Assembly: GCA_030650395.1 (NCBI GenBank)
Contig: JAUSDY010000028.1
Coordinates: 62,001-126,000 of the forward strand
DNA: 64,000 bases
Direction of reading: 5' to 3'
Origin: Acidobacteriota bacterium
GTDB taxonomy: Bacteria; Acidobacteriota; Vicinamibacteria; Vicinamibacterales; UBA2999
In this document: in pieces, positions 1 through 64,000 of the stretch
Position numbering within the stretch: position 1 is the first letter of the stretch
How the letters are laid out: the number at the start of each line of letters is the position of its first letter
Made by a program: the position numbers and the translations under genes
The notes under the pieces: model-generated
The model's database searches: none
Seen by the model: only the letters and a program-made list of their open reading frames with translations
What the model was told of the DNA's origin: nothing

Positions 1-2
1 CC

Positions 3-188
3 GCGCAAGCGACGCTCGTCGGTGACGTCTTTGACGACGCAGCGACGGGACAGGGCTTGCTGAATTTCTTCGTCCGCGGATTAAGCTCCGGCGCCATTAC
101 TCTCGATGAGGCTCGCGAAACCGGACTGACGCAGCAGGAGCTTCAAGGACGATCGTTTCTTGCGGTTCTTGAAGCGCGAAAGCACTAA
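3..188 (+). CDS. C-terminal end of an unidentified protein (partial)
   Basis: This open frame enters from the left edge and ends at TAA 186-188, giving about 61 residues that finish ...VLEARKH. No start is in the window and I do not recognise the family. The composition is soluble-looking, with a helix-rich ending (LDEAR, LTQQELQGRSFLAVLEARKH). It stops just before the inverted-repeat element at 190-312, so its 3' flank is made of that element. The reading is supported mainly by codon-like composition and the lack of stops. A different frame is possible but less likely. Confidence 0.55.
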   Translation, partial: AQATLVGDVFDDAATGQGLLNFFVRGLSSGAITLDEARETGLTQQELQGRSFLAVLEARKH

Positions 189-189
189 C

Positions 190-312
190 AACGGTGCGTA
201 CGGTGCGTACAGTTCCTAGGGTGCGTACCGTGCTCTGGTGCCAACCGCACCTGGCACTCTTTGCACGAGTGCACTGTACGCACCCTTGGAACAGTACGCA
301 CTGTACGCACCT
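190..312. repeat. Cargo-less inverted-repeat element, word family GGTGCGTAC
   Basis: The left arm (193-230) and the reverse complement of the right arm (274-311) match over 38 bases with about four mismatches. Each arm contains repeated GTGCGTAC words and a central GTTCCTAGG or GTTCCAAGG. The middle of about 43 bases holds smaller inverted words (GTGCTCTGGTGCC and GGCAC). The same arms occur at 48645-49120, where they enclose a four-helix-bundle gene remnant. The element fills the gap between two gene 3' ends (stop at 188, stop at 316). Confidence 0.8.
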
Positions 313-315
313 TAT

Positions 316-2943
316 TTAGCCGATCGGAATCCAGAAGGAAGTTTTAACGAGGAAGATGTTGGATCCCGGAGCGGTGACCGATCGAAACGCGTCGTCGATG
401 CCGACGCGCGTGCCGAGAATCCTGGAATCCGCGCGATCCTGTTGCCAGACGACGTAGAGCGTGCTGCCGGCGCGCCATTCCCATCGCAACACGACGTTGC
501 TGCGGAACGACCGGGTGTTGAAATCGCGGTTACGCAGCGGGATCGTGACGCCGCCGATCGTCACCAGCTGGCTGCCATCCGGCTGAATCGCGAGGAGCGT
601 GCCCGCGGTCCCGTAGGTGATCCGCTCGCGGCTGCCCGGCTCCAGCAGCTCGCCGTAATCGTAATAGTGGCCTGATGCGGCAAACGGCTCGGCGTAGACA
701 TCCAGGTTGACGTCGGGCTTCAGCGTCAGGCCGAGCCGGAATTCCATCGACGCCGTGCTGCGGTCGATGAAGGCGAAGACGTAGCGGTTGTCGAACGTGA
801 TCGGACGCCCGCCGCTCAGGGTGCTGATGTACTGCTGCGGCTCGGTGACGCGATCGAAAAACGGCGACAGCGACAGCTGCCAGCGCGGCCCCGGCCGCAT
901 CGAGAAGGTGCCGCTCGCCCTCTTCGTAGACGCGCCATCGTCGTTGGTCTGCATGAACACGTTGCCGCTCACGCGCGTCCGCGAGGTCGCCCGGTTGCCG
1001 GCGCTGATCTCGGCGGTCCACCCCGGACCCCTGGCCATCAACGGGCCGCCCCGGGTCAGCGACACGCTGTTGGTCGCCAGGTTTCTCGACAGCCGCACCT
1101 GGGTGGTCCAGAAGTTGATCCACGTCGTGTTGAACGTCGTCCGCACATGGCCGGTCTGCCTCAGACCCCGCAACGTCGTGTCGCTCGACACGTCGAACTG
1201 GACCGAGTAGGTCCGGAAGACCTGCCCGGGCTGCGTTTCGCGGTACCTGAGGTTCCCGGTCGTCATCCAGCCATCCGCGCCGTTCAACAGGGCGAAGTCG
1301 TTGGTTTCGAAATTCTCGGCATCGATCTTGGTATAGAGCCCCCAGAGCCAATGCCGGCCACCGGTCTTGTCGAAATTGACCTGCGTGGACCAACCCGCAA
1401 GCGATCGCAACGTGGGGTCCAGCCGCGAGTAATTGCGGTCGGGGCGTTGAGCATAGTGGGAGCTCGATCGTTGCCAGCGCTCGACCGACTTTTCGGATCC
1501 GTTCAGGAATGAACCGCCGGCTGAGGCGCGAAGCTCGTACTCGCCGCCCTTGAACCGCAGGAGCGTGTTGCCCCCAACGCCAAGCGCATTTCGGGTGTAG
1601 AGGTCGGCCAGCGGGCTTCCCTCTTCCAGGTCGCGGTGCATGACGTTGACGATGACGCCGGCAGTGGAGGCTAACGGGCCGAACTCCTGCAGCACCCGGC
1701 CGACCGCGTGATAGGTGTGCGGCGCCACGCTGATGTCGCGCGTGCCCGCCAGTCCGAGACTGGCGACCTGCGCGGTCTCTTCGTCGGTCACCGCCGTCAG
1801 GAACGCGATCGAGGTCTTCGATTGCAGACGGCCGGTGAGCTTGGCCGCGGCAAGAATGGTCGTCGAATCGGGGTACCCAACGTAGTCGCCGGCGGCAAGG
1901 CCGATCGGGCGCGCGCCGATGCGGCGCGAGTAGTAGAAGTTCGGGTGCCCGATGTTGAAGAGGCTCGCGCCTTCCAGAAAGAACGGCCGCTTCTCGGGAA
2001 AGCGCGTCTCGAACGCCGTCAGGTTGACCTCGGCGGGGTCGGCCTCGACCTGGCCGAAGTCGGGGTTGATCGCCGTCTCGAGCGTCAGGTTCGGCCCAAG
2101 GCCCATCTTGATGTCGGCGCCCACCCGCCCGCGCAGGTTCCTGCCACTGTCAAACGGATTGTTGCGATCGCGCTCGCCGCCGTTGAGCGTCGAGCCGCCC
2201 GCGACGTACGGCAGCGCTTCGATGCGCCGGGGCGGCACGATGTTGGCGATGCCCGACAGATCCCCGAAGCGCGACGACCACGCGCGGACCGTGCGCGGAA
2301 TCATGATCCAGAAGTCTTCTTCGTCGAGGGTCGGACGGAAGCGCGACAGGTTCAGGCCCCACGCCTGATCGGTGCGCGGATTGAATCGCAGCTGTGAGAA
2401 CGGAATCCACAGTTCGGCGGTCCATTGATCCGCCGATACTTGCGTCTCCGCGCGCCACACCGGATCGAAGCCCGAGTCGAAACTGTCTTCGTTGTCGCTC
2501 GAATGATAGCGGTCGATGCGGACGCCGGCGGCGGTCACGCCGAAGACCACCGCGGTGCGGCGATCGAGAAACGTGTCGAACGAGATCAGGATGTGCTCGG
2601 CCTGATCGGTGCTGTCGCGCCGGCCCAGCGGCGCCTGGATGCGGCCATCCTTGCTGGCCATGCGCGCGCCGACATAGAGCGCGTCGTCGTCATACAGCAG
2701 CCGCACCTCCATCGCATCGGTCGGCGCGGCCCCTTCGGTCGGCTCCTTCTGGACGAAGTCGGTAATCGGCGTGGCCTTCTGCCACGCCTCGTCATCCAGA
2801 CCACCATCGACACGGATCGAGCCGTTGGCCACACGAGTAGCGGTTGCGCGCTTGCGATCCGCGGCGCCGTCGACCGGTGATTGCGCTGAGGAAATTGACG
2901 CGAACAGAAGAGTGCAAATGAAGACAACGCCGACGAATCGCAT
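316..2943 (-). CDS. DUF5916 outer-membrane protein with CBM9-like N-terminus
   Basis: 875 residues from ATG 2943. I chose this start over the upstream in-frame ATG at 3012 because it begins a good signal peptide (MRFVGVVFICTLLFASISSAQ). Residues of about 35-235 look like the CBM9-like sugar-binding fold that opens DUF5916 proteins (VDGGLDDEAWQKATPI, RQAR-like GRRDSTDQAEH). The family signature FPEKRPFFLEG lies near residue 313, followed by YYSRRIG. The C-terminal two thirds alternate short beta strands, as expected for an outer-membrane barrel, and end in an aromatic-rich strand. The substrate is unknown. By family it is probably an outer-membrane transporter or carbohydrate-related protein. 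No clear ribosome site precedes the ATG, because the sequence upstream belongs to the inverted repeat at 2953-3113. Two further members lie at 23329 and 62286. Confidence 0.88.
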   Translation of the reverse strand: MRFVGVVFICTLLFASISSAQSPVDGAADRKRATATRVANGSIRVDGGLDDEAWQKATPITDFVQKEPTEGAAPTDAMEVRLLYDDDALYVGARMASKDGRIQAPLGRRDSTDQAEHILISFDTFLDRRTAVVFGVTAAGVRIDRYHSSDNEDSFDSGFDPVWRAETQVSADQWTAELWIPFSQLRFNPRTDQAWGLNLSRFRPTLDEEDFWIMIPRTVRAWSSRFGDLSGIANIVPPRRIEALPYVAGGSTLNGGERDRNNPFDSGRNLRGRVGADIKMGLGPNLTLETAINPDFGQVEADPAEVNLTAFETRFPEKRPFFLEGASLFNIGHPNFYYSRRIGARPIGLAAGDYVGYPDSTTILAAAKLTGRLQSKTSIAFLTAVTDEETAQVASLGLAGTRDISVAPHTYHAVGRVLQEFGPLASTAGVIVNVMHRDLEEGSPLADLYTRNALGVGGNTLLRFKGGEYELRASAGGSFLNGSEKSVERWQRSSSHYAQRPDRNYSRLDPTLRSLAGWSTQVNFDKTGGRHWLWGLYTKIDAENFETNDFALLNGADGWMTTGNLRYRETQPGQVFRTYSVQFDVSSDTTLRGLRQTGHVRTTFNTTWINFWTTQVRLSRNLATNSVSLTRGGPLMARGPGWTAEISAGNRATSRTRVSGNVFMQTNDDGASTKRASGTFSMRPGPRWQLSLSPFFDRVTEPQQYISTLSGGRPITFDNRYVFAFIDRSTASMEFRLGLTLKPDVNLDVYAEPFAASGHYYDYGELLEPGSRERITYGTAGTLLAIQPDGSQLVTIGGVTIPLRNRDFNTRSFRSNVVLRWEWRAGSTLYVVWQQDRADSRILGTRVGIDDAFRSVTAPGSNIFLVKTSFWIPIG

Positions 2944-2952
2944 GGGACGGGA

Positions 2953-3113
2953 GTTGAAAGTTGGAAGTTGGAAGTTGGTAGTTTCAGTGAACAGTTCAGT
3001 GCTCAGTTTCAAGTTTGAAGTGTGCGACGCTCGCGCTCATCCTTTCTAGGAACTGCCAACTTACCACTGAACTCAAAACTGAAACTACCAACTTCCAACT
3101 TTCAACTTTCAAC
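2953..3113. repeat. Long inverted-repeat element, word GTTGGAAGTTG
   Basis: The left arm (2953 to about 3015) is tandem GAAAGTTG/GAAGTTG words followed by GGTAGTTTCAGTG and CAGTTCAGTG. The right arm (about 3053-3113) is its imperfect reverse complement. Together they could form a hairpin of about 60 base pairs around a loop of roughly 40 bases. The left arm abuts the DUF5916 start codon and the right arm supplies the last codons and stop of actD. Confidence 0.8.
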
Positions 3114-3605
3114 TGATTTCACCCGTCCGCCATTGATGGCGAGCGCGGGTTCGAGGCGAGCGGGGTCTGACGGGTTCTCCACGCCAACGAGGATGTAACC
3201 GTCCGAGACCTCCGGGTCGTAGAGCTTTCCTGCGCGGCTGCCGGGCAGCTTCGCGGACACGAGCAGCGTGATCACGCTGGCGACGATGGCGCCGAGCATG
3301 GTCAGCTCGAAGATCACGATCAGGTTGGGCCACCACGACACGATCGGCATGCCGCTGGTCTTGAGCGGCCATGCCATCTGCGTGACGCTCGTCAGCAGGT
3401 AGCCGGTCGTCATCCCGACCAGCCCGCCGACGACGGCCATCCATGGCATCACGGTCTTCGCGTCGCGGTGCCCGAACTCGAAGTGCTCGAACGGCTCCGA
3501 CGAGATCACCGTGATGTCGGCATCGGCCACGCCCGCGGCTCGCAGGTTGTCAACCGCCTGTTGCGCCAGCTCGGGCTCCGCGTATAACCCGTAGACGGCC
3601 TTCAC
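3102..3605 (-). CDS. actD: Alternative complex III subunit ActD
   Basis: 167 residues, usual length for ActD (DUF3341). ActD is a small membrane subunit of the quinol:cytochrome c/HiPIP oxidoreductase that replaces the bc1 complex. The N-terminal soluble part (VYGLYAEPELAQQAVDNL) is an ACT-like fold. Two transmembrane helices follow near residues 52-72 and 95-115, then a short C-terminal soluble part (SDGYILVGVEN). The ATG overlaps the stop of actC (3602-3605), so the two are translationally coupled. The final residues (about SVES) and the TGA are encoded by the repeat arm at 3053-3113. The insertion has therefore trimmed or replaced the original C-terminus. Confidence 0.93.
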   Translation of the reverse strand: MKAVYGLYAEPELAQQAVDNLRAAGVADADITVISSEPFEHFEFGHRDAKTVMPWMAVVGGLVGMTTGYLLTSVTQMAWPLKTSGMPIVSWWPNLIVIFELTMLGAIVASVITLLVSAKLPGSRAGKLYDPEVSDGYILVGVENPSDPARLEPALAINGGRVKSVES

Positions 3606-4930
3606 GAATGATCCCCCGTCGCACTGGGTGTCGCCGGACGGTCACCAGCCCTCATCTCCCAGATCGAGATGATCGGCACGAACTTCGAGAACAAGGCGTA
3701 GAGCAGGATCATCGCCGCGAACGTCGCGGCCATGATCGTCAGCTCGACTGGCCGTGGCTCGTAGGTGCCCCACGAGTACGGCAACTGCTTATGCGCGAGC
3801 GACGGCACGATGATCAGGAAGCGCTCCAGCCACATGCCAACCAGGACGCCAAGCGACGCAATCACGCATCCTGTAATAGTGCGCAGCCGCCTGATCCCGA
3901 GGATCGGCAACGGAATGACAAAATTGCAGACCACCATCGTCCAGTAGAACACTGCGTACTCGCCGCGCTGGGTAGCCCAAAACACTGCCATCTCTGACGG
4001 TTCGTTGCCATACCAGACGGTGAGGCGCTCGGCGAACACGAAGTACGCCCACAGCAGGCTCATCAACAACAACAGCTTGCCGAGATTTTCGAAATGAATC
4101 GGCTGCAGGTAGGCCTCGAGGCGCAGGGTCTTGCGCAGCACCGCCATCGCGATGATCAGCGCCGCGATGCCGCTGAAGATCGCGCCGGCGACGAAGTACG
4201 GCCCGAAAATCGTGGAGTGCCACATCGGCACGGTTGCCATCGAGAAATCGAACGACACGATGGTGTGCACCGACACCGCGACGGGGATGATGGCGACCGC
4301 CATGATCTGCATCGCCGATTCGAGCCGGTTCCACTGCGTGGTCGTGCCGCGCCACCCGAACGCCAGAAACCCATAGACGCGGCGCCGCCAGCCCGTCGAT
4401 CGATCGCGCACCAGCGCCAGGTCCGGAATCATCGGCAGGAACAGGAACAGCACGCTGCCGGTGAGGTAGGTGTTGATCGCAAAGAAGTCCCACGCCAGCG
4501 GCGAGCGGAAGTTCGGCCAGATCTCCCGCGAGCTCGGGTACGGAAAGAGCCAGAAGGCCAGCCACGGCCGTCCGAGATGAATGATCGGAAACATCGCGCC
4601 GATCATCAACGCAAACACGGTGATGACCTCGGCGCAGCGAGTGACCGGCCGGCGCCATTGCGCGTCGACCAGCCGCAGGATCGCCGAGATCAGCGTGCCG
4701 GCATGGCTGATGCCAATCCAGAACACGAAGTTGACCAGGTAGAAGCCCCAGAACACCGGCCACCGGATGCCGGCGACGCCGATCCCGTTCCAGACCTGGA
4801 AGGCCCACGCCGCGGCGCCGCACGCCACCACTGTGCCCGCGGTGAGGACGATGGCATAGAACCACACCGAGGTGTGGAACAACGGCCGCACCAGGTCGTC
4901 GGCGAGCGGCTTAGTGAGCGTCCGGTTCAT
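3602..4930 (-). CDS. actC: Alternative complex III subunit ActC (NrfD/PsrC-like quinol-binding)
   Basis: 442 residues with about ten predicted hydrophobic helices, matching the NrfD/PsrC polytopic fold of ActC. In the complex this subunit binds menaquinol near the periplasmic face, contacts the FeS subunit, and contains a putative proton path. Helices are evident at about residues 24-44, 58-88, 100-120 and onward, e.g. VFALMIGAMFPIIHLGRPW. The conserved segment NFVFWIGISHAGTLISAILRL is typical. The ATG at 4930 overlaps the FeS gene stop (TAA 4911-4913) by 20 bases, and the end overlaps actD. Only one NrfD-like subunit is present here, although many act operons also carry a second (ActF). Confidence 0.94.
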   Translation of the reverse strand: MNRTLTKPLADDLVRPLFHTSVWFYAIVLTAGTVVACGAAAWAFQVWNGIGVAGIRWPVFWGFYLVNFVFWIGISHAGTLISAILRLVDAQWRRPVTRCAEVITVFALMIGAMFPIIHLGRPWLAFWLFPYPSSREIWPNFRSPLAWDFFAINTYLTGSVLFLFLPMIPDLALVRDRSTGWRRRVYGFLAFGWRGTTTQWNRLESAMQIMAVAIIPVAVSVHTIVSFDFSMATVPMWHSTIFGPYFVAGAIFSGIAALIIAMAVLRKTLRLEAYLQPIHFENLGKLLLLMSLLWAYFVFAERLTVWYGNEPSEMAVFWATQRGEYAVFYWTMVVCNFVIPLPILGIRRLRTITGCVIASLGVLVGMWLERFLIIVPSLAHKQLPYSWGTYEPRPVELTIMAATFAAMILLYALFSKFVPIISIWEMRAGDRPATPSATGDHS

Positions 4931-5618
4931 ACCAGGCTTGCTTCTGCAGGTAGGTCACCTTCGGCTCCGCGCCGAGGTCTTCGAGGAGCTTGGTGCCGCG
5001 CGGCGAATGCGACAGCCGGGCGACGCGGCTTTCGGGGTCGTTCAAGTCACCGAAGACCAGCGCCGTGGTCGGGCACGCCTGCGCGCACGCCGGCTGCAGC
5101 TCACCGTCTTTGAGGTCGCGGTTCTCCGACTTGATCAGGACCTTGGCCGCCTTGATCCGCTGCACGCAGAAGGTGCACTTCTCCATCACGCCGACTGAGC
5201 GGATCGAGACGTCGGGATTGAGCTGCAGGTTGAGCGGCTTCTCCCATTCGGGGTTGAAGAAGTTGAAGAAGCGCACGTTATACATGCAGGCGTTGCCGCA
5301 GTAGCGCGTGCCGATGCAGCGGTTGTAAACCTGGGCGTTGAGGCCGTCCTCGCTCTGGTGCGACGCATAGGTCGGGCACACCGCTTCGCACGGCGCCGCG
5401 TCGCAGTGCTGGCAGAGCACCGGGCGGAACTTGACGCGCACGTCCGGAAAGTCGCCCTCGTAGTAGCGCTCGACGCGGATCCAATGCATGGCGCGCCCGC
5501 GGGCGGCCTGGCCGGCGCCCACGGTCGGGATGTTGTTTTCGGCATGGCACGCGGTGACGCAGGCTTCACAACCCGTGCAGCGATCCAGATCGACGGCCAT
5601 GCCCCATCGGTATGCCAT
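4911..5618 (-). CDS. actB: Alternative complex III iron-sulfur subunit (ActB FeS half)
   Basis: 235 residues from ATG 5618, whose A is shared with the TAA stop of the upstream gene (TAATG). It carries four cysteine groups of the ferredoxin type: CTGCEACVTAC (C14, 17, 20, 24), CQHCDAAPCEAVC, CIGTRYCGNAC and CTFCVQR with CAQAC. These fit the electron wire of ActB (three 4Fe-4S plus one 3Fe-4S in characterised complexes). In well-studied ActB proteins the molybdopterin-like and FeS halves are one polypeptide. Here they are two coupled genes, so this protein has no signal peptide of its own and probably depends on the Tat signal of its partner. A longer upstream frame exists but lacks family similarity. 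Confidence 0.93.
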   Translation of the reverse strand: MAYRWGMAVDLDRCTGCEACVTACHAENNIPTVGAGQAARGRAMHWIRVERYYEGDFPDVRVKFRPVLCQHCDAAPCEAVCPTYASHQSEDGLNAQVYNRCIGTRYCGNACMYNVRFFNFFNPEWEKPLNLQLNPDVSIRSVGVMEKCTFCVQRIKAAKVLIKSENRDLKDGELQPACAQACPTTALVFGDLNDPESRVARLSHSPRGTKLLEDLGAEPKVTYLQKQAWYEPDAH

Positions 5619-7855
5619 TAGTCGCCCCGCCCGTGCGTTTCTTCGGGACGCTCGCGCGTGGCGCCCGCAAACAGAATCAGACTGGCGTCGGGCCCGCCGA
5701 CGCGCGCGATCTTGACGCGCGTGGCCGACCACGCCAGTTGCCGCGTCGCCGCTTCGACGGACGGCGCGAGGATCGCGATGGGATTCACCCCACGGCCGCT
5801 GGCATAACGGGTGAACATCGTGTGCCCCTGGCCCACCGGCATGGCGACCGCGTCGGGCGCGATGCCTGGCGACGGCACGGCCGGCGCGCGGACGCTGCCG
5901 TGCGCCGACGTGATCTCGATTAGATCGCCGAGGTGAATGCCGGCCTTTTCGGCCGCTTGCGCATTTATCTCCACCCAGCTGCACCACATGCCCGAGGTCA
6001 TGGGATCCGGCAGCTCCTGCAGCCACGGCAGGTGCGCGAGCGAGCCGTCGAGGAACGACTGCGATGGGTAGGGCATGAAGTGATACGGATACTGCGCGGC
6101 ATCGCCGTCGAATTGCGGGTCGGTGTAACGCACCGACAAACCTTCCGCCTTCGCGCGAGGCGCTTCGGCGAACAAGAAAGGTTTGTCGCCACCTGTGGTG
6201 CGTCCGTCGCCACTCGCGGTGTGTGGGGACACACCTTTAGGCGTGCGTGGGGACACACCTTTAGGTGTGTCCGCCCCCAGCAACTCCTCGAACGTGTTGG
6301 GCAACGCCGGCGAAATCGGTTTGGCCAATCGCCGCGAGACGTCGAGCAGTACGTCGGGCGTCGAGCGCGTGTCGTAGAGCGGCCGCATCGCTGGCCCGGC
6401 AGACACGGGCACGGCTGTCATCGAGCCTGATTCCGGCGCGGCATGGACCCACGACTCGAGGAACGAATGATCCGGCAGAATCAGGTCCGCGAGCGCGCTG
6501 GTTTCATCAATAAACGATCCAAAGCTCGCGATGAACGGCACGCGCAGCAACGCGTCCTTCACCTGCCACGACGCCGGCGAGGCAAACACCGGATTGACGT
6601 CGTCGACCAGCAACACCTTCGGAACGGTATTGGCGGCGAGAATTTCCTGGAGCGGACGCGTGACCACGGCCGCTGATGGTTGCGGCGCGAATGCGACGCC
6701 GCCGGGTTGCCCAACGCTGCCAACCAGCGCGTTCAAGGCATTCACCGCCAGCGCGTTGAATAGACCGTTGGTGTGTGCAAGCGGCGCGCCCGCGACGAGC
6801 GCCACGGCCGGCAGGTGCGAGGCGAACTCTTTCGCGAGCCGTTCGACCTTCGCGGCCTTCACACCCGTGCGCTGCTCGACCTTGTCCGGCGTGTAATCGG
6901 CGAGGCCGGCAGACCAACCCTCGATGACCGCGCCGGCTCTGCCTGCTGCGGAACCCTGGCGGATGCCGGCCACCATGATCACGTGCGCCAACCCGAGCGC
7001 CAGCACGCCTTCGGTGCCCGGCTTGATCGCGACAAACTCGTCGGCGTTCGCTCCGGTTTGCGACAACCGCGGCTCGACGTGCACGAACTTCCCCCGCAGA
7101 CCGCCCTGCCCCTGCCGCATCCGACCGTACGCGACGCTCTGCGCCACCGCGGAATTCCACGTGCCGAGAAAGTCCGCGCCGAAGTTGATCAGATAGCGCG
7201 TGTGCTCGAGGTCCAGCGTCGGCAGCTGATGCGAGCCGAAGCTCATCGCGTTCGCACGACGCAGCACATCGTCGGAAAACAATTCGTAGGCCACCGGAGG
7301 CTTGGCGCCGAAGCGCGCGAGCAGCTGCGCAACCAGATCGAGCCGGCGTCCGCGACGCGGGCGCGTCAGGAACGCGAGCGCGCCTTGATCGCCCGCCGCG
7401 GCCAGCGCATCGAGCGTGCCGACCAGCTCGGCGATCGCTTCATCCCACGAGATCGGCTTGAACTGACCGCTACCCCGCTCGCCCACGCGCCGCTGTGGGC
7501 TTCCCAATCGATCGGGGTGATAAGTGACCTGCACGGCCGCCTGGCCGCGCGCGCATAACTTTCCCTGGCTGATGGGATCGGCGGGATTGCCCTCGAGTTT
7601 CTTCACCAGGCCCATGCGAATCACGCCGGGCTGGCCGTTGCGGAACACTTCGGCCTCGCCTTCCATCACCCGCGCCAGCACGCCGCATCCGGCCTGGCAC
7701 AACGGGCAGATGCTCGGCTTCCACACCGCCACGCCCGGCACGATGTCCTCTTCGGGAATGAAGCGGATCACCTGGTTCTCGGGATTGCCGCACGCCGTCA
7801 ACGCGGCGGTCGTCCCGGTGATGGCGGTCAGCTTGATGAAGTGGCGGCGATCCAT
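5618..7855 (-). CDS. actB: Alternative complex III molybdopterin-like subunit (ActB large half)
   Basis: 745 residues from ATG 7855, chosen because it starts a twin-arginine-type signal (MDRRHFIKLTAITGTTAAL) ending in a lipobox-like LTAC. The body matches the molybdopterin oxidoreductase fold of ActB, which has lost molybdenum in characterised complexes. It retains the cysteine pattern CPLCQAGC and GKLCARGQ. The end has an aspartate-decarboxylase-like barrel region (GIHLGDLIEITSAHG). Residues of about 527-574 are a low-complexity stretch made of repeat DNA (TPKGVSP occurs twice, then KPFLFAEA), absent from the fold and inserted in frame. It lies 8 bases after actA and is coupled to the FeS gene by TAATG. 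Confidence 0.92.
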   Translation of the reverse strand: MDRRHFIKLTAITGTTAALTACGNPENQVIRFIPEEDIVPGVAVWKPSICPLCQAGCGVLARVMEGEAEVFRNGQPGVIRMGLVKKLEGNPADPISQGKLCARGQAAVQVTYHPDRLGSPQRRVGERGSGQFKPISWDEAIAELVGTLDALAAAGDQGALAFLTRPRRGRRLDLVAQLLARFGAKPPVAYELFSDDVLRRANAMSFGSHQLPTLDLEHTRYLINFGADFLGTWNSAVAQSVAYGRMRQGQGGLRGKFVHVEPRLSQTGANADEFVAIKPGTEGVLALGLAHVIMVAGIRQGSAAGRAGAVIEGWSAGLADYTPDKVEQRTGVKAAKVERLAKEFASHLPAVALVAGAPLAHTNGLFNALAVNALNALVGSVGQPGGVAFAPQPSAAVVTRPLQEILAANTVPKVLLVDDVNPVFASPASWQVKDALLRVPFIASFGSFIDETSALADLILPDHSFLESWVHAAPESGSMTAVPVSAGPAMRPLYDTRSTPDVLLDVSRRLAKPISPALPNTFEELLGADTPKGVSPRTPKGVSPHTASGDGRTTGGDKPFLFAEAPRAKAEGLSVRYTDPQFDGDAAQYPYHFMPYPSQSFLDGSLAHLPWLQELPDPMTSGMWCSWVEINAQAAEKAGIHLGDLIEITSAHGSVRAPAVPSPGIAPDAVAMPVGQGHTMFTRYASGRGVNPIAILAPSVEAATRQLAWSATRVKIARVGGPDASLILFAGATRERPEETHGRGD
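6134..6275. repeat. In-frame palindromic insertions inside actB
   Basis: Two copies of a GGGGACACACCTTTAGG-type palindrome (about 6226-6245 and 6249-6272) lie beside a larger inverted pair (GACAAACC at 6135-6142 against GGTTTGTC at 6180-6187). On the coding strand they read as TPKGVSPRTPKGVSP and GDKPFLF and keep the frame open. The same words occur in rdgB (13927), in an intergenic gap (22598) and in ilvA (30875). Confidence 0.75.
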
Positions 7856-7863
7856 GGGCTTGA

Positions 7864-8457
7864 TCAGTAATGACAGGTCAGGCAGTCGTTGGACGCCTGC
7901 TTCGACTTGTGGCAGCTGACGCAGAACGACATGTTCATGTTGACCGCGCGCTGGGCCACGGTCTGCTCCGCGAGATTGCCGTGACAGGTCGAACATTCCA
8001 CCTTGGCGCGGATGTGCGGCGCGTGATCGAAGCGCACGTGCGCCTCGGGCACCCATCCGTAGACGCGCTGCCAATCGAGCTCGCGGCCTTTTTCCTGCAT
8101 CTCAGTCAGCGTCTTAATCAACGGCCGATCTGTCGCGATCTGCGAGTGGCAGATCATGCAGGTGTTGATGCTGGGAATGCCCGCGACGGGGCCCTTCTCG
8201 ACACCGGTGTGACAGTCGGTGCAGAGCACGCCTTTCGACAAATGAATCTGGTGAGAGAAATCAAACGGCTGGCGCGCATCGGGCCGGATGCCGAAAAACC
8301 CGCGCACCGCGTCGCCGGCCGACGCGTGCGCAGGCGTGACGACAGGCGAGGTGCCCCAGCGCGACGGAGGCGCGCCGGCCCACGTGCCCGACGGCTGGCC
8401 GGGGCTGGCGAACGTGCACGCCGCCGTCACCACGAAGAGAAGCCCCGCGAAAGGCAA
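7864..8457 (-). CDS. actA: Alternative complex III pentaheme cytochrome c (ActA)
   Basis: 197 residues with five CxxCH heme sites: CTDCH, CMICH, CSTCH, CVSCH and the terminal CLTCHY. Five hemes is the number expected for ActA, which receives electrons from the FeS subunit. The N-terminus is hydrophobic (GLLFVVTAACTF) with a lipobox-like TAAC, so it may be a lipoprotein. The best start is TTG at 8457. That codon and the preceding bases (CTTTTGCCTTT) belong to the inverted repeat at 8450-8520, so the repeat has taken over the translation start. The gene ends 8 bases before the large subunit. A start further upstream in the repeat cannot be excluded. Confidence 0.92.
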   Translation of the reverse strand: MPFAGLLFVVTAACTFASPGQPSGTWAGAPPSRWGTSPVVTPAHASAGDAVRGFFGIRPDARQPFDFSHQIHLSKGVLCTDCHTGVEKGPVAGIPSINTCMICHSQIATDRPLIKTLTEMQEKGRELDWQRVYGWVPEAHVRFDHAPHIRAKVECSTCHGNLAEQTVAQRAVNMNMSFCVSCHKSKQASNDCLTCHY

Positions 8458-8520
8458 AAGGCAGAAGGCAGAAATGGCACTCGCCAGTTTTTGCCTTTTG
8501 CCTTTTGCCTTCTGCCTTTA
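8450..8520. repeat. Inverted-repeat element, word GGCAAAAGGC
   Basis: The left arm (8450-8472, AAAGGCAAAAGGCAGAAGGC) and right arm (8489-8520, TTTTGCCTTTTGCCTTCTGCC) are near-perfect complements around a spacer of about 16 bases. The hairpin occupies the whole gap between the actE stop (8518-8520) and the actA start (8457). It provides both signals. In the transcript it could act as an intra-operon processing or attenuation hairpin. Confidence 0.82.
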
Positions 8521-8952
8521 GGACTTGGGAACGCCACCGAGGCTTCGGACGAAGTGGACGAGGTTCCAGGTGTCCTGGTCGGTGATCTTGCCCTTGAGGC
8601 CCTTCATGTCGTACTTCGGCGGCGCGCCGTGCTGGACGATCCAGAAGATCTCGCCTTCGCTCGACCCGCGCGTCCACGTCTGGTCGGTGAGGTTCGGCGG
8701 CTGCATGGTCTTCGGCGCCATCTTGCTGTCGCCGGCGCCGGTGTCGCCGTGGCAGAAGCGGCAGTACTTGCCGTACAGCTGCTTGCCGGCGTCGAGCGCC
8801 GCGGGAGAAGACGGGAACGCGGCCTTCATCTTCTTCGCCTCGGCCGGCAACGACTGCGGCAAGGCGGGGGTCTGGGCCATCAGGCTGACGCCCATCGCGA
8901 CCGACCACGCCAGTGCCGCGCTGCCGACCACCCCACGAAATACACCACTCAT
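8518..8952 (-). CDS. actE: Monoheme cytochrome c (ActE-type), first gene of the act operon
   Basis: 144 residues from ATG 8952. The start is fixed by AAGGAG about 10 bases upstream and by the signal peptide (MSGVFRGVVGSAALAWSVAMG). One heme c site, CRFCH, sits near residue 67, and the region MKGLKGKITDQDTWNLV matches class I cytochrome c ends. As in ActE, it would carry electrons from the complex or serve as its soluble partner. The codon TAA at 8518-8520 overlaps the repeat element. Two further ATG codons upstream in frame (to 8997) lack a ribosome site, so I did not use them. The monoheme gene leads the operon here, whereas actA leads in several described operons. Confidence 0.85.
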   Translation of the reverse strand: MSGVFRGVVGSAALAWSVAMGVSLMAQTPALPQSLPAEAKKMKAAFPSSPAALDAGKQLYGKYCRFCHGDTGAGDSKMAPKTMQPPNLTDQTWTRGSSEGEIFWIVQHGAPPKYDMKGLKGKITDQDTWNLVHFVRSLGGVPKS

Positions 8953-9061
8953 GCTCACGGTCTCCTTCACGAACGCTGATTTAGTGGAGCGTATCAACGC
9001 GGCGCGAAGGAATATTCACACGAGCGCTACCCGCCGTGCAACCAAATGTCTCCTTATGGCG

Positions 9062-9655
9062 TTATTTGAGGACGGTGGCTTTGACCTCGACGACGATCTT
9101 GCGATCGCTGATGGGATCGGCGGCTTGCGAGACGATCAGCGGCTTACCGGACTGGAGCAGGACCGTCAGGCTCTGGTTGAGCTCGGTTGGCCGTTGTCCC
9201 GGCGTCGCAGTGGCGGCCGCCGGTCCGAGCGGGTTGTAGCCGATCGTGAACTCGACCTGGACGACGCCATCGGGCTGCACGAACGGCCGCGCGTCGACAT
9301 TCAATCCGACGGAGAGAGGAGGAAGTCCGCGTTCGTTTCCGGCCACTGCTGATGCGCGAACCTTGCCCCATGTGCGGTCCGCCGCGATCATCGACACGGT
9401 TTTCTTCTCCACCGGTGCGCCGCCGGTTTGATCCGTGATCGTCAGCTCGATCTGGACGTTAACCTTCAAAGGCGCCGGCGTCGGCCTGACCGCCGTGGTG
9501 GCCGGCTGATCAGGCGTCTCGCCGCCGCCCTTCGACGAGCGGGTCGTCGTTGAAGTCGCGGTGGTGGCGGCCTGCTCGTCTGGTTGGGCGGCCGCGGTGA
9601 GCGGCAGTCCGATCGCGGCGGTCAGGGCGACGACGGAAATTAGTGAACTTCGCAT
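9062..9655 (-). CDS. Secreted protein of unknown function
   Basis: 197 residues with a clear signal peptide (MRSSLISVVALTAAIGLPLTAAAQ). A Thr/Ala/Ser-rich linker follows (to about residue 60), then one beta-rich domain (VNVQIELTITDQTG, PLSVGLNVDARPFVQPDG, VEVKATVLK). No catalytic motif is visible and I do not recognise a named family. It lies 76 bases downstream of the anti-sigma-like gene on the same strand and may be co-transcribed with it. A role in the envelope or as an output of that regulatory pair is inference only. Confidence 0.7.
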   Translation of the reverse strand: MRSSLISVVALTAAIGLPLTAAAQPDEQAATTATSTTTRSSKGGGETPDQPATTAVRPTPAPLKVNVQIELTITDQTGGAPVEKKTVSMIAADRTWGKVRASAVAGNERGLPPLSVGLNVDARPFVQPDGVVQVEFTIGYNPLGPAAATATPGQRPTELNQSLTVLLQSGKPLIVSQAADPISDRKIVVEVKATVLK

Positions 9656-9731
9656 GTCATGCTCCTCAGGCTCAGCGCTTAACTAAAGTTCCGCGCTACA
9701 CCGTCACGGACACGATACCGTCACGGAAACG

Positions 9732-10271
9732 TCAACGAGGCGAAATCGATTCGCCGGACAATGGCAACTCAGTCAAGACAATCGGTGCAAGAACAACAAA
9801 CGCCTCTTCAGGAAGTGACGGCGACGCGAGCGAGACGACTTCGAGCGCAACCAGTGCTGCGACGGGCGCGAGGCTTCGTTCGTGATCGGCAGGTTCGGCC
9901 ATCGCCGTCTCCGTCACGCCGCGTGCGGCCACACGAGTCGCCTCGGCCGGCGCGGCAGCGCCCACGATCGGCGCAGGAACCGCAGGAACGTCACGCGCGG
10001 CGACGCCGGCGGCCGCCACGGACGGAGCGGCCACTGGATCGCGAACCACCTGTTCGCGATTGCTCGTCGTCCACACCAATGCGGCGATGACGAGCGCGGT
10101 GGCGACGGCGGCTTGAGGCACGAGCACCCGCAGCCATCCGCCCACGCCGCTTCGCTCCGGCAACCGCGCGACGAGGCGCTGGACCATCGCGTCGTCGTGA
10201 TCGACGCTGACAAGGCGCGCGGCGACACGATCGATCGCCTGATCCAGCGGGTCGCGCGTCGGGTCGCTCAT
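9732..10271 (-). CDS. Anti-sigma-factor-like single-pass membrane protein
   Basis: 179 residues from ATG 10271, which overlaps the TGA of the upstream sigma-factor remnant (ATGA). The N-terminal helical part (DPLDQAIDRVAARLVSVDHDDAM) could be the sigma-binding region. One transmembrane helix lies near residues 52-72 (LVPQAAVATALVIAALVW). The rest is an Ala/Pro/Val-rich extracytoplasmic tail. Position directly behind an ECF sigma gene is the usual place for an anti-sigma factor, which is the main basis for this call. No zinc-finger (ZAS) motif is seen. Because the sigma gene is truncated, this protein may have lost its partner. Confidence 0.6.
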   Translation of the reverse strand: MSDPTRDPLDQAIDRVAARLVSVDHDDAMVQRLVARLPERSGVGGWLRVLVPQAAVATALVIAALVWTTSNREQVVRDPVAAPSVAAAGVAARDVPAVPAPIVGAAAPAEATRVAARGVTETAMAEPADHERSLAPVAALVALEVVSLASPSLPEEAFVVLAPIVLTELPLSGESISPR

Positions 10272-10396
10272 CGCGGTGCTCCGTGCCCGAGGTGATCGAG
10301 CTTGAGACGAATCAGCCGGCGCGCTTCGGAAATTCTCCACTTCACGGTGCCGATCGGCGTCCCTAACATGGTCGCGACCTGCGAGCTTGAGGACTA
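10268..10396 (-). pseudogene. C-terminal remnant of an ECF sigma factor (region 4)
   Basis: Reading the minus strand into TGA 10270-10268 gives SSQVATMLGTPIGTVKWR followed by ISEARRLIRLKLDHLG, the helix-turn-helix of sigma region 4 (compare IAxxLGxPxGTVKSR). In that frame an in-frame TAG occurs about 40 residues before the end (near 10396), and no region 2 is present. Only the last quarter of the gene survives. The next sequence on the opposite strand is a truncated RecQ gene, which suggests a deletion or rearrangement breakpoint here. Confidence 0.7.
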
Positions 10397-10458
10397 CTTG
10401 GCATGGCTCGGCGTCGACCTCACGTTCCAAGACGGCGATTTCTGAGGGGCAAGACCAA

Positions 10459-10674
10459 GTGGCCGAAAACCGAATACGGACCGAAGCTCAAGCTCTGCTT
10501 GCGAAACTCGCCGGCGCAGACGCTCAGCTGCCCACGGACCAATGGGTTGCGATCGAAGCGCTTGTTGTGAATCGGCGCCGGGTGTTATGCGTCCAGCGGA
10601 CTGGCTGGGGCAAGTCTGCTGTTTACTTCTCCGAGTTTGACTACCACTTCGCTCTCCAAGTCTTCGAGGTCTAG
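10459..10674 (+). pseudogene. N-terminal fragment of a RecQ-like helicase
   Basis: From GTG 10459 the frame reads VAENRIRTEAQALLAKL, then LPTDQWVAIEALV and RRRVLCVQRTGWGKSAVYF. This is the N-terminus of the RecQ-type DEAD/DEAH helicases, up to and including Walker A (GWGKSA). Immediately after the Walker A motif, similarity ends (SEFDYHFALQVFEV) and TAG closes the frame at 71 residues. A real enzyme would continue for 500 or more residues with DEAH and helicase C motifs, so this is a stump. Expression is unlikely to give an active protein. Confidence 0.7.
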
Positions 10675-10681
10675 TGTTAAG

Positions 10682-10735
10682 GTGCGGTCCCGTCAGGCAG
10701 TGCCATCCCGTCAAGAAGTGCGGTCCCGTCAGCTA
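10682..10735 (+). repeat. Three direct copies of an 18-base word (GTGCGGTCCCGTCAGGCA)
   Basis: Units start at 10682, 10700 and 10718 and share GTGCxxTCCCGTCA. The same word builds both arms of the inverted repeat at 54941-55085. Here only one arm is present. It ends 11 bases before the GTG start of the amidase gene. Confidence 0.75.
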
Positions 10736-10745
10736 TCATGAGACA

Positions 10746-12254
10746 GTGACCTTGCGCCCTATTAGCGCGTCTTTGCTTGCACTCGCGGCGCTTGGTGCGA
10801 CCTTGTCGCTGCTCGTGTCGGCGCAGGCACCATCGTTGACGGTACTGTCGCGTGAAGGGCGCAAGCCGCTGCCGATCACCACGATCAACAACCAGGACTA
10901 CGTCGCGGTCGACGACCTCAATGCGGCGTTCGGCACCTCGTCGCGCGAGGATCGCCAGGCCGGCGGGCTGACGATCACGGCGCGGACGCGGACGGTCGTG
11001 GTGACGGCCGATCAGAACGTAGTGTCGGTGAGCGGCCGGCTCGTCTCGCTGCCGGCCCCGGCCGTGCGCCGCGACAATCGCTGGTTCGTGCCGATCGATT
11101 TCATCCCGCGCGCGCTGTCGCTCGCCCTGGAGCTGCGCCTCGATCTGCGGCGCGCTGCCCGCCTGCTGGTGGTCGGCGATCTGCGGGTGCCGCGCGTCGT
11201 GGCGCGGGTCGATGCCGGCACCACCAACGTGGCCGTGACCTTCGAAGTCACACCCAACACCGAGTCACGCGTCACCAGCCAGCCGGGCCGGGTCGTCGTG
11301 CAATTCGAAGCCGACGCGCTGGAGCTCAGCATCCCGTCGCTGCCGCCCCAAACATTCCTGACGGGCATCACGGCAGGAGACACGCCGTCGAGCGTCGTGC
11401 TGCAGCTCGGACCACGCTATGCCAGTCACCGCATCACGACGTCGCAAGCCGACGCCGGATCCGGGCGCGTCACGATCGACCTGCTCCCGGTCACCAGCGA
11501 TCTCGTGGGGGCGGCGCCGCCCGCTCCGGCGCAGCCGCCGGTCGACACACGGCCATCCATTCCCGCACAGGCGCCATCGACTGGACTGCGCACGGTGGTA
11601 CTCGACCCGGGCCACGGCGGCGAAGAGCTCGGCACGCAGGGCGCCAAGGGCACGCTTGAAAAAGAGATCACGCTCTCAGTCGCGCGGCGGTTGCGCACCA
11701 TGATTGAAACGCGCCTGGGCTTGAAAGTGTTTCTGACCCGCGAAGACGATCGCACGATGTCGCTCGACGACCGATCCGCCTTCGCCAACAATCACCGGGC
11801 CGACGTCTTTCTCAGCATCCTCGCCAATTCGGCGGTGCGGCCCGCGCTGAAAGGCGCGGAGGTCTATTACCTCACCGTCGAACGCGCCGACGAGGAGGCC
11901 CGCAAGCGCGCGGACGACAACCAGACGACGCTGCCCGCACTCGGCGGCGGCACCCGCGCGATCGATCTGATCTTGTGGGAGACCGCACAGGCCCGCTACC
12001 TGGAACAGTCGTCGGCACTCGCCGGCTTCGTCGAACAGGCACTGCGCGGGCGCGTCGAGATGAGCCCGCGCGCCGTTCAACAGGCGCCGTTCCGCGTGCT
12101 GGTGGGCGCCAACATGCCGGCGGCGCTCGTGGAGATCGGCTACCTCTCGAATGCCGAGCAGGAAACGCAGCTCGCCTCTGGCAGCTATCAGGATCACGTG
12201 GCGCAGGCCCTGCTCGACGCCCTCATCAGGTTCCGCGAGTTCCTTGAACACTAA
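10746..12254 (+). CDS. N-acetylmuramoyl-L-alanine amidase (Amidase_3) with AMIN-type N-terminus
   Basis: 502 residues from GTG 10746, which opens a signal peptide (VTLRPISASLLALAALGATLSLLVSAQA). Residues of about 30-130 resemble a copper-amine-oxidase-like N-terminal domain (DYVAVDDLNAAFG, VPIDFIPRAL). An AMIN-like domain follows to about 250, and the Amidase_3 catalytic domain runs from about 280 to the end. Zinc ligands expected for the family are present as H290 (DPGHGG) and E305 (LEKEI). The third, the histidine of SIHAN, is leucine here (SILAN, L359). The catalytic glutamate region ALVEIGYLSN is intact. It would cleave peptidoglycan stem peptides in the periplasm. It forms an operon with GerMN, rph and rdgB. 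Confidence 0.88.
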   Translation: MTLRPISASLLALAALGATLSLLVSAQAPSLTVLSREGRKPLPITTINNQDYVAVDDLNAAFGTSSREDRQAGGLTITARTRTVVVTADQNVVSVSGRLVSLPAPAVRRDNRWFVPIDFIPRALSLALELRLDLRRAARLLVVGDLRVPRVVARVDAGTTNVAVTFEVTPNTESRVTSQPGRVVVQFEADALELSIPSLPPQTFLTGITAGDTPSSVVLQLGPRYASHRITTSQADAGSGRVTIDLLPVTSDLVGAAPPAPAQPPVDTRPSIPAQAPSTGLRTVVLDPGHGGEELGTQGAKGTLEKEITLSVARRLRTMIETRLGLKVFLTREDDRTMSLDDRSAFANNHRADVFLSILANSAVRPALKGAEVYYLTVERADEEARKRADDNQTTLPALGGGTRAIDLILWETAQARYLEQSSALAGFVEQALRGRVEMSPRAVQQAPFRVLVGANMPAALVEIGYLSNAEQETQLASGSYQDHVAQALLDALIRFREFLEH

Positions 12255-12873
12255 AGGCAAAGGCCTCCGCTCGCTCAGGCCGCGCGACGTGGCGCTCCTC
12301 GCCGGATCGGCCGTCGTCATCGTCTTCCTCGCGTGGATGCTGATGGCCGGACTCGGCCGGTTGCTGCGCAGTCCCGCACCCGACGAAACCCCGGATGCGG
12401 CCGCGCCTCCCCCGCCACCGCCTGAAACCGCTCCGGCGGTGCCGCGGATCAAGGCGACGCTGTTCTTCGCCTCCGAAGACGGTCAGCGCCTGGTGCCGAC
12501 CGAGCGCGAGGTCGCGCTCGGCGAAGGCATAGTCGCGCAGGCGCGCTCGATCCTCGAAGCGCAGCTCACCGCCGAGGCACCGGCGCCGCTGGTGTCGACG
12601 ATCCCGAAAGGCACGGCGCTGCGCGGCATCTTCGTGTCGCAACGCAACGAAGTGTTCGTCGACCTCGAGCCGTCGATCCGCACCGCCCATCCGGGCGGGT
12701 CGTTCCAGGAGCTCATGACCGTCTACACGATCGTCAATGCGCTGCTCACCAACCTGCCGACGCTGCAGGAGGTCCAGATCCTGATCGGCGGGCAGGAAGT
12801 CGACACGCTCGCAGGACATGTGGACTTGCGGCGGCCGCTGCGAAAGAATGAGGGGTTGATGAGCCCGCCATGA
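12244..12873 (+). CDS. GerMN-domain membrane-anchored lipoprotein-like protein
   Basis: 209 residues from TTG 12244, which overlaps the amidase stop by 11 bases. The next candidate start is an internal ATG in the membrane helix, so TTG is preferred. After a basic start, one transmembrane helix spans about residues 18-40 ([22 protein letters not shown]). A proline-rich linker (PPPPPPE) and a GerMN domain follow ([51 protein letters not shown]). GerMN domains occur in spore germination proteins and in non-spore-formers beside cell-wall amidases, as here. The role is probably in peptidoglycan or envelope assembly. The end overlaps rph by 4 bases. Confidence 0.82.
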
Positions 12874-13601
12874 CCCGCTTATACGATCGCGGCCCCGACG
12901 AGCTGCGCCCGACCACCATTACGCCGAACTTCACCGTGCACGCTGAAGGGTCGGTGCTGATCGAAGTCGGACTCACGCGCGTGATCTGCAACGCCAGCAT
13001 CGAAGACAAGGTGCCGCCGTTTCTGCGCGGCTCCGGCAAGGGCTGGGTGACGGCGGAATACGGGATGCTGCCGCGCGCCACCTCGACCAGATCCAACCGG
13101 GAGGCCGCTTCCGGCAAGGTCGGGGGCCGCACGATGGAGATCCAGCGGCTCATCGGCCGCTCGATGCGATCGGTCATCCGCCTCGAGCAACTGGGCGAGC
13201 GCACGATCTGGCTGGATTGCGATGTCATCCAGGCCGACGGCGGCACGCGCTGCGCGTCGATCACCGGCGCGTTCGTCGCATTGGTCCTCGCGCTCGGCAA
13301 ACTGAAACAGGCCGACCAGCTCCGCACCATTCCCGTTTCCGACTACGTCGCCGCCACCAGTGTCGGCATCGTGGCCGGCATGCCCCTGCTCGATCTCGCC
13401 TACGAAGAAGACTCGAAGGCCGATGTCGACATGAACATCGTCAAGACCAGCGACGGCCGCTTCATCGAAATCCAGGGGACGGCGGAAGCCGAGCCCTTCG
13501 GCACCGAGACGCTGATGGGTATGCTCGCGCTGGCCGACAAGGGCATCACGGATCTGATCGCAAAACAGCGCGCGCTCGTCGGTCCGATTCTCGGGCGATG
13601 A
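12870..13601 (+). CDS. rph: Ribonuclease PH
   Basis: 243 residues, the normal length. It is a phosphorolytic 3'-5' exoribonuclease that trims tRNA 3' ends. Family motifs are clear: [20 protein letters not shown] at the N-terminus, [21 protein letters not shown], and [20 protein letters not shown] containing the RNA/phosphate-binding arginines. [16 protein letters not shown] follows, with [15 protein letters not shown] near the active site. ATG 12870 overlaps the preceding TGA, and its own TGA overlaps the rdgB ATG. The rph-rdgB pairing is a common conserved order. Confidence 0.97.
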
Positions 13602-14284
13602 AGATCCTGTTTGCGACGACCAATCCCAATAAAGTTCGGGAAGTTCGGCATGCGTTGCGCGCGGCACCGCCCTACGAAATCGTGACCCTCGCGGATGTGG
13701 CGCCGGTGCCGGACGAGCCCGAGGAGATCGGCACGACCTACTGGGAGAATGCCCGCATCAAGGCGCTGGCGTATGCGCAGGCGACGGGGCTGACGACGAT
13801 CGCGGAAGATTCCGGATTCGAAGTCGACGCGCTCGGCGGCGAACCGGGTGTTCAATCAGCTCGATTTCTGGATCCGACGACTTCGTACCCGGATCGATTC
13901 GCCGAGATCTACCGACGCCTCGCTGCGGACAAACCTAAAGGTTTGTCCCCACAGCAACCTTCAGGTGGCGACCAACCTTTAGGTTTGTCGTCGTCAGCGC
14001 GGTTCGTGACCGCACTCGCGGTCGCGCGTGGTGACGAACTGCTATTCGAAACCGAGAGCGCGATTGAAGGCATCGTGGCGCGAGCGCCGGCCGGTCAGCA
14101 TGGTTTCGGTTACGACCCGATCTTTTACTACCCACCATTTGGTGGCACGGTCGCGCAATTGAGCGACGACCACAAGACCGCCGTCTCGCATCGTGCACGC
14201 GCCTTCCGCGATCTGCACCGGTGGCTTCGGACACGACGCACGGAAGCCGCGACGAACGTGGTCCGGCACAGCACCAATCTGTAA
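13598..14284 (+). CDS. rdgB: XTP/dITP diphosphatase (RdgB/HAM1)
   Basis: 228 residues from ATG 13598, slightly longer than the usual 195-200. It hydrolyses non-canonical purine triphosphates (XTP, dITP) to keep them out of nucleic acid. Motifs present: [14 protein letters not shown] (nucleotide-binding loop), [32 protein letters not shown] (metal and catalytic acid region), and [21 protein letters not shown], then SHRARAF. The extra length is a stretch of about 20 residues at about 111-131 ([13 protein letters not shown] and PLGLSSS). It is encoded by the palindromic repeat at 13927-13990 and placed between YRRLAA and [10 protein letters not shown], a loop in this fold. There is also a short C-terminal extension. 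The fold should tolerate the insert. Confidence 0.95.
13927..13990. repeat. In-frame palindrome pair inside rdgB
   Basis: It contains the palindrome GACAAACCTAAAGGTTTGTC (13928-13947), an inner copy AACCTTCAGGTGGC and a second half-site AACCTTTAGGTTTGTCG. The identical 20-base word occurs between genes at 22598-22617. The frame stays open and encodes KPKGLSP and PLGLSS. Confidence 0.85.
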
Positions 14285-14405
14285 TCGGCGTCCTACCGCC
14301 TTCCGAAGAAACCCCAACAATTCACGGCTCTGCCGTTGGCATTGCTTTTCCAGTGAACAGAATTGTCGGATCCCCCCGACGCTCTTGCCCGGTGATGAGG
14401 ACGTC

Positions 14406-16952
14406 ATGAGATCACGAAGCTGGTTCCTGCTGGTCGTTGCGGTGACGGCCATACTGCTCTTCTCGATGTTCGAACGGCTCGCCGCGCAGGACAGCTCCGG
14501 CATCATGATTAGCGAGTTCCGCTTTCGTGGCATCAATGGCCCCCTGAGCCCTCCTAGCACCCCCACCACCCCTGGCGCCAATGGCGCAAACGACGAGTTC
14601 ATCGAGCTGTTCAACGGCGGCCCGGCGCCGGTCGCTGTCGGCGGCTGGATGATCCGGGCCTCGAACAACAACGCTATGCCGACGGTGGTGACTCGCGTCA
14701 TTATTCCGGCCGGCACCGTGATCAATCGCGGTTGCTACTACCTGGTGGTCAACAACAACACCGCCGGCGGCTACAACAACACCGCGGTCGTCGGAGATCG
14801 CACTTACACGATCGGGTTCGCGGACGACGGCGGCGTCGCGGTGACGCGCGCCAACGGCAGCATCGTCGACCAGGTGGGGCATGGCGCGAACGGCGCGTTC
14901 GGCGAGCTCACGCGGCTGCCGGTGCTCCTGACCGCCGCCAATCGCGGCATTCGGCGCCACCTCAGCGCGACCGCCGGCTACGTCGATACCGACGATAACG
15001 CGGCGGACTTCGCGGAAATCCAGCCGGGCGATCCGCAGAACTCCTCCAGCACGTGTCTCGTTCCCGGCGAACTCAGCATCAGCGGATCGGCTTCGCCGAC
15101 CCCAGTCGAGCAGGGTGAGACGATAACGCTGTTCGCAACGGTCACAGCCGCAACTCTGCCGCCGAGCACGAACCTTCAAGTCACGGGCAACCTCTTCGCC
15201 ATCGGCGGGCCGGCAAGCGCCACGTTGGCCGACAACGGCGTGTTTCCCGACGTCACGCCGAACGACAACATCTTCACGACGGCAGTCGCAGTGCCGCCGG
15301 CTAATCCGAGCGGGTCATATTCGCTTCCACTGACGCTGACCGACGCGCAAGGCCGGACGGCGAACACCGCCCTCTCGGTCACCGTCAACGAACCGCTGCT
15401 GATCTACCTGCCTCACGACATTCAGGGGCCGGGCGCCACCTCGCCTTTCCCCACCGGCACGGCAGTGATCGTGCGCGGCGTGGTGACGGCGCGGAAATCC
15501 GACGGCTTCTTCCTGCAGACGGAAGCCGGCATGGAAGACGGCGATCCGAATACCTCCGAGGGTCATTTCGTATCAGTCGGCAGCGGCGCCCCAGACGAGG
15601 CACAACTTGGACACCTCGTGCAGGTGCGCGGATCGGTTGCTGAGTTCGTACCGCCAAACGACCCAGGGAGCGCGCCGCGCACGGAGCTCAACCTGGTGAC
15701 GTCCGTCTTCGACCTTGGCGCATCGACGATGCCGGCGCCTTACAACCTGACCGACGCCGAAGTGTCCGACGCGGGTGCACTCGATCAACTCGAGCGATTT
15801 GAAGGCATGCGCGTGATGGTCACATCGCTCACCTCGATCACCGGCACCGGCGGCGACTGGAACGACGTCGACGCAACCTGGACCAGCGACGGCACGTTCT
15901 ACGCCGTGATCACCGGACAGGCGCGCCCGTTCCGCGAGGCCGGCGTGGCACGCGGCTACCCCGTGCTGCCTTGCCAGATGGGCCCGTGCCACATTCCGAT
16001 CTTCGACGGCAACCCGGAGCGCCTGCGCGTCGACGCGGACGCGCTCGAAGGCACGGCGGCCGTCGACCTCTCGACCTGGGCGGTCATGACCGACGTCGTC
16101 GGCCTCCTCGACTTCGGCTTCCGCACCTACACGCTGCTGCCGGAAGAGACTCTGAGCCCGGTTGGCGGATCCGTGGTGACGCCTGCGCCTGCGGCCGCGG
16201 CCGATCAATTCACGATCGCCTCGTTTCGCATGGCGCCTGCGCCCGGCGAGGATCACCTGGCGAAGGCGTCGCTGTCGATTCGGACCGTGCTCAACAACCC
16301 GGACATCCTTGGCGTGCAGGGCGTCGAGAACCTGGCTGTGCTGCAGCAGCTGGCCGGACAAATCGATACGGATGCGCTCGCCGCCGGCGATACCGCACCC
16401 GAATACGCGGCGTCGCTGTTCGAAGGATCTGATCCGGACGGCCTCGATGTCGGCTTCCTCGTCAAGACGGCCGGCGGCCGCGTCAGCGTCACGTCGGTCA
16501 CACAGATCGGCGACAGTACGACGTTCGAGCGTAATCCGCTGGTGCTGCGTGCCTTGATCGAAGGGCCGGCGACGTCAATGCCGCAGCCGATCACCGTGAT
16601 CGTGAACCACCTGCGGTCACTCGCCGATGTTGGCAGCGACAATGAGACCGGCTCCCTCGTGCTGACATTCGGCGCCAACGCCTTCTCGGCAACCGTTGCA
16701 GATGTGGTCTTCGCGGATGCGGACGGCTACTCAGCGGGTGGGCCGCGCCTGGTGGCCGACACCGTGACCTTCGCAGGCTCCGGCTCGTGGAACGGCCATC
16801 CTGGGTACGTCTACCTCGCGGTCGCGACCGACCGGGGTGAGCCGGGGCGGGGGCGCGACACGTTCACGGTCGTGGTGCGCGCCCCCGACGGCACCGTGGT
16901 CGCATCAAGCGCGGGAACGTTGAGCAGCGGCAACATCCAGTCGCTGCGTTAG
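14406..16952 (+). CDS. Secreted lamin-tail/ExeM-like protein with degenerate EEP domain
   Basis: 848 residues with a signal peptide (MRSRSWFLLVVAVTAILLFSMF...LAAQ). Domains in order: lamin-tail domain at about 25-200 (MISEFRFRG, NDEFIELFNGG, GGWMIRASNN), an Ig-like region at about 220-330 (LADNGVFPDVTPNDNIFTT), an OB-fold region of the ExeM type at about 340-430 (VIVRGVVTARKSDGFFLQTE), and an endonuclease/exonuclease/phosphatase-like domain at about 600-770. In that last domain the usual LQEVEN reads GVQGVEN, and the expected start motif is SFRMAP, so catalytic residues appear lost. NHLRSLAD and the distal nuclease signature are partly kept. A C-terminal beta domain (GSWNGHPGYVYLAVA) ends the protein. 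It is probably an exported binding or former nuclease protein. It overlaps the convergent SDR gene by 4 bases. Confidence 0.8.
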   Translation: MRSRSWFLLVVAVTAILLFSMFERLAAQDSSGIMISEFRFRGINGPLSPPSTPTTPGANGANDEFIELFNGGPAPVAVGGWMIRASNNNAMPTVVTRVIIPAGTVINRGCYYLVVNNNTAGGYNNTAVVGDRTYTIGFADDGGVAVTRANGSIVDQVGHGANGAFGELTRLPVLLTAANRGIRRHLSATAGYVDTDDNAADFAEIQPGDPQNSSSTCLVPGELSISGSASPTPVEQGETITLFATVTAATLPPSTNLQVTGNLFAIGGPASATLADNGVFPDVTPNDNIFTTAVAVPPANPSGSYSLPLTLTDAQGRTANTALSVTVNEPLLIYLPHDIQGPGATSPFPTGTAVIVRGVVTARKSDGFFLQTEAGMEDGDPNTSEGHFVSVGSGAPDEAQLGHLVQVRGSVAEFVPPNDPGSAPRTELNLVTSVFDLGASTMPAPYNLTDAEVSDAGALDQLERFEGMRVMVTSLTSITGTGGDWNDVDATWTSDGTFYAVITGQARPFREAGVARGYPVLPCQMGPCHIPIFDGNPERLRVDADALEGTAAVDLSTWAVMTDVVGLLDFGFRTYTLLPEETLSPVGGSVVTPAPAAAADQFTIASFRMAPAPGEDHLAKASLSIRTVLNNPDILGVQGVENLAVLQQLAGQIDTDALAAGDTAPEYAASLFEGSDPDGLDVGFLVKTAGGRVSVTSVTQIGDSTTFERNPLVLRALIEGPATSMPQPITVIVNHLRSLADVGSDNETGSLVLTFGANAFSATVADVVFADADGYSAGGPRLVADTVTFAGSGSWNGHPGYVYLAVATDRGEPGRGRDTFTVVVRAPDGTVVASSAGTLSSGNIQSLR

Positions 16953-17932
16953 ACCCGTCCGAGCACGCGGAGCTCATGTTCGAGGGTCTGCGCCATGCCC
17001 TCTTCGAGGGGGCGAGCCGTGAAGCCCAGTTCGCGGCTCGCCTTCTCGTTCGATCCGAAGTAGGTCGTGCCCGCGACCACGCGCAAGCTCTCGGGTTGCA
17101 ACGTCGCAGGCAGATTCACGACGCGGCCCACGCCCTTCATCAAGAATGCCAGTGCCCGCATCGTGTGCGGGCCAGGATGCAGCAGCGGCGGTCGCACCTT
17201 CGCCAGCCGCGCCGCCAGGTCGAACGCCTCCTCGAACGTGTGCCTGGGTCCGGTGATGAGGTAGCTTTCACCCGGCCGCCCCTTCTCCATCGCCAGGATG
17301 TGCCCGCGCGCGGTGTCTTCGACGTGCGCCCAGTTGAACGCCGTCCGCGCTGGCGTGATCGGGAAGCGGCCCCGCAACAGATCCACCAGGGCGGCGTGCA
17401 TGCCGCTGGTGTCGCCCGGCCCGTAGATGAGCCCGGGCATCACGATGGTCAGCGGCAGGCCCTCATCGATCTTGGGCTGCGCGACGCGGTAGTGTGCGAT
17501 CCACTTCGTGCGGTCGTAGTTGCTCAGGTGCGGGCCGTCATACCGGTAGGTTTCATCGGGCACCGCGCCGTGCGTGTCTGAAAACACCGCCACGGTGCTG
17601 GTGTAGACGCCCCTGGGAATCGCCAGCGTCCGCATCGCCTGCAGCACGTTGCGCGTGCCGTCGACATTGATCTGATCGGCGAGCGGCTCGGTGACGCCGA
17701 CCTTGTACCAAGCGGCGACGTGAAAGACACCATCGACGCCGGTCATCGGCGCGCGCAGGGTCTCGCGGTCGGTGATGTCGCCGGCGTGAATCTGCACGCC
17801 GAGTGCCTTGAGCATCCCGGCCTTGTCTGGCGATCGCACCAGCGCCACGACCGTGTGCCCGCGGCCGATCAGCTGCTTGACGATTTCTCCGCCGATGAAA
17901 CCGGTCGCCCCCGTGACGAAATACTTCGCCAT
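16949..17932 (-). CDS. NAD(P)-dependent epimerase/reductase (extended SDR, dihydroflavonol-reductase-like)
   Basis: 327 residues. The start contains the Rossmann motif VTGATGFIGGEIV, and the active-site pair is YDRTK (Tyr and Lys spaced as YxxxK) near residue 140. Other family marks are GVDGVFHVAAWYKVG, VYTSTVAVFSD and MPGLIYGPGD. It resembles the dihydroflavonol-4-reductase/hopanoid-associated epimerase group of extended SDRs. The real substrate cannot be read from sequence, although nucleotide-sugar or hydroxy-ketone substrates are typical. It appears to be a single-gene unit, convergent with the exoprotein gene and followed upstream by a tandem repeat tract. Confidence 0.9.
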   Translation of the reverse strand: MAKYFVTGATGFIGGEIVKQLIGRGHTVVALVRSPDKAGMLKALGVQIHAGDITDRETLRAPMTGVDGVFHVAAWYKVGVTEPLADQINVDGTRNVLQAMRTLAIPRGVYTSTVAVFSDTHGAVPDETYRYDGPHLSNYDRTKWIAHYRVAQPKIDEGLPLTIVMPGLIYGPGDTSGMHAALVDLLRGRFPITPARTAFNWAHVEDTARGHILAMEKGRPGESYLITGPRHTFEEAFDLAARLAKVRPPLLHPGPHTMRALAFLMKGVGRVVNLPATLQPESLRVVAGTTYFGSNEKASRELGFTARPLEEGMAQTLEHELRVLGRV

Positions 17933-17954
17933 TTCCCGGGCATCAGCTTACTAC

Positions 17955-18050
17955 GCAGGTTTGACCGGTTCGTCAGGTTCTACTGGCTCGTCAGGTTCTA
18001 CTGGCTCGACAGGTTCGACAGGTTCTACAGGTTCTACGGGTTCGAACTCG
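17955..18050 (+). repeat. Tandem 9/18-base repeats (GGTTCTACTGGCTCGTCA)
   Basis: About ten degenerate 9-base units (GGTTCTACT, GGCTCGTCA, GGTTCGACA, GGTTCTACA) run head to tail. No inverted partner arm is visible, unlike the other word elements. The tract fills the space between the SDR start and the end of the PKD-protein gene (stop at 18052). Confidence 0.8.
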
Positions 18051-18051
18051 C

Positions 18052-19233
18052 TCAGGGCTGGCGGGCGAGGGTAAGGGTGGTGCCGGCGCGGCTGGGCGCG
18101 GTGAGCGCCTTCAGGTCCGCGGCAAAGACGACCGTATAGATATCGGAACCGCCGCCCCGATACGTGAGCGTCATTTCCATCGTTCTCGGCGCGCGAAGCT
18201 GGCTGCTGACCGTTGCGCTTCTTCCCTGGCCGTCCACATAGTCGCCCGTGACGGCGGTGCCGTTTTGCACCAGGTTGAGGCGCACGGTGAAGCCCGCGGG
18301 CGCGGCGGTGCCGATGTACAAGCCGGTCACGGTATTCGCCGTGAGCTGCTGGTAATCAGATGTCGCGTTGCCACCGCGCCCGTCGCCCACCGACACGGTG
18401 GGCCGGTGCAGCCCGCCGGATGCGTACGTTTTCTGGGTGACCGCGCGGCCGCTGGAGACCGGCGCGGTGGCGGTCGTGCCGTCGCCAAAGGTCCACAGCG
18501 CCGTCATGGCATTGCCGTCGTCATCGGTGGCGAAGACTTCAAAGGTGATGTCGGTCACGAGCACGAGGGCGACGGCTCCGGGCGCCTGGAAATCGTGGCT
18601 GCGGGCGCTAATCACCGGCGCCCGATTGGCCGCCGCCGGCGTGTTTCCCGGCGTACTCGCCGTGGGTGTCGAGCCGCCGCCGGACCCGCCACCAGACGCT
18701 GCCGCCACACCGGCAGCCGCGGCGGCGCCGCCCCCGATCAGGAGCCACTTGGCACTGCCGCCACCCTTGGGTTTCGCGGCCGCCGTTTGCGTCGTTGGCG
18801 CCGCGGCCGGGGTCGGCGCGGCCGCGACGGGCGCGACCGGCGCGGGCTGATCCGCCTTCTGCAATTTGAGCGGTCCGGCCTGCGCGGAAATGCGGAACCG
18901 GAACTGATCGATCTCGAGCCGTTCGACGTCGCGGCCCGACTCCCACACGATGCGCTTGCCGGTGCCCGGCTTGACGCCCGCTCCGACATCGCCGCTCACG
19001 CTTGACGGGCGCACGGTGAACGTCGCGCCACGATCCTGCGACGCGTCGAGCGTCACCGCGAACACGGCACGCGGGTCCGACGACACCAGGTCGTAGACGA
19101 TATGAACGGTACCGCCGCCGACTTGTTCGAAGGTGACGTTCTCCGCGCCGCCCTTCGGCGTGGTGAACACTTGCGCGGTAACCTGCTGCGCAGCAGCGAA
19201 CATCACCATCACGACGATCACTATGCGGTTCAT
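18052..19233 (-). CDS. Secreted PKD-domain protein with glycine-rich hinge
   Basis: 393 residues. A signal peptide is followed by a beta domain (about 22-130: VTFEQVGGGTVHIVYDL, VWESGRDVERLEIDQFRF), an Ala/Pro/Thr linker, and a Gly/Ala-rich hydrophobic segment near 165-190 (KWLLIGGGAAAAAGVAAA) that may be a second membrane or hinge segment. Next comes a PKD domain (DDDGNAMTALWTFGDGTTATAP, YASGGLHRPTVSVGDG) and a C-terminal beta domain (GLYIGTA, VTGDYVDGQG). The first domain resembles modules seen beside kinases and FGE proteins in Acidobacteria. It is the last gene of the kinase-FGE operon, and its ATG overlaps the FGE stop (19230-19233). Ligand unknown. Confidence 0.78.
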   Translation of the reverse strand: MNRIVIVVMVMFAAAQQVTAQVFTTPKGGAENVTFEQVGGGTVHIVYDLVSSDPRAVFAVTLDASQDRGATFTVRPSSVSGDVGAGVKPGTGKRIVWESGRDVERLEIDQFRFRISAQAGPLKLQKADQPAPVAPVAAAPTPAAAPTTQTAAAKPKGGGSAKWLLIGGGAAAAAGVAAASGGGSGGGSTPTASTPGNTPAAANRAPVISARSHDFQAPGAVALVLVTDITFEVFATDDDGNAMTALWTFGDGTTATAPVSSGRAVTQKTYASGGLHRPTVSVGDGRGGNATSDYQQLTANTVTGLYIGTAAPAGFTVRLNLVQNGTAVTGDYVDGQGRSATVSSQLRAPRTMEMTLTYRGGGSDIYTVVFAADLKALTAPSRAGTTLTLARQP

Positions 19234-20255
19234 CGGGCGCTCCGGAATCCTGTGAGGTCATTCGCGACCGAGGTTTGCTGCGTGCTGCGATTGGCGACGC
19301 GAAGAAATGCGGGACCGTTGTTCCAGAAGCCGCCGCGGATCACGCGCGCGCCGGCGGACCCCACGGCTTCGCGGCCGTCGTTGGCCGAGTACGGGTAGGC
19401 GCGATGAATACTCGAGGTCCATTCCCATACGCCGCCGAGAGCATCTTGAACGCCCCAGTGATTGGCGCGATTCTTATCCGCCGCGGCGCTCTTGCCATTG
19501 GGGGCCACACGCGAGGGCTCGAATATGGCACCCCACCAATAGGTGGACGTCGACCCGCCTCGAGCGGCGTACTCCCACTCCGCTTCGGTCGGCAGCCGCT
19601 TGCCCGCCCACTCGGCGTAAGCACGCGCCGCAAACCAATTCACCCACACCACCGGCGCATCGCCGGCACCGGCCGGATAATTGTTGCCGTCCCAGGTTTT
19701 CAAGTAGTTGCCGTCATGGAGCTCTGGCGCCAACTTCCCTTTCTGCCACTCCGGCCGCGCCATCACGAATGTCCTGAAGGCCTCGTTCGACACCTCGGTC
19801 GCATCGATCCAGAAGCCGCGCGCGATCTGAATATCCGATTGCGTCTCGTCGGCGTCACGACCGGCCTCAGCGGAGGGACTGCCCATCGCAAAGCGGCCGG
19901 ACGGAATGAACACCATGTCGCGTTGATCGATCGGCGACCGCCACTTACCGCCGGGTGCTGATGTGGCAGGCGGGTTGAGGGCGGACAGCACGCTGGCCGG
20001 CACGCCAAGCGCGGTGAGGCGGCTTTCAACGCTCACGCCGTCGGGCAGCGAGAGCGTGACCCCGCACGACGCGATGAACTGGCGTAGGCGCGCGGCGGGA
20101 ACGCCGGCCGCCACCAGCTCCTTGATATCGCTGTCGTTCAGCGGCTTGTCGCAATCAATGCCCTGGGCCGCGCCCCTCGGCGTGGCGATCCAAAGGGTGA
20201 CGACGAGCACGGCGGCGGTGAACGGCGCGATCCGGGATGTCGTCAAGTCGGTCAT
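19230..20255 (-). CDS. FGE/SUMF1-family secreted protein, probably non-catalytic
   Basis: 341 residues. A signal peptide (about 1-30) precedes a small helical domain (DSDIKELVAAGVPAARLRQFIASCGV), then the FGE-sulfatase fold from about 105: MVFIPSGRFAMGS, VSNEAFRTF, VVWVNWFAARAYAEWAGKRLPTEAEWEYAARGG, GGVWEWTSS, VIRGGFWNN. Formylglycine-generating enzymes need a cysteine pair in the C-terminal segment. Here that stretch (GGFWNNGPAFLRVANRST) has none, so sulfatase activation is unlikely. Such domains also serve as binding or scaffold modules, often linked to kinases. The ATG overlaps the kinase stop, so the two are coupled. An extracytoplasmic sensor or effector role is inference. Confidence 0.85.
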   Translation of the reverse strand: MTDLTTSRIAPFTAAVLVVTLWIATPRGAAQGIDCDKPLNDSDIKELVAAGVPAARLRQFIASCGVTLSLPDGVSVESRLTALGVPASVLSALNPPATSAPGGKWRSPIDQRDMVFIPSGRFAMGSPSAEAGRDADETQSDIQIARGFWIDATEVSNEAFRTFVMARPEWQKGKLAPELHDGNYLKTWDGNNYPAGAGDAPVVWVNWFAARAYAEWAGKRLPTEAEWEYAARGGSTSTYWWGAIFEPSRVAPNGKSAAADKNRANHWGVQDALGGVWEWTSSIHRAYPYSANDGREAVGSAGARVIRGGFWNNGPAFLRVANRSTQQTSVANDLTGFRSAR

Positions 20256-21919
20256 GATGGCGGTTTTGGGCGCGTTCCCTTGAGAAACTTCTCCTCGGCA
20301 GCCTTGGCCGTCGTGGCCCTGGCAATGCCGCTGCTAGCCCGTTTATCGGACGAATCCAGCGCCAGTGCAGCTTGAAACTCCTTTATGGCGGCGTCGTATT
20401 CGCCCTCGCCATGAAGGCGCTGTCCTTCCGTAACGTGCTGCTCCAGTGCCTTTCGCGCCGCTGGTGTTAAGGCCGGAACCGCAGGCTTGGGGTTTAAGAC
20501 GGTCTGTTCGGCCTTGATGGCTTTCTGGACGTCGGCTTTGCCATCGGCGGCCACCCGATTCGTGGGATCGATCTTGAGAGCCGCGTCGTATTCGGCGATG
20601 GCGAGGCGGTAGTCGGCGCGGTCGAACGCCTGGCGCGCGCGAGCGAGCTCGGCGGTCACCGACGGCGGAGCCGGGGGCGGCACGGCCGGCTTCGATCCGC
20701 CGGAATCGCCCGTGGCAGGCGCAGGCGAAGCCGCGGGGGCGCCGGCGGGCGGCGTCGACGGCGCCGGATTGGGAGGCGCAGACACGGCTGGCGGATTGCG
20801 ATCGGTTGTCGACGTCAGCAACGGCAACGCGTAGCGCGTGACGACAATGCCGGCCAACACGGTCCAGGCCACCGCCGCGAGGATCACGGCCAGCGACATC
20901 CGTTTCGGGGTGGGCGCGGGCGTCGGCACAACGGGCGCAGGCGTCATTCCCCGAGACCCATGCTGCGTGGCTTCGCGCGTCGGCGTGTGATCGGGTGACA
21001 GCACGATCGGCGCGGGTGTGGCCGGCCGTTCGTCGCGTGACACGCGAGGCGGCGTGGTCTTCGTCACCGGCTCCAGCGTCACGACCGTCGCCGCCGGACC
21101 CATGTCGTTTTCGAAGCGTTGCCGCAAGCTCGCGAGGTCGAGCCTCAGGGCGGTGGCGGTTTGATAGCGATCCTCGGCCACCCGCTGCAGCGCGGTGTCG
21201 AGGATGGGACTGACGCCTTCAAAGACGCGCGTGTCCGGATGATCAAAGGGATCCGGAGAGCCATTCAGGATCCGATCGAACACCGAGTACTCGTTCTCGC
21301 CGGGGAACGCGCGGCGGCCGGAAAGAAATTCGTACAACACGAGACCAACGGCGAACACGTCGCAGCGTTGATCGACCTTGTCGCCACGGACCTGTTCGGG
21401 CGACATGTAGCCCGCGGTGCCGACCATGCGGCGCGAGCGCGTCAGGCCGCGCTCGGAATTGCGGGCGATGCCGAAGTCGAGGATCTTCATCACGCCATGT
21501 TGATCGAGCATCAGATTCGACGGCTTGATGTCGCGATGCACGATGCCGGCGGCGTGCGCGAAGGAGAGGCCGCGGCAGACCTGCTCGACGTAATCAAGCT
21601 GCTGGGCGATGGGTATGGGCTGGCCACGCTGGATCATCTCGGCCAGCGTGTGGCCTTCGACGTACTCCATCACGAGGCAGGGATTGCCGTCGTACTCTTC
21701 GTAGTCGTGGATGGTGACGATGTTGGGGTGCTTGAGACGGCCGGCGGACTGCGCTTCGAGCTCGAAACGATTGCGCATCTCCTCGTTGTCGACGCGCAGG
21801 ACCTTGAGGGCGACGAGGCGGCCAATGCGCGTATCGCGCGCAAGGTAGACGGCGCCCATGCCGCCCTGGCCGAGCCTGCCTTCGATCTTGTATTTGCCGA
21901 TAATCGAGGGCTCTGGCAT
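20252..21919 (-). CDS. Membrane Ser/Thr protein kinase with extracytoplasmic TPR tail
   Basis: 555 residues. The PknB-type kinase domain spans about 8-270: Gly loop GQGGMGAVYLARD, catalytic lysine K39 (ALKVL), HRDIKPSN (128-135), DFG (148-150) and GTAGYMSPEQ. A Pro/Thr linker leads to one transmembrane helix at about 342-368. A second Pro/Ala linker is followed by TPR-like helices (RARQAFDRADYRLAIAEYDAALKIDP, LHGEGEYDAAIKEFQAALALD) outside the membrane. All catalytic residues are present, so it should be active. It is the first gene of a three-gene overlapping unit with the FGE and PKD proteins. The start is 43 bases from the tRNA-Pro gene on the opposite strand. Confidence 0.95.
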   Translation of the reverse strand: MPEPSIIGKYKIEGRLGQGGMGAVYLARDTRIGRLVALKVLRVDNEEMRNRFELEAQSAGRLKHPNIVTIHDYEEYDGNPCLVMEYVEGHTLAEMIQRGQPIPIAQQLDYVEQVCRGLSFAHAAGIVHRDIKPSNLMLDQHGVMKILDFGIARNSERGLTRSRRMVGTAGYMSPEQVRGDKVDQRCDVFAVGLVLYEFLSGRRAFPGENEYSVFDRILNGSPDPFDHPDTRVFEGVSPILDTALQRVAEDRYQTATALRLDLASLRQRFENDMGPAATVVTLEPVTKTTPPRVSRDERPATPAPIVLSPDHTPTREATQHGSRGMTPAPVVPTPAPTPKRMSLAVILAAVAWTVLAGIVVTRYALPLLTSTTDRNPPAVSAPPNPAPSTPPAGAPAASPAPATGDSGGSKPAVPPPAPPSVTAELARARQAFDRADYRLAIAEYDAALKIDPTNRVAADGKADVQKAIKAEQTVLNPKPAVPALTPAARKALEQHVTEGQRLHGEGEYDAAIKEFQAALALDSSDKRASSGIARATTAKAAEEKFLKGTRPKPPS

Positions 21920-21962
21920 CCGGCGTCATGATAGCAGGCGGCAAGCTACAATGGTGTCTGTT

Positions 21963-22039
21963 CGGGGCGTGGCTCAGCCTGGTAGAGCGTCCGCTTTGGG
22001 AGCGGAATGTCGCTGGTTCGAATCCAGTCGCCCCGACCA
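21963..22039 (+). tRNA. tRNA-Pro(UGG)
   Basis: 77 bases including an encoded CCA. The acceptor stem CGGGGCG pairs fully with CGCCCCG. The D arm contains GGCTCAGCCTGGTAGAGC. The anticodon arm is TCCGC-TTTGGGA-GCGGA, giving anticodon TGG. The T arm has the standard GGTTCGAATCC. Discriminator A (22036) is followed by CCA (22037-22039). Directly after its 3' end lies a truncated amidohydrolase gene on the opposite strand. Confidence 0.97.
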
Positions 22040-22477
22040 TACTTCCTTCCATAGTGATCGCCATCCCGGCACATCAGCGCCGCCAAGCTCGAACTCGAGG
22101 CCGGCGATGAAGCGGCCGGCGTCGGCCGCGCGCCAGGCGTCCACGAGTTCGGCCGGGCCGCTCAGCACGCCGATGACGTGGTGGCGCTTCATGACAGCGA
22201 GGGTGCGGGTCATCACCTCGGGGTCGGTCATCGGTGACCAGATCGGATCGCTGCAGGGCGGCTTCTTGAGCCGGTCGAGAAAGACATCCGGGTACGGACG
22301 ACTCGGGTCCCACGACAGCATCGGGTTGAGGGGCGCGCACATCGCCAGGGGCGGCGGCCCTTGCGCGTCGGCGTGTAACGCGTGCAGGTGCATGTCGATG
22401 ATCGGCTCGCGCGTCTGCGACAGCGCTACCGGCGCGATCGGTATGACGAGAGCGGCGACGAGGGCGAGTCGATGCAT
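22040..22477 (-). pseudogene. Amidohydrolase N-terminal fragment ending at the tRNA
   Basis: From ATG 22477 the minus strand encodes a signal peptide (MHRLALVAALVIPIAPVALSQ) followed by IIDMHLHA, the HxH metal motif of amidohydrolase TIM barrels. The fold continues with MTDPEVMTRTLAVMKRHHVIGVLSG and DAGRFIAGLEFE. After about 145 residues similarity stops exactly where the tRNA-Pro gene begins. The frame then runs antisense through the tRNA to a stop at 21974. The remaining two thirds of the barrel, with the later metal ligands, are missing, so it should not be functional. Deletion next to a tRNA 3' end is a classic scar of integration and excision. Confidence 0.7.
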
Positions 22478-22597
22478 GAGCGGTTTATACACCGTTCACG
22501 ACTCCGACGCATATGCGCGACGCTCATTCATTGAATCCGTCATGCCGAGCGCATACGATGGCCCGGCATGGAAGTTTTGATGTTCGCGTCCGCATTC

Positions 22598-22640
22598 GAC
22601 AAACCTAAAGGTTTGTCGCCACGTACAGGTTTGTCCCGCC
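22598..22640. repeat. Intergenic palindrome identical to the rdgB insertion
   Basis: GACAAACCTAAAGGTTTGTC (22598-22617) plus a second half-site CAGGTTTGTCCCGCC. It lies in the 306-base gap 22478-22783 between the amidohydrolase remnant and the next gene. Apart from this element I see nothing coding in that gap. Confidence 0.85.
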
Positions 22641-22783
22641 GCATTACCGTCCCCGCCCAGCGCATCCAGCGCAGCTGTCAGATTCGACAGCAGTAGTTCT
22701 TTCTCTTTTCAACTAGTGATCCCATCGGCGCGACGCGCCGGCGGAGATATCCGTGTATCGATCCGACGCTTCCAGGTGAGCCG

Positions 22784-23332
22784 ATGAAGTACTTGTGTAT
22801 CTGTCTTGTGGTTCTTTCTCTCAGTCCAACGGTCGCGGCCGACGAACGCCGCGTGCGCCCGCTCGATCCGTGGGCGACCGAGTCCTTCGAGCGTGTCGTC
22901 GATCGATCCATGCTCGCACGGGCGCTCACGAGCCGGCTCGAATCGTCTGATCTCGTCGTCTACATCGAAACGCTCACCGTGATGCCGGCGGACCTCGGCG
23001 GCACGACACGGTTCATGACCAGCGCTGGTGGCTATCGCTACGTGCGGATCTCGCTGCGGCGCGGGCTGGAGGCAAACGAGCGCGCGGCCATTTTGGGCCA
23101 CGAGCTACAGCATGCCTGCGAATTGGCGGATTCGGCGGCGAACGATCTACCGGCGGTAAGACGACTCTACGAAGGCCTCGGCCACCGCGTCGACCGCGGC
23201 GAAGAGCTGTTCGAAACGCGCGCGGCGCTGCTGGCTGGTCAACGCGTGTGGCTTGAACTTCGCTCGCGTCCCGCCTTCGCGCCGGGCGCTTCGGCGGGCA
23301 AGCAAGAAGCGCCCTCCCGCAAGGATCGTTAG
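22784..23332 (+). CDS. Small secreted protein with HExxH motif
   Basis: 182 residues with a signal peptide (MKYLCICLVVLSLSPTVAAD). Residues 106-110 read HELQH within AAILGHELQHACELAD, the zinc-binding pattern of zincin metalloproteases, on a predicted helix. A third ligand is not obvious: candidates are E117 or the later acidic run DRGEELFETRAA. The strand region YRYVRISLRRGLEANER just before is typical of the edge strand in such folds. The family is otherwise unrecognised. The product is small for a protease and may act on the envelope or bind metal. It ends with a 4-base overlap with the convergent DUF5916 gene. Confidence 0.75.
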   Translation: MKYLCICLVVLSLSPTVAADERRVRPLDPWATESFERVVDRSMLARALTSRLESSDLVVYIETLTVMPADLGGTTRFMTSAGGYRYVRISLRRGLEANERAAILGHELQHACELADSAANDLPAVRRLYEGLGHRVDRGEELFETRAALLAGQRVWLELRSRPAFAPGASAGKQEAPSRKDR

Positions 23333-25812
23333 AGGCCCAGCCAGTAATTGAGCTTGACCATGAACACGTGCGTGCCGTTGGCGCCAAAGCCGCTCCGGAG
23401 ATCGCGGAACACCTCGAACTGGCCGGGCCGCGACGAATCGGCGTTCGCCACGTTCCACACCACATACAAAGCGCTGCCGCGCAAGTACTCCCACCGGAAC
23501 ACGACGTTGCTGCGGAACGACTTGCTGTTGAAGTCGGGATTCGTGTCGATCGAGGCCGGCTCGAAGTCAAACGACTTCGGCCGCGCCAGCCGCCGGATGT
23601 CCGAATAATCGCCCACCGCGACGAACGGCTGCAGGTAGACCTCGAGGGTCATGTCGCGCGTGAACGCATACGTCGTGCGGGCGGTCACGCTGACCACGTC
23701 ACGCTGAAGGCGCCCGTAGATGTGATCGGCTTCGCCGTCGCCGGTGACGTCGCTGTTCTGGATCCACTGCGCCACGTCGTAGCCCCAGTTGTAGTTAGCG
23801 CTGAGCGTCGTCTGCAACTGCGGCTTCGGCTGGTAGCGCAGGAAGACATTCGCGTTCCAGCTCCACCCGCCCTCCTCGTTGCCCGACATGTTGATGTTGC
23901 CGGAGAGTTGCCATTTCTTCCGCGAGTCGCTGCCCAGAAAGCTGTTGAAGAACCAGCCGGATGGCCTGGCGATGGGCGGACCGCCACGCGTGTCGAGGTC
24001 GTCGAAGGCGTCGAGAAACACGCCGCCGCCAATGAACACGTTCCAGAAGTTCAGGAACTCGATGTTGCCGCCGGCGTTCCAGCTGTTGTCCAGAATCAGC
24101 CCGTCGCCGTTCCACGCACCGGAGCCGCCGAAGAACAGGTTGAGGCTGCGATACGTCTTACGCGGATCCGGCTGGAAGTAATTGATGCCGAAATAGGATG
24201 ACGTCTTGTTGTTACGGTTCTGGAAGAACCCGATGTCCGAGTTCTTGAAGTTGCGATCGAAGTAGTCGTAGTGCCCGAAGATACCGAGATGCTTGCTGTT
24301 GTAATTGAGGTTGGTGACGCCGCCGACACCAGTCTTCACGACATTGCTGATCGGGGCGCGCGTGCCGACCCAGTGGCCGTTCCAGTTGTACTTGTTCTTG
24401 TTCCAGCGCAGCGTGTAGTCGACACCTCCCGTATAGGCATCGAGATCCTTCTCTCGAACGACGGCCGTCGCGATCGCGCCGACGTTGGACGACCCGCCGA
24501 AGATATCGCGCTGCACGCGACCGACGTTGAACGAGGTGTACGGCTCGATCAGCCGCTCGGTCCGCACCACCTGCTCGCGGCCTGAGCCGTCGATCGTCGT
24601 CGCATCCACTGTCGCGTATTCACGATCGGTCAGCGCCGTGAGGCCGCCGTAGGTCCAGCCCGATGCCTTACCGGTGACCTTGGTCGCGCCGAGAATCGTC
24701 GTCTGGTCCGGGCGCTCGATCAGTTTGTCGCCGGCCTGCAGCGCAAACCGGCCAGGCCGCTGCCCAATCCGGCGGGAGTGGAACGTCGTCACGATCGGAT
24801 ACGGCGGCACGAGCGTCCGGCTGTCTTCGATGAAGAACGGCCGCTTCTCGGGAAAGAACGTCTCGAAGACCGAGAGATTCAGCACGGCCGGGTCCTGCTC
24901 CACCTGGCCGAAATCCGGATTAACCGTCGCGGAGAGCGTTGCGGATGTGCCCAAGCCGACGCGCATGTCGATGCCGCCCGACAAACCCTGGTCGAAGCCG
25001 ACACCAGTCGTATGTTCTTCTCGGGCCAGCATGAACGGCTGCACCTCCAGTTTGCGGGGCGGAGCCGGTGGGGTCGGGAACCTCAGGTGCCCGAAGCGCG
25101 AGACAAAACCATTCGCTCCCCGGGGCGTGGCCACCCAGCGGTCGACCTCCGCGGTGCCGACGATGTCGCGGCGGACGTTGAAGCCCCAGACGGCCTCCTT
25201 GCCGGGCTCGAGACTGAAGCGCATCTGCGAGAACGGAATGCGGTACTCGGCCGTCCAGCCTTCGCTCGTGATCTGCGTTTGCACCTCCCACACCGCGTCG
25301 TAGTCGGAGCTGGACCTGGTGTCGTCGAACCACGTCATGTCGCCCTGCACGCCGGAGGGGTTCACGTCGAAGGTGTACGCCGTGAGGTGATCGTGCCGGG
25401 GGTCGAAGGTGATGCGGATCATGTCGCTGCGGGGATTGGTGTCGCGCCGGCCCAATGCGGTCGTGATCTTCGACGGGTCGGTCATGTCGCACCGCACCGC
25501 CACGTAGATGGAGCGATCGTCGTAGGCCACCTGGATGACGGTGCGCTCCTTCGGAGCGGCCATGTTGTCGGGGTCGTTCTGCACCATGTCTTCGATGCGA
25601 TCCGCCGCCGTCCAGATCTCGTCGTCTAACTTGCCGTCGATGCGCGGGGCCTTGTCGCCGATGGCGAACGCGCGCAGCTCCTTGCCTTTTTTCTCGGGAA
25701 CGTCTGGCTCGGCTCGCGAGGCGGACGTCTGGGAATAGGCTGGGACGGCCGAAGAGAAAACCGCCAGCACCAGAACAATCGAGAGGCCGTGCAGCCACGA
25801 ACGTCGCGCCAT
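23329..25812 (-). CDS. DUF5916 outer-membrane protein with CBM9-like N-terminus
   Basis: 827 residues from ATG 25812, which opens a signal peptide (MARRSWLHGLSIVLVLAVFSS). The longer upstream frame shows no similarity. The CBM9-like part covers about 40-240 (PRIDGKLDDEIWTAADRI, GRRDTNPRSDMIRITFD, GWTAEYRIPFSQMRF). The family signature FPEKRPFFIED lies near residue 320, followed by FHSRRIGQRPG. The long C-terminal part has repeated beta strands with Tyr, Asn and Trp, as in outer-membrane barrels. It is of the same type as the genes at 316 and 62286 but clearly diverged from both. The role is probably an outer-membrane receptor or transporter with unknown substrate. Confidence 0.9.
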   Translation of the reverse strand: MARRSWLHGLSIVLVLAVFSSAVPAYSQTSASRAEPDVPEKKGKELRAFAIGDKAPRIDGKLDDEIWTAADRIEDMVQNDPDNMAAPKERTVIQVAYDDRSIYVAVRCDMTDPSKITTALGRRDTNPRSDMIRITFDPRHDHLTAYTFDVNPSGVQGDMTWFDDTRSSSDYDAVWEVQTQITSEGWTAEYRIPFSQMRFSLEPGKEAVWGFNVRRDIVGTAEVDRWVATPRGANGFVSRFGHLRFPTPPAPPRKLEVQPFMLAREEHTTGVGFDQGLSGGIDMRVGLGTSATLSATVNPDFGQVEQDPAVLNLSVFETFFPEKRPFFIEDSRTLVPPYPIVTTFHSRRIGQRPGRFALQAGDKLIERPDQTTILGATKVTGKASGWTYGGLTALTDREYATVDATTIDGSGREQVVRTERLIEPYTSFNVGRVQRDIFGGSSNVGAIATAVVREKDLDAYTGGVDYTLRWNKNKYNWNGHWVGTRAPISNVVKTGVGGVTNLNYNSKHLGIFGHYDYFDRNFKNSDIGFFQNRNNKTSSYFGINYFQPDPRKTYRSLNLFFGGSGAWNGDGLILDNSWNAGGNIEFLNFWNVFIGGGVFLDAFDDLDTRGGPPIARPSGWFFNSFLGSDSRKKWQLSGNINMSGNEEGGWSWNANVFLRYQPKPQLQTTLSANYNWGYDVAQWIQNSDVTGDGEADHIYGRLQRDVVSVTARTTYAFTRDMTLEVYLQPFVAVGDYSDIRRLARPKSFDFEPASIDTNPDFNSKSFRSNVVFRWEYLRGSALYVVWNVANADSSRPGQFEVFRDLRSGFGANGTHVFMVKLNYWLGL

Positions 25813-25871
25813 GTGCGAATTCCTCGCGCCTTTAGACACTGAAAGCGCGTTCTCGGCCGTGCCGTTCGTCC

Positions 25872-26915
25872 CTAGGGTTTTTTCCTGGCCGCTGCGGCGG
25901 CATCGGCGGCGCGGGCGCCACGCAGGATGTTCTCGAGGGCGTAGTTCCCTTCGTGACAGGCGTACTCGTAAATGCGGTACTCCGGATCCTCGCTCAGCGG
26001 AAACGAGACTGTCCAGGGCCGGGTGTAGATCTCTGGATCTTCGATCGTCACCGAGTACTGAATCGTGTCTTTGGCCACGCGCGTCAGCCGTTCCACGACC
26101 TTCAACTGATCGGTGTGCGGAATGCCCTTGATGCGCCCGCTCGCGGCGCTGGTGGATATCCATCCCTTGTTGTTGAAGTTGGTCGTCTCGACGACGAGGG
26201 TATCGCCTTCCCAACGCCCGCGAGAGTCGCCCATCCAGAACCCGCCTTCGCCAAGGCTTCCACCTCCGCCAAGGCTACGGCGGACAGGTCGGCGGGGCAG
26301 GCTGGCATCCAAGCCAATGGGGATGATGCGCGCGTCGTGAATCATCTCGTGCGCGATCACGACGTACCCGGGAACCTGCACGATCTGGTAGGCGTTGTTG
26401 TAGCCGGCCGGAAACATCGAGCCGGGCACGCCGCGTGTGATGCACCGATCCCACCGGCTCATGAACTCGTAGCTATCGTCGTTGTGCGCGGCGTTGTCGT
26501 CGCGCCTGGCTTCGGCTGAGGGCCGCACGGGGACGCGCCCATCCGGCGGGTCGACCACGAGCGAGGTCTGGCGGGTTGACAGCACTTTCGTGCCCGAGTC
26601 GTACCAGAACTGGTTGTAGCTGCCCGACTCGAGCGGTCCAAACTTGTCTGACGCGACACGCTGTTGCGCGATCTGCTTTTCGAGCGCAGCGGCTTCCGCG
26701 TCGGTCAGAAACGCTTTCCCGGCCAACGCCCGCGGGCGCTCGAGTGGCGTGACCGTTGCGTTGGTCCAGATGCCCTGCAGGTCCGGCTGGCCATCGGGCG
26801 TGCGTGCGAGCGTCCACCGCGCGCCGGCGGCCGGCGCCTGGGCGTTCGCGAGGTTTGGCCACTGCAGCGCGAACATCACGACCGCCACCGAGACAATCAA
26901 AGCAGGGCGCAACAT
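25872..26915 (-). CDS. Secreted 'PDLQGxW' family protein
   Basis: 347 residues from ATG 26915, fixed by AAAGGAG 8 bases upstream and a signal peptide (MLRPALIVSVAVVMFALQW). It belongs to a family common in Acidobacteria with no assigned function that I know of. Shared motifs are PDLQGIWTNATVTPLERP, HDARIIPIG, GRWEGDTLVVETTNFN, EDPEIYTRPWTVSFPL and YEYACHEGNYALENIL. Paralogs are at 26947 and 41586. Residues of about 209-221 (RRPVRRSLGGGGSLGEG) are encoded by a repeat that also sits in thrA in the opposite orientation. The insert follows HDARIIPIGLDASLP and precedes WMGDSRGRWEGD. It is divergent from the next gene, with only 31 bases between starts. Confidence 0.8.
   Translation of the reverse strand: MLRPALIVSVAVVMFALQWPNLANAQAPAAGARWTLARTPDGQPDLQGIWTNATVTPLERPRALAGKAFLTDAEAAALEKQIAQQRVASDKFGPLESGSYNQFWYDSGTKVLSTRQTSLVVDPPDGRVPVRPSAEARRDDNAAHNDDSYEFMSRWDRCITRGVPGSMFPAGYNNAYQIVQVPGYVVIAHEMIHDARIIPIGLDASLPRRPVRRSLGGGGSLGEGGFWMGDSRGRWEGDTLVVETTNFNNKGWISTSAASGRIKGIPHTDQLKVVERLTRVAKDTIQYSVTIEDPEIYTRPWTVSFPLSEDPEYRIYEYACHEGNYALENILRGARAADAAAAARKKP
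26255..26289. repeat. 35-base mobile word, copy 1 (inside a secreted-protein gene)
   Basis: Thirty-five bases (starting GGCTTCCACCTCCGCC, ending GGCGGACAGGT) are identical to 29835-29869 in thrA. An inner inverted pair, TCCGCC and GGCGGA, could form a small hairpin. This gene reads it antisense, thrA reads it sense. Confidence 0.9.
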
Positions 26916-26946
26916 CGAGGACTCCTTTTGCTGTAGCATCCCGCCC

Positions 26947-27792
26947 ATGCGACGCGGGCTAATACCGGTGGCGGCCGTCATCGTCTTCTGGCTCGCGGCG
27001 CCGCCGATTGCGGGCCAGACACCTGCCTATATACCGCCGCGTACCCCTGATGGCAAGGCCGATCTGAACGGCATCTGGCAGGCCCTCAACACCGCCAACT
27101 ACGATCTGCAGGCACATGCCGCGCGGGCGGCAATGGCGATGCGCGCAGGCCCCGCGGGGCCCATCCCCGCCGCGGGCGTGTTGCCGTTGGGCGCGGTCGG
27201 CGCCGTGCCCGCGGGGCTGTCCGTTGTCGACGGCGATGAGATTCCCTATCAGCCGTGGGCGCTTGCCAAGAAGAAACAGAACGCCGACAACTGGCTCACG
27301 TCCGATCCCGAGATCAAGTGCTACCTGCCCGGCGTGCCGCGCGCGACCTACCTGCCGTTTCCGTTCCAGATCTTTCAGAACGACCGGTTCATCCTGATCG
27401 CGTACGAGTATGCCAGCGCGTTACGCACCATCAACCTGACCGATCCGGGACCCCCGCCGATCGACGCGTGGATGGGCCAATCGGTGGGCCGCTGGGAAGG
27501 TGACACGCTGGTCGTCACCGTCACCGGCTTGAACGGCCAGGCGTGGTTCGATCGCGCCGGGAACTTCGCCAGCGAGTCGCTGCGGGTGGTCGAGCGATAC
27601 ACGCGGACGGGCCCCGATCACCTGTCGTACGAGGCAACGATCGAAGACCCGAAGGTGTTCACGCGCCCGTGGAAGATCAGCATGCCCCTGTACCGGCGCG
27701 TTGAACGCGGCGCGCGGCTCCACGAGTTCAAGTGCGTCGAGTTCGTCGAGGAGCTGTTGTACGGCCACCTGCGCAAGCCACCGATCAACTGA
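26947..27792 (+). CDS. Secreted 'PDLNGxW' family protein, short variant
   Basis: 281 residues from ATG 26947 with a signal peptide (MRRGLIPVAAVIVFWLAAPPIAGQ). It shares with its divergent neighbour the motifs RTPDGKADLNGIWQAL, VGRWEGDTLVVTVTGLN, LRVVERYTRTGPDHLSYEATIEDPKVFTRPWKISMPL and a C-terminal KCVEFVEELLYG in place of YACHEGNY. An internal segment of Ala/Gly/Pro (AGPAGPIPAAGVLPLGAVGAVPAG) distinguishes it. No enzyme motif is evident. The two divergent starts likely share a control region of about 30 bases, too short for two full separate promoters, so the promoters must overlap the coding ends. Confidence 0.8.
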   Translation: MRRGLIPVAAVIVFWLAAPPIAGQTPAYIPPRTPDGKADLNGIWQALNTANYDLQAHAARAAMAMRAGPAGPIPAAGVLPLGAVGAVPAGLSVVDGDEIPYQPWALAKKKQNADNWLTSDPEIKCYLPGVPRATYLPFPFQIFQNDRFILIAYEYASALRTINLTDPGPPPIDAWMGQSVGRWEGDTLVVTVTGLNGQAWFDRAGNFASESLRVVERYTRTGPDHLSYEATIEDPKVFTRPWKISMPLYRRVERGARLHEFKCVEFVEELLYGHLRKPPIN

Positions 27793-28150
27793 CTTAACCC
27801 TAGGCAGCGGCCGAACGCGGAGAGGTATCTCCCGGCGTTCGCTCTCGCTCGGCGGTCAAATCTTCCTCGCCGCATTAATCGCCCCAGCGATGGACGCGCC
27901 AAATGGGCCCAACGCTTTTTGCTCAAAGCAACCTCTCGTCGCGTAGCGGGGCCGACTGCCGTCTGCTGATTAACCATTAGTGCGCGGTTTCTTCGATCGA
28001 GACCGCCCACGCCCCCGCGCCCGGCAGCGGACCTGACAGTGAGGGCAAGTGGGCGCGCCACCACGCCTGCGCGTGGAGCGTCATCGCGACTGAAGGCGTG
28101 CCAATCCGGGCAGGTGACGCATGGCGGTCATGGTAGTCTAGCGCCAGCTC
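27793..28150. other. Intergenic region upstream of the Thr-Ile operon leader
   Basis: No convincing gene. A minus-strand frame ending at 27977-27979 reads WWRAHLPSLSGPLPGAGAW then AVSIEETAH. It could be the end of a lost gene, but it has no start and runs antisense to the leader peptide. A TANNNT-type -10 candidate (TAGTCT, 28134-28139) lies just before the leader ATG, which would give an almost leaderless start. This is tentative. Confidence 0.3.
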
Positions 28151-28237
28151 ATGTTCACGACCCTGCGGGCCGCCTTCGTCATCATTATTTGCACTGCCAT
28201 TACTACGACTTGTGGGGGCCACAAGCGGATGAGGTGA
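28151..28237 (+). CDS. thrL: Thr/Ile leader peptide of the thrA-ilvA attenuator
   Basis: 28 codons, ATG 28151 to TGA 28235-28237. Residues 11-20 are IIICTAITTT, four Ile and four Thr among ten, and two more Thr are near the start (MFTT). This is the composition of the ThrL control run in enterobacteria, where scarcity of Thr or Ile stalls the ribosome and prevents termination. It is followed by a strong terminator hairpin and then by the bifunctional aspartokinase/homoserine dehydrogenase and threonine dehydratase genes, whose end product is isoleucine. No strong ribosome site precedes the ATG. The function is inferred from composition, position and the RNA structures. The sequence is not a copy of the E. 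coli peptide. Confidence 0.82.
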   Translation: MFTTLRAAFVIIICTAITTTCGGHKRMR

Positions 28238-28274
28238 GTTGCAAGACTCCGGGCTTACAAAAGGCCGCATCCGC
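28225..28274 (+). promoter_or_regulatory. Antiterminator pairing of the thr-ilv attenuator
   Basis: GCGGATG (28225-28231), overlapping the end of the leader reading frame, is the exact reverse complement of CATCCGC (28268-28274), which lies in the 5' arm and loop of the terminator. Pairing of the two would prevent the terminator. An early leader segment (GGCCGCCTT, 28169-28177) can in turn pair with AAGCGG of the same region, giving the classic 1:2, 2:3 and 3:4 choices. Confidence 0.7.
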
Positions 28275-28295
28275 GAAGGGATGGCGGCCTTTTTC
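28259..28295 (+). terminator. Attenuator terminator upstream of thrA
   Basis: The stem AAAAGGCCGC-ATCC (28259-28272) pairs with GGATGGCGGCCTTTT around loop GCGAA with one bulge, then continues TTTTTCATTTT. This is a GC-rich stem with a U tract, the standard intrinsic terminator form, 22 bases after the leader stop and 47 bases before the thrA start. Confidence 0.88.
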
Positions 28296-28341
28296 ATTTT
28301 CGAGAACACGGAGAACCTTTGGAGAACACGGAGAAAACGTC

Positions 28342-30867
28342 GTGAAGCAGGCGGGACTTGAAGTCTGGAAATTCGGCGGCGCCTCGGTGGCCGATGGCCG
28401 CGCCATTCAGCGGGCGGCGGAACAGATCGCCGCACATCGCGGGCCGCTGGTGGTGGTGGTGTCGGCGCTCGCGGGCGTCACCGACCTTTTGCTCGAGGCC
28501 ACACCGCAGGCCGCCGATACATTCCGGCGAAAGCATCGCCAGGCCGCGAGAGCGGTGCTCGGATCAGGAGCAGTGCTGCGGCGAATGCTGGCGCAGATCG
28601 ACGCCTCGGCGGGTGAGTACCGGGACGTCTGCGCCGCGATCGAGATTCTTGGCCACCTCTCGCCTCGTGTGCAAGACACGCTCGTGGCGCGTGGCGAACA
28701 ACTGTCGGCAACACTGCTCGCGGCGGCCGTCACCCGGGCGCGGCGGCGGGCGACGTATGTGAATGCGCTCGACGTGGTCCGCACGGACGATGCCCATGGC
28801 GGCGCGGCGCCGCTGCTCGACGACACGGCGGCGCAGGCGCGCAAGATTCTTCGGCCGATCATCGCCGGCGGCGCGGTGGCGGTCGTGCCCGGCTTCATCG
28901 GGCGCGCGCCCGACGGCAGCCTCACGACGCTGGGCCGCGGCGGCACGGACCTGACCGCCACCCTGCTCGCGCGATCGCTTCGCGCCCGTCATGTCGTGCT
29001 GTGGAAGGACGTGCCGGGCATTCTCACCGCGGATCCGCGGCTCGTTCCAGATGCGCGCGTGATCCCGCAGCTGCATCATCGCGAAGCCGCCGAAGTCGCG
29101 CACTACGGCGCGAAGGTCTTGCACCCGCGCGCCCTCATCCCGATCGCCGGCACGCGCATCACGCTGCGGGTGCGGTCGTTCATCGATCCATCGTTACCGG
29201 GCACTGAAGTCTCGGCGCGACAGTCGCTGAAAGCCTATCCAGTGAAGGCGCTGGCGATCCTACCGGCGCAGGCCGTGATCACCGTGGCCGGCAAGGGCAT
29301 GGTGGGTGTGCACGGCATCGCCGCGCGCACGTTTACCGCCGTCGATGCGGCAGGGTTGTCGGTCTCGACGATCTTCCAGGCCTCGTCCGAGAGCTCGATC
29401 GGTTTTACCGTTCCAGAAGATCAATCGGAGCGCGCCGTCACGAGCGTTCGACATGGCCTTCGGCACGAGCTGACGCACGGACTGATCGATGGCGTTACGG
29501 CGCGGACGCGGATGGCCGTGATCGCCGTGGTTGGCGAGGGCATGGTCGGCACGCCCGGCATTTCGGCGCGCGTCTTCACCGCCCTCGAATCCGGCGGCAT
29601 CAACGTGGTGGCGATCGCGCAGGGATCGTCGGAGCGCAATATTTCGTTTGTCGTCGGCTCCGCCGACGCGGCCGAGGCCGCGCGGCGGGTCCACGCGGCA
29701 TTTCAACTGTCAAAGATCGGCGGCGGGCGCCCGGTGTCGAAGCCTTACACCGACGTCGTGCTGCTCGGATTCGGCCGCGTCGGGCGCGCGCTCTCGGATC
29801 AGATTGCCGCCGCCAATGGCCCCCTTCGCCCAAGGGCTTCCACCTCCGCCAAGGCTACGGCGGACAGGTTGGCCGGCCAAGGCGAGCGCCACGTCCGCAT
29901 CGTCGGGTTGCTCGATCGATCGGGCTACGTGTTCGACGCCCGCGGACTGTCGCGGTCGCGGCTGCTTCGGCTGGCTCGGGCTAAGGATGCGGGCGCGTTG
30001 CTCACGACGCTTGGCGGCCACAAGGCGACGGCGCCGGAAGCGCTCGCGCTGATGTCCGGCCATGCGGTGTCGCGCCCGGTGGTGGTGGACGTGACGAGTG
30101 ATGACACCGGTCCGCTGCTGCATACCGCCGTCGGCCAGGGTTTCGACGTGGTCATGGCCAACAAGAAGCCGCTGTCCGGATCGTGGGAAAGCTATGCCCG
30201 GCTGCTCGAGTCCTCGATCACGACCGGCCGCCGGATCCGCTACGAAGCGACGGTGGGCGCCGGGCTGCCGATTATCGATACCTATCGCAAGCTCGCCGAG
30301 ACAGGCGACCGCGTCCTTCGCATCGATGGCTGCGTGAGCGGCACGCTGATGTACGTGCTGTCGGAAGTGTCTGCCGGGCGCCCGTTCTCGCAGGCGGTGC
30401 GTGAAGCGGTCGAGCGCGGCTACGCCGAGCCGGATCCGCGCGACGATCTGTCGGGTCGCGATGCGGCCCGCAAGGGGCTGATCCTCGCGCGCATGATGGG
30501 CTACCGCGGCGCGGCGCCGTCCGCCGACGACCTGGTGCCACCCGCCTATCGAGGGTTGTCGCTGAAGCAATTTCTCGATCGCTTGCCTGAACTGGACGAT
30601 GCGTGGCGGAAGCGCACGGCCGCCGAGACCGCGCGCGGACGAGTGTTGCGCTATGTGGTGTCGGCCACTCCGCGCAAGGTCAGCGCGGGCATGGTAGCGG
30701 TGCCATCGACAAGCCCGATGGGTGCGGCAAGCGGGACGCGGAACATCGTGACCTTCCACTCGCGGCGCTATCGCAACGAGCCGCTGGTGATCAGCGGACC
30801 CGGAGCGGGTGCGGAAGTCACAGCGGCCGGCCTGCTCAACGACATCTGTTCTCTGGGGGCATCATGA
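28342..30867 (+). CDS. thrA: Bifunctional aspartokinase/homoserine dehydrogenase
   Basis: 841 residues from GTG 28342, preceded by GGAG at 28330-28333. The aspartokinase domain comes first (about 1-275: WKFGGASV, TLGRGGTDLTATLLA, YGAKVLHPRA). Two ACT domains follow at about 305-470 (ITVAGKGMVG, IAVVGEGMVGTPGISARVF), then homoserine dehydrogenase to the end (GFGRVGRALSDQI, VVMANKKPLSG, GGLPII-like GAGLPIIDT). The terminal part (FHSRRYRNEPLVISGPGAGAEVTA) is complete. It catalyses the first and third steps from aspartate to threonine. Residues of about 492-514 (RASTSAKATADRLAGQ) are encoded by a mobile repeat and interrupt the Rossmann fold between its first helix and second strand. TGA overlaps the ilvA ATG. 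Confidence 0.96.
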   Translation: MKQAGLEVWKFGGASVADGRAIQRAAEQIAAHRGPLVVVVSALAGVTDLLLEATPQAADTFRRKHRQAARAVLGSGAVLRRMLAQIDASAGEYRDVCAAIEILGHLSPRVQDTLVARGEQLSATLLAAAVTRARRRATYVNALDVVRTDDAHGGAAPLLDDTAAQARKILRPIIAGGAVAVVPGFIGRAPDGSLTTLGRGGTDLTATLLARSLRARHVVLWKDVPGILTADPRLVPDARVIPQLHHREAAEVAHYGAKVLHPRALIPIAGTRITLRVRSFIDPSLPGTEVSARQSLKAYPVKALAILPAQAVITVAGKGMVGVHGIAARTFTAVDAAGLSVSTIFQASSESSIGFTVPEDQSERAVTSVRHGLRHELTHGLIDGVTARTRMAVIAVVGEGMVGTPGISARVFTALESGGINVVAIAQGSSERNISFVVGSADAAEAARRVHAAFQLSKIGGGRPVSKPYTDVVLLGFGRVGRALSDQIAAANGPLRPRASTSAKATADRLAGQGERHVRIVGLLDRSGYVFDARGLSRSRLLRLARAKDAGALLTTLGGHKATAPEALALMSGHAVSRPVVVDVTSDDTGPLLHTAVGQGFDVVMANKKPLSGSWESYARLLESSITTGRRIRYEATVGAGLPIIDTYRKLAETGDRVLRIDGCVSGTLMYVLSEVSAGRPFSQAVREAVERGYAEPDPRDDLSGRDAARKGLILARMMGYRGAAPSADDLVPPAYRGLSLKQFLDRLPELDDAWRKRTAAETARGRVLRYVVSATPRKVSAGMVAVPSTSPMGAASGTRNIVTFHSRRYRNEPLVISGPGAGAEVTAAGLLNDICSLGAS
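29835..29869. repeat. 35-base mobile word, copy 2 (inside thrA)
   Basis: Identical over 35 bases to 26255-26289, here translated on the sense strand as ASTSAKATADR. Flanking words (CCTTCGCC before, TTGGC or TCGGC after) are also similar, so the full mobile unit is probably about 50-60 bases. Confidence 0.9.
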
Positions 30868-32432
30868 CGGGTGGGGACACACCTTCAGGTTTGTCCGACA
30901 CGAGTCCCGATGCGATGCTGCGCCTGATTCTGACCAGTCGCGTCTACGACGTCGCGCGCGCGACGCCCCTCGACGTGGCGCGCCGGCTCTCGCAGCGGAC
31001 CGGTAACCAGGTCTTCCTGAAACGCGAGGATCTGCAGCCGATCTTCACCTTCAAGCTGCGCGGCGCGCACAACCGCATGGCGCATCTGTCAGAGGACGAG
31101 CGCCGGCGCGGCGTGATCACCGCCAGCGCCGGTAACCACGCCCAGGGCGTCGCGTTTTCGGCGCGCCATCTCGGTCTCAGCGCGCTCATCGTGATGCCGC
31201 AAACGACGCCCGAGATCAAGGTTGAGGCCGTGCGCGAACTGGGCGCTGAGGTCGAGTTGGCCGGCGACACCTTCGCCGATGCAAAGGCGCGGTGCGACGA
31301 GCTCACGATCTCGAGCGGGCGCGTGCTGATCCACCCGTTCGACGATCCGCTGGTGATCGCGGGGCAAGGAACGATCGCCATGGAGATCCTCGGCCAGGGG
31401 CGTGACGACCTCACGGCGATCTTCGTGCCGGTCGGCGGCGGCGGCCTGATCGCGGGCATCGCCAGCTACGTGAAGGCGATCAGGCCGGAGGTCAAGGTCA
31501 TCGGCGTCGAGCCGTTCGAAGCCGACGCGATGTACCGGTCGCTCGAAGCCGGCCGCCGCATCCTCCTCGATCGCGTGGGCATCTTCGCCGACGGCGTCGC
31601 GGTGCGGGAAGTCGGCGCCCTGACCTTTCCGATCGTCCAGGCGAACGTCGACGAGGTGATCCGCGTGTCGAACGATGAGATCTGCGCGGCGATCAAGGAC
31701 GTCTTCGACGATACGCGCTCGCTGATGGAGCCGGCGGGCGCACTGGCCGTAGCGGGCCTGCGCGCGTGGGCGGCGCGCACCGGCGCCACCGGCCTGAACC
31801 TGGTGGCGGTGTTGAGCGGCGCCAACATGAACTTCGATCGCCTGCGCTTCGTCGCCGAACGGGCCGAGGTCGGCGAGGCGCGCGAGGCGCTGTTCGGCGT
31901 CACGATTCCCGAGCGGCCGGGCGCCTTTCGTGACTTCTGCGCCACCATCGGCCGGCGCGTCGTCACCGAGTTCAACTACCGCCTGAGCAGCCGCCACGAG
32001 GCGCACATCTTCGTCGGCATCGCGACGCAATCGAAGCAGAACGCCGTCGACCTCACCGCGTTGCTGCAGCACAAGGGTTATCAGACGATCGACCTGACCG
32101 GCGACGAAGTGGCGAAGCTTCACATTCGCTACATGGTCGGCGGGCACGCACCTGACGTGTCGAACGAACAGCTCTACCGCTTCGAGTTTCCCGAGCGGCC
32201 CGGCGCGCTGATGGAGTTCCTGGATCGGCTAGGCGGGCGCTGGAACATCAGCCTGTTTCACTATCGCAACCACGGATCGGATTTCGGCCGCGTCCTCGCC
32301 GGATTCGAAGTGCCGAGCAGCGATGCGACTGACTTCGCGCAGTTTCTCGAAGGGCTCGGCTATCACCACCAACGCGAGCAGGACAACGACGCCTATCAGC
32401 TGTTCCTGGGCGGACGCGCGCAGCGAGGCTGA
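30864..32432 (+). CDS. ilvA: Threonine dehydratase, long biosynthetic form
   Basis: 522 residues from ATG 30864, overlapping the thrA stop and preceded by GGGGG. It is a PLP enzyme that converts threonine to 2-oxobutanoate, the entry to isoleucine. Motifs: FTFKLRGAHNRM with the PLP lysine, TASAGNHAQGVAFSA, and the glycine loop VPVGGGGLIAGI. Two C-terminal ACT-like regulatory domains are present (FGVTIPERPGAFRDF and YRFEFPERPGALMEF), the form inhibited by isoleucine. The first 15 residues (GGDTPSGLSDTSPDA) are encoded by a palindromic repeat, and typical IlvA begins near MLRLILTSRVYDVA. Placement with thrA and the Thr/Ile leader makes one regulon. Confidence 0.96.
   Translation: MTGGDTPSGLSDTSPDAMLRLILTSRVYDVARATPLDVARRLSQRTGNQVFLKREDLQPIFTFKLRGAHNRMAHLSEDERRRGVITASAGNHAQGVAFSARHLGLSALIVMPQTTPEIKVEAVRELGAEVELAGDTFADAKARCDELTISSGRVLIHPFDDPLVIAGQGTIAMEILGQGRDDLTAIFVPVGGGGLIAGIASYVKAIRPEVKVIGVEPFEADAMYRSLEAGRRILLDRVGIFADGVAVREVGALTFPIVQANVDEVIRVSNDEICAAIKDVFDDTRSLMEPAGALAVAGLRAWAARTGATGLNLVAVLSGANMNFDRLRFVAERAEVGEAREALFGVTIPERPGAFRDFCATIGRRVVTEFNYRLSSRHEAHIFVGIATQSKQNAVDLTALLQHKGYQTIDLTGDEVAKLHIRYMVGGHAPDVSNEQLYRFEFPERPGALMEFLDRLGGRWNISLFHYRNHGSDFGRVLAGFEVPSSDATDFAQFLEGLGYHHQREQDNDAYQLFLGGRAQRG
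30875..30896. repeat. Palindrome at the ilvA start
   Basis: GGACACACCT and AGGTTTGTCC surround TC, a variant of the GACAAACCTAAAGGTTTGTC family. It begins 8 bases after the ilvA start codon's last base and encodes DTPSGLS. It may affect initiation by forming a hairpin over the ribosome-entry region. Confidence 0.75.
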
Positions 32433-32448
32433 CTGCTCGCGGTTCCCA

Positions 32449-33987
32449 TTACGGCCGATGCTGGGCACGGAGTACGGTCTTCAGCACTTTACCCGCGCCG
32501 CTGATGGGCATCGGCTCGGTGCGAATTTCGACGCTGCGCGGCACTTTGTAGCCGCCAACCAGCGAGCGGCAGTGCCCGATGATCTCGTCCGCCGTCACGG
32601 TCTGACCTGGCTTCGGCAGCACGACCGCGTGCACGCGCTCGCCCCAGTTCGGGTCGGCGATCCCGATCACCGCGCACATCGCCACCGCGGGATGCTGGCA
32701 CACGGCATTCTCGACCTCGGCCGAATACACGTTCTCGCCGCCGGTGATGATGATGTCTTTCGCGCGATCGACGATGAAGATGAAGCCCTCGTCGTCCATC
32801 GAGGCCAGGTCGCCGGTGTGCATCCAGCCGCCACGCAGCGCCTGCGCCGTCAGCTCCGGCTGTTTCCAATACCCGTTCATCACCATCGGACCGCGGACCG
32901 CAATCTCGCCCACCGTGCCGCGCGGCACTTCGTGATCCTGCTCGTCGACGATGCGGACTTCGGCGGAATGCGCGGCACGCCCGGCCGATCGCAGCCGCCC
33001 GGCGGACGGACCATCGAGGGCATGGTATTTCGGCGATAGAAACGTCGCCACCGGCGACAGCTCGGTCATGCCGTAGGCCTGGAGAAATCCGCAGCCTGGC
33101 AGCGTCGCCATCGCCTACCGCAGCAGCGCCTCGGGCATCGGCGCGCCGCCGTACATGAGACACCGCAGCGACGACACGTCCGTCGCGGCAATCGCCGGCG
33201 AGTTCACGATCATGTTGATCATCGTCGGCACCAGTACGGAGTGCGTGACGCGCGAGTGCTGGATGGTCTCGAGCGCGGCGATCGGATCGAAGCGCCCGAC
33301 GAAGACATGCGTGCCGCCGCACAGCGTGACGCCGAACGTCGCGGCGGAGTCGGCGAGGTGAAACATCGGGCCGCCGTGCATGTAGACGGTGGAGTCGTCG
33401 AAGCCGATTTCCGCGATCATGTTCATCGCGTTGGCGGTGATCCCCGCGTGCGTCAGGACCACACCTTTGCCGCGGCCGGTCGTGCCACCCGTGTAAAACA
33501 GACCGTACGGTGCATTGTGCGGGATGGTCGCCGGTTCGACCGGCTGGGCGGCGTCAACGATCGATTCGAGCGCGACCGCGTCTTCCCCCGCGTGCTCGCA
33601 GTCGATCAGCACGATGCGGCGCACACTCGTGAGTCCGGGTCGAAGCGCCGGCAGCAACGCCGACATAGCCTCGTCCACGATCAGGACTTCCGCGCCCGAG
33701 TCGTTCAGAATTTCGGTCAGTTCCGGCGCTGCCAGCCGGACGTTCAGCGGGACGACGAGGCCGCCCGCCCACGGCACCGCGTAGTAGTAATCCAGGTAGC
33801 GGTCCGAATTGAGGGCGAGGATGGCGACGCGGGTCTCGTGCTGGACGCCGAGTGCGCGCAGGGCGCCGGCAAATTGTGCCACCCGATCGACGAACTCCGC
33901 CCAGGTGCGGCGCCGGCCCTGGTGGATGGTGGCGACGCCGTGACGGTTGGTCTGCCGAGCGCGGCGCAAGCCGGCGAGGATGGACAT
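32449..33987 (-). pseudogene. Long-chain acyl-CoA synthetase interrupted by an in-frame TAG
   Basis: ANL-superfamily AMP-forming acyl-CoA ligase, 513 codons including one internal stop. The N-terminal part (33987 to 33118) has the P-loop YTGGTTGRGKGVVLTH and ends MPEALLR. After TAG (33117-33115) the same frame goes on with AMATLPGCGFLQAYGMTELSP, then GDLASMDDEGFIFIVDRAKD and GGENVYSAEVE, the C-terminal domain. Only one codon is affected (a GAG-to-TAG change would explain it) and everything else is intact. It is therefore a very recent nonsense mutation, a sequencing error, or a read-through case. An internal ATG two codons later could give a separate C-terminal piece, but this would not be an enzyme. 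Confidence 0.85.
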
Positions 33988-34044
33988 GATGGCTGCCGAT
34001 TCTAACGGATTGCCAATGAAGCGCCTCGCATTACACTGGCCGGC

Positions 34045-35325
34045 ATGACTTTGGGTACCACGTTCCCTCGGCGCCGGTTTCTGCAGGGTGTGGCGGCATC
34101 TGCGGCGTCAGTTGCGGCGACCGGCAGGGTCCGCGCGCAGTCGCCTGCCGCGAGCCAGCCCGCGATTGGGCCCTACGGTGCCGACATTCTTCCGGCTGGC
34201 ATCCGCTCACGCGTGCTCGACAACATCAACGGCATCCGCGTGCACGTGCTCGAAGCGGGCTTCGAAACGCGAACCCGCCCGGCGGTGCTGCTGGTGCACG
34301 GCTTCCCCGAGCTCGCCTACAGCTGGCGCAAGGTCATGCCGCTGCTGGCGGCGGCCGGTTATCACGTGATCGCACCCGACCTGCGCGGCTACGGACGCAC
34401 GGGAGGAACCGAAGTCGCCTTCGACGACGACCTGTCGCCGTTCCGGACCTTCAACCGAGTCACCGACATGGTGGCGTTGGTGTCGGTGCTCGGCTACCGG
34501 TCGCTGGCGGCCGTGGTCGGCCACGATGTCGGATCCGGCATTGCCGGTTGGTGCGGCGTCGTCCGGCCCGACATCTTCCGATCGGTGGTGATGATGAGCG
34601 CGCCGTTTGGCGGTCCACCCGCGTTGCCCTTTGGCACCGCGGACGCGACGGCACTGAGACCCGCGGCGGCGGCCGACACGATCTACGACGATCTGGCCCG
34701 ACTCACCCCGCCGCGAAAGCACTACCAGCGCTATTACTCGACGCGCGAGGCGAACGACAACATGTGGCGGGCACCGCAAGGCGTGCACGCGTTCCTGCGC
34801 GCCTACTACCACATGAAGAGCGCGGACTGGAAAGCGAACGCCCCCGCTCCACTCAAAGCGCGAACGGCGGACGAATGGGCGAAGCTGCCCCGCTATTACG
34901 TCATGGATCTGAATAAGGGCATGGCCGAGAGTGTCGCGTCGGAGATGCCGTCGGCCGCGGAGATCCAGGCGAACGGCTGGCTTCCCGATGACGCTTTGCG
35001 TGTCTACGCCGCTGAGTATGGCCGCACGGGCTTCCAGGGCGGCTTGCAGTCGTACCGTGTCGGCCAGGCCGGCCGCTTGAACTCGGATCTCGCGACGTTC
35101 TCAGGCCGCACGATCGATCAGCCGTCGATGTTCATCGGCGGAAAGAGCGACTGGGGTGTCTATCAGACTCCGGGCGCGCTCGAGCGGATGCAGAAGGTCG
35201 CCTGCACGCGAATGACAGGCGTGCACCTCGTGGACGGAGCCGGACATTGGGTGCAGCAGGAACAGCCGGCCACGACCGGACGCCTGCTCCTGGAGTTTTT
35301 CGAGAGACACGCGCCGCCTCGCTGA
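34045..35325 (+). CDS. Exported alpha/beta hydrolase, epoxide-hydrolase-like
   Basis: 426 residues. The start is a twin-arginine signal (TFPRRRFLQGVAASAASVAA), so the enzyme is exported folded. The alpha/beta hydrolase core shows HGFPELAYSWRKV (oxyanion loop), DLRGYGRTG, the nucleophile elbow VGHDVGSGIAGW with Asp as nucleophile, and the terminal histidine in GAGHWVQQEQP. Asp nucleophile plus HGFPE is the epoxide hydrolase/haloalkane dehalogenase pattern. A cap domain covers about 190-310 (PPRKHYQRYYSTREANDNMWR). The actual substrate is unknown. It is divergent from the acyl-CoA ligase and followed by the vapBC module. Confidence 0.88.
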   Translation: MTLGTTFPRRRFLQGVAASAASVAATGRVRAQSPAASQPAIGPYGADILPAGIRSRVLDNINGIRVHVLEAGFETRTRPAVLLVHGFPELAYSWRKVMPLLAAAGYHVIAPDLRGYGRTGGTEVAFDDDLSPFRTFNRVTDMVALVSVLGYRSLAAVVGHDVGSGIAGWCGVVRPDIFRSVVMMSAPFGGPPALPFGTADATALRPAAAADTIYDDLARLTPPRKHYQRYYSTREANDNMWRAPQGVHAFLRAYYHMKSADWKANAPAPLKARTADEWAKLPRYYVMDLNKGMAESVASEMPSAAEIQANGWLPDDALRVYAAEYGRTGFQGGLQSYRVGQAGRLNSDLATFSGRTIDQPSMFIGGKSDWGVYQTPGALERMQKVACTRMTGVHLVDGAGHWVQQEQPATTGRLLLEFFERHAPPR

Positions 35326-35473
35326 GAACGAAATGTGGCTGCCAGGAGCTTCGTCAGTGATCGAAGAGAGGATTCATCTTGAGCCACATCATGATCGCCA
35401 TGTCCCAGAGCACGCGCTTGACCGACCGGGGCGATGCATTGCGGAAGTGCGCCGTTCGATGTATGGTGAGTGT

Positions 35474-35701
35474 ATGGCACGACTGATTTCGACAACGATT
35501 CGTCTGGACGCAGAGGATGTCCGCGCGCTGAAGCGGGCGCGCGCGGCGGGGCATTCAGCCTCGGACCTCGTTCGCAAGGGCCTGCGCGTCGTCGCGTCGC
35601 GCTACTACACGGGCCGGCGTCCACCCTCGACCGGGCTGTTTGAATCCACGGACACGAAGCTGGGAGACGAGTCCGAGCTGTTCCGGGATCTCGACGATTG
35701 A
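35474..35701 (+). CDS. vapB: Ribbon-helix-helix antitoxin (VapB-like)
   Basis: 75 residues from ATG 35474 (MARLISTTIRLDAEDVRAL). The strand ARLISTTIRL followed by two helices (DAEDVRALKRARAAG, SASDLVRKGLRVVASRYY) is the ribbon-helix-helix DNA-binding fold of CopG-type antitoxins. The acidic tail (DTKLGDESELFRDLDD) would bind the toxin. An earlier ATG at 35459 adds five residues and is possible. Its TGA overlaps the TTG start of the PIN gene, so the pair is coupled and presumably autoregulated. Confidence 0.82.
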   Translation: MARLISTTIRLDAEDVRALKRARAAGHSASDLVRKGLRVVASRYYTGRRPPSTGLFESTDTKLGDESELFRDLDD

Positions 35702-36129
35702 GTCAGCCCATCATCGTTGACACGGGCGGACTTCTCCGAGCGCTCGCCCGCACACCTGATCGACAACCCAGCTTTCCCGAATACCAGACGGCTCTCACCG
35801 GGGCGAGCCTCGTCATCGTGCCGGCGCTGGTGCTCGCCGAAGTGGACTACTTCCTCCGAGAGCAGCGGGCCGCGATGCGCAAGCTGATCGCCGAGATCTT
35901 CGATCCAGGGACCCGCTACGAGTACGAGTTGCCTCTCCCTTCAGATCTGGTTCGGGCGCTCGAACTCGACGCCAAGTTCAAAGACCTCAATCTCGGGTTG
36001 GTCGACGGCACGGTCGCCGCCTTGGCCGAGCGGCGCCAGGTTTACCGGGTGCTGACCACCGATCGACGCGACTTCAGCGCGATCCGCATCGGCCCTCGCC
36101 TTTCACGGGCGCTCGAACTTCTGCCGTAG
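35698..36129 (+). CDS. vapC: PIN-domain ribonuclease toxin (VapC-like)
   Basis: 143 residues from TTG 35698, overlapping the antitoxin stop (TTGA). Acidic metal ligands of the PIN active site are visible: D8 (IIVDTGG), E48 (LVLAEVDYF), D103 (LGLVDGTVAALAE) and D122 or D125 (VLTTDRRDF). VapC toxins cleave tRNA or rRNA. The neighbouring RHH gene supports a type II toxin-antitoxin call. The weak TTG start could keep toxin below antitoxin. Confidence 0.9.
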   Translation: MSQPIIVDTGGLLRALARTPDRQPSFPEYQTALTGASLVIVPALVLAEVDYFLREQRAAMRKLIAEIFDPGTRYEYELPLPSDLVRALELDAKFKDLNLGLVDGTVAALAERRQVYRVLTTDRRDFSAIRIGPRLSRALELLP

Positions 36130-36212
36130 TCGGTCGCCGACTGCCTCAGCAAAGGAGGCGTTGCGGCCCTTCATCTTCACGCCCGGCTTAGGACGCATGC
36201 TACGATCCAGTC

Positions 36213-36458
36213 GTGACGCGGGACGACATCAGGCAGTTCATGGAGCGTAATTGGGCACGCATTGCTGCCGCCAAAGATCGCACCTGGGCTACCGCTAAGC
36301 AGACACCCGCGGAAGACCTGCGCGCCGCGGACCAGCTGAGACGCTACACCCTCAGCGTCCGTCCCGATTGGCCAAGCGCGGACGACCGCGCCGCGGACCT
36401 TCAGGCCCACATCCGTGTCAGTGAGGCACTTGGTGCCGCCGGCGTCCGATCCCGCTAG
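36213..36458 (+). CDS. Small helical protein paired with a nucleotidyltransferase
   Basis: 81 residues from GTG 36213, fully helical-looking (TRDDIRQFMERNWARIAAAKDRTWA, PAEDLRAADQLRRYTLSVRPDWP, ADLQAHIRVSEALGAAG). No family recognised. Its 3' end overlaps the following nucleotidyltransferase gene. The small-partner-then-nucleotidyltransferase order is repeated at 43059-43647 with a different small protein, which suggests two-gene modules of toxin-antitoxin or defence type. That role is inference from layout. Confidence 0.65.
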   Translation: MTRDDIRQFMERNWARIAAAKDRTWATAKQTPAEDLRAADQLRRYTLSVRPDWPSADDRAADLQAHIRVSEALGAAGVRSR

Positions 36459-37017
36459 CCTGTTACGCGACCTCTCGGCAGCCCTCCGTCATCATGGCTG
36501 CCGCTGGTACCTGTTCGGCGCGCAAGCCGTGACCATCTGGGGGCGGCCGCGCCTCACCACGGATGTTGACGTGACCGTCCGCCTCGAGTCGGGCACGACC
36601 GAGGACCTCGTCGCCACGCTGATTGCCGCGGGTTTTCGGTTGCCGGATGGGTTCACCGACGAATTCGTCCGGGCGACGCGAGTACTGCCGCTGCTGCACA
36701 TCTCTTCTGGCATGCCACTCGACATTGTCCTCGCCGGCCCCGGCCTCGAGGATGAATTCCTCGCCAGGGCGATCGTCATCGCGATTGATGACTTCGCTGT
36801 TCCGGTGATCTCTCCGGAAGACTTGCTGATCACCAAAGTGCTGGCTGGTCGATCGAAAGACGTCGAGGATATCCGTGGTGTTCTTCGCCTGCGTGCGGCC
36901 TCGCTCGACCTTGCCTATATTCGTCGCACGTTGACGGCAATCGAGGCGGCCCTGGGTCAGAGCGATCTCCAGCCGTTATTCGAGACCGAACTAGCACGGA
37001 CTAGCGCGTCACGGTGA
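36415..37017 (+). CDS. Nucleotidyltransferase-fold protein (AbiEii/DUF6036-like)
   Basis: Up to 200 residues. GTG 36415 is the longest start, and GTG 36421 or 36433 is equally possible and gives a smaller overlap. The motif FGAQAVTIWGRPRLTTDVDVTV matches nucleotidyltransferase-fold proteins (the GxxA...GRxRxTxDxD pattern), in which the two Asp would bind metal. Later parts (DIVLAGPGLEDEFLARAI, VPVISPEDLLITKVLAGRSKDVEDI) are typical of this group. Members act as toxins that modify tRNA or proteins, or have unknown roles. The C-terminus runs over a small antisense frame at 37001-37093. Confidence 0.8.
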   Translation: MSVRHLVPPASDPASLLRDLSAALRHHGCRWYLFGAQAVTIWGRPRLTTDVDVTVRLESGTTEDLVATLIAAGFRLPDGFTDEFVRATRVLPLLHISSGMPLDIVLAGPGLEDEFLARAIVIAIDDFAVPVISPEDLLITKVLAGRSKDVEDIRGVLRLRAASLDLAYIRRTLTAIEAALGQSDLQPLFETELARTSASR

Positions 37018-37110
37018 CGGTGCCGTCGGTGAACACCCAGCCGTGGCGGGCGGGTTGATCGTCACGATCGGCAGGCTTGCACTTGGCGGCCATTCGTTTA
37101 GACTCCGTCC

Positions 37111-38535
37111 ATGACGCCCCATCCAGACACGCGAACAAGTCGCCGACGCTTCTTCAAGCTGCTTGCGGGCAGTCCGTTACTCGCCCTTGCCTACCCAACG
37201 CTGCCACCCGGTTGGGAGCGGACGCTCCGCGATAGGTCGCCTCACGGCATGGTGCCTGGCCTGCAACCCGCCAGCACGCCCTGTCCGGATTGCGGTCAGG
37301 ACATGGCATTGCCGGTTCCATCCCACGTTCGACGGTACGCTGAGCAAGCGGCTGGTGTCCCGTCCCAGGGCGTCAGCGCCCTTGATGCGCAATTTGAGGG
37401 CCAGCTGGTGGAATCCCCCGATCAGGCCATCAACGTCTGGGACTTCGAGCGGGTCGCTCACGCGGGTAACCTGGCCGAACATTGGGCCTACATCCACATG
37501 GGCGTGGACGACCTCGAGACGCGGATGGCAAATCGCGAGGGATTCCAGCGTCTCATGCTTCGGCCGCGGCGGCTCGGACCCGATGCCACCAAGCTGGACA
37601 CGTCGGTGCAGTTGTTTGGCAAACGATGGAACACACCGCTGTTCCTTTGTCCCGTAGCGGCACTGGAGGCGTATCACACGTTGGGCGAGAGCGGAGCCGC
37701 ACGGGCGGCTCGGGCCCGTGGCATTCTGCAGGTGCAATCGCACCAGAGCTCGCAGTCGTACGAGGCCATCGCCGAGGCGAGAGGCGAACCGCATTGGTTC
37801 CAGCTCTACGCCAACGGCGACTGGAACATCAACAAGCGGACCCTCGACAAGGTTGCGGCGGCAGGGTGTCCCGTGCTGGTGTGGACCATCGACCTGTTGG
37901 GCGGAAGCAATCGCGAGCTCGCGAGACGATCGCAGGGGAGCCAGGCCTACAACCGGCCCCTCTGCCAGAACTGTCACAATCACAAGCCTGGTTACCAGCG
38001 GCCGATGCACCGCGGCGTCGACGGTCCGGCCGGTCCGCGGCCGCCGTTCACGTGGGACTACGTCAAACGTCTCAAGGACGCGACCTCGATGAAGGTGGTC
38101 CTGAAGGGGATCGTCACCCGTGAAGAAGCGGAGCTCGCCGTCGAGCATGGCGCCGACGGGGTGTTCGTCTCCAACCACGGTGGCCGAGCCGAGAACAGCC
38201 TCCGTTCGACCATCGAATGCCTGCCCGAGGTCGTGGCCGGCGTGAAGGGCCGCGTGCCGGTGCTGATCGATAGTGGCGTCCGCCGGGGAACCGACGTCTT
38301 CAAGGCGCTGGCCCTCGGCGCCGACGCCGTCGGCATTGGCCGGCCCTACGTCTGGGGTCTGGGTGCGTTCGGCCAGGAGGGTGTGGACAAGGTGGTCGAC
38401 ATGCTCCTCGCGGAACTCCGCATCGTCATGCGGCAGACGCGAACCACGACGATCGATCAAATCGGCCCGCAGTTTGTGATGGAGGGGCGTGGCCCGATCA
38501 TGACCCGCCACAATGCACTGGGCTTCGGCCTCTGA
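37111..38535 (+). CDS. Exported FMN-dependent alpha-hydroxy acid oxidase (lactate-oxidase-like)
   Basis: 474 residues. A twin-arginine signal (TSRRRFFKLLAGSPLLALAY) starts the protein and a Cys-pair segment (PCPDCGQDM) follows. The FMN-binding TIM barrel runs from about 125: YIHMGVDDLETRMANREGF, VQLFGKRWNTPLFLCPVAAL, WFQLYANGD, VLKGIVTREEAELAVEHGADG, the catalytic VFVSNHGGR, then VLIDSGVRRGTDVFKALALGADAVGIGRP. The His and Arg of SNHGGR and the Lys of LKGI are the family active site. The substrate is a 2-hydroxy acid. An insertion near 265-300 (NRPLCQNCHNHKPGYQRP) contains a CxxCH that could bind heme c if processed in the periplasm, unusual for this family. Confidence 0.9.
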   Translation: MTPHPDTRTSRRRFFKLLAGSPLLALAYPTLPPGWERTLRDRSPHGMVPGLQPASTPCPDCGQDMALPVPSHVRRYAEQAAGVPSQGVSALDAQFEGQLVESPDQAINVWDFERVAHAGNLAEHWAYIHMGVDDLETRMANREGFQRLMLRPRRLGPDATKLDTSVQLFGKRWNTPLFLCPVAALEAYHTLGESGAARAARARGILQVQSHQSSQSYEAIAEARGEPHWFQLYANGDWNINKRTLDKVAAAGCPVLVWTIDLLGGSNRELARRSQGSQAYNRPLCQNCHNHKPGYQRPMHRGVDGPAGPRPPFTWDYVKRLKDATSMKVVLKGIVTREEAELAVEHGADGVFVSNHGGRAENSLRSTIECLPEVVAGVKGRVPVLIDSGVRRGTDVFKALALGADAVGIGRPYVWGLGAFGQEGVDKVVDMLLAELRIVMRQTRTTTIDQIGPQFVMEGRGPIMTRHNALGFGL

Positions 38536-38549
38536 CAGGGGAGAAGGAA

Positions 38550-39113
38550 ATGAGCATGTATGGAAGGGCGATGGGTCTGTGCGCGGGACTCATGGTCCTG
38601 CAGGCGGGTTCAGCGGCCGCGCAGCAGCCGAATCTCGACTTCACCGTCTCTGGCACGTCAACCATTCGCGGCTGGGCGTGTTCAGCGAAGGGTGTCGTCG
38701 CGGTCACTCCCGGCACCGGTTCGGCCCAACCGGTGCCAGGTTTTGCCAGCGGCGTGCAGACCGCGACCGTGACCGTGCCAGTGAAGGCCTTCACCTGTCC
38801 GAACGCTGAGATGACGCAGCATCTCCTCGAAGCCCTGAAGGCGGAGAAATTCTCCGAGATTGTCTATCGCCTGGAGCGCTACGACGTGGCAGGCGGACAG
38901 GCACAGGCGACGGGCGCGATGACGATCACCGGCGTGACGCAGCCGATCGCGTTCGCGGTGGGGTTGAAGGAGTCGCCGCAGGGTCTGGTCGTCGAGGGCA
39001 GCACCCGCCTGGACATGACGAAGTTCGGCGTCACGCCGCCGGAGGTCATGCTCGGTATGTTGAAGGTGGGCCCTCAAATCAGGATCGAGTTCAAGGGCGT
39101 GATCGCTCGCTAA
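38550..39113 (+). CDS. YceI-family secreted lipid-binding protein
   Basis: 187 residues. A strong ribosome site (GAGAAGGAA) precedes ATG 38550 and a signal peptide covers the first 25 residues. The YceI beta-barrel pattern is visible: FTVSGTSTIRGWACSAKG, VTVPVKAFTCPNAEMTQHLLEALKAEKFSEIVYRL, GAMTITGVTQPIAFAV, LDMTKFGVTPPEVMLGMLKVGPQIRIEF. YceI proteins bind isoprenoid or fatty lipid chains in the periplasm. Two cysteines (in WACSAKG and FTCPNAE) may form a disulfide. It lies 15 bases after the lactate-oxidase-like gene and is probably in one transcript with it. Convergent 4-base overlap with the next gene. Confidence 0.9.
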   Translation: MSMYGRAMGLCAGLMVLQAGSAAAQQPNLDFTVSGTSTIRGWACSAKGVVAVTPGTGSAQPVPGFASGVQTATVTVPVKAFTCPNAEMTQHLLEALKAEKFSEIVYRLERYDVAGGQAQATGAMTITGVTQPIAFAVGLKESPQGLVVEGSTRLDMTKFGVTPPEVMLGMLKVGPQIRIEFKGVIAR

Positions 39114-40054
39114 CGCGTGACAGTGATCGTCACGTTGTCGTAGGTGAACAACGAGCCGTCGCTGGCCACCGCGCGCAGCACGTAAGTACCCGGCTCCTTG
39201 AACGTCGTCTGCACCACCCACTTGTTGTCAGGAGGCGGGATCGGGATCGTCCACGGCGGCGACCACGGCGAGTTTGCGTAGGCGCGCGTGTCGGTCCACG
39301 TCTTCATCTGATCGGGGCTGAAGGCCACCGCATCGGCCTTGCCTCGATACACAATCCACGAGAGCCGCAGGCCGGGCCCGCTTGACGCCACGATCGACGA
39401 GGGCGGCCGGTACAGTGCGGCGGCTGAGATCGTCGGCGGGCCCTCACCGGCCGGCTTGGCCGGTGCACGGCGTTTCGGGATGTTGTCGGGATCCTTCGCA
39501 ACCACCGCGAGGGTGAGTGGCTCGCCCACCTTCACGCTGCGTGTGGCGCCGCCCTCGACCTTCAGCTCCGGGGCGATGTTCGTGCGCAGCTCGTCGCGGA
39601 GGCTGCCGAAATCGCCGCCGACCTCCGTGGAGATCACCTGCGGATCGATCTGGTAGTCGGTCTTGAGCGACGCATAGGCGCGTTCCGGCCTGCCATTCGT
39701 CACGAGCGTCCACATCAACTCTCGAGTGCCGAAATCCGCGGGCACGCGAACGGTGAAGAGGAACGGGTTGCGCCGCGGATAGAAGTGCGTCGGCTGGCCT
39801 TGATCGGGTCCGCCGGGCTCGATCATGTTCTGCGTTCCGAGCGGCACGTCGAACTCCTGCTGCCAGTTGGAGTTCATGTAGCCGAAGAACATCGTGAAGG
39901 AACCATCCGGGTTCGGCCACCATCCCTCATACGACGGCGATACGCTCTGGCCGCTCGAATACATGAAACGCGTCTGCGCGTCCACAACGGGCGACCCGTT
40001 AGCAAGCGGTAACGCCAGGCCAATCGTCGCGAGCGCACACAGCAATCGGCGCAT
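39110..40054 (-). CDS. Secreted Ig-like partner of a heme-copper monooxygenase
   Basis: 314 residues from ATG 40054, overlapping the TGA of the upstream oxidoreductase gene. Signal peptide at the start (MRRLLCALATIGLALPLANG). Conserved early block: GQSVSPSYEGWWPNPDGSF then FGYMNSNWQQEFDVPLGTQN and DQGQPTHFYPRRNPFLFTVRVP. The C-terminal half is an Ig/cadherin-like module (YVLRAVASDGSLFTYDNVTITVTR). A paralog lies at 51272, also next to a heme-copper gene. The strict pairing suggests a dedicated secreted partner, perhaps substrate binding or assembly. No catalytic motif seen. Confidence 0.75.
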   Translation of the reverse strand: MRRLLCALATIGLALPLANGSPVVDAQTRFMYSSGQSVSPSYEGWWPNPDGSFTMFFGYMNSNWQQEFDVPLGTQNMIEPGGPDQGQPTHFYPRRNPFLFTVRVPADFGTRELMWTLVTNGRPERAYASLKTDYQIDPQVISTEVGGDFGSLRDELRTNIAPELKVEGGATRSVKVGEPLTLAVVAKDPDNIPKRRAPAKPAGEGPPTISAAALYRPPSSIVASSGPGLRLSWIVYRGKADAVAFSPDQMKTWTDTRAYANSPWSPPWTIPIPPPDNKWVVQTTFKEPGTYVLRAVASDGSLFTYDNVTITVTR

Positions 40055-41514
40055 CAGCGCTGGCCCGGCGCTCTCGTCGCGGCTGGCGGCACCGGTTGAA
40101 CGAGCGGCGCCCAGCACAGCGGACACCCGACATCGTAGTCGTTGCGCGTCTTCATCTTGGCGCGGCGCTTCGCCATCTCGGCCTGGAACTGCTCCTCCGT
40201 CAGCGACACGGAATACCCGAGGTCGATGAACATGTTGGCGATCGATCGGCGCCCGCCGCCAGCCCAGTTGCGCGGATCGGCGGCATTCTTGTTCGCCGCG
40301 GTCGTATCGAGGAAGCCGATCAGGTGCACGATCGTGCCCTTCGGCAGCACCGGGGCGGCGTCGTCTTCATAGACGTACTGCTTGACCCAGTTGTGATCGT
40401 AGCCGACACAGTTGAGCGTGAGAATGTTATGTCCCCAGATCGCCTCGAGGCACATCCGCACGCCCGGCGCGTGCAGGTGAGGCTCGAACGCGACGATCTT
40501 GGTGTGCTCCTGCAGCGTGGCGTACGAGTGCAGCTCCTGGCTGGAGCGATCCGGCTTCACGTCGATGTCGATGCCGTTACCCAGGCGCAAGCTCGAGCGC
40601 CGGTACTGCGGCTTGTAGCCGACCGGGAAAAACTTGAACGCGAATTCGAGATGCGCCTTCGTCTCGCGGCCGTTCGAGTGCAGATGGTAGGCGGTGAGAG
40701 CCAGCGCGGAGTTCTTCTGCAGCAGCCGGCCCGCTTCGAGCGGGAAAATATCCGCGTTGCGGCCGACCTCGTGGATCGGCCAGCTGGTGCCTTCGGCCTC
40801 GGCATTCTCTGATGCGCCTTCGCCCTGCGCAAAGCTCGAATACGTCATGTGGTGAAACGCGTAGCGCCCGCCCACAGTCTTGGTTGGGCCGTCCCTCGGA
40901 ATGTCGTTGACCTCTCGCACTTCGACGGCCGAGACGTAGCGGTCTTCGGTGAGCCCGGTCGGCACGAGGCCGAGCGACCCCCACTTGTCGGGACCGACGG
41001 CGGGAACGATGACGTTCGGCGATCGCAGCACGAGGTCGGGCACGCCGATCGTCCAGTTGTCGCTGTTATCGAAGTCGAGCGCGCGGGGCATATCGGCCGG
41101 GTTGCCGCGCGGCGCGCCGATATCGACCCACTTCGCGATCATCGCGATCTCTGGCTCGCTGAGCGACGGGTCCTGCTTGAAGTGCTGAATGCCGATGTTC
41201 CGCTCGACGAACCAGGGCGGCATGACGCCGGCCTTGGGACCGAGGCCGGTCCGCGTCTTGATCGACCGCGCCCAGGGCCGCACCTCTTCGTAGGTCGTCA
41301 ACGCCATCGGCGCACCGCCGTTGGGGCGATGGCATTGCTGGCAACTGCGCTGCAGGACAGGCGCGATGTGCTTGGTGAACGTCACCTCCGGGGCCGGGGC
41401 GCCCGATTGCGCAGCCACATCGTAGGGCACCCCTTCCAGGGGCGCCGTCGCGAGCCCGGCAACGACCCAGACCATGGGGACGAGCGCCGCGAGCCGATAG
41501 AGATGTCGATTCAT
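40054..41514 (-). CDS. Cytochrome c fused to a PHM/DBH-type copper monooxygenase fold
   Basis: 486 residues from ATG 41514 (signal peptide MNRHLYRLAALVPMVWVVAG). A heme c site CQQCH (58-62) sits in an N-terminal planctomycete-type cytochrome domain (APVLQRSCQQCHRP, MALTTYEEVRPWARSI, MPPWF). The rest matches the two-domain copper type II ascorbate-dependent monooxygenases. CuH-type ligands are HH (221-222, FHHMTYS) and a later H (277/279, YHLHSNG). CuM-type ligands are HxH (346-348, FEPHLHAPG) and M428 (IANMFIDLGY). All are in the order seen in PHM. It would oxidise a C-H bond in the periplasm, with the heme possibly supplying electrons. Substrate unknown. Confidence 0.85.
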   Translation of the reverse strand: MNRHLYRLAALVPMVWVVAGLATAPLEGVPYDVAAQSGAPAPEVTFTKHIAPVLQRSCQQCHRPNGGAPMALTTYEEVRPWARSIKTRTGLGPKAGVMPPWFVERNIGIQHFKQDPSLSEPEIAMIAKWVDIGAPRGNPADMPRALDFDNSDNWTIGVPDLVLRSPNVIVPAVGPDKWGSLGLVPTGLTEDRYVSAVEVREVNDIPRDGPTKTVGGRYAFHHMTYSSFAQGEGASENAEAEGTSWPIHEVGRNADIFPLEAGRLLQKNSALALTAYHLHSNGRETKAHLEFAFKFFPVGYKPQYRRSSLRLGNGIDIDVKPDRSSQELHSYATLQEHTKIVAFEPHLHAPGVRMCLEAIWGHNILTLNCVGYDHNWVKQYVYEDDAAPVLPKGTIVHLIGFLDTTAANKNAADPRNWAGGGRRSIANMFIDLGYSVSLTEEQFQAEMAKRRAKMKTRNDYDVGCPLCWAPLVQPVPPAATRAPGQR

Positions 41515-41585
41515 AGGAAGGAGGCTACGCCCAATCCTCCCCATCGTCAACGCTCACGTGGGCCTGGACTACGGCCGGCACTCCG

Positions 41586-42722
41586 CTATTGCTGGGGCTT
41601 CTTCTGTGCGGCCTCCCGCTCGCGGACCCGCTCACCGGACAGGATGTTTGTCATGGCGTGGTTGCCCTCGTGGCAGGCGTACTCGTAGACCATCTCGTTG
41701 AGGCGATCGAACGGCAGCTCTCCGGTGAAGGGCGCGGTGAAGGTCGACGGATCCTCCATCGTGAAGCGGTAGCGCAGGGTATCCGGACCCGAACGCGTGA
41801 ACCGCTCGGTGACCTTCAGGTTTTCCGACGCGCCACGGTACGCCCAGAGGATGCTGGTCTGCTCCAGTTGGATCGGATGAATGTTGGTGGTCTCGACGAC
41901 CAGGGTGTCGCCTTCCCAGCGGCCGATGGAATCGCCAAACCACGGACTTAGTTTCGCCGGCAGGTGGTCCTTCACGCCCAGGCGGATGATGCGCGCGTCG
42001 TGGTTCATCTCGGTCAGGATCATCACGTGATCCTTCGTCTGCACGATCGTGTAGTTGTTGTTGTAGAAGTAGTTCGGCAGCATCGGCGGCCCGGCGTTCG
42101 ATCCGAACGAGATCATGCAGCGGTCCGCCAGCGGCCTCATCTCGGGGTGATCGAACTCGCCGAATCGCTTGGCCCGGGCGGCAAGCTCGGTCAGGCGCTG
42201 CTTGCCCGCGGCGGTCAGTGGCGGCAGGCGCCCGTTCGGCGGATCGATGATGATCGAGCTGCGGGCGACGCCGTCGATCCTGATGACGTTCAGGCCGGGG
42301 TCGAGCCAGAAGCCGTTGTAGCCGCCAACCGCGCCCCCCGCGGCCTCGGAGATGATCTCGATAAACGATTGCTGGCCCGGCGCGGCGAGTCTGCCGGCTT
42401 CCCCGCCCTTGGGCGGCGCCGGACGATTCGGGTCGCTGGGCTTGTCGCGGAAATCTTCCACCACTTGCGCGCGCTGCTCAATGGCGGCGGCCTGCTGCTC
42501 GGTCAGGGTCCCGCCCTGCGCACCCATACGCTCGAGCGGCGTTTGCGTCTCGTTGGTCCAGTTGCCCTGCAAATCAGGCTTGCCGTCGGGTGTGCGCGGC
42601 ACGACCCAGCCCTTCGCTTTTGCCGGGGCCGCCTGTCCGCTGGCCGGCGCCACGGGCACGATGAAAGACCCGAGCACGAGCGCGATGACGGCACCGATGG
42701 ACTGCTTCGAACGACCGCTCAT
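41586..42722 (-). CDS. Secreted 'PDLQGxW' family protein
   Basis: 378 residues with a signal peptide (SKQSIGAVIALVLGSFIVPVAPASG). Shares the family blocks PDLQGNWTNETQTPLERM, IIDPPNGRLPPL, NHDARIIRLG, GRWEGDTLVVETTNIH, LKVTERFTRSGPDTLRYRFTMEDPSTF and YEYACHEGNHAMTNIL with the genes at 25872 and 26947. It is closest to 25872, with an extra segment at about 95-130 (EAGRLAAPGQQSFIEIISEAAG). Located upstream of the heme-copper operon on the same strand, 71 bases away, so it may be co-transcribed. Function unknown. An association with periplasmic oxidation is suggested only by context. Confidence 0.8.
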   Translation of the reverse strand: MSGRSKQSIGAVIALVLGSFIVPVAPASGQAAPAKAKGWVVPRTPDGKPDLQGNWTNETQTPLERMGAQGGTLTEQQAAAIEQRAQVVEDFRDKPSDPNRPAPPKGGEAGRLAAPGQQSFIEIISEAAGGAVGGYNGFWLDPGLNVIRIDGVARSSIIIDPPNGRLPPLTAAGKQRLTELAARAKRFGEFDHPEMRPLADRCMISFGSNAGPPMLPNYFYNNNYTIVQTKDHVMILTEMNHDARIIRLGVKDHLPAKLSPWFGDSIGRWEGDTLVVETTNIHPIQLEQTSILWAYRGASENLKVTERFTRSGPDTLRYRFTMEDPSTFTAPFTGELPFDRLNEMVYEYACHEGNHAMTNILSGERVREREAAQKKPQQ

Positions 42723-42758
42723 GATCTCCTCCAGTACACGGTGAATTCTAGACCGGTT

Positions 42759-42995
42759 TCAATCCGTCGGGCACGGTTCTGATCTCAGCCGGAATCGAGA
42801 CCGGCGCACTTCGGCTTCGCGCTGAAAGCGCGCGAGCCGATCCGCATCGCCAGCCACCGAGGCAGGCAGCACCTTGATGGCCACCGCCCGTTTCAGATGG
42901 CTGTCGGTCGCGCGATAGACCTGCCCCATTCCGCCTTCGCCGATCTGGGCGGTGACTTCATAGACGCCGAGGCGGGTGCCGGAAGCGAGAGCCAC
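42759..42995 (-). pseudogene. N-lobe fragment of a Ser/Thr protein kinase
   Basis: 78 residues. It begins TRLGVYEVTAQIGEGGMGQVYRATD and reaches VAIKVLPASVAGDADRLARFQREAEV, the first third of the PknB-type N-lobe with Gly loop and catalytic lysine. Similarity then stops and a short unrelated tail (RRSRFRLRSEPC) ends at a stop. There is no HRD or DFG, so it cannot be a kinase. The usual kinases of this type in Acidobacteria have 600-900 residues. The remainder was lost before the 'PDLQGxW' gene at 42722. Confidence 0.8.
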
Positions 42996-43058
42996 TGTGT
43001 GCGGGTGATTATAGGTGGGAGCAGTTCAAGCCGGGAACCTGGACTGGTATACTTGGCT

Positions 43059-43262
43059 ATGCGCGACCGCTCGCACGATCCCGTTCGCAAAGGCAGGTTG
43101 CTCGACGAGCCGAAGGACGAGACCGTGGCCCGGCTGAGCCCTTCCGAACGCGTCGCGATGGTGTGGCCGATCAGCGTACAAGCGTGGCAGTTCAAGGAGC
43201 CCGCCTTCCATGAATCGCGACTTCGCCGAGATGTTGTCCGCACTCAGCGAGGCGGGCGCTGA
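43059..43262 (+). CDS. Small protein paired with a nucleotidyltransferase (antitoxin-like)
   Basis: 67 residues from ATG 43059: an acidic middle (LLDEPKDETVARLSPSERVAMVWPI) and a basic end (ESRLRRDVVRTQRGGR). I recall short proteins of the form SPxERVAMVWPxxxxAWxF with RLRRDV ends directly upstream of nucleotidyltransferase-fold genes in many bacteria, so this is probably a real partner. The gene overlaps the next by 53 bases in another frame. It may neutralise the nucleotidyltransferase, which is inference from arrangement. No DNA-binding motif is clear. Confidence 0.7.
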   Translation: MRDRSHDPVRKGRLLDEPKDETVARLSPSERVAMVWPISVQAWQFKEPAFHESRLRRDVVRTQRGGR

Positions 43263-43647
43263 GTTTCTGATTGTCGGGGCGCATGCGCTGGCGGCTCACG
43301 GTGTACCGCGCGCGACTGGCGACCTGGACATCTGGGTCCATCCGACCACCGAAAACGCCACACGCGTACTGACGGCGCTGAAAGCCTACGGCGCTCCCCT
43401 CGCAGATCTTTCGCTCGACGACCTCACAAAGCCGGACACGGTCTTTCAGATCGGCGTCGTCCCATGCCGGATCGACATCCTGACCGGCATTTCTGGTGTG
43501 CGATTCGCCGAGGCGTGGGATCGACGCATTGCGGTCGACGTCGAGGGGGTTCAGGTACCGGTGATCGGCCGAGACGACTTCAAGACCAACAAGCAGGCGA
43601 GCGGCCGTCCCAAAGACCTGCTCGATCTTGAGTTGCTCGGCGACTGA
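43210..43647 (+). CDS. Nucleotidyltransferase-fold protein
   Basis: 145 residues from ATG 43210, preceded by AAGGAG at 43194-43199. The metal-binding pattern is FLIVGAHALAAHGVPRATGDLDIWV, the GxHAxxxHGxPRxTxDxD block of minimal nucleotidyltransferases. The end (VPVIGRDDFKTNKQASGRPKDLLDLELL) matches the group in which this segment closes the active site. Compared with the protein at 36415 it lacks about 50 C-terminal residues. It probably forms a two-gene module with the overlapping small gene. Confidence 0.85.
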   Translation: MNRDFAEMLSALSEAGAEFLIVGAHALAAHGVPRATGDLDIWVHPTTENATRVLTALKAYGAPLADLSLDDLTKPDTVFQIGVVPCRIDILTGISGVRFAEAWDRRIAVDVEGVQVPVIGRDDFKTNKQASGRPKDLLDLELLGD

Positions 43648-43678
43648 CGACCGACCGATTGCCGATGGTTGGTCGATC

Positions 43679-46098
43679 CTACTCGTGGCGCAGGGCGATG
43701 TTGGGGTCCACTCTCATGGCACGGTGCGCCGGGAGATAGCACGTGACGAGCGCCGCCACCGACAACAGCAGCACCGGCCCAACCAGCGCGGCGACGTCGG
43801 TCGTGCCGACACCAATCAGGTACGGTTCGAGGAGACGCGCCACCACCAGCGCGCCGGTCAGGCCCAGGACGCCGCCAAGCCCGACCATCCAGACTCCGCC
43901 ACCCATCACCAGCCGCAAGATGTGCTTCGGTTCCGCTCCAAGGGCCATTCGAATGCCCAGTTCACGCGTGCGTTGCGCCACGTTGTAGGCCACGACCCCG
44001 TAGGTGCCGACGGCCGCCAACGCCAACGCGAGCGCGCCGAACACGCTCAGCATCGACGCCGCCGCCCGCTGTGGAAACGCGGCCCCCTCGACTTGACGCT
44101 CGAGCGTTCGCACGGCGTGGAGCGGCAGTTGCGGATCGATCTCCTGGATGATCCGGCGCACGGCCGGTGCGAGATCCGTTGGGTCGTGGATGGTCCGGAC
44201 CATGAGCGTCATGTAGGAGCGCGGCAGTTGCGCTACCGGGAGAAACACCAGGGGCGCCGGAGGCTCGTTGAGTCGCCGCATCATGAACCAGGGCGCCACG
44301 CCGACGATGGTCCGCCACTGCCCCAGCACCCGGACGCGCCGGCCCACCGGATCGCGCCCCGGCCAGTAGCGCTCCGCGAACGGCTCGTTGATCATCACCA
44401 CCAACGGCCGCTGGTCGTCGTCTTGGATCCCAAAGTCGCGGCCGCGAGCAATCGGGATCTCGAGCGTCTGAAAGTACGCCGGCGAGATGGTCAGCAGGTA
44501 CGACCACGGGCGCTCATCCGGTTCAGGCGAATATCCCTCCACGGCGACGTCGTCGGACGCAGACCCTTCCATCCGAGCGGCGCACGACGCGCGACGGTCG
44601 CGGACTGGACGTCAGGCAGCTGTGCGACCCGCTCGACGAGCTGCCGGTAGAACTGTGATGAGCGCGCACCGTCGTAACCCGGTGAGGGCAGGAAGACCGT
44701 CCCGACCAGCACCTGGCGCGGATTGAAGCCGGGCTCAACGCTCTGCGCGTTGCGCAGGCTTCGCACGAACAAGCCGGCCGCGACGAGCAGGATCAGCGAC
44801 ACCGCCATTTGCGCGACCACCAGCGGGCTGCGAAGCCTCGACCGGCCGGGCGCTCCGACCGCCCCCATGCCGCCGTCCTTCAGTCCCGTCACCAGATCCG
44901 CACGGGTCGCCTGCCGCGCGGGGATTAGTCCAAACAGCACCGCAGCCGCCGCCGTGATCGCCATCGCAAACAGCTGCACCGTCCGATCGATCCGGATCGA
45001 AAAATCCAGCGGGACATCAACCTCCGGCAGGAACCCCATCAACCAGTTCGCCGTCCAGTAGCCGACGCCAATGCCCGCCAGTCCGCCCAGCGCCGCCAGC
45101 AGCAGGCTCTCAAGCAGGAGCTGCCGCGCCAGACGCCACCGGCTGGCGCCAAGCGCGAGGCGAACGGCGATCTCGCGCTGCCGGGCAGACGCGCGCGCAA
45201 GCAGGAGGTTTGCGACGTTGGCGCACGTCATCAGGAGCAGCAAGCCCATGATGCCCATCAGCACGGCGATCAGCGAACCCAACAGCGCCGTCGGGCCGCG
45301 CGGGGATTGCGAGAGAGGAAAGACGGCCACCGACAGGCCGGCGTTGATCGCGGGATAGGTCCGCGCGAGGGCCTGGGCGATGACCTGCAGGCGCCCCACG
45401 GCCGCGGCGGGTGCGATGCCGTCCTTCAACCGTCCGATCATGGCGAGCGAACGCAGGCTGCGATCCTCGGCGTGGCCGATTTCGATGAGGCGATCCTCGT
45501 TCGCCAGGGGCACCCAGGCATCGAACACCAGGCCGGGAAATGTCCCCCGAAACTCTGGAGGCGCGACGCCGACAATCGTGAAGGCTTGGCCGTTGAGCGA
45601 CACCGTCGCACCCACGATGTCGGGTCTCCCGGCGAAGCGTCGCTGCCACAGGCCGTGGCTGATCACCAACACCGGCTGTCCGCCGCCGTCATCGTCGGCA
45701 GGCGCCAGCGCACGACCGAGCTGTGCGCGCACGCCCAGCACGTCGAAGTAGTTGGCAGACACGAGCAGGGACCAGATGCGTTCGTGCGAGTCGCCTTCGG
45801 TGAGCACGGATGGAAAGAACTGGTAGGCCAGCAGGCCCGAGAACACGTCGTTGCGATCGCGATAGTCGCGGTATTCCGGAGAGGACGCATCCATGGCGCC
45901 GCGGGAGCGGTCGGTCACGTAAACCTCAACCAGGTCGCCGGAGCGCACGACGCCCGGAGCGGGGTTCAGGAAAAGGCCGTTCACGCCGCTGAAAATCGCG
46001 GTGTTGGCGCCGATGCCGAGCGCCAGCGTCAGCACGGCCGCTGCCGTCATGCCGGGGTTGGCGAGCAGCGAGCGCAAACTGTAGCGTAGGTCGTTCAA
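43679..46098 (-). pseudogene. ADOP-type MacB/FtsX permease with a -1 frameshift
   Basis: A permease of about 807 codons of the acidobacterial duplicated orphan permease type: DLRYSLRSLLANPGMTAAAVLTLALGIGANTAIFS start, MacB-PCD periplasmic domains, FtsX helices (LLLLMTCANVANLLLARASARQREIAVRLALGA) and the second copy (VGTYGVVAYNVAQRTRELGIRMALGA) near the end. The frame reads on to ...VARRAPLGW (about 44572), then the sequence continues only in the -1 frame with EGSASDDVAVEGYSPEPDERP. One G missing from GGATGG[G]AAGGG explains it. Either a real inactivating deletion or an assembly error in a G run. Both pieces are otherwise intact, so the event is recent. Confidence 0.85.
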
Positions 46099-46125
46099 GG
46101 CGCTGAGCGTAGCAGGAAAGCCCGC

Positions 46126-48195
46126 TTACTTCGGCAACGCAAACGCCAGAAGCGTGGTCCCCGAAGCGATTACGACGTGCTGGCGGCCCTCGAGCAGGTA
46201 GGTCATCGCCGCCGCACCCCAGATCGGCGTGCCGGTCGCGTAGCGCCACAGATTGGCGCCGTTGCGCGCGTCGAAGGCCATGAAGTTGCCCTCATTGTCG
46301 CCGGCAAACACCAGGCCCGACGCGGTGGTCATGACGCCAGCCATGGTCGGCGACGGATATCGCACCTCCCACCGCCGCTCGCCGGTGGCCGCGTCGATGG
46401 CGCGCAAAGCGCCGTAGCCTTTCTCTCGATCGAGGCGAACGACGCCCCCGAACGAGGAGCGGCCGGGAACGATCTTCGGCTCCTGCGGCTCATAGGTCGC
46501 GCAAGACTCGCGCGCGGTCACGAACAACATCTTCAGCGCGGGATCGAACGACGGCGGGTTGAAGTTGGTGCCGCCCCACTGGTCCGGCAGGCAGCCTTTG
46601 TCACCCTCATTGAGAACAATCGGACGGCCATCCCGGCCGATCTCGCGCGCCCACGTCGTGTCGGTGAACGGTTTTGCGACGAGCAACGTTCCGTCGCGCC
46701 GGTCGAGCGCGTAATAGAAACCGTTGCGGTTAGCCACCATCACGACCTTCCGATCCACGCCGTTGATCTGGAAATCGGCGAGCACCGGCACGTGATTCGC
46801 ATCCCAATCATGCGTGTCGTGCGGCGTGAACTGGTAGTGCCACTTGCGCGTCCCCGTGGTGGGATCGATCGCGATCAGCGAGTTGGTGTAGAGGTTGTCG
46901 CCTTTCCGCCCTGCGCCGTAGTAGTCGGGATTGGGATTGCCGGTGCCCCAGTAAAGCAGGTTGAGCTCGGGGTCGTACGTCCCCGTCATCCACGTTCCTC
47001 CGCCACCGCGCGCGAGCACCTCGGCGGAGTCAGGCCAGGTTTCGCTGCCCGGCTCGCCCGCCGCCGGGATCGTGGAGAACCGCCAGAGCCGCGCGCCGGT
47101 CTTCGGATCGTAGGCGTCGAGGAAGCCGCGCGTCGGGTACTCGCCGCCTGAGATGCCGACGATCACCTTGCCGTCGATCACGAGCGGCGCGAGCGTCGCC
47201 GAATACCCGATCTTGTAGTCAGCGAGCACGACGTCCCACAGAATGCTGCCGGTGGCGCGATCGAACGCGAGCAGGTGCGCGTCGAGGGTGACCATGAACA
47301 GGCGGTTGTCGAGCATGCCAAAACCGCGATTGACCGGCGCCTGCGCGCCGTAGGTCAAATCCGCCGGCAGCTCACGGCGATATTGCCAATAGGGCCGCCC
47401 GGTGCGCGCGTCGAGCGCCCACGCGAAATTATTCGACCCGGTCACGTAGAGCACGCCGTCCCACAGCAGCGGCGTCGCTTCGAAGCCACGCCCGCGCGTC
47501 ATCGTGCCGGTCTGAAATGTCCACTGCGCGGCGAGCCGCGCCACGTTCTCGCGCGTGATCTGCGTCAACGGGCTATGGCGGCGCCCGGTGTAATCGCCCG
47601 AGTACGTCAGCCAGCGAGACGGGTCTTGAAGTCCGCCGAGCAGGTCGCGATAGGTGACGCCCCCTTCGACTCCCAAGGGTCGGCCAGTGGCCGACCCGAG
47701 CTCGCTCAGGACAGGCGGCGCCCGAAGAATGTCTCGAAGCTCGGTCTTGAGAAATCCCTGCAGCCGTCCCCGCGGATCGGCGATCTGGATCGAGAACGCG
47801 TCTTCGTTCCTGCGCTCGCCGCGGATCTGCCGGCCGTCGTGGGTGACGAGCGTAACCTGCGGCGCGCGCTCGGCCGCGGTCCGCGCGGGAGAGGCGGCGG
47901 GCGCAGCCGCAAGGCTCTTCAAATGCGAGATGATCGCCCGCAGCTCGCCATCGGACGCGGTACTGGGCGGCATGATGCTGCCCGGCACACCCTGACGGAT
48001 CGTCTGCAGCACACGATCGTCGGTGGCACCCGAGGTCCACAGAGTGGTCAGGTTCGGGCCATTCAGGCCCTTGCCATCAGCGCCGTGACAGGCAGCGCAT
48101 GCTTCGCCGTACAGCGCCGCGCCCGTTGTTTGCGCCGAGACCTGCCCGCCCATCACGAGCACGGTGGCCGCGAAGGCCAGCGTCACACGCACCAT
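46126..48195 (-). CDS. PQQ-dependent dehydrogenase with N-terminal cytochrome c
   Basis: 689 residues with a signal peptide (MVRVTLAFAATVLVMGGQVSA). Heme c site CAACH near residues 33-37 lies in a class I cytochrome domain (PSTASDGELRAIISHLKSL). The linker has a small beta domain (VTLVTHDGRQIRGER). The eight-bladed PQQ propeller covers about 190-685: WLTYSGDYTGRRHSPLTQI, ITGSNNF-like VTGSNNFAWALDARTGRPYW, TWPDSAEVLARGGGGTWMTG, LLYWGTGNPNPDYYG, HDTHDWDANHVPVL, GGTNFNPPSFDP. It resembles quinoprotein alcohol dehydrogenases of the XoxF/PedE group. Metal and active Asp were not traced one by one. Substrate probably an alcohol or sugar alcohol. It acts in the periplasm. Confidence 0.92.
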   Translation of the reverse strand: MVRVTLAFAATVLVMGGQVSAQTTGAALYGEACAACHGADGKGLNGPNLTTLWTSGATDDRVLQTIRQGVPGSIMPPSTASDGELRAIISHLKSLAAAPAASPARTAAERAPQVTLVTHDGRQIRGERRNEDAFSIQIADPRGRLQGFLKTELRDILRAPPVLSELGSATGRPLGVEGGVTYRDLLGGLQDPSRWLTYSGDYTGRRHSPLTQITRENVARLAAQWTFQTGTMTRGRGFEATPLLWDGVLYVTGSNNFAWALDARTGRPYWQYRRELPADLTYGAQAPVNRGFGMLDNRLFMVTLDAHLLAFDRATGSILWDVVLADYKIGYSATLAPLVIDGKVIVGISGGEYPTRGFLDAYDPKTGARLWRFSTIPAAGEPGSETWPDSAEVLARGGGGTWMTGTYDPELNLLYWGTGNPNPDYYGAGRKGDNLYTNSLIAIDPTTGTRKWHYQFTPHDTHDWDANHVPVLADFQINGVDRKVVMVANRNGFYYALDRRDGTLLVAKPFTDTTWAREIGRDGRPIVLNEGDKGCLPDQWGGTNFNPPSFDPALKMLFVTARESCATYEPQEPKIVPGRSSFGGVVRLDREKGYGALRAIDAATGERRWEVRYPSPTMAGVMTTASGLVFAGDNEGNFMAFDARNGANLWRYATGTPIWGAAAMTYLLEGRQHVVIASGTTLLAFALPK

Positions 48196-48219
48196 GCGCG
48201 GGAGTATACTGCCCCCCTT

Positions 48220-48645
48220 ATGAGCAAACTATCGCGCTTCAGTGTTCTGACATCAGTCGTCGCGGCCGGCATCGTCATCCTGATCGCCGGCGCTGCGGCG
48301 CAACAACCGCAGAGCAACTTTGTCGGTGGCAATCCAACGCAGCTCGACGCCAAGGCGATCCGGACGCTGCGCTTGAAGTTTCCCGCCGGCAGCCGATCCA
48401 ACTGGCACAGCCACTCGCATGGCCAGCTGCTGATGGTCGAAGAAGGCCGCGGACGAACACAGGAACGCAACGGGCCGCTGCTCGAGATGGGCCCGGGGCA
48501 GCCGTGGAACACCAAGGCCGGGGTCGAGCACTGGCACGGCGCCGCGCCGGACCAGGATGTGCAACAGCTGACGATCTACGAGGGCGAAGTGAAGTGGCTC
48601 GAACCGGTCACGGATGCCGTGTATAAGGCCACACCTAAGAAATAG
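48220..48645 (+). CDS. Secreted cupin protein
   Basis: 141 residues from ATG 48220 with a signal peptide (LTSVVAAGIVILIAGAAA). One cupin core: motif 1 FPAGSRSNWHSHSHGQLLMVEEG and motif 2 PGQPWNTKAGVEHWHGAAPD, each with metal-binding histidines. Found as single-domain periplasmic cupins, often of the carboxymuconolactone or quercetinase-like type, but no activity can be assigned. It is divergent from the PQQ dehydrogenase gene, with 24 bases between starts, so they share a control region. TAG 48643-48645 touches the repeat element that follows. Confidence 0.88.
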   Translation: MSKLSRFSVLTSVVAAGIVILIAGAAAQQPQSNFVGGNPTQLDAKAIRTLRLKFPAGSRSNWHSHSHGQLLMVEEGRGRTQERNGPLLEMGPGQPWNTKAGVEHWHGAAPDQDVQQLTIYEGEVKWLEPVTDAVYKATPKK

Positions 48646-49120
48646 TGCGTACGGTGCGTACGGTTCCTAGGGTGCGTACAGTGCTCTAGTGCCAAGGGTG
48701 CCAAGGGTGCCAAGGGTGCGCCAGCAGGCTGCCGGCGCGACTAGCAGTTCCTGCTATACCGCTCAACGACCGAGGATTCAACAATTGCCATACGGGCGCC
48801 CGGTTCAAGCACAAAGAGTTCGCGCAGTTCGCTCGCGTTGCGAAGGGCTCGGAAGGTGAAGTGCTCAACCACTTCATCGACGCCGTCGACAGCGGCTACC
48901 TCTCGAAAGAGGAGTTTCCCAAATTCGAGCACGCCGTTAAGAAAGCGCTGAAGGCCGTCAACGGGTTGATACGCTACCTGGAAACGACCCCGGACCCGCC
49001 CAGTAAGCCACGTAAGAAGCGCAAGCCACCCGAAGCACCCTAGGCACCTGGCACCCTAGGCACCAAAGCACCGTACGCACCCTTGGAACTGTACGCACCG
49101 TACGCACCCTTTTAAGGTGC
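48645..49120. mobile_element. Inverted-repeat element carrying a four-helix-bundle gene remnant
   Basis: The left arm (48645-48720) and right arm (49044-49120) are reverse complements over about 62 bases with few mismatches. Words: GTGCGTACGGTGCGTAC, GTTCCTAGGG or GTTCCAAGGG, GTGCTxTxGTGCC, then AAGGGTGCC repeats. The first 38 bases equal the arms of the cargo-less element at 190-312. Between the arms is an IVP-like (S23) gene remnant. The form, hairpin arms around a four-helix-bundle gene, is that of 23S rRNA intervening sequences, but here it lies between protein genes. Confidence 0.75.
48762..49043 (+). pseudogene. Four-helix-bundle (S23/IVP-type) protein, truncated or decayed
   Basis: The readable part is RFKHKEFAQFARVAKGSEGE, then VLNHFIDAVDSGYLSKEEF and HAVKKALKAVNGLIRYLE. 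This matches helices 2-4 of the four-helix-bundle (IVP) family, whose usual pattern is NIAEGxxRxxxxEFxRFLxIAxGSxxE. Before it the frame reads NNCHTGAR where NIAEGF is expected, and the other frame gives STIA, so a small indel has damaged the junction. Helix 1 (about 45 residues) is missing. The basic tail KPRKKRKPPEAP is extra. If translated from GTG 48861 the product has 60 residues. These proteins bind RNA or partner with reverse transcriptases (Avd) in some systems. Confidence 0.65.
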
Positions 49121-49741
49121 CCTACGAAACCGCCAAGGGCTCATGTGAAGGAATGGGCCCGTGCCTTCAGCGACTTCGATGTCGATCCTGAACGTCAGCG
49201 GCGCGGCCAGATAGATAGTGTGGTTCAGCCGCACCTGCTTGCCCTTGTAGGTGAACGGCGCGCTCCGGAAGAACAGGCGGTAGTCGCCGCCGATGTTGCC
49301 TCCAACCTCCGCCATCTGCAGGTACGCGTAGCCACGGCTGTCTGTGACGGATCGGAACGCCGTCTTCTGTTCGCGGTGGTAAGCGATCACTTCGCGGATG
49401 GTGAAGGCGCCGCTCTCGCCCCTGGCCTCGGTAATCGCTTCGTAGAAGCCGTCATCGAGCTTCTTATAGGTCACCGTGCCAGTCGACACACCACCGGGCC
49501 CGAGCACGCTGTCGGGCGCATCGGCCTCGAACGTCCATCGGCCGATGAAGTACTTGTCGAAGTCGAGCAGGGGTACCGCATCGTCAGGCCGCGTCGGCCG
49601 CCCGAGATCGGGAGCAAGTCCCTTGGGCTTGTCCGTGGAGGGTATTTGCGCTTCTACCGCACTGAGCGCTAAAGCAAGCGCGATGAACGCACCGAGCACC
49701 CACCCTTTTGGCACCCTAGGCACCTTAGGCACTTTAGGCAC
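49112..49741 (-). CDS. Secreted beta-rich protein of unknown function (nuclear-transport-like fold not excluded)
   Basis: 209 residues from GTG 49741, 1 base after the stop of the upstream heme-copper gene. The first residues VPKVPKVPRVPKG are translated repeat words (GTGCCTAAAGTGCCTAAGG) of the same family as the neighbouring element. A signal peptide (WVLGAFIALALALSAVEAQ) follows. The domain: KYFIGRWTFEADAPDS, TGTVTYKKLDDGFYEAITEARG, DYRLFFRSAPFTYKGKQVRL, a small beta barrel similar in style to DUF1579-like proteins. Near residue 41 DKPKGLAPD may derive from the palindromic insert family. The last residues (RAP and TAA) lie in the repeat arm. It probably belongs to the heme-copper operon. 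Confidence 0.7.
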   Translation of the reverse strand: MPKVPKVPRVPKGWVLGAFIALALALSAVEAQIPSTDKPKGLAPDLGRPTRPDDAVPLLDFDKYFIGRWTFEADAPDSVLGPGGVSTGTVTYKKLDDGFYEAITEARGESGAFTIREVIAYHREQKTAFRSVTDSRGYAYLQMAEVGGNIGGDYRLFFRSAPFTYKGKQVRLNHTIYLAAPLTFRIDIEVAEGTGPFLHMSPWRFRRAP

Positions 49742-49742
49742 G

Positions 49743-51215
49743 CTATCTTTTTTGCAAGCGTTGTTTATCGAGCGTGTATTCGATCCAGCCAAGACTCATT
49801 TCATCCCAGCTCTGCTCCGACCAATAGACTTCCTTGTCTGGATTCGGGTTCAATGGGTTGTTCGCTGAATTGTCGAACACCGCCCGATACTTCAACGTGC
49901 TCCCCTTCGGAATCTTCAGCGGCTCCGACAGCACATAACGTTCCTGCCAGTCGAATCGATAGCGCGGCACTTCGAACAACAACTGCTCGCGCCCATCCGG
50001 ATACGCCACCCTATACTCGGCCACCTTGCCGCGCACGTGCATGTGCGGATAGAAGCCGTTGATGGTGATGTCCTGCGTAATCGCGAGCTCCGACGTGACC
50101 GTGTAGTCGGCCATGTACGGCGGAATCGGCGGCAGTCCACTGAACGAGGAGATGGTGGTCGGCGTCGCGCCCTGCGACACGCGCCCGGCCTCGACATCCG
50201 CGGCATCCGGGATCGAACCGCGCACCAGCTTCCCATTGACGTGCTGCCGCTCATTGATCGGCGTGCGGAAGTGAAACTTCCTGAGCGGCTCCTTTGCGAA
50301 CCACAGCCCGAGTTCCGAGCGATCCACCTCGGGACGCCCGGTCGGCGTGTAGTGCATGTTGAAGTTGATGTACTGGCCCGGGAGCGCGGGCGTGCCGACG
50401 CCGTCGGGATGACCGTCGAAGCCGCGTCCGGCGACATACGCCAGCAGCGTGGTGAAGCCGCCGACCGAGCTCAAGCGGTCCGGCTTCTCGCCCGGCTCGC
50501 GCGGGATCTGCATGTCGCTCGGCAGCTTCTGTTCGGTGATGCGCGCCGTGCGCCGATCGAGCGGCACCTTCTTGCCCGACGCGTCGGTGGTGAATGGCTG
50601 GCCGTCAATCACCTCCGTGCCGGGCGGGAACGTCACCAGGCTGACCGTGATGTGATGGACGACGGCCTTGTTCGAGGGCCTGGCCTCGGACATCTGGATC
50701 AGCTTCATGCCGTCGGTCCACGGAATGGGCACGTAGAAATCCAGCATCGGATACTCCGACCTGGGTTCGATCTGGAATTCGACCGGCATCCTCAGCACGA
50801 CGTCGGGCGCGCGATTGAACTTCCATCCGCCCGGATATTCGGGCGCGGGCGGCATGTCTGCCAGCTTGCCCATGGGCGCGCCGCCATCCACCCACGCCAC
50901 GATGGTCGCGACCTCCTGATCGCTCATCCGCCGATCGTTACTGAAATGCAGCGACGACTGGCCGACGCCCCACGGCGGCATCTCGCGCTTGAGGACTTTC
51001 GACTTGATCGATCGAGCCCACGGCCGCACCTGCTCGTAGGTCATCAGCGGCATCGGCGCCACTTCATTCGGCCGGTGGCACTGCGAGCAGTTCTTGTAGA
51101 GGATTGGGGCGACGTCCCGGGTGAAGGTGGGGGTCTGCCCCGCGGCGTCAGACGGTACCGTCACCCCGACGACGAAGCTGCTGACGAGTATGGCCGTGGC
51201 CGAGCCGAGTCTCAT
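49743..51215 (-). CDS. Cytochrome c fused to a PHM/DBH-type copper monooxygenase fold
   Basis: 490 residues from ATG 51215, preceded by GGAGGGAG. Signal peptide to about residue 26. Heme c CSQCH at 43-47 with the paired MPPWG block. Copper ligands follow the PHM order: HH 187-188 (VVHHITVS), H288 (INFNMHYTPTG, compare LQVHYG in PHM), HxH 391-393 (YPHMHVRGK) and M473 (SWDEMSLGW, compare the Met-ligand segment of PHM). All six are present, so a working dicopper site is likely. It shares layout with 40054 and 52206 but has a long insert at about 195-255 (VTFPPGTEVIDG, MQIPREPGEKP). Substrate unknown. Periplasmic. Confidence 0.87.
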   Translation of the reverse strand: MRLGSATAILVSSFVVGVTVPSDAAGQTPTFTRDVAPILYKNCSQCHRPNEVAPMPLMTYEQVRPWARSIKSKVLKREMPPWGVGQSSLHFSNDRRMSDQEVATIVAWVDGGAPMGKLADMPPAPEYPGGWKFNRAPDVVLRMPVEFQIEPRSEYPMLDFYVPIPWTDGMKLIQMSEARPSNKAVVHHITVSLVTFPPGTEVIDGQPFTTDASGKKVPLDRRTARITEQKLPSDMQIPREPGEKPDRLSSVGGFTTLLAYVAGRGFDGHPDGVGTPALPGQYINFNMHYTPTGRPEVDRSELGLWFAKEPLRKFHFRTPINERQHVNGKLVRGSIPDAADVEAGRVSQGATPTTISSFSGLPPIPPYMADYTVTSELAITQDITINGFYPHMHVRGKVAEYRVAYPDGREQLLFEVPRYRFDWQERYVLSEPLKIPKGSTLKYRAVFDNSANNPLNPNPDKEVYWSEQSWDEMSLGWIEYTLDKQRLQKR

Positions 51216-51271
51216 GCCGACTCCCTCCGATGGCCATACTCTACACCCGGGCCCGTCCGGGGCGCACTCCT

Positions 51272-52192
51272 CTATTGTCCGCCCGTGGTGCGGGGCACCT
51301 CGCCCTTCACCGACACTTTGACGATCGCGGTCGTCCAGCAGCACGCCGCACCGCCGCCGCCATTGCCCGAGTAGTCGTTCGCAGTGACGTGGAGCATGAA
51401 ATCGCCCGGCTCCTCGAACGTCACCGTCGTCGCCGCGGTGCCGGAGAAGGGCTCGTCCGGCTTTCCGCCCCTGGTCGCGGTCGTCTTGGCGCGCGGATCG
51501 GCAATCGTGACCCCGCCGCCGCCCCGGTATTTCGAGATGACCAACTCAACCGGCGCGCCGGCGCCGGTGAGCGGCGTGTTGGCGCCGCTGGAGTACTGGG
51601 CATCGTCATCTGCGGAGATATGCAGCGGCATCGGGATCCCGGCCGTGGCCGTGCGCGAGATGGCACGGGCGACGCTCGCCAGCGGCCCTGTGAACGACGC
51701 GCCGCCCGGCTCAAGGCGCAGCACCGGCGGCAGGTTGTATCCGCGCGGCCCCTGCTCGGACGCCCGCATCGGCGAGATATTGTAATCCGGGCTCATGTAG
51801 AACGGCACCTTCGACGTCACGCCGTTGACCGTGAGCGACCAGGTCAGCTTCTGCGTCGCCACAAACTCCTTCGGCACGGTGTAGACGAACATGCCGTAAC
51901 GGCGGCCGGTCAGGAAATGTGTAGGCTGGCCCATGTCAGGCGTCCCCGCCGTGAACTGATTATTCGGTCCCACCGGCACGTCCACCTCAGCGGCCGTGTT
52001 GCGGTTGAAATACCCGATCAGGAACGTGTGCGAGCCATCGGGATTGTCGAACCACCCCTCGAAGGCGGGCGTGACGCTGGCGCCGAACCCCTTCGGCGGA
52101 GTACTGGGCAGCAGCCCCTGCGCGGAGACGAGCGCGCCTCCCGCGACGAGGGTGAGCAAGGCACAGAGCCGTACGACAGTTGTCCGGATCAT
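51272..52192 (-). CDS. Secreted Ig-like partner of a heme-copper monooxygenase
   Basis: 306 residues, signal peptide MIRTTVVRLCALLTLVAGGALVSA. Its early block FGASVTPAFEGWFDNPDGSHTF, IGYFNRNTAAEVDVPVGPNN, DMGQPTHFLTGRRYGMFVYTVP is clearly related to the protein at 39110. The final part is an Ig-like strand set (TVTFEEPGDFMLHVTANDYSG, TAIVKVSV) with a CC pair (GGAACCWTT) that could form a vicinal disulfide or bind metal, absent from the paralog. The gene sits between two heme-copper genes and 13 bases after 52206. The repeated co-occurrence argues for a shared pathway. Confidence 0.78.
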   Translation of the reverse strand: MIRTTVVRLCALLTLVAGGALVSAQGLLPSTPPKGFGASVTPAFEGWFDNPDGSHTFLIGYFNRNTAAEVDVPVGPNNQFTAGTPDMGQPTHFLTGRRYGMFVYTVPKEFVATQKLTWSLTVNGVTSKVPFYMSPDYNISPMRASEQGPRGYNLPPVLRLEPGGASFTGPLASVARAISRTATAGIPMPLHISADDDAQYSSGANTPLTGAGAPVELVISKYRGGGGVTIADPRAKTTATRGGKPDEPFSGTAATTVTFEEPGDFMLHVTANDYSGNGGGGAACCWTTAIVKVSVKGEVPRTTGGQ

Positions 52193-52205
52193 CGTCTCCC
52201 TCCTG

Positions 52206-53603
52206 CTACCGCTGGTTCGACGTCGACGTGACGGGTTTCTTGTGGTCCGTCAGCCACTGCTGATACTCCGCATCGGTCAGGTACACCACGTTCATCCAGG
52301 CGTGTGCCATTTCGTCGACGGTCCGATCTCCGTAGCCGACCCATTGATCCGGATCGGGGTTGCTCTTGTTGTTCTTCGTGTTGTCGTACCACGCCGTCAC
52401 GTGGATGATGGTGCCCTTCGGGAACGCCGGCGCCGCCTCGTCTGCGTAGATGTAGTTGGTCATCCAGTTGAAGTTGAAGTCCGAGACGTAGCTGATGACC
52501 TGGGTCGAGCCGTTCGGCAGAATCGCTTCGACCAGCATCGCCTTGCCGCGCAGGTGGAAGTGCGGCTGGAAGTTGGTGATGATCGTGTTCTCCCGCAGCG
52601 CCGTGAAGCCTTCGGTGTGCGACACCTGGTTCGGCGGGATGTCGAGCGCGCCAGGGCCGTTCTTGAGGCCCGAGAACCCAATCAGGTAGGAGCGCTTCTT
52701 CGGCTCCTGGCCTTTCGGATAAAGCCAGATGCCGAGTTCGGCACCGGACGTGATGTCTTCGCCGGCCGCGTGAATGTGGTTGTCCCACGAGATCTTTTCG
52801 CCCGGCATGATCAACTTGCCCGTCCCGTCCATGAACCGGTCGTAGCCCTTCCCGATCGCCCATTCCATCAGCTGGGGCCGGCGGTTGACGCGGTCGTCAA
52901 CCGTGGGGTTGGCCGCCGCGCCGCCGAAGCCGCGCCCGGTTCCCGTGTTGACGGCATCCACATTGTCCGGATTGAGCACCTGGTACGCGATCGAGTGGTG
53001 CAGGATCTTGCGGCCCGCCAGGTTCGATGGACGGATTTCCACCATCCGTACCCACCTGGGTTCCGTGATCGGAATATCCACCAGCGGGCGCCACCATGCG
53101 TCCTGATGCAGGGCCGGCATGGTCTGTTCGCCAGTCTTGACGACGAGGTCGGGCGGTCCGAAGCCGTCTCGCTCCGCCTGCCAGTAGAGGCCGGTCGCGA
53201 CGGGCCTCGGCTTCGGCATGTCGGCGGGATTGCCCCGGGCGGCGCCCTGGTCCACCCAGTTGACGATGGTCTCGATCTCCGCGTCGCTGAGCGACATGTC
53301 GTTCTTGAATTGGCGGACCCCCACGCTCCGGTCGATGTGCCACGGCGGCATCTGGCGGGTCGAGACCCGTCCGCGGATCGACTTCGCCCAGGGACGCGCC
53401 TCTTCGAAGGTCATCAGCGACATTGGCGCGATCGAGCCGGGCTCGTGACACGACTGGCACTTCGCCTGGAAGATGTGGGCCACGTCCTTCGAGAACGTGA
53501 CGGTGGCCGCCGGCTCCGCGCTGATCGCGACTCCGTGGACGCCGAGCAGGGCGCACGCGGCGAGCACGGCCAACCCAACGTGAAGCTTCGTTCCTGGCAT
53601 CAT
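52206..53603 (-). CDS. Cytochrome c fused to a PHM/DBH-type copper monooxygenase fold
   Basis: 465 residues; signal peptide about 1-29. Heme c CQSCH 49-53, then MSLMTFEEARPWAKSI and MPPWH. Copper ligands: HH 202-203 (ILHHSIAY), H276/H278 (WDNHIHAAGE), HxH 348-350 (FQPHFHLRGK) and M432 (VDEMAHAW). It is closer to 40054 than to 49743 in the middle section (WVRMVEIRPSN, WAIGKGYDRFMDG). First gene of the block 52206-51272-49743-49112. Promoter should lie in 53604-53768, where I see no clear -10/-35. Confidence 0.87.
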   Translation of the reverse strand: MMPGTKLHVGLAVLAACALLGVHGVAISAEPAATVTFSKDVAHIFQAKCQSCHEPGSIAPMSLMTFEEARPWAKSIRGRVSTRQMPPWHIDRSVGVRQFKNDMSLSDAEIETIVNWVDQGAARGNPADMPKPRPVATGLYWQAERDGFGPPDLVVKTGEQTMPALHQDAWWRPLVDIPITEPRWVRMVEIRPSNLAGRKILHHSIAYQVLNPDNVDAVNTGTGRGFGGAAANPTVDDRVNRRPQLMEWAIGKGYDRFMDGTGKLIMPGEKISWDNHIHAAGEDITSGAELGIWLYPKGQEPKKRSYLIGFSGLKNGPGALDIPPNQVSHTEGFTALRENTIITNFQPHFHLRGKAMLVEAILPNGSTQVISYVSDFNFNWMTNYIYADEAAPAFPKGTIIHVTAWYDNTKNNKSNPDPDQWVGYGDRTVDEMAHAWMNVVYLTDAEYQQWLTDHKKPVTSTSNQR

Positions 53604-53769
53604 GAGCTCCCTTCAGACGGCGGATCTGAATTTTCACCGTCGAACTGCAAGCCACGTGCCGAGGGGAATGCAAAGGAAAACCGGCCGATTACGGATCGGG
53701 ACGCGCGTACGCTGCGGAATTTCTCGCACCAGAGGCCGAAATATTCCGCGCCCGCTTGGAAACGCCTCC

Positions 53770-53847
53770 TCAGATCTGCGCGGCGATCCAGCCGACGGCC
53801 AGCAGGAACACCGTCAGGATGAGGGTCCAAACGTCGTAACAGGTCAA
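53770..53847 (-). CDS. Possible 25-residue single-helix membrane peptide
   Basis: TTG 53847 overlaps the TGA of the upstream protease gene (TTGA). The product, LTCYDVWTLILTVFLLAVGW then IAAQI, is one hydrophobic helix with a short polar start. Coupled, very small membrane proteins exist next to membrane or secretion genes, but no independent evidence (ribosome site, conservation) can be given from one sequence. It may be a chance frame. Confidence 0.3.
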   Translation of the reverse strand: MTCYDVWTLILTVFLLAVGWIAAQI

Positions 53848-54926
53848 GGCGCTGCAAGGAAGTCTGAAAACGACCGCTGGATCCGGTGCAGGAAGGCCGC
53901 CTCGAAATCAACGCCTTCGCCGAGATCGCGCAGCAGGTTTGCCACCGCCGCTCCACCCGCCTCGTCGAGCAGCCGGCGCGCGGCGAGGGCGCTGGCGGCA
54001 TAGGCGACTTGCGCGTCAGCGCCGCTCAGCCGCCCGAATGGGCCGGCCAGCACCCTCAGCGATGGCACCGACGACACCTTGGCCAGTCGTCTCTCCGCCC
54101 AGCCGAGGTCTTCGCTTTCGAGGACCGAGGCCAGGCCCTCGTTCAACCAGGTCGGGATGTTGCGCGTCGCCAGCGATCGGATCAGCGCATGAGCGAACTC
54201 GTGCGCGAGTACTCGATCGAGCTCCTCGCCCTTCTCGAGCGCGCCGCGCATCGGCACGCGAATCGTGCCGTCGTACGCGGCGGCCGCCCACGACGGTGAG
54301 CGCGTGATGTCGCGAAACTGCTCGCCGCTGTACAGCACCACCGGGATCGACCGTTGCGGGAAGGCGCCAAACACATCGGTGATGCGCCAGAACGCAAGGT
54401 CGAGCGACTCGAGCGCTTTCGCCGCCATGTCGGCATCTTCGCGCCCCTCGAACGACACGGTGAAGTGATCGCCGACGGCTAACCGCATACGCTCATGCAG
54501 GTCGAGCTCGCGCTGCCATCGATCGAGCGTGTCGCGGGCGCCGGCATCACCTGGCACCTCCGTCACGACGACCTCGTACAGATTGATGGCGCCCTGGAAG
54601 TCCTGCTGGCGCCGCAGCACATGCGCGAGCTGCGCGCGCGCGTCCGTCAATTTCGGATCGAGCTGCAGCGCCTGCTCGAGCGACGCCTTCGCATCGGCGT
54701 CGCGCCGCTGCAGGTACGCGGCCACGCCGGCGCCAAAGTACAGCCGCGCATTCTTCGGATCGAGCGCGATAGCCGCCTTGAATGCGTCGGCCGCAACCTG
54801 GGCGCGGCCGGCCTTGATCGCGTTCCAGCCGTCCTGCTCTAACATCCCCGCGCGCGGGCTGTTTTGACCGAACGCCTGGGCGGCCAGACAAAAAACGAAA
54901 GCCGCCGCAAAGAGTCGGGACGACAC
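53844..54926 (-). CDS. TPR protein with HExxH peptidase (MA-like) domain
   Basis: 360 residues from GTG 54926 (signal peptide VSSRLFAAAFVFCLAAQAFG). TPR-like helices cover about 30-145 (AGRAQVAADAFKAAIALDPKN, GAGVAAYLQRRDADAKASLEQALQLDP). The C-terminal metallopeptidase-like domain has HEFAH at 242-246 (VLAHEFAHALIRSLA) and E263 in WLNEGLAS, the gluzincin pattern of peptidase MA-like proteins. The domain before (HFTVSFEGREDADMAAKALESLDLAFWRITDVFG) is typical of this type. It is an exported or periplasmic peptidase. The start lies 15 bases inside from the inverted-repeat element, which has replaced its upstream region. Confidence 0.86.
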   Translation of the reverse strand: MSSRLFAAAFVFCLAAQAFGQNSPRAGMLEQDGWNAIKAGRAQVAADAFKAAIALDPKNARLYFGAGVAAYLQRRDADAKASLEQALQLDPKLTDARAQLAHVLRRQQDFQGAINLYEVVVTEVPGDAGARDTLDRWQRELDLHERMRLAVGDHFTVSFEGREDADMAAKALESLDLAFWRITDVFGAFPQRSIPVVLYSGEQFRDITRSPSWAAAAYDGTIRVPMRGALEKGEELDRVLAHEFAHALIRSLATRNIPTWLNEGLASVLESEDLGWAERRLAKVSSVPSLRVLAGPFGRLSGADAQVAYAASALAARRLLDEAGGAAVANLLRDLGEGVDFEAAFLHRIQRSFSDFLAAP

Positions 54927-54940
54927 GCGTTGATTATATC

Positions 54941-55085
54941 GGTGACGGGAGGGCACTTCCGGTCGGGAGGGCACCGCTTGTCGGGAGGGTGATTCTTGTC
55001 GGGATCTCAATCTAAGCGAGATCCCGTCAAGGAGTGCGATCCCGTCAGGAGGTGCCCTCCCGTCAAGGAGTGCCGTCCCGTCGCG
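54941..55085. repeat. Inverted-repeat element, 18-base word GTGCGATCCCGTCAGGAG
   Basis: The left arm (about 54941-55005, GACGGGAGGGCACTTCC units) and right arm (55018-55085, units at 55034, 55052, 55070) are reverse complements with scattered mismatches. Each arm has about four copies of an 18-base word. The word also occurs in three direct copies at 10682-10735. It fills the gap between the protease start and the MutS-like stop at 55089. Confidence 0.85.
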
Positions 55086-55088
55086 TCA

Positions 55089-56972
55089 CTAAACGTCCAG
55101 CCCGATCATCCGCATCAACTCGAGCGCGTTGCTATGCGTGATGATGCCGTCGCGCAGCTTGTAGTCGAAACGCATCTGGCCGTCTTCGACATGATCCTGC
55201 AGGTGCACGTTGCGGACCTGGCCGGGAAAAATAGCGGCAATTTCGGTCAGCGCCAGGTCATGGGTCGTCACCATGCCAATCGCGCGCCGGGCCAGCATCA
55301 TCCGCACCAGCCCCTCGGCCGCGATGCGGCGGTCCTTCGAGTTGGTCCCGCTCAGTAGCTCGTCGAACAGGAACAGCACGGGCCGAGGCCCGTCGAGCAG
55401 GTCGCATATCAACCGGATGCGCAACACCTCGGTGTAGAAACCCGATCGTCCTTCGTGCAGCGAATCGGTGTGCCGCAGGCACGTGCCGACCGCCAGCGGC
55501 GTGAGCCGCAGGCGCGACGCCCGCACCGGCGCGCCGGCCAGCGCCAGCACCGCGTTCAGTCCTACCGTCCGCATCAGCGTGCTCTTGCCGGACATGTTCG
55601 AACCGCTCACTATGAGTATTCTTGTCGGGCGCGAGGGCTTGAGCCTGCCCTGAGCGAAGCTGACTCCGCTTGCGGAGTCGGCTGAGTCGAAGGGGGCTCG
55701 AGGGCTTGAGGGTCCCAAGCCAACGGAGTTACTGACCGCGGTCGCACGCGGCAGGAGCGGATGCGCGAGATCGGCACCGTCGAACGACGCGCCCTCGTCG
55801 CCGGGCTCCAGCAACTCGGGAAACGGATCGGCGGGATGCTCGTACGAATATCCAGACAGCGACAGCAGCGCTTCCATCTCGCCGACTGCATCCACCCAAT
55901 CACGGACCGCGCGGCCGTGACGCGAACGCCACGACTGCGCCGCATACGCGACCTGCACTGTAAAGAGCGCCGGGATCTCCAGCAGCCGCGCGAACACGTT
56001 GTGCCGCGAGTCGGCCCAATCCGACACGCGCGCCAGCGTGGCGATGCCTCGGGACGCGGCCACGCCGTCGCCAGTTGCCTTCAGCCGCGCCGCAAGCGCC
56101 ACCACCGCCGCATCGTCGAACGGCTCGCGCTCGATCTCGCAAATCACGCGCGACAGCAGGTCGAGGCCGGCCGATTCCGTCGCCGATGACAAGCCTTCGA
56201 CGATCGCGTTGGCGCGCCTGGCCAGCCACCACAGCAACGCGAGGTCGATCGGCAGGAGAAAGGCGATCGGCCAGCCGCTGCCGCCGCGGAGCATCACGAT
56301 GACGGCGCCGGCGAAGGCCAGTGCCAGCAGGACGATCACCGGCCTCAGCAGCGCCGGCATCGAGGGCGCGGCTTCCGCCCACGCAATCAACGGTGCGGGC
56401 GCGATCCGCCGCCGGGCGCCGGCATTGACCACGGCGATGCGCTCCCGCAGATCGATCCGCGTGCGCAGTCCGGCGATGCGAGATTGGCGCTCGCGGATTT
56501 CGGAAATGGCAGCGGCCGACGACAGCCATGCGGCCAGCCGTTCTTCGCCCATCGGCGTGCGCGCGCCAGAAACGAGCTGGAACAGGCTGCCGGAGCCGAA
56601 GACGTCCAGATCGTCAGCGTACGGATGGCGGCCGTCGCGAAAACGCTCACCGGTCGCGCCGGTGCCGATCCAGCGGTCTTCAATGCGCGCAGTGCCGTCC
56701 ATGTAGAAACGCACCGCCGCCTGCGCGCGCGTCAGCGCCCTGATCGTGAGCTCGTGCCACACCGCCAGCGCGAGATATGCCGCGGCGGCTGCGGCAAACA
56801 CCATCACGCTCGGATCACCGCCGAGCGTGACGGCCCCGTAGATCAGCGCGCCGATGAAGGTGGCGACCTTCGCGTTGCCGAGGTGAATGTGCGTGCGCTC
56901 GCGCGCGGCCGCTGCGGCTTGCCGCACCGCCAGCCGCCGCGAGTACTCGTCGACGGGCGCAATCGGCGCCAC
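55089..56972 (-). CDS. Membrane-anchored MutS-family ATPase
   Basis: 627 residues. Two hydrophobic segments near 38-70 (VATFIGALIYGAVTL, PSVMVFAAAAAAYLALAVW) and two near 212-255 place it in the membrane, as in the MutS-like ATPases that lack mismatch-binding domains. The MutS core and lever region lie between (SGARTPMGEERLAAWL, IREIRERQS-like SEIRERQSRIAGLRTRIDLRERIAVV). The ATPase domain is at the C-terminus: Walker A SGSNMSGKSTLMRTVG, then SLHEGRSGFYTEV, Walker B VLFLFDELLSGTNSKDR, THDLALTE. A stretch at about 424-446 (APFDSADSASGVSFAQGRLK) just before Walker A is encoded by an inserted palindrome. Function of this subgroup is unknown. DNA repair is not implied. Confidence 0.88.
   Translation of the reverse strand: MAPIAPVDEYSRRLAVRQAAAAARERTHIHLGNAKVATFIGALIYGAVTLGGDPSVMVFAAAAAAYLALAVWHELTIRALTRAQAAVRFYMDGTARIEDRWIGTGATGERFRDGRHPYADDLDVFGSGSLFQLVSGARTPMGEERLAAWLSSAAAISEIRERQSRIAGLRTRIDLRERIAVVNAGARRRIAPAPLIAWAEAAPSMPALLRPVIVLLALAFAGAVIVMLRGGSGWPIAFLLPIDLALLWWLARRANAIVEGLSSATESAGLDLLSRVICEIEREPFDDAAVVALAARLKATGDGVAASRGIATLARVSDWADSRHNVFARLLEIPALFTVQVAYAAQSWRSRHGRAVRDWVDAVGEMEALLSLSGYSYEHPADPFPELLEPGDEGASFDGADLAHPLLPRATAVSNSVGLGPSSPRAPFDSADSASGVSFAQGRLKPSRPTRILIVSGSNMSGKSTLMRTVGLNAVLALAGAPVRASRLRLTPLAVGTCLRHTDSLHEGRSGFYTEVLRIRLICDLLDGPRPVLFLFDELLSGTNSKDRRIAAEGLVRMMLARRAIGMVTTHDLALTEIAAIFPGQVRNVHLQDHVEDGQMRFDYKLRDGIITHSNALELMRMIGLDV
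55627..55705. repeat. In-frame palindromic insertion inside the MutS-like gene
   Basis: It has a centre GACTCCGCTTGCGGAGTC, flanked by outer inverted words (GAGCCTGCCCTGAGCGAAGC against GGCTGAGTCGAAGGGGGCTC). It encodes FDSADSASGVSFAQGRLK immediately before the Walker A strand. The word CTGAGCGAAG/CTGAGTCGAAGG belongs to a widespread environmental repeat type that I have seen in many genomes. Confidence 0.75.
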
Positions 56973-56973
56973 G

Positions 56974-57537
56974 CTACTCGAGCTCGATCGTCATTTCGAT
57001 CATCGTCGGCCGAAAGCCACGGCGCTCGAACAGCCGGCGCGCCACGTCATTGGGCGCCGCGGTCCACAGCACCACCCGCGGCATGCCCTGCTCGCGCAGC
57101 CATTCGATCGCCGCTTCCAGTAACTGCTTGCCGACACCCGCTTCGCGCGCCTCGCCCGCGATCATCAGGTCGTGCACGAAGCCGGCCTCGTCGCGAAGCT
57201 CTTTCCAGGATTGCGGCTCAACACTCGCGTAGACGTAGCCCATCACCTCGCCAGGTGGCACTGCCCTGCGTTCTGCGTCTGTTGATGCGCGCTTAACGGG
57301 CTCCCTGCGTTCCGTCGGCTGCCCGCGTTCGGCGACGAGGACGAGTGACGAGGGCTTGTTGAGCTGTTGCGACAGGAAGTGCGCGTAGCCGCTCTCGGGA
57401 TCATCGCCCGGAGACATGAACCGCCGCTCGTCAAAGGCGTAATGCGTGCGCATCAGCGAGGCGCCTAGGCGCCCGAGCGCAGCAAGGTCGCGCTCTTCGG
57501 CGCGGCGGATGACGACGTCAGTAACAGGCAGCGCCAT
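56974..57537 (-). CDS. GNAT N-acetyltransferase with an in-frame insertion
   Basis: 187 residues from ATG 57537. GNAT fold: TDVVIRRAEERDLAALGRL (first strand and helix), VHDLMIAGEAREAGVGKQLLEAAIEWLREQG (acetyl-CoA loop with the pattern Q/RxxGxG/A) and VVLWTAAPNDVARRLFERRGFRPT. About 25 residues (RGQPTERREPVKRASTDAERRAVPPGE) are inserted between strands SLVLVAE and VMGYVYAS, where other GNATs have a tight turn. The DNA holds near-repeats AACGCAGGGAGCC and AACGCAGGGCAGTGCC, so it looks like a mobile insert. Substrate unknown. The gene is 1 base away from the MutS-like start and may be coupled. Confidence 0.87.
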   Translation of the reverse strand: MALPVTDVVIRRAEERDLAALGRLGASLMRTHYAFDERRFMSPGDDPESGYAHFLSQQLNKPSSLVLVAERGQPTERREPVKRASTDAERRAVPPGEVMGYVYASVEPQSWKELRDEAGFVHDLMIAGEAREAGVGKQLLEAAIEWLREQGMPRVVLWTAAPNDVARRLFERRGFRPTMIEMTIELE

Positions 57538-57567
57538 ACCCCATGATGCCACTTGAGAAGGCGGGCT

Positions 57568-57592
57568 GCGGAGGTCAATGAATGACCTCCGC
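57568..57592 (-). terminator. Perfect 10-bp hairpin after the glycine-zipper gene
   Basis: GCGGAGGTCA (57568-57577) and TGACCTCCGC (57583-57592) pair perfectly around a loop of five. It lies 15 bases downstream of the stop of the gene at 57608 on the minus strand. No U tract follows, so it may be an RNA-processing or Rho-related structure rather than a classic intrinsic terminator. Confidence 0.5.
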
Positions 57593-57607
57593 GCGTTTAA
57601 GGAGGGA

Positions 57608-58474
57608 CTATCTCGAGCGGATAATGAGCGGGTCGGTCAGAGAAACTTTGAGCTTGCGTCCGGCCGCGAGGCGAATCTCGTCGCCATCGGTGGCCAGCAC
57701 CACGGCGGTGCCGCCGCCGGCGCCGACGGCGGTGCCGATCGCAGCGCCCTTCTTGCCGCCGGTGATGGCGCCGACGATTGCGCCGGCGGCCGCGCCCACG
57801 CCAATCTTCACCGCGTCATCTTTCTTGTTGCTCTCGGCGCGATAGAAAATCGGCTGGGTGGAAATGTCGTAGGTGACCGGGCCAACGGTGAGGCTGGTAA
57901 ACCTGAAGCCCAGCTCCGCTCGGCCTTTCACATTGCCCGATTCCTTGGCGCTCGTCACGTAGCCGCGCAGCTGGCTGCCGGCCGGAATCACCGTGACCTC
58001 ATCGATCACAACCGGTGCGTCGATCGTGCCGGTCACATCCTGCTCGACGCGGCTGGTGTCGGACGCCAGCGCCGAGCCCAGTTCGACGTTCAGCGTGGTG
58101 CCGTCAGGAATCGTCACGGTCCTGGCGCGCGCCGCGGTGGTTCGTGTCGCCGCGGCGGGTGCTTCGCTGTTTCGCGCCTCGCGGCTGGGCGTGTCAACAT
58201 CGCCCGGCGCGACTCGCTTCACTTCGGTGATGCTGGTCCGCTTGATTTGTGTGTTTGCCGGTTTGGCGGCGCCGCGATCGGTCGTCAGAATCACGCGCTC
58301 GGGCTCGACCTTGGCGATCTTGCCGCGCACCAGCGTGCCGTCCTGGGTGACCACCGTCACTTCAGTGCCTTCGGGCATGTCTTCGATGGCCTCGGCGCGA
58401 GAGCAGGCGAGACCTAAAAAGGTCGAGAACACGCAACCTGTCAAAAGAGCGATTTGTCGCGTTGCAGTCATCAT
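57608..58474 (-). CDS. Glycine-zipper lipoprotein of unknown function
   Basis: 288 residues if started at ATG 58474 (GAGG 4-7 bases upstream). ATG 58471 is equally likely. The signal ends in a lipobox (VFSTFLGLACS), so it is a lipoprotein. An OB/SH3-like stretch follows (PEGTEVTVVTQDGTLVRGKI). A beta-rich middle at about 115-200 (TIPDGTTLNVELGSALASDT, VIPAGSQLRGYVTSAKESG) resembles TraB/VirB10-like or secretin-associated domains. A glycine-zipper helix lies at about 225-265 (GVGAAAGAIVGAITGGKKGAAIGTAVGAGGGTAV). The final strand (LKVSLTDPLII) is short. It may insert into or line the envelope. Function not known. Confidence 0.8.
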   Translation of the reverse strand: MMTATRQIALLTGCVFSTFLGLACSRAEAIEDMPEGTEVTVVTQDGTLVRGKIAKVEPERVILTTDRGAAKPANTQIKRTSITEVKRVAPGDVDTPSREARNSEAPAAATRTTAARARTVTIPDGTTLNVELGSALASDTSRVEQDVTGTIDAPVVIDEVTVIPAGSQLRGYVTSAKESGNVKGRAELGFRFTSLTVGPVTYDISTQPIFYRAESNKKDDAVKIGVGAAAGAIVGAITGGKKGAAIGTAVGAGGGTAVVLATDGDEIRLAAGRKLKVSLTDPLIIRSR

Positions 58475-58629
58475 TGCCTCGCTCATCCTTAGAGCAAGGC
58501 CCATGCCGGGTTCTGAGCCTTCCAGCCCCCCGGCATTGCCTCCACACATCTCAACTGGGCATGACAACCACCACATCTGTGAACAACATTCCCTCTTTGA
58601 TAGACTTTCGCCTGTCCGGAGGTTTCCCA

Positions 58630-61600
58630 ATGAAGGTTCCACCCTCGCGTTTTCGGCTGATCAGGACGGCCGCGGCCGTTGCGGCCCTTGTGCTGATGGG
58701 GTCCGCTGATGCCCTGATCGAGACGGTGGCGGCCCAGGCGCCGGCGGTCGATCCCGCGCTGCTCGGCGCCTATCGGTGGCGAAGCATCGGTCCCAACCGC
58801 GGCGGCCGCTCGATCGCGGTCGCAGGGGTCAAGGGGCGTCCGCGCGAAGCGTACTTTGGCGCCGTCGGCGGCGGGTTGTGGAAGACCACCGACGCGGGCA
58901 ATAACTGGGCGCCGGTCACCGACGGCCTGATCACGAGCTCGTCAGTGGGCGCGGTGGCAGTGTCGGATTCGAACCCCGACATCGTCTACATCGGCATGGG
59001 CGAATCCTGCATCCGCGGCAACATCATGCCGGGCGACGGCGTCTACAAATCGACCGACGCGGGAAAGACCTGGGTCAACGTCGGCTTCCGCAATTCCGAC
59101 GCCATCTCGAAGATCCGCATTCACCCCACCAACCCCGACATCGTCTACGTCGCCAGCTTCGGCCTCTACTACGGTCCGAGCGAAGAGCGCGGCGTCTTCA
59201 AGAGCAGCGACGGCGGCAAGACCTGGAAACGCATGCTCTTCAAAGACACCAAGACAGGCGCCGTGGACATCGCCATCGACACCAAGAACCCCAACGTGCT
59301 GTTCGCGGCCATGTGGGAGGCGTATCGCATCGAATACCAGATGTCGAGCGGCGGCCCCACGAGCGGCCTTCATAAGTCCACCGATGGTGGCGAGACCTGG
59401 ACCGAGGTGACGCGCAACCCCGGGATGCCGGCGGGCATGGTGGGCCGCATCGGCGTGGCGCTGACGGCGGCAGATTCCAATCGCGTCTATGCGCTCGTCG
59501 AGAACGAAAACGGCGGGCTGTTCGTGTCTGACGATGCGGGCGCGTCGTGGAAGCTGATGAACACCAACCGCAACGTGCGGCAGCGCGCCTTCTATTACAC
59601 CCACGTGTTCGCGGACCCGGGCAATAAGGACGTGGTGTACATGCAGAACACGTCGCTGTTCCGATCAACGGATGCCGGCAAGACGCTGACGCAAGCCGGG
59701 CAGGGCACGCACGGCGATCATCATGACCTGTGGGTGGACCCGGACGATTCCAACCACGTCGTGGACGGCAACGACGGCGGCGGTGCGATCACCTATAACG
59801 TGGCCGAGCGCGTGCCGAACTGGAGCGACCAGGACTTCCCGACCGCGCAGTGGTACCACGTCATCACCACCGCGCATCTGCCCTTCCACGTGTGCGGATC
59901 GCAGCAGGACAACAGCACGCTGTGCGTGCCGAGCAACACCAACGCCGGTGGCGGTGGCGGGGGCGGGGGCGGCGGCAATCCTCCGGTGGCGCCGTATCAA
60001 GCCGGCGGCGGCGAGCCGGGCTACATTGCCCCGCACGCCACCGACCCCGATATCTTCTTCGCGGGATCGAACAACGGCACCTTCATGACGCGGCTGAACC
60101 GCCGCACCGGCGAGTACAAGGAGATCGGGGCATACCCGCGATTCTTCTCCGGAGAGCCGGCGAAAGACGTGAAGGAACGATGGCAGTGGACCTACCCGAT
60201 CATCCTTTCGTATGCGGATCCCAACATCCTCTACACCAGCTCGCAGCGGGTGTGGAAGACGACCAACGGCGGCGACACCTGGGAGGCGATCAGCGGCGAC
60301 CTGACGCGTCACGATCCGAAGACCATGCAGGATTCCGGCGGGCCGATCACCCACGACATGAACAGTCCTGAGATGTACGCCACGGTGTTCGCGCTGGCGC
60401 CCGGCAAGAAAGACGTCAACGTGATTTGGGCGGGGTCCGACGACGGCGTCGTGCACGTGACGCGCGATCACGGCAAGTCGTGGCTCAACGTCACGCCGAG
60501 CGACATGCCCGACCTCGGACGTGTCAGCCAGCTCGACGGCTCGTCGTTCGACAACGGCACGGCGTACATGGCGGCCAAGAAGATGCTGCTCGGCGACCGA
60601 TCGCCGTACATCTTCCGTACGAAGGATTACGGCAAGACGTGGACGAAGATCGTCAACGGTATTCCCGCCGGCGACTACGTCCACACGGTCCGTGAGGATC
60701 CGGCGCGCCGCGGGCTGCTCTACGCCGGCACGCAGCACGGCGTCTATATCTCCTACAACGACGGCGATCAGTGGCTGAAGTTCAGCATCGGGCTGCCCGA
60801 CGTACCGATCGCCGATCTCGTGGTCGAAGACAACGCCCTCGCGATCGGTACGCACGGCCGATCCTTCTACGTGATGGACGACATCGCGGCCCTGCGGCAG
60901 TTCGGCCTCGCGCCGCTCACCGACGTGGCCGTGTTCAAGCCGGCCAACGCGACGCGCGGCCTCGACCGTCCGATCGTCAGCTACTTCCTCAAGTCGCCGC
61001 CCAAGACGCTGACGATTGATTTCCTCGATGCCAAAGGCCAGGTCGTGCGATCGATCAACGGACTGCCGCCTCCAGCACCCGGTGCGGCGTCTGCGGGCGG
61101 CGGCGGTGGCGGCGGCTTCGGCGGCGGGCCGCAGGGCGCGCCGATGGCGGCCGGGCTCAATCGCTACACCTGGGATCTCAACTCCACCGGCGTGGTCACG
61201 TTCCCCGGCATGATCCTGTGGGGCGCGACGCAGAACGGGCCGACCGTGCTGCCGGGCGGCTACCAGGTGCGCCTCACCGCCGACGGCGTCACGCAGACGC
61301 AGTCGTTCCAGATCCTGAAGCACCCGCTCCGCCCGATCAGCGACGCGGACCTGCAGTTCCAGTGGAACCTGGCGGGCCGCATCCGCGACAAGGTGAACGA
61401 GGCCAACCTGGCGGTGATCAAGATCCGGCGGATCAAGACCGACATCGCCGAACGCATCAAGGACGCACCTGCGGAGGTGCGGTCCGCCGGCGAGCTGCTG
61501 ACGAAAGCGCTGGTCGCGGTTGAAGAAGAGGTCTACCAGGTGAAGAACCAGAGCGGGCAGGACCCGCTCAACTTCCCCATCAAGACCAACAACCGCCTGG

Positions 61601-61788
61601 CTTCGCTCCTGCGCGTGGCGGTGTCGGGCGAAGGGCGGCCGACCGGCAACGTCGAACCGATCTTCAACGACCTCGTCCAGGAGCTGAAGGCGCACACCGA
61701 TCAGCTCGACAAGACGCTCGCCGATCAACTGCCGTCGTTCAATCGCATGTTGGAGCGGATCAAACGGGAGCCGGTCAGCGATAAATAG
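58630..61788 (+). CDS. Secreted BNR/sortilin-like propeller protein, 1052 residues
   Basis: From ATG 58630, with GGAGG at 58618-58622 fixing the start over the upstream in-frame ATG. Signal peptide to about residue 37. Many Asp-box/BNR repeats: GGLWKTTDAGNNWAPV, DGVYKSTDAGKTWVNV, RGVFKSSDGGKTWKRM, SGLHKSTDGGETWTEV, GGLFVSDDAGASWKLM, RVWKTTNGGDTWEAI, YIFRTKDYGKTWTKI. Together they indicate one or two Sortilin-like ten-bladed propellers across about 45-770. Poly-Gly linkers occur near 438 and 823-832. The C-terminal part (about 780-1052) holds a beta module (TVLPGGYQVRLTADGVTQTQSF) and a long helical tail. It is a very common type in Acidobacteria and Bacteroidetes, thought to bind or degrade carbohydrates or proteins. 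Confidence 0.9.
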   Translation: MKVPPSRFRLIRTAAAVAALVLMGSADALIETVAAQAPAVDPALLGAYRWRSIGPNRGGRSIAVAGVKGRPREAYFGAVGGGLWKTTDAGNNWAPVTDGLITSSSVGAVAVSDSNPDIVYIGMGESCIRGNIMPGDGVYKSTDAGKTWVNVGFRNSDAISKIRIHPTNPDIVYVASFGLYYGPSEERGVFKSSDGGKTWKRMLFKDTKTGAVDIAIDTKNPNVLFAAMWEAYRIEYQMSSGGPTSGLHKSTDGGETWTEVTRNPGMPAGMVGRIGVALTAADSNRVYALVENENGGLFVSDDAGASWKLMNTNRNVRQRAFYYTHVFADPGNKDVVYMQNTSLFRSTDAGKTLTQAGQGTHGDHHDLWVDPDDSNHVVDGNDGGGAITYNVAERVPNWSDQDFPTAQWYHVITTAHLPFHVCGSQQDNSTLCVPSNTNAGGGGGGGGGGNPPVAPYQAGGGEPGYIAPHATDPDIFFAGSNNGTFMTRLNRRTGEYKEIGAYPRFFSGEPAKDVKERWQWTYPIILSYADPNILYTSSQRVWKTTNGGDTWEAISGDLTRHDPKTMQDSGGPITHDMNSPEMYATVFALAPGKKDVNVIWAGSDDGVVHVTRDHGKSWLNVTPSDMPDLGRVSQLDGSSFDNGTAYMAAKKMLLGDRSPYIFRTKDYGKTWTKIVNGIPAGDYVHTVREDPARRGLLYAGTQHGVYISYNDGDQWLKFSIGLPDVPIADLVVEDNALAIGTHGRSFYVMDDIAALRQFGLAPLTDVAVFKPANATRGLDRPIVSYFLKSPPKTLTIDFLDAKGQVVRSINGLPPPAPGAASAGGGGGGGFGGGPQGAPMAAGLNRYTWDLNSTGVVTFPGMILWGATQNGPTVLPGGYQVRLTADGVTQTQSFQILKHPLRPISDADLQFQWNLAGRIRDKVNEANLAVIKIRRIKTDIAERIKDAPAEVRSAGELLTKALVAVEEEVYQVKNQSGQDPLNFPIKTNNRLASLLRVAVSGEGRPTGNVEPIFNDLVQELKAHTDQLDKTLADQLPSFNRMLERIKREPVSDK

Positions 61789-61796
61789 GGTGGGGG

Positions 61797-61928
61797 ATTC
61801 TCGTGATCTCGTGATCTCGTGATTTGGTGATTTGGTGATTTGGTGAGTTCGAGTAGGTGATCTCGTGGTCCAGATCACTAGATCACCAGATCACCAGATC
61901 ACCAGATCCCGAATCACCCGATCACGAG
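61797..61928. repeat. Inverted-repeat element, word GTGATTTG/GATCACCA
   Basis: The left part (61797 to about 61855) is built of GTGATCTC and GTGATTTG words. The right part (about 61870-61928) is built of GATCACCA and GATCACGA words, its reverse complement. It abuts the propeller gene stop (61786-61788), and its end supplies the stop codon of the next gene (61922-61924). Confidence 0.85.
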
Positions 61929-62283
61929 GATTTGACCGAATCCAACTCGCGCCGGAACCGGTCGAACTCGTCGCTTTCCATGCGACGGGTCGACTCGGTG
62001 ACGGCGGCGAGTGCCTGCCGGCAAGGCCTTCACCACGCGACTCGATCGCCCTATCGAGAGCGGCCGCGCGACCGGCCGCGGCCTTCTGTTCGGTGGCCGC
62101 GCGCTTTTCTCGGGCCGACGCTGTGTCCTCGTCGAATTGCGCGTACGCCTTCGTGGTCGACTTGAGGGCGCGCAACTGGAGGTCGCGGCTCAGTACCGCG
62201 TCGGCGGCCTGCACCGCGCGGGCCTTGTAAATGTTCGACAGCCGCCGCGAATGTGCGAGCGTCACGTCCTGCAGGGTTGGCAT
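61922..62283 (-). pseudogene. Small helical protein with a -1 frameshift
   Basis: From ATG 62283, 2 bases after the DUF5916 stop: PTLQDVTLAHSRRLSNIYKAR, LQLRALKSTTKAYAQFDEDTA, REKRAATEQKAAAGRAAALD and RAIESRGEGLAG. At about 62017 the frame must shift by -1 to continue as RQALAAVTESTRRMESDEF and DRFRRELDSVKSS, ending at TGA 61924-61922. Both parts are charged and helical and clearly belong together. The unshifted reading gives Ser/Pro-rich nonsense. A coiled-coil protein of about 120 residues is implied. Family unknown. Either a one-base deletion or an assembly error. The C-terminus and stop are formed by the repeat element. Confidence 0.7.
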
Positions 62284-62285
62284 CG

Positions 62286-64000
62286 CTAGAAGCGTTTGGT
62301 ATACACCGCCTTGGCCGCGCCGCGGCGGTCGAGCGTCAGAAACCGTGCAGACGGGTCGGCCGGGTCGATCCAGTTGTGCGTGTAGACGACGAAGATGTCG
62401 TTGCCGGGCGTGACAATCCAGCGAAAACGCGACTGCCAGCCGAGAATGCGGCTCACCGAGTCGAACTGCACGTTGTTCACGAGGTACATGAACGGGCTGA
62501 ACTGCGTGTCGGCGACCAGCCGGTAGAGCCGCGTCGAAAAGCGGCCCTCCGCCAGGTCGACGTCGTTCCATTCATAGGTCAGGTTCAGCGTCACGCCCGG
62601 GCGAGGCCGGATGCCCATGCCCATCGCCACCTCGGTGCGCTCACCAGACAGGAAGGTGCCCCATTCCAGGCGAGGCTGGAACGAGACGATGCGCTTGTTC
62701 GCCGTGGACGCCGAGACGCCGTAACGCATGAAGGTGTAGTCCGTCCCGGCCGGCAGCGTGACGCCGGGAGAGATCTCGAAATTCTCATCCAGGTACTCGT
62801 AGCTGGGCGAGACGGTCACGGTCAGGTTGTCGCCGCTGTGCAGCTCCATCCGGAACACCTGGAGATCGGCCTCCACGGTCTCGAGGTTGTTCTTCGTGTC
62901 GGTGAAGATGCTGGGCTGACCGCCGAAGCTGAACCGCCGGATGTACTTGCTGCCCTGCGGGCGCGGGTTCCACCGGAGTTCGGGCGCATAACGCCGGAAG
63001 TCCCGCCGCGCCGTGAAGCCCACCGCGGGATCGTGGTTCTTCTGGACCTCCTGGAAGCCCGCGCTCATGTCCCAGATGTCGTTGGGATAGTCCACCCGCA
63101 CACCCCATGCGCCGCTGTCGCCGACGTTGCCGGGCGTCGAGTTCCAGAGCCACGAGCCCGTGACGTCGAGGTTCTTGTTCGTGCGGAACGTCGAGGTCGA
63201 CAGCCGGAAATCCACGCCCGCCGTGTGGCTCGTCGGCGCGGTCGTCTGGCCGCGAGTGGCGCGAGCCGAGTAGATGCCGCCCACGTACGACTGCCGCAGG
63301 ACCCGTCGCCGAAGGCGTGTCACGAGGAAGTCCTCGCCAAGCGCGCCGTCATCCTCGCCCGTGCGGACGTACAACACGCCCACATCCTGCTGGCCCGCCT
63401 GCCCGGTCAGCTTGGCACCCCCGCTGATGCGCTGGGGCTGGCCGTTGGTGAGACCCACACGCCTCGAGAAGAACGCCGTGTTCGGAAAGTCAAAGAACGT
63501 CGCTCCGTCGAGGAAGAACCCGCGCTTCTCCGGGAAGAACAATGGAAACCGCGTGAGATTCACCCGCCGCGTGTCGACCTCAGTCTCCGCGAAGTCCGTA
63601 TTGATGGTGCCGACGGCGCGCAGGCTCGGCGTGAGGTTGTAGGTGATCTCGCCGCCGATGTCCCTGGTGCCCTTGCGATCGACCTCGGGTGTGCGGCCCG
63701 GAGCGTCGGCGACGGTGCCGGCGACGTAGGGCTTGACCTCGAGGCCGCGGCCCTGCGTAACGTCGGTCAGGCCCACGAGCAGCCCCGCGTTCGACATGCG
63801 GCGCAGGCCCTGGTTGCGCTGGTGGCCGGTCCACACGGTTTCTTCGTTCTTGCGCCGGACGGTGCGCTGGAAGTTCACGCCCCACGCCGGCGCGTTGGGG
63901 TCGAAGGCCAGCGTGCGGAACGGGATGTCGATCTCTATGGTCCAGCCGATCTCACTGCGGCGCACCCGCGCATTCCAGATCCCATCCCATTCGCGGCTGT
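62286..64000 (-). CDS. DUF5916 outer-membrane protein (partial, N-terminus beyond window)
   Basis: At least 570 residues. The frame stays open to the window edge: reading from 64000 gives SREWDGIWNARVRRSEIGWTI, the CBM9-like region, so the GTG at 63965 is not the true start. Then IDIPFRTLAFDPNAPAWGVNF, the barrel with FPEKRGFFLDG near 63520-63550 and FFSRRVGLTNG. The C-terminal strands (FVVYTHNWID, LDRRGAAKAVYTKRF) end at TAG 62286. Third member of the family in this window and the most diverged of the three (PEKRGFFLDG versus PEKRPFF). Two bases separate it from the next ATG, so the small helical gene is probably coupled. Confidence 0.9.
   Translation of the reverse strand, partial: SREWDGIWNARVRRSEIGWTIEIDIPFRTLAFDPNAPAWGVNFQRTVRRKNEETVWTGHQRNQGLRRMSNAGLLVGLTDVTQGRGLEVKPYVAGTVADAPGRTPEVDRKGTRDIGGEITYNLTPSLRAVGTINTDFAETEVDTRRVNLTRFPLFFPEKRGFFLDGATFFDFPNTAFFSRRVGLTNGQPQRISGGAKLTGQAGQQDVGVLYVRTGEDDGALGEDFLVTRLRRRVLRQSYVGGIYSARATRGQTTAPTSHTAGVDFRLSTSTFRTNKNLDVTGSWLWNSTPGNVGDSGAWGVRVDYPNDIWDMSAGFQEVQKNHDPAVGFTARRDFRRYAPELRWNPRPQGSKYIRRFSFGGQPSIFTDTKNNLETVEADLQVFRMELHSGDNLTVTVSPSYEYLDENFEISPGVTLPAGTDYTFMRYGVSASTANKRIVSFQPRLEWGTFLSGERTEVAMGMGIRPRPGVTLNLTYEWNDVDLAEGRFSTRLYRLVADTQFSPFMYLVNNVQFDSVSRILGWQSRFRWIVTPGNDIFVVYTHNWIDPADPSARFLTLDRRGAAKAVYTKRF

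Follow-up and report, generated by a model that had tools for sequence, protein, structure and literature searches.

The leader region of the thrA–ilvA operon

Within the window, by which we mean the whole 64,000-nucleotide stretch of DNA analysed here, Pfam and NCBIfam searches identified on the forward strand, on which all the window features described below also lie, a thrA gene with a GTG start (28342–30867), encoding a bifunctional aspartokinase/homoserine dehydrogenase, followed by ilvA (30864–32432), encoding a threonine ammonia-lyase with two ACT-like regulatory domains; the two genes overlap by ATGA. The Pfam domains of ThrA scored above cut-off, and the NCBIfam model for the bifunctional enzyme gave 660.6 bits against a cut-off of 726. 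Upstream of these genes, the element under study (28151–28294) begins with a Thr/Ile-rich ORF of 28 codons (28151–28237), translated as MFTTLRAAFVIIICTAITTTCGGHKRMR and then a stop, in the sequence of which the candidate regulatory codons are Ile 11–13, Thr 15, Ile 17 and Thr 18–20 (28181–28210). With 8 of 10 residues, this is the densest Thr/Ile run in the window, as judged against 407 ATG-initiated ORFs of 15–45 codons (both strands, nested starts counted), two of which reach seven such residues. The leader stop lies 104 nt from the thrA start, with the terminator in between.

This terminator, an intrinsic hairpin with a U tract (28259–28294), was predicted by folding; the stem is AAAAGGCCGCATCC-GCGAAG-GGAT(G)GCGGCCTTTT (28259–28293), with Ts at 28290–28294. 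Its 5′ arm contains CATCCGC (strand 3, 28268–28274), which is the exact reverse complement of GCGGATG (strand 2, 28225–28231), a conserved stretch that overlaps the end of the ORF. A first-pass annotation of this DNA had proposed the 28-codon Thr/Ile frame before thrA–ilvA, the U-tailed terminator and the seven-base antiterminator pairing, and all of them are borne out, the frame in sequence and coordinates, the hairpin by folding and the pairing by its exact match. A simple pattern scan for promoters and terminators listed neither at this locus; the terminator stem has a bulge.

Folding of the 150-nt stretch alone was unremarkable (z −1.12, 29 of 200 shuffles equally good), the 121-nt core gave a z value of −2.64 (1 of 200), and the elements of the six relatives described below folded unusually well, at z −3.77 to −5.85 with none of 200 shuffles equally good in each case. 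Between the regulatory codons and strand 2, folding also placed a hairpin, CTTGTGG-GGG-CCACAAG (28209–28225), which is a possible pause hairpin; at 96 family loci, the stretch of 40 nt that leads up to the core folded at −14.6 kcal/mol compared with −11.6 kcal/mol in mononucleotide shuffles (mean z −1.17). In the full-length minimum-energy fold of the window element, a 1:2-like pairing is found together with the terminator. In RNA ending at strand 3 and free of ribosomes, predicted 2:3 pairing was 0.54 in the window and 0.75–0.98 in five other leaders, and because ribosome-free RNA also forms 2:3, an untranslated leader may read through. A classical protector hairpin appears doubtful on these folds, which do not predict the termination of untranslated RNA that the textbook model calls for.

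Conservation and predicted switching of the thrA element

The main test of whether the element is more than chance is its conservation. We searched for ThrA in 149 class genomes, 43 family genomes and a titled-genome collection, the last of which gave 14 loci (13 titled Acidobacteria or Acidobacteriota and one Acidimicrobiia). The upstream regions of 30 loci were read, comprising 28 close thrA orthologues and two 38% relatives, truncated and duplicate loci being left out. The whole element was found in seven of the 28 close orthologues: the window (L001), L005, L006, L007, L008 and L031, which represent all same-genus genomes with this thrA (six of nine), and L015, which belongs to another genus. 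The leader, both antiterminator strands and the terminator thus recur before thrA in six other genomes. The other three genomes of the genus (G060, G113 and G149) gave best ThrA matches of only 36%, and in G113 a long ilvA is interrupted by the contig end. The first-pass annotation had named the lack of a conserved Ile/Thr run and stems upstream of orthologous operons as the result that would refute it; that result was not obtained, the run and stems being conserved at these seven loci, all the same-genus ones included. The element was absent upstream of the other 21 of the 28 close orthologues read. A search with model R2 for an attenuator near thrA in other families (57 loci, the known thrA leaders of L034–L036 and minus-strand echoes being set aside) returned one weak match, L020, at E 0.078.

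The seven thrA elements share a core at the ORF end, CGGATGAG, and a common terminator form, AAGGGCCATCATCCGCAGGGATGATGGCCCTTTT; beyond the codon run, the leader peptides, of which MHSAAARPTITRTTITTGDHSSG and MQTHPSAATTIVITTTTCGVPRG are examples, share little sequence. The ORF stop is the TGA inside GGATGA in six of the seven leaders. The window leader, the Ile-richest of the set, carries an additional base and is closed by a stop five bases further on in a different frame, which preserves an open frame despite the shift in bases.

When the RNA is cut off at strand 3, this strand pairs with strand 2, and over the antiterminated helices of the seven elements 87.9% of cells were paired, compared with 81.3% in shuffles and at most 45.5% in slid versions. 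Four pairs in this set are changed on both sides, a number reached by 45 of 500 shuffles; none lies in the 2:3 helix, six of the eight pairs of which are invariant. We also observed that in six of the seven the antiterminated form (28225–28274 and its relatives) has within it a hairpin located beyond the leader stop, along with a further pairing that involves the outer arm of the terminator, giving a three-way junction that would tie up the entire terminator 5′ arm.

An extended −10 promoter-like site, TGGTAGTCT (28131–28139), ends 11 nt before the leader ATG. The pattern TGnTAnnnT ends 10–13 nt before the ATG in all seven thrA leaders, with a chance of about 0.002 each, and a Shine–Dalgarno-like tetramer was seen in one of them (L005, 3 nt from the ATG). 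In the wider family (87 loci, 176 candidate ATGs), −10-like hexamers are most frequent 10 nt before the ATG (12 compared with 2.1 expected) and number 40 compared with 16.5 at 7–13 nt, with a second, smaller excess at 27–31 nt (28 compared with about 11). A promoter-like site at a fixed short distance from the ATG is found in all seven thrA leaders, six of them with no Shine–Dalgarno-like tetramer, and more weakly in the wider family; near-leaderless mRNA, read from the promoter position, is probably the simplest explanation.

The annotation had also given the presence of ilvA in the operon as the rationale for the leader. A long ilvA adjoins thrA in G000, G141 and G043, whereas in G066, G051 and G023 the leader is retained although thrA is not followed by ilvA, the next gene being on the opposite strand; in G074 the contig ends behind thrA. 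Because ilvA stands beside thrA in just three of the six same-genus genomes with leader and thrA, it is not the reason for the leader, and that rationale fails. Linkage to ilvA as the cause of the Ile codons was likewise considered and found no support, the counts being 4, 1 and 2 in linked and 2, 1 and 2 in unlinked leaders. In G119, from the same family, thrA has no leader and a separate ilvA carries an element (L102), with AAIIRIEAV upstream of the core; its frame extends without interruption from a GTG that precedes the stop by 54 codons, and no start codon nearer than that GTG was found to precede the Ile codons.

The placement of the codons was assessed by a stall scan of six thrA leaders, in which all RNA as far as the position 14 nt beyond the first A-site base was treated as hidden, and the 2:3 pairing fraction was calculated. 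For the window this fraction was 0.85–0.87 for stalls from I11 to C21, 0.41 at G22, 0.01 at G23 and 0.00 at the stop, and in the five other leaders it was 0.98 at the last Thr/Ile codon, falling to 0.09 or less within a further two or three codons. Given this drop, the last Thr codon precedes the last position at which a stall is still useful by one to two codons. All four Ile codons of the window leader stand where a stall would free strand 2.

Related elements before other amino-acid operons

A covariance model, R1, built from the seven thrA leaders only, gave matches at E ≤ 0.1 in at least 130 of the 193 genomes of the class; at E ≤ 0.001, and with the class included, matches were found in 87 of 396 phylum genomes with R1 and 100 of 396 with R2. 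These class and phylum tallies include false matches, since some of the loci read look spurious, some of them being plain terminators. We read 109 class loci (29 among the matches listed and 80 requested by place), seven of which are the training leaders. Downstream genes were grouped by blastp and representatives were named with NCBIfam or Pfam. According to tblastn, the first genes within 1500 nt were ilvD (22), hom (21), pheA (18, not counting L169 with pheA of 40% at +412), ilvB (3), ileS (2) and ilvA (1), so that amino-acid genes stand behind 67 of the 102 non-training class loci; further genes were cysG-like (1) and LysR (5). Leaders end in LVVVVRSVGVIITPAASG before ilvD, MPMSMRMRTVSAMSM before hom and GFVGVVVLVVRPTG before pheA, and L115 has ilvD behind pheA and then ilvB, the last recognized by the similarity of its start. 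Twelve of the 109 loci (L120, L147, L160, L166, L169, L174, L175, L179, L180, L183, L184 and L187), which resemble plain terminators or have nothing downstream, were left out of the pairing (97-element), −10 and hairpin counts. The proposal of a thrA–ilvA attenuator therefore needs qualification: the element does sit there, but it is not thrA-specific, the same core being found before ilvD, hom, pheA and others. The genome from which the window comes has two clear elements, that of the window and a second on contig C92, where a small ORF follows; its next-best place is weak (E 0.01), and two weak places that were read (L211 and L212) look spurious.

To compare leader codons with the genes that follow, we determined the percentage of each residue in codons 7–18 before the stop, in the leader frame and in the other two frames, at 78 loci in the blastp groups (which put L126 under ilvD; by tblastn its first gene is pheA, and L176 is added to ilvD). 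The thrA leaders contained 50% Thr and 13% Ile in the leader frame (0 and 0% in the other two for both), ilvD leaders 44% Val (3 and 1%) and 13% Ile (0 and 0%), hom leaders 16% Thr (2 and 0%) and 13% Met (0 and 0%), pheA leaders 34% Val (1 and 6%) and 6% Phe (6 and 1%), and leaders at the GYGHG small-ORF loci described below 32% Leu (17 and 8%) and 14% Ile (1 and 2%). In these data residues match genes, with a score of 361 compared with a maximum of 284 in 5000 label shuffles, and that the match is specific to the leader frame. Sensing of Phe by the pheA–ilvD–ilvB leaders was rejected as unsupported, since the Phe share is not leader-frame specific, and Val is supported instead.

In both the thrA and ilvD leaders, the regulatory codons end six codons before the stop, near the computed limit for freeing the antiterminator, with regulatory residues at 0–0.14 in the last six codons and at 0.71 and 0.86 respectively at codon 7. 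This amounts to an anatomical rule for thrA and ilvD leaders, whose last six codons are nearly devoid of regulatory ones. The pheA leaders have 0.24–0.29 at codons 5–7 and 0.82 at codon 8, and in hom leaders the edge is soft.

Covariation in the wider family was mixed. Across 97 elements, from which seven of the 104 rows of alignment A3 had been dropped (six partial and one minus-strand, all retained in the pair-counter tests), 704 of 776 cells of the 2:3 helix were paired, compared with 676.5 ± 3.7 and a maximum of 691 in 5000 shuffles, kinship being ignored. A pair counter on 102 distinct A3 rows found 23 cells of this helix changed on both sides compared with 7.9 (none of 500 shuffles, again ignoring kinship); as pairs, three were changed on both sides (reached by 412 of 500 shuffles), with ten further types (419 of 500), and the compensatory signal is confined to three columns. 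In the terminator stem (3:4), 8 of 14 pairs were changed on both sides, which none of 500 shuffles reached, in an alignment that was fitted to 3:4 and with kinship ignored. We also looked for concerted evolution of the core and rejected it: ilvD and hom elements of the same genome (11 genomes) had a similarity of 0.795 compared with 0.788 for different genomes (permutation p 0.23), and same-operon elements were more alike (0.828). As same-genome elements are hardly more alike than those of different genomes, recent copying or conversion finds no support.

Some individual class loci deserve mention. In L163 and L185, an element with an Ile-rich frame (GIITPIGIPIGIIGAGIR in L163) precedes the isoleucyl-tRNA synthetase gene ileS, and at a single locus, L091, a Cys run, CPICSCCCTTMM, precedes a gene for a cysG-like siroheme synthase domain. 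The hom leaders of family f12 (L090, L092 and L139) are Met-rich, as in MPMSMRMRTVSAMSM, and other hom leaders are mixed Thr and Met. LysR-type regulator genes lie behind the element in L086, L094, L134, L145 and L149, several leaders being rich in Val, Leu or Ile.

In other classes, 9 of the 14 R1 loci read look real and L193, L196, L200, L202 and L203 look spurious. Three of the real elements precede cimA, with leaders like AIIIRSII, one precedes ilvD and five precede ilvN, four of these with a Val/Ile leader and the fifth (L195) cut by the contig start; two of the five ilvN elements have an 11 bp 2:3 match, GGTTCGGATGA:TCATCCGAACC. Among 22 other-class loci read with R2, 16 stand before ilvB, ilvN, cimA or ilvA, one before an unknown gene, and three (L231, L237 and L239) look spurious; the elements ahead of cimA, ilvN, ilvB and ilvA in other classes come with Ile/Val leaders. 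L220 and L226 are other-class R2 elements before glutamate-synthase-like genes, named by eye, with an unclear leader signal. The genes at L189, L195, L232, L234 and L241 were named with NCBIfam and the remaining other-class genes by eye.

Proposed mechanism, alternatives and precedents

Of the features by which an attenuator is recognized, a short ORF enriched in codons for the operon product is present at the window locus; an intrinsic terminator lies between it and the first gene, with predicted structure, U tract, conservation and compensatory changes; an antiterminator that would exclude the terminator has its 5′ strand near the leader stop, with mixed covariation; and regulatory codons are placed as expected according to the stall scan of six thrA leaders and the codon positions in four groups, the hom edge being soft. 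Together with the gene-matched codon identity of the wider family, these observations, all of them computational, support the earlier reading, and the window element is very probably a ribosome-mediated transcription attenuator. For its start site, translation, termination, direction of response and sensing of Ile, we infer the following scheme. The RNA would start probably a few bases upstream of the leader ATG, and the leader would be translated by a ribosome closely trailing RNA polymerase. If Thr-tRNA and Ile-tRNA were plentiful, the ribosome would reach the leader stop and cover strand 2 (28225–28231), so that strand 3 would pair with strand 4, the terminator would form and the RNA would end near 28294. 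If Thr-tRNA (or Ile-tRNA) were scarce, the ribosome would stall on the codon run, leaving strand 2 free to pair with strand 3, and polymerase would continue into thrA–ilvA. Since a Thr/Ile leader and a switchable stop signal precede the operon, it should turn on when Thr or Ile is scarce.

The same attenuator might sense Thr alone, the Ile codons being incidental, which we consider possible, if on balance doubtful. Thr is dominant in all seven thrA leaders, six of which have one or two Ile codons (outside the run in L015), and the number of these codons does not follow ilvA linkage in the counts given above; set against this are the position of the four Ile codons of the window, at each of which a stall would free strand 2, and the frame-specificity of Ile in thrA leaders, so that joint sensing of Thr and Ile by the window leader seems plausible. 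T-boxes, riboswitches and RNA-binding proteins control amino-acid genes elsewhere, and such a sensor could in principle govern the terminator here with the small ORF incidental. Apart from a tRNA, however, no Rfam family reached threshold in the window, and none did in 15 family loci; what is conserved, moreover, is an open frame with residues that vary according to the gene, and a ligand sensor would have no need of that. This reading is very improbable.

We regard as equally remote a role of the ORF in translational coupling or reinitiation, or through a peptide acting in trans, with the terminator as a constant brake. Leader peptides can work in trans, as in the case of peTrpL of Sinorhizobium meliloti in the available text of PMC7298713, and short leader genes may aid reinitiation according to that of PMC4833913, but here the leader stop and the thrA start are 104 nt apart, with the terminator in between, the antiterminator is conserved and the peptides share little beyond the run. 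A random ORF ahead of an ordinary terminator would agree with the unremarkable folding of the 150-nt stretch and with the fact that weak model matches are often plain terminators; recurrence at seven thrA loci and the gene-matched leaders of the family make it scarcely credible, and in our judgement chance is already refuted.

In E. coli, the leader peptide of thrL is rich in Thr and Ile and precedes thrA, with a terminator and an antiterminator. Proteobacterial attenuators were reportedly surveyed in 2004. When the threshold was dropped, the thrL family (Rfam RF00506, Thr_leader) was the top-scoring one on the stretch that holds the element and aligned over its full length (28167–28294), scoring 17.5 bits where the gathering cut-off is 55 (E 0.73); by the Rfam standard the window element is thus not a Thr_leader member. 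Unlike thrL, the window has ilvA behind thrA, its core also stands before other operons, and its start looks nearly leaderless. At gathering scores, Rfam 15, T-box included, gave only a tRNA elsewhere in the window and no match in 15 family loci. Leader-peptide attenuators of Actinobacteria (trp, trpS and leuS, and Ile/Val/Leu leaders before ilvB) likewise combine regulatory codons with a terminator outside Proteobacteria, but they belong to another phylum and other genes, and no thrA, hom, cimA or ilvD leader was found there in the available text (PMC1262725). The attenuator RNA of S. meliloti trpL (rnTrpL) has its 5′ end at the leader-peptide ATG and is a leaderless small mRNA (available text of PMC7298713); that case concerns Trp in an alphaproteobacterium, whereas the near-leaderless start in the window is read from the promoter position only.

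According to the accessible part of a 2010 survey (PMC2965389), Proteobacteria and Actinobacteria were the only groups in which leader-peptide systems had been demonstrated until that survey added its own case from Firmicutes; attenuators were predicted in Acidobacteria from premature terminators, almost none with an associated function, and no leader peptide is named there. An ilvD motif considered as a relative (PMC8632094, accessible part) is a Veillonella element and not of the window family. The open-licence literature, as far as accessible and including PMC2965389, PMC4833913, PMC8632094 and PMC2864571, contained no description of a leader-peptide attenuator of this kind in Acidobacteriota, which agrees with the annotation's claim that it is undescribed in the phylum; the kind of attenuator is already known, and it is its occurrence in Acidobacteriota that is without earlier description in that literature. 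The element and its relatives give many predicted attenuators of the Acidobacteria, a little-studied phylum, a concrete, testable role, in which the amino acid sensed at each operon would be readable from the leader codons.

The window element thus appears to belong to a set of elements that extends across the phylum and is built around a shared core, the leader codons of each being what would determine the amino acid sensed. That operons with different codons have a common core raises the question of whether amino-acid specificity evolves by recoding one module. We speculate, as a rather unlikely possibility, that copies of a single ancestral attenuator cassette, with a fixed antiterminator/terminator core, came to stand upstream of many Acidobacteriota amino-acid operons and were re-tuned by exchange of leader codons (Thr, Ile, Val, Leu, Met and, at one locus, Cys), giving a charged-tRNA-sensing regulon based on nearly leaderless leader peptides, one branch of which would control small proteins that end like LeuA in sister families and may act in trans on leucine synthesis.

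These small proteins are encoded at 14 of the 109 class loci (L109–L114, L087, L088, L097, L117, L134, L158, L099 and L172), where a small ORF of otherwise varied sequence lies right behind the attenuator and ends in GYG[HY]G[VI]; the leaders before them are rich in Leu and Ile. The locus in the window's own genome, one of L109–L114, is on contig C92 of G000, with the element at 4260–4338 and a small ORF that ends at 4715. No Pfam match (two tested) or NCBIfam match (one tested) was obtained for these ORFs, and no mention of GYGHGV was found in the open-licence literature. The LeuA proteins of G000, G066, G043 and G050 do not have the GYGHG[VI] end, which in several families (L243–L276) does terminate LeuA, a 2-isopropylmalate synthase without the C-terminal regulatory part. 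As a DNA pattern, GYGHG[VI] occurred 74 times in 69 of 193 class genomes, compared with nine occurrences of a reversed control, and the tail common to the small ORFs and LeuA suggests a common partner or regulation in trans.
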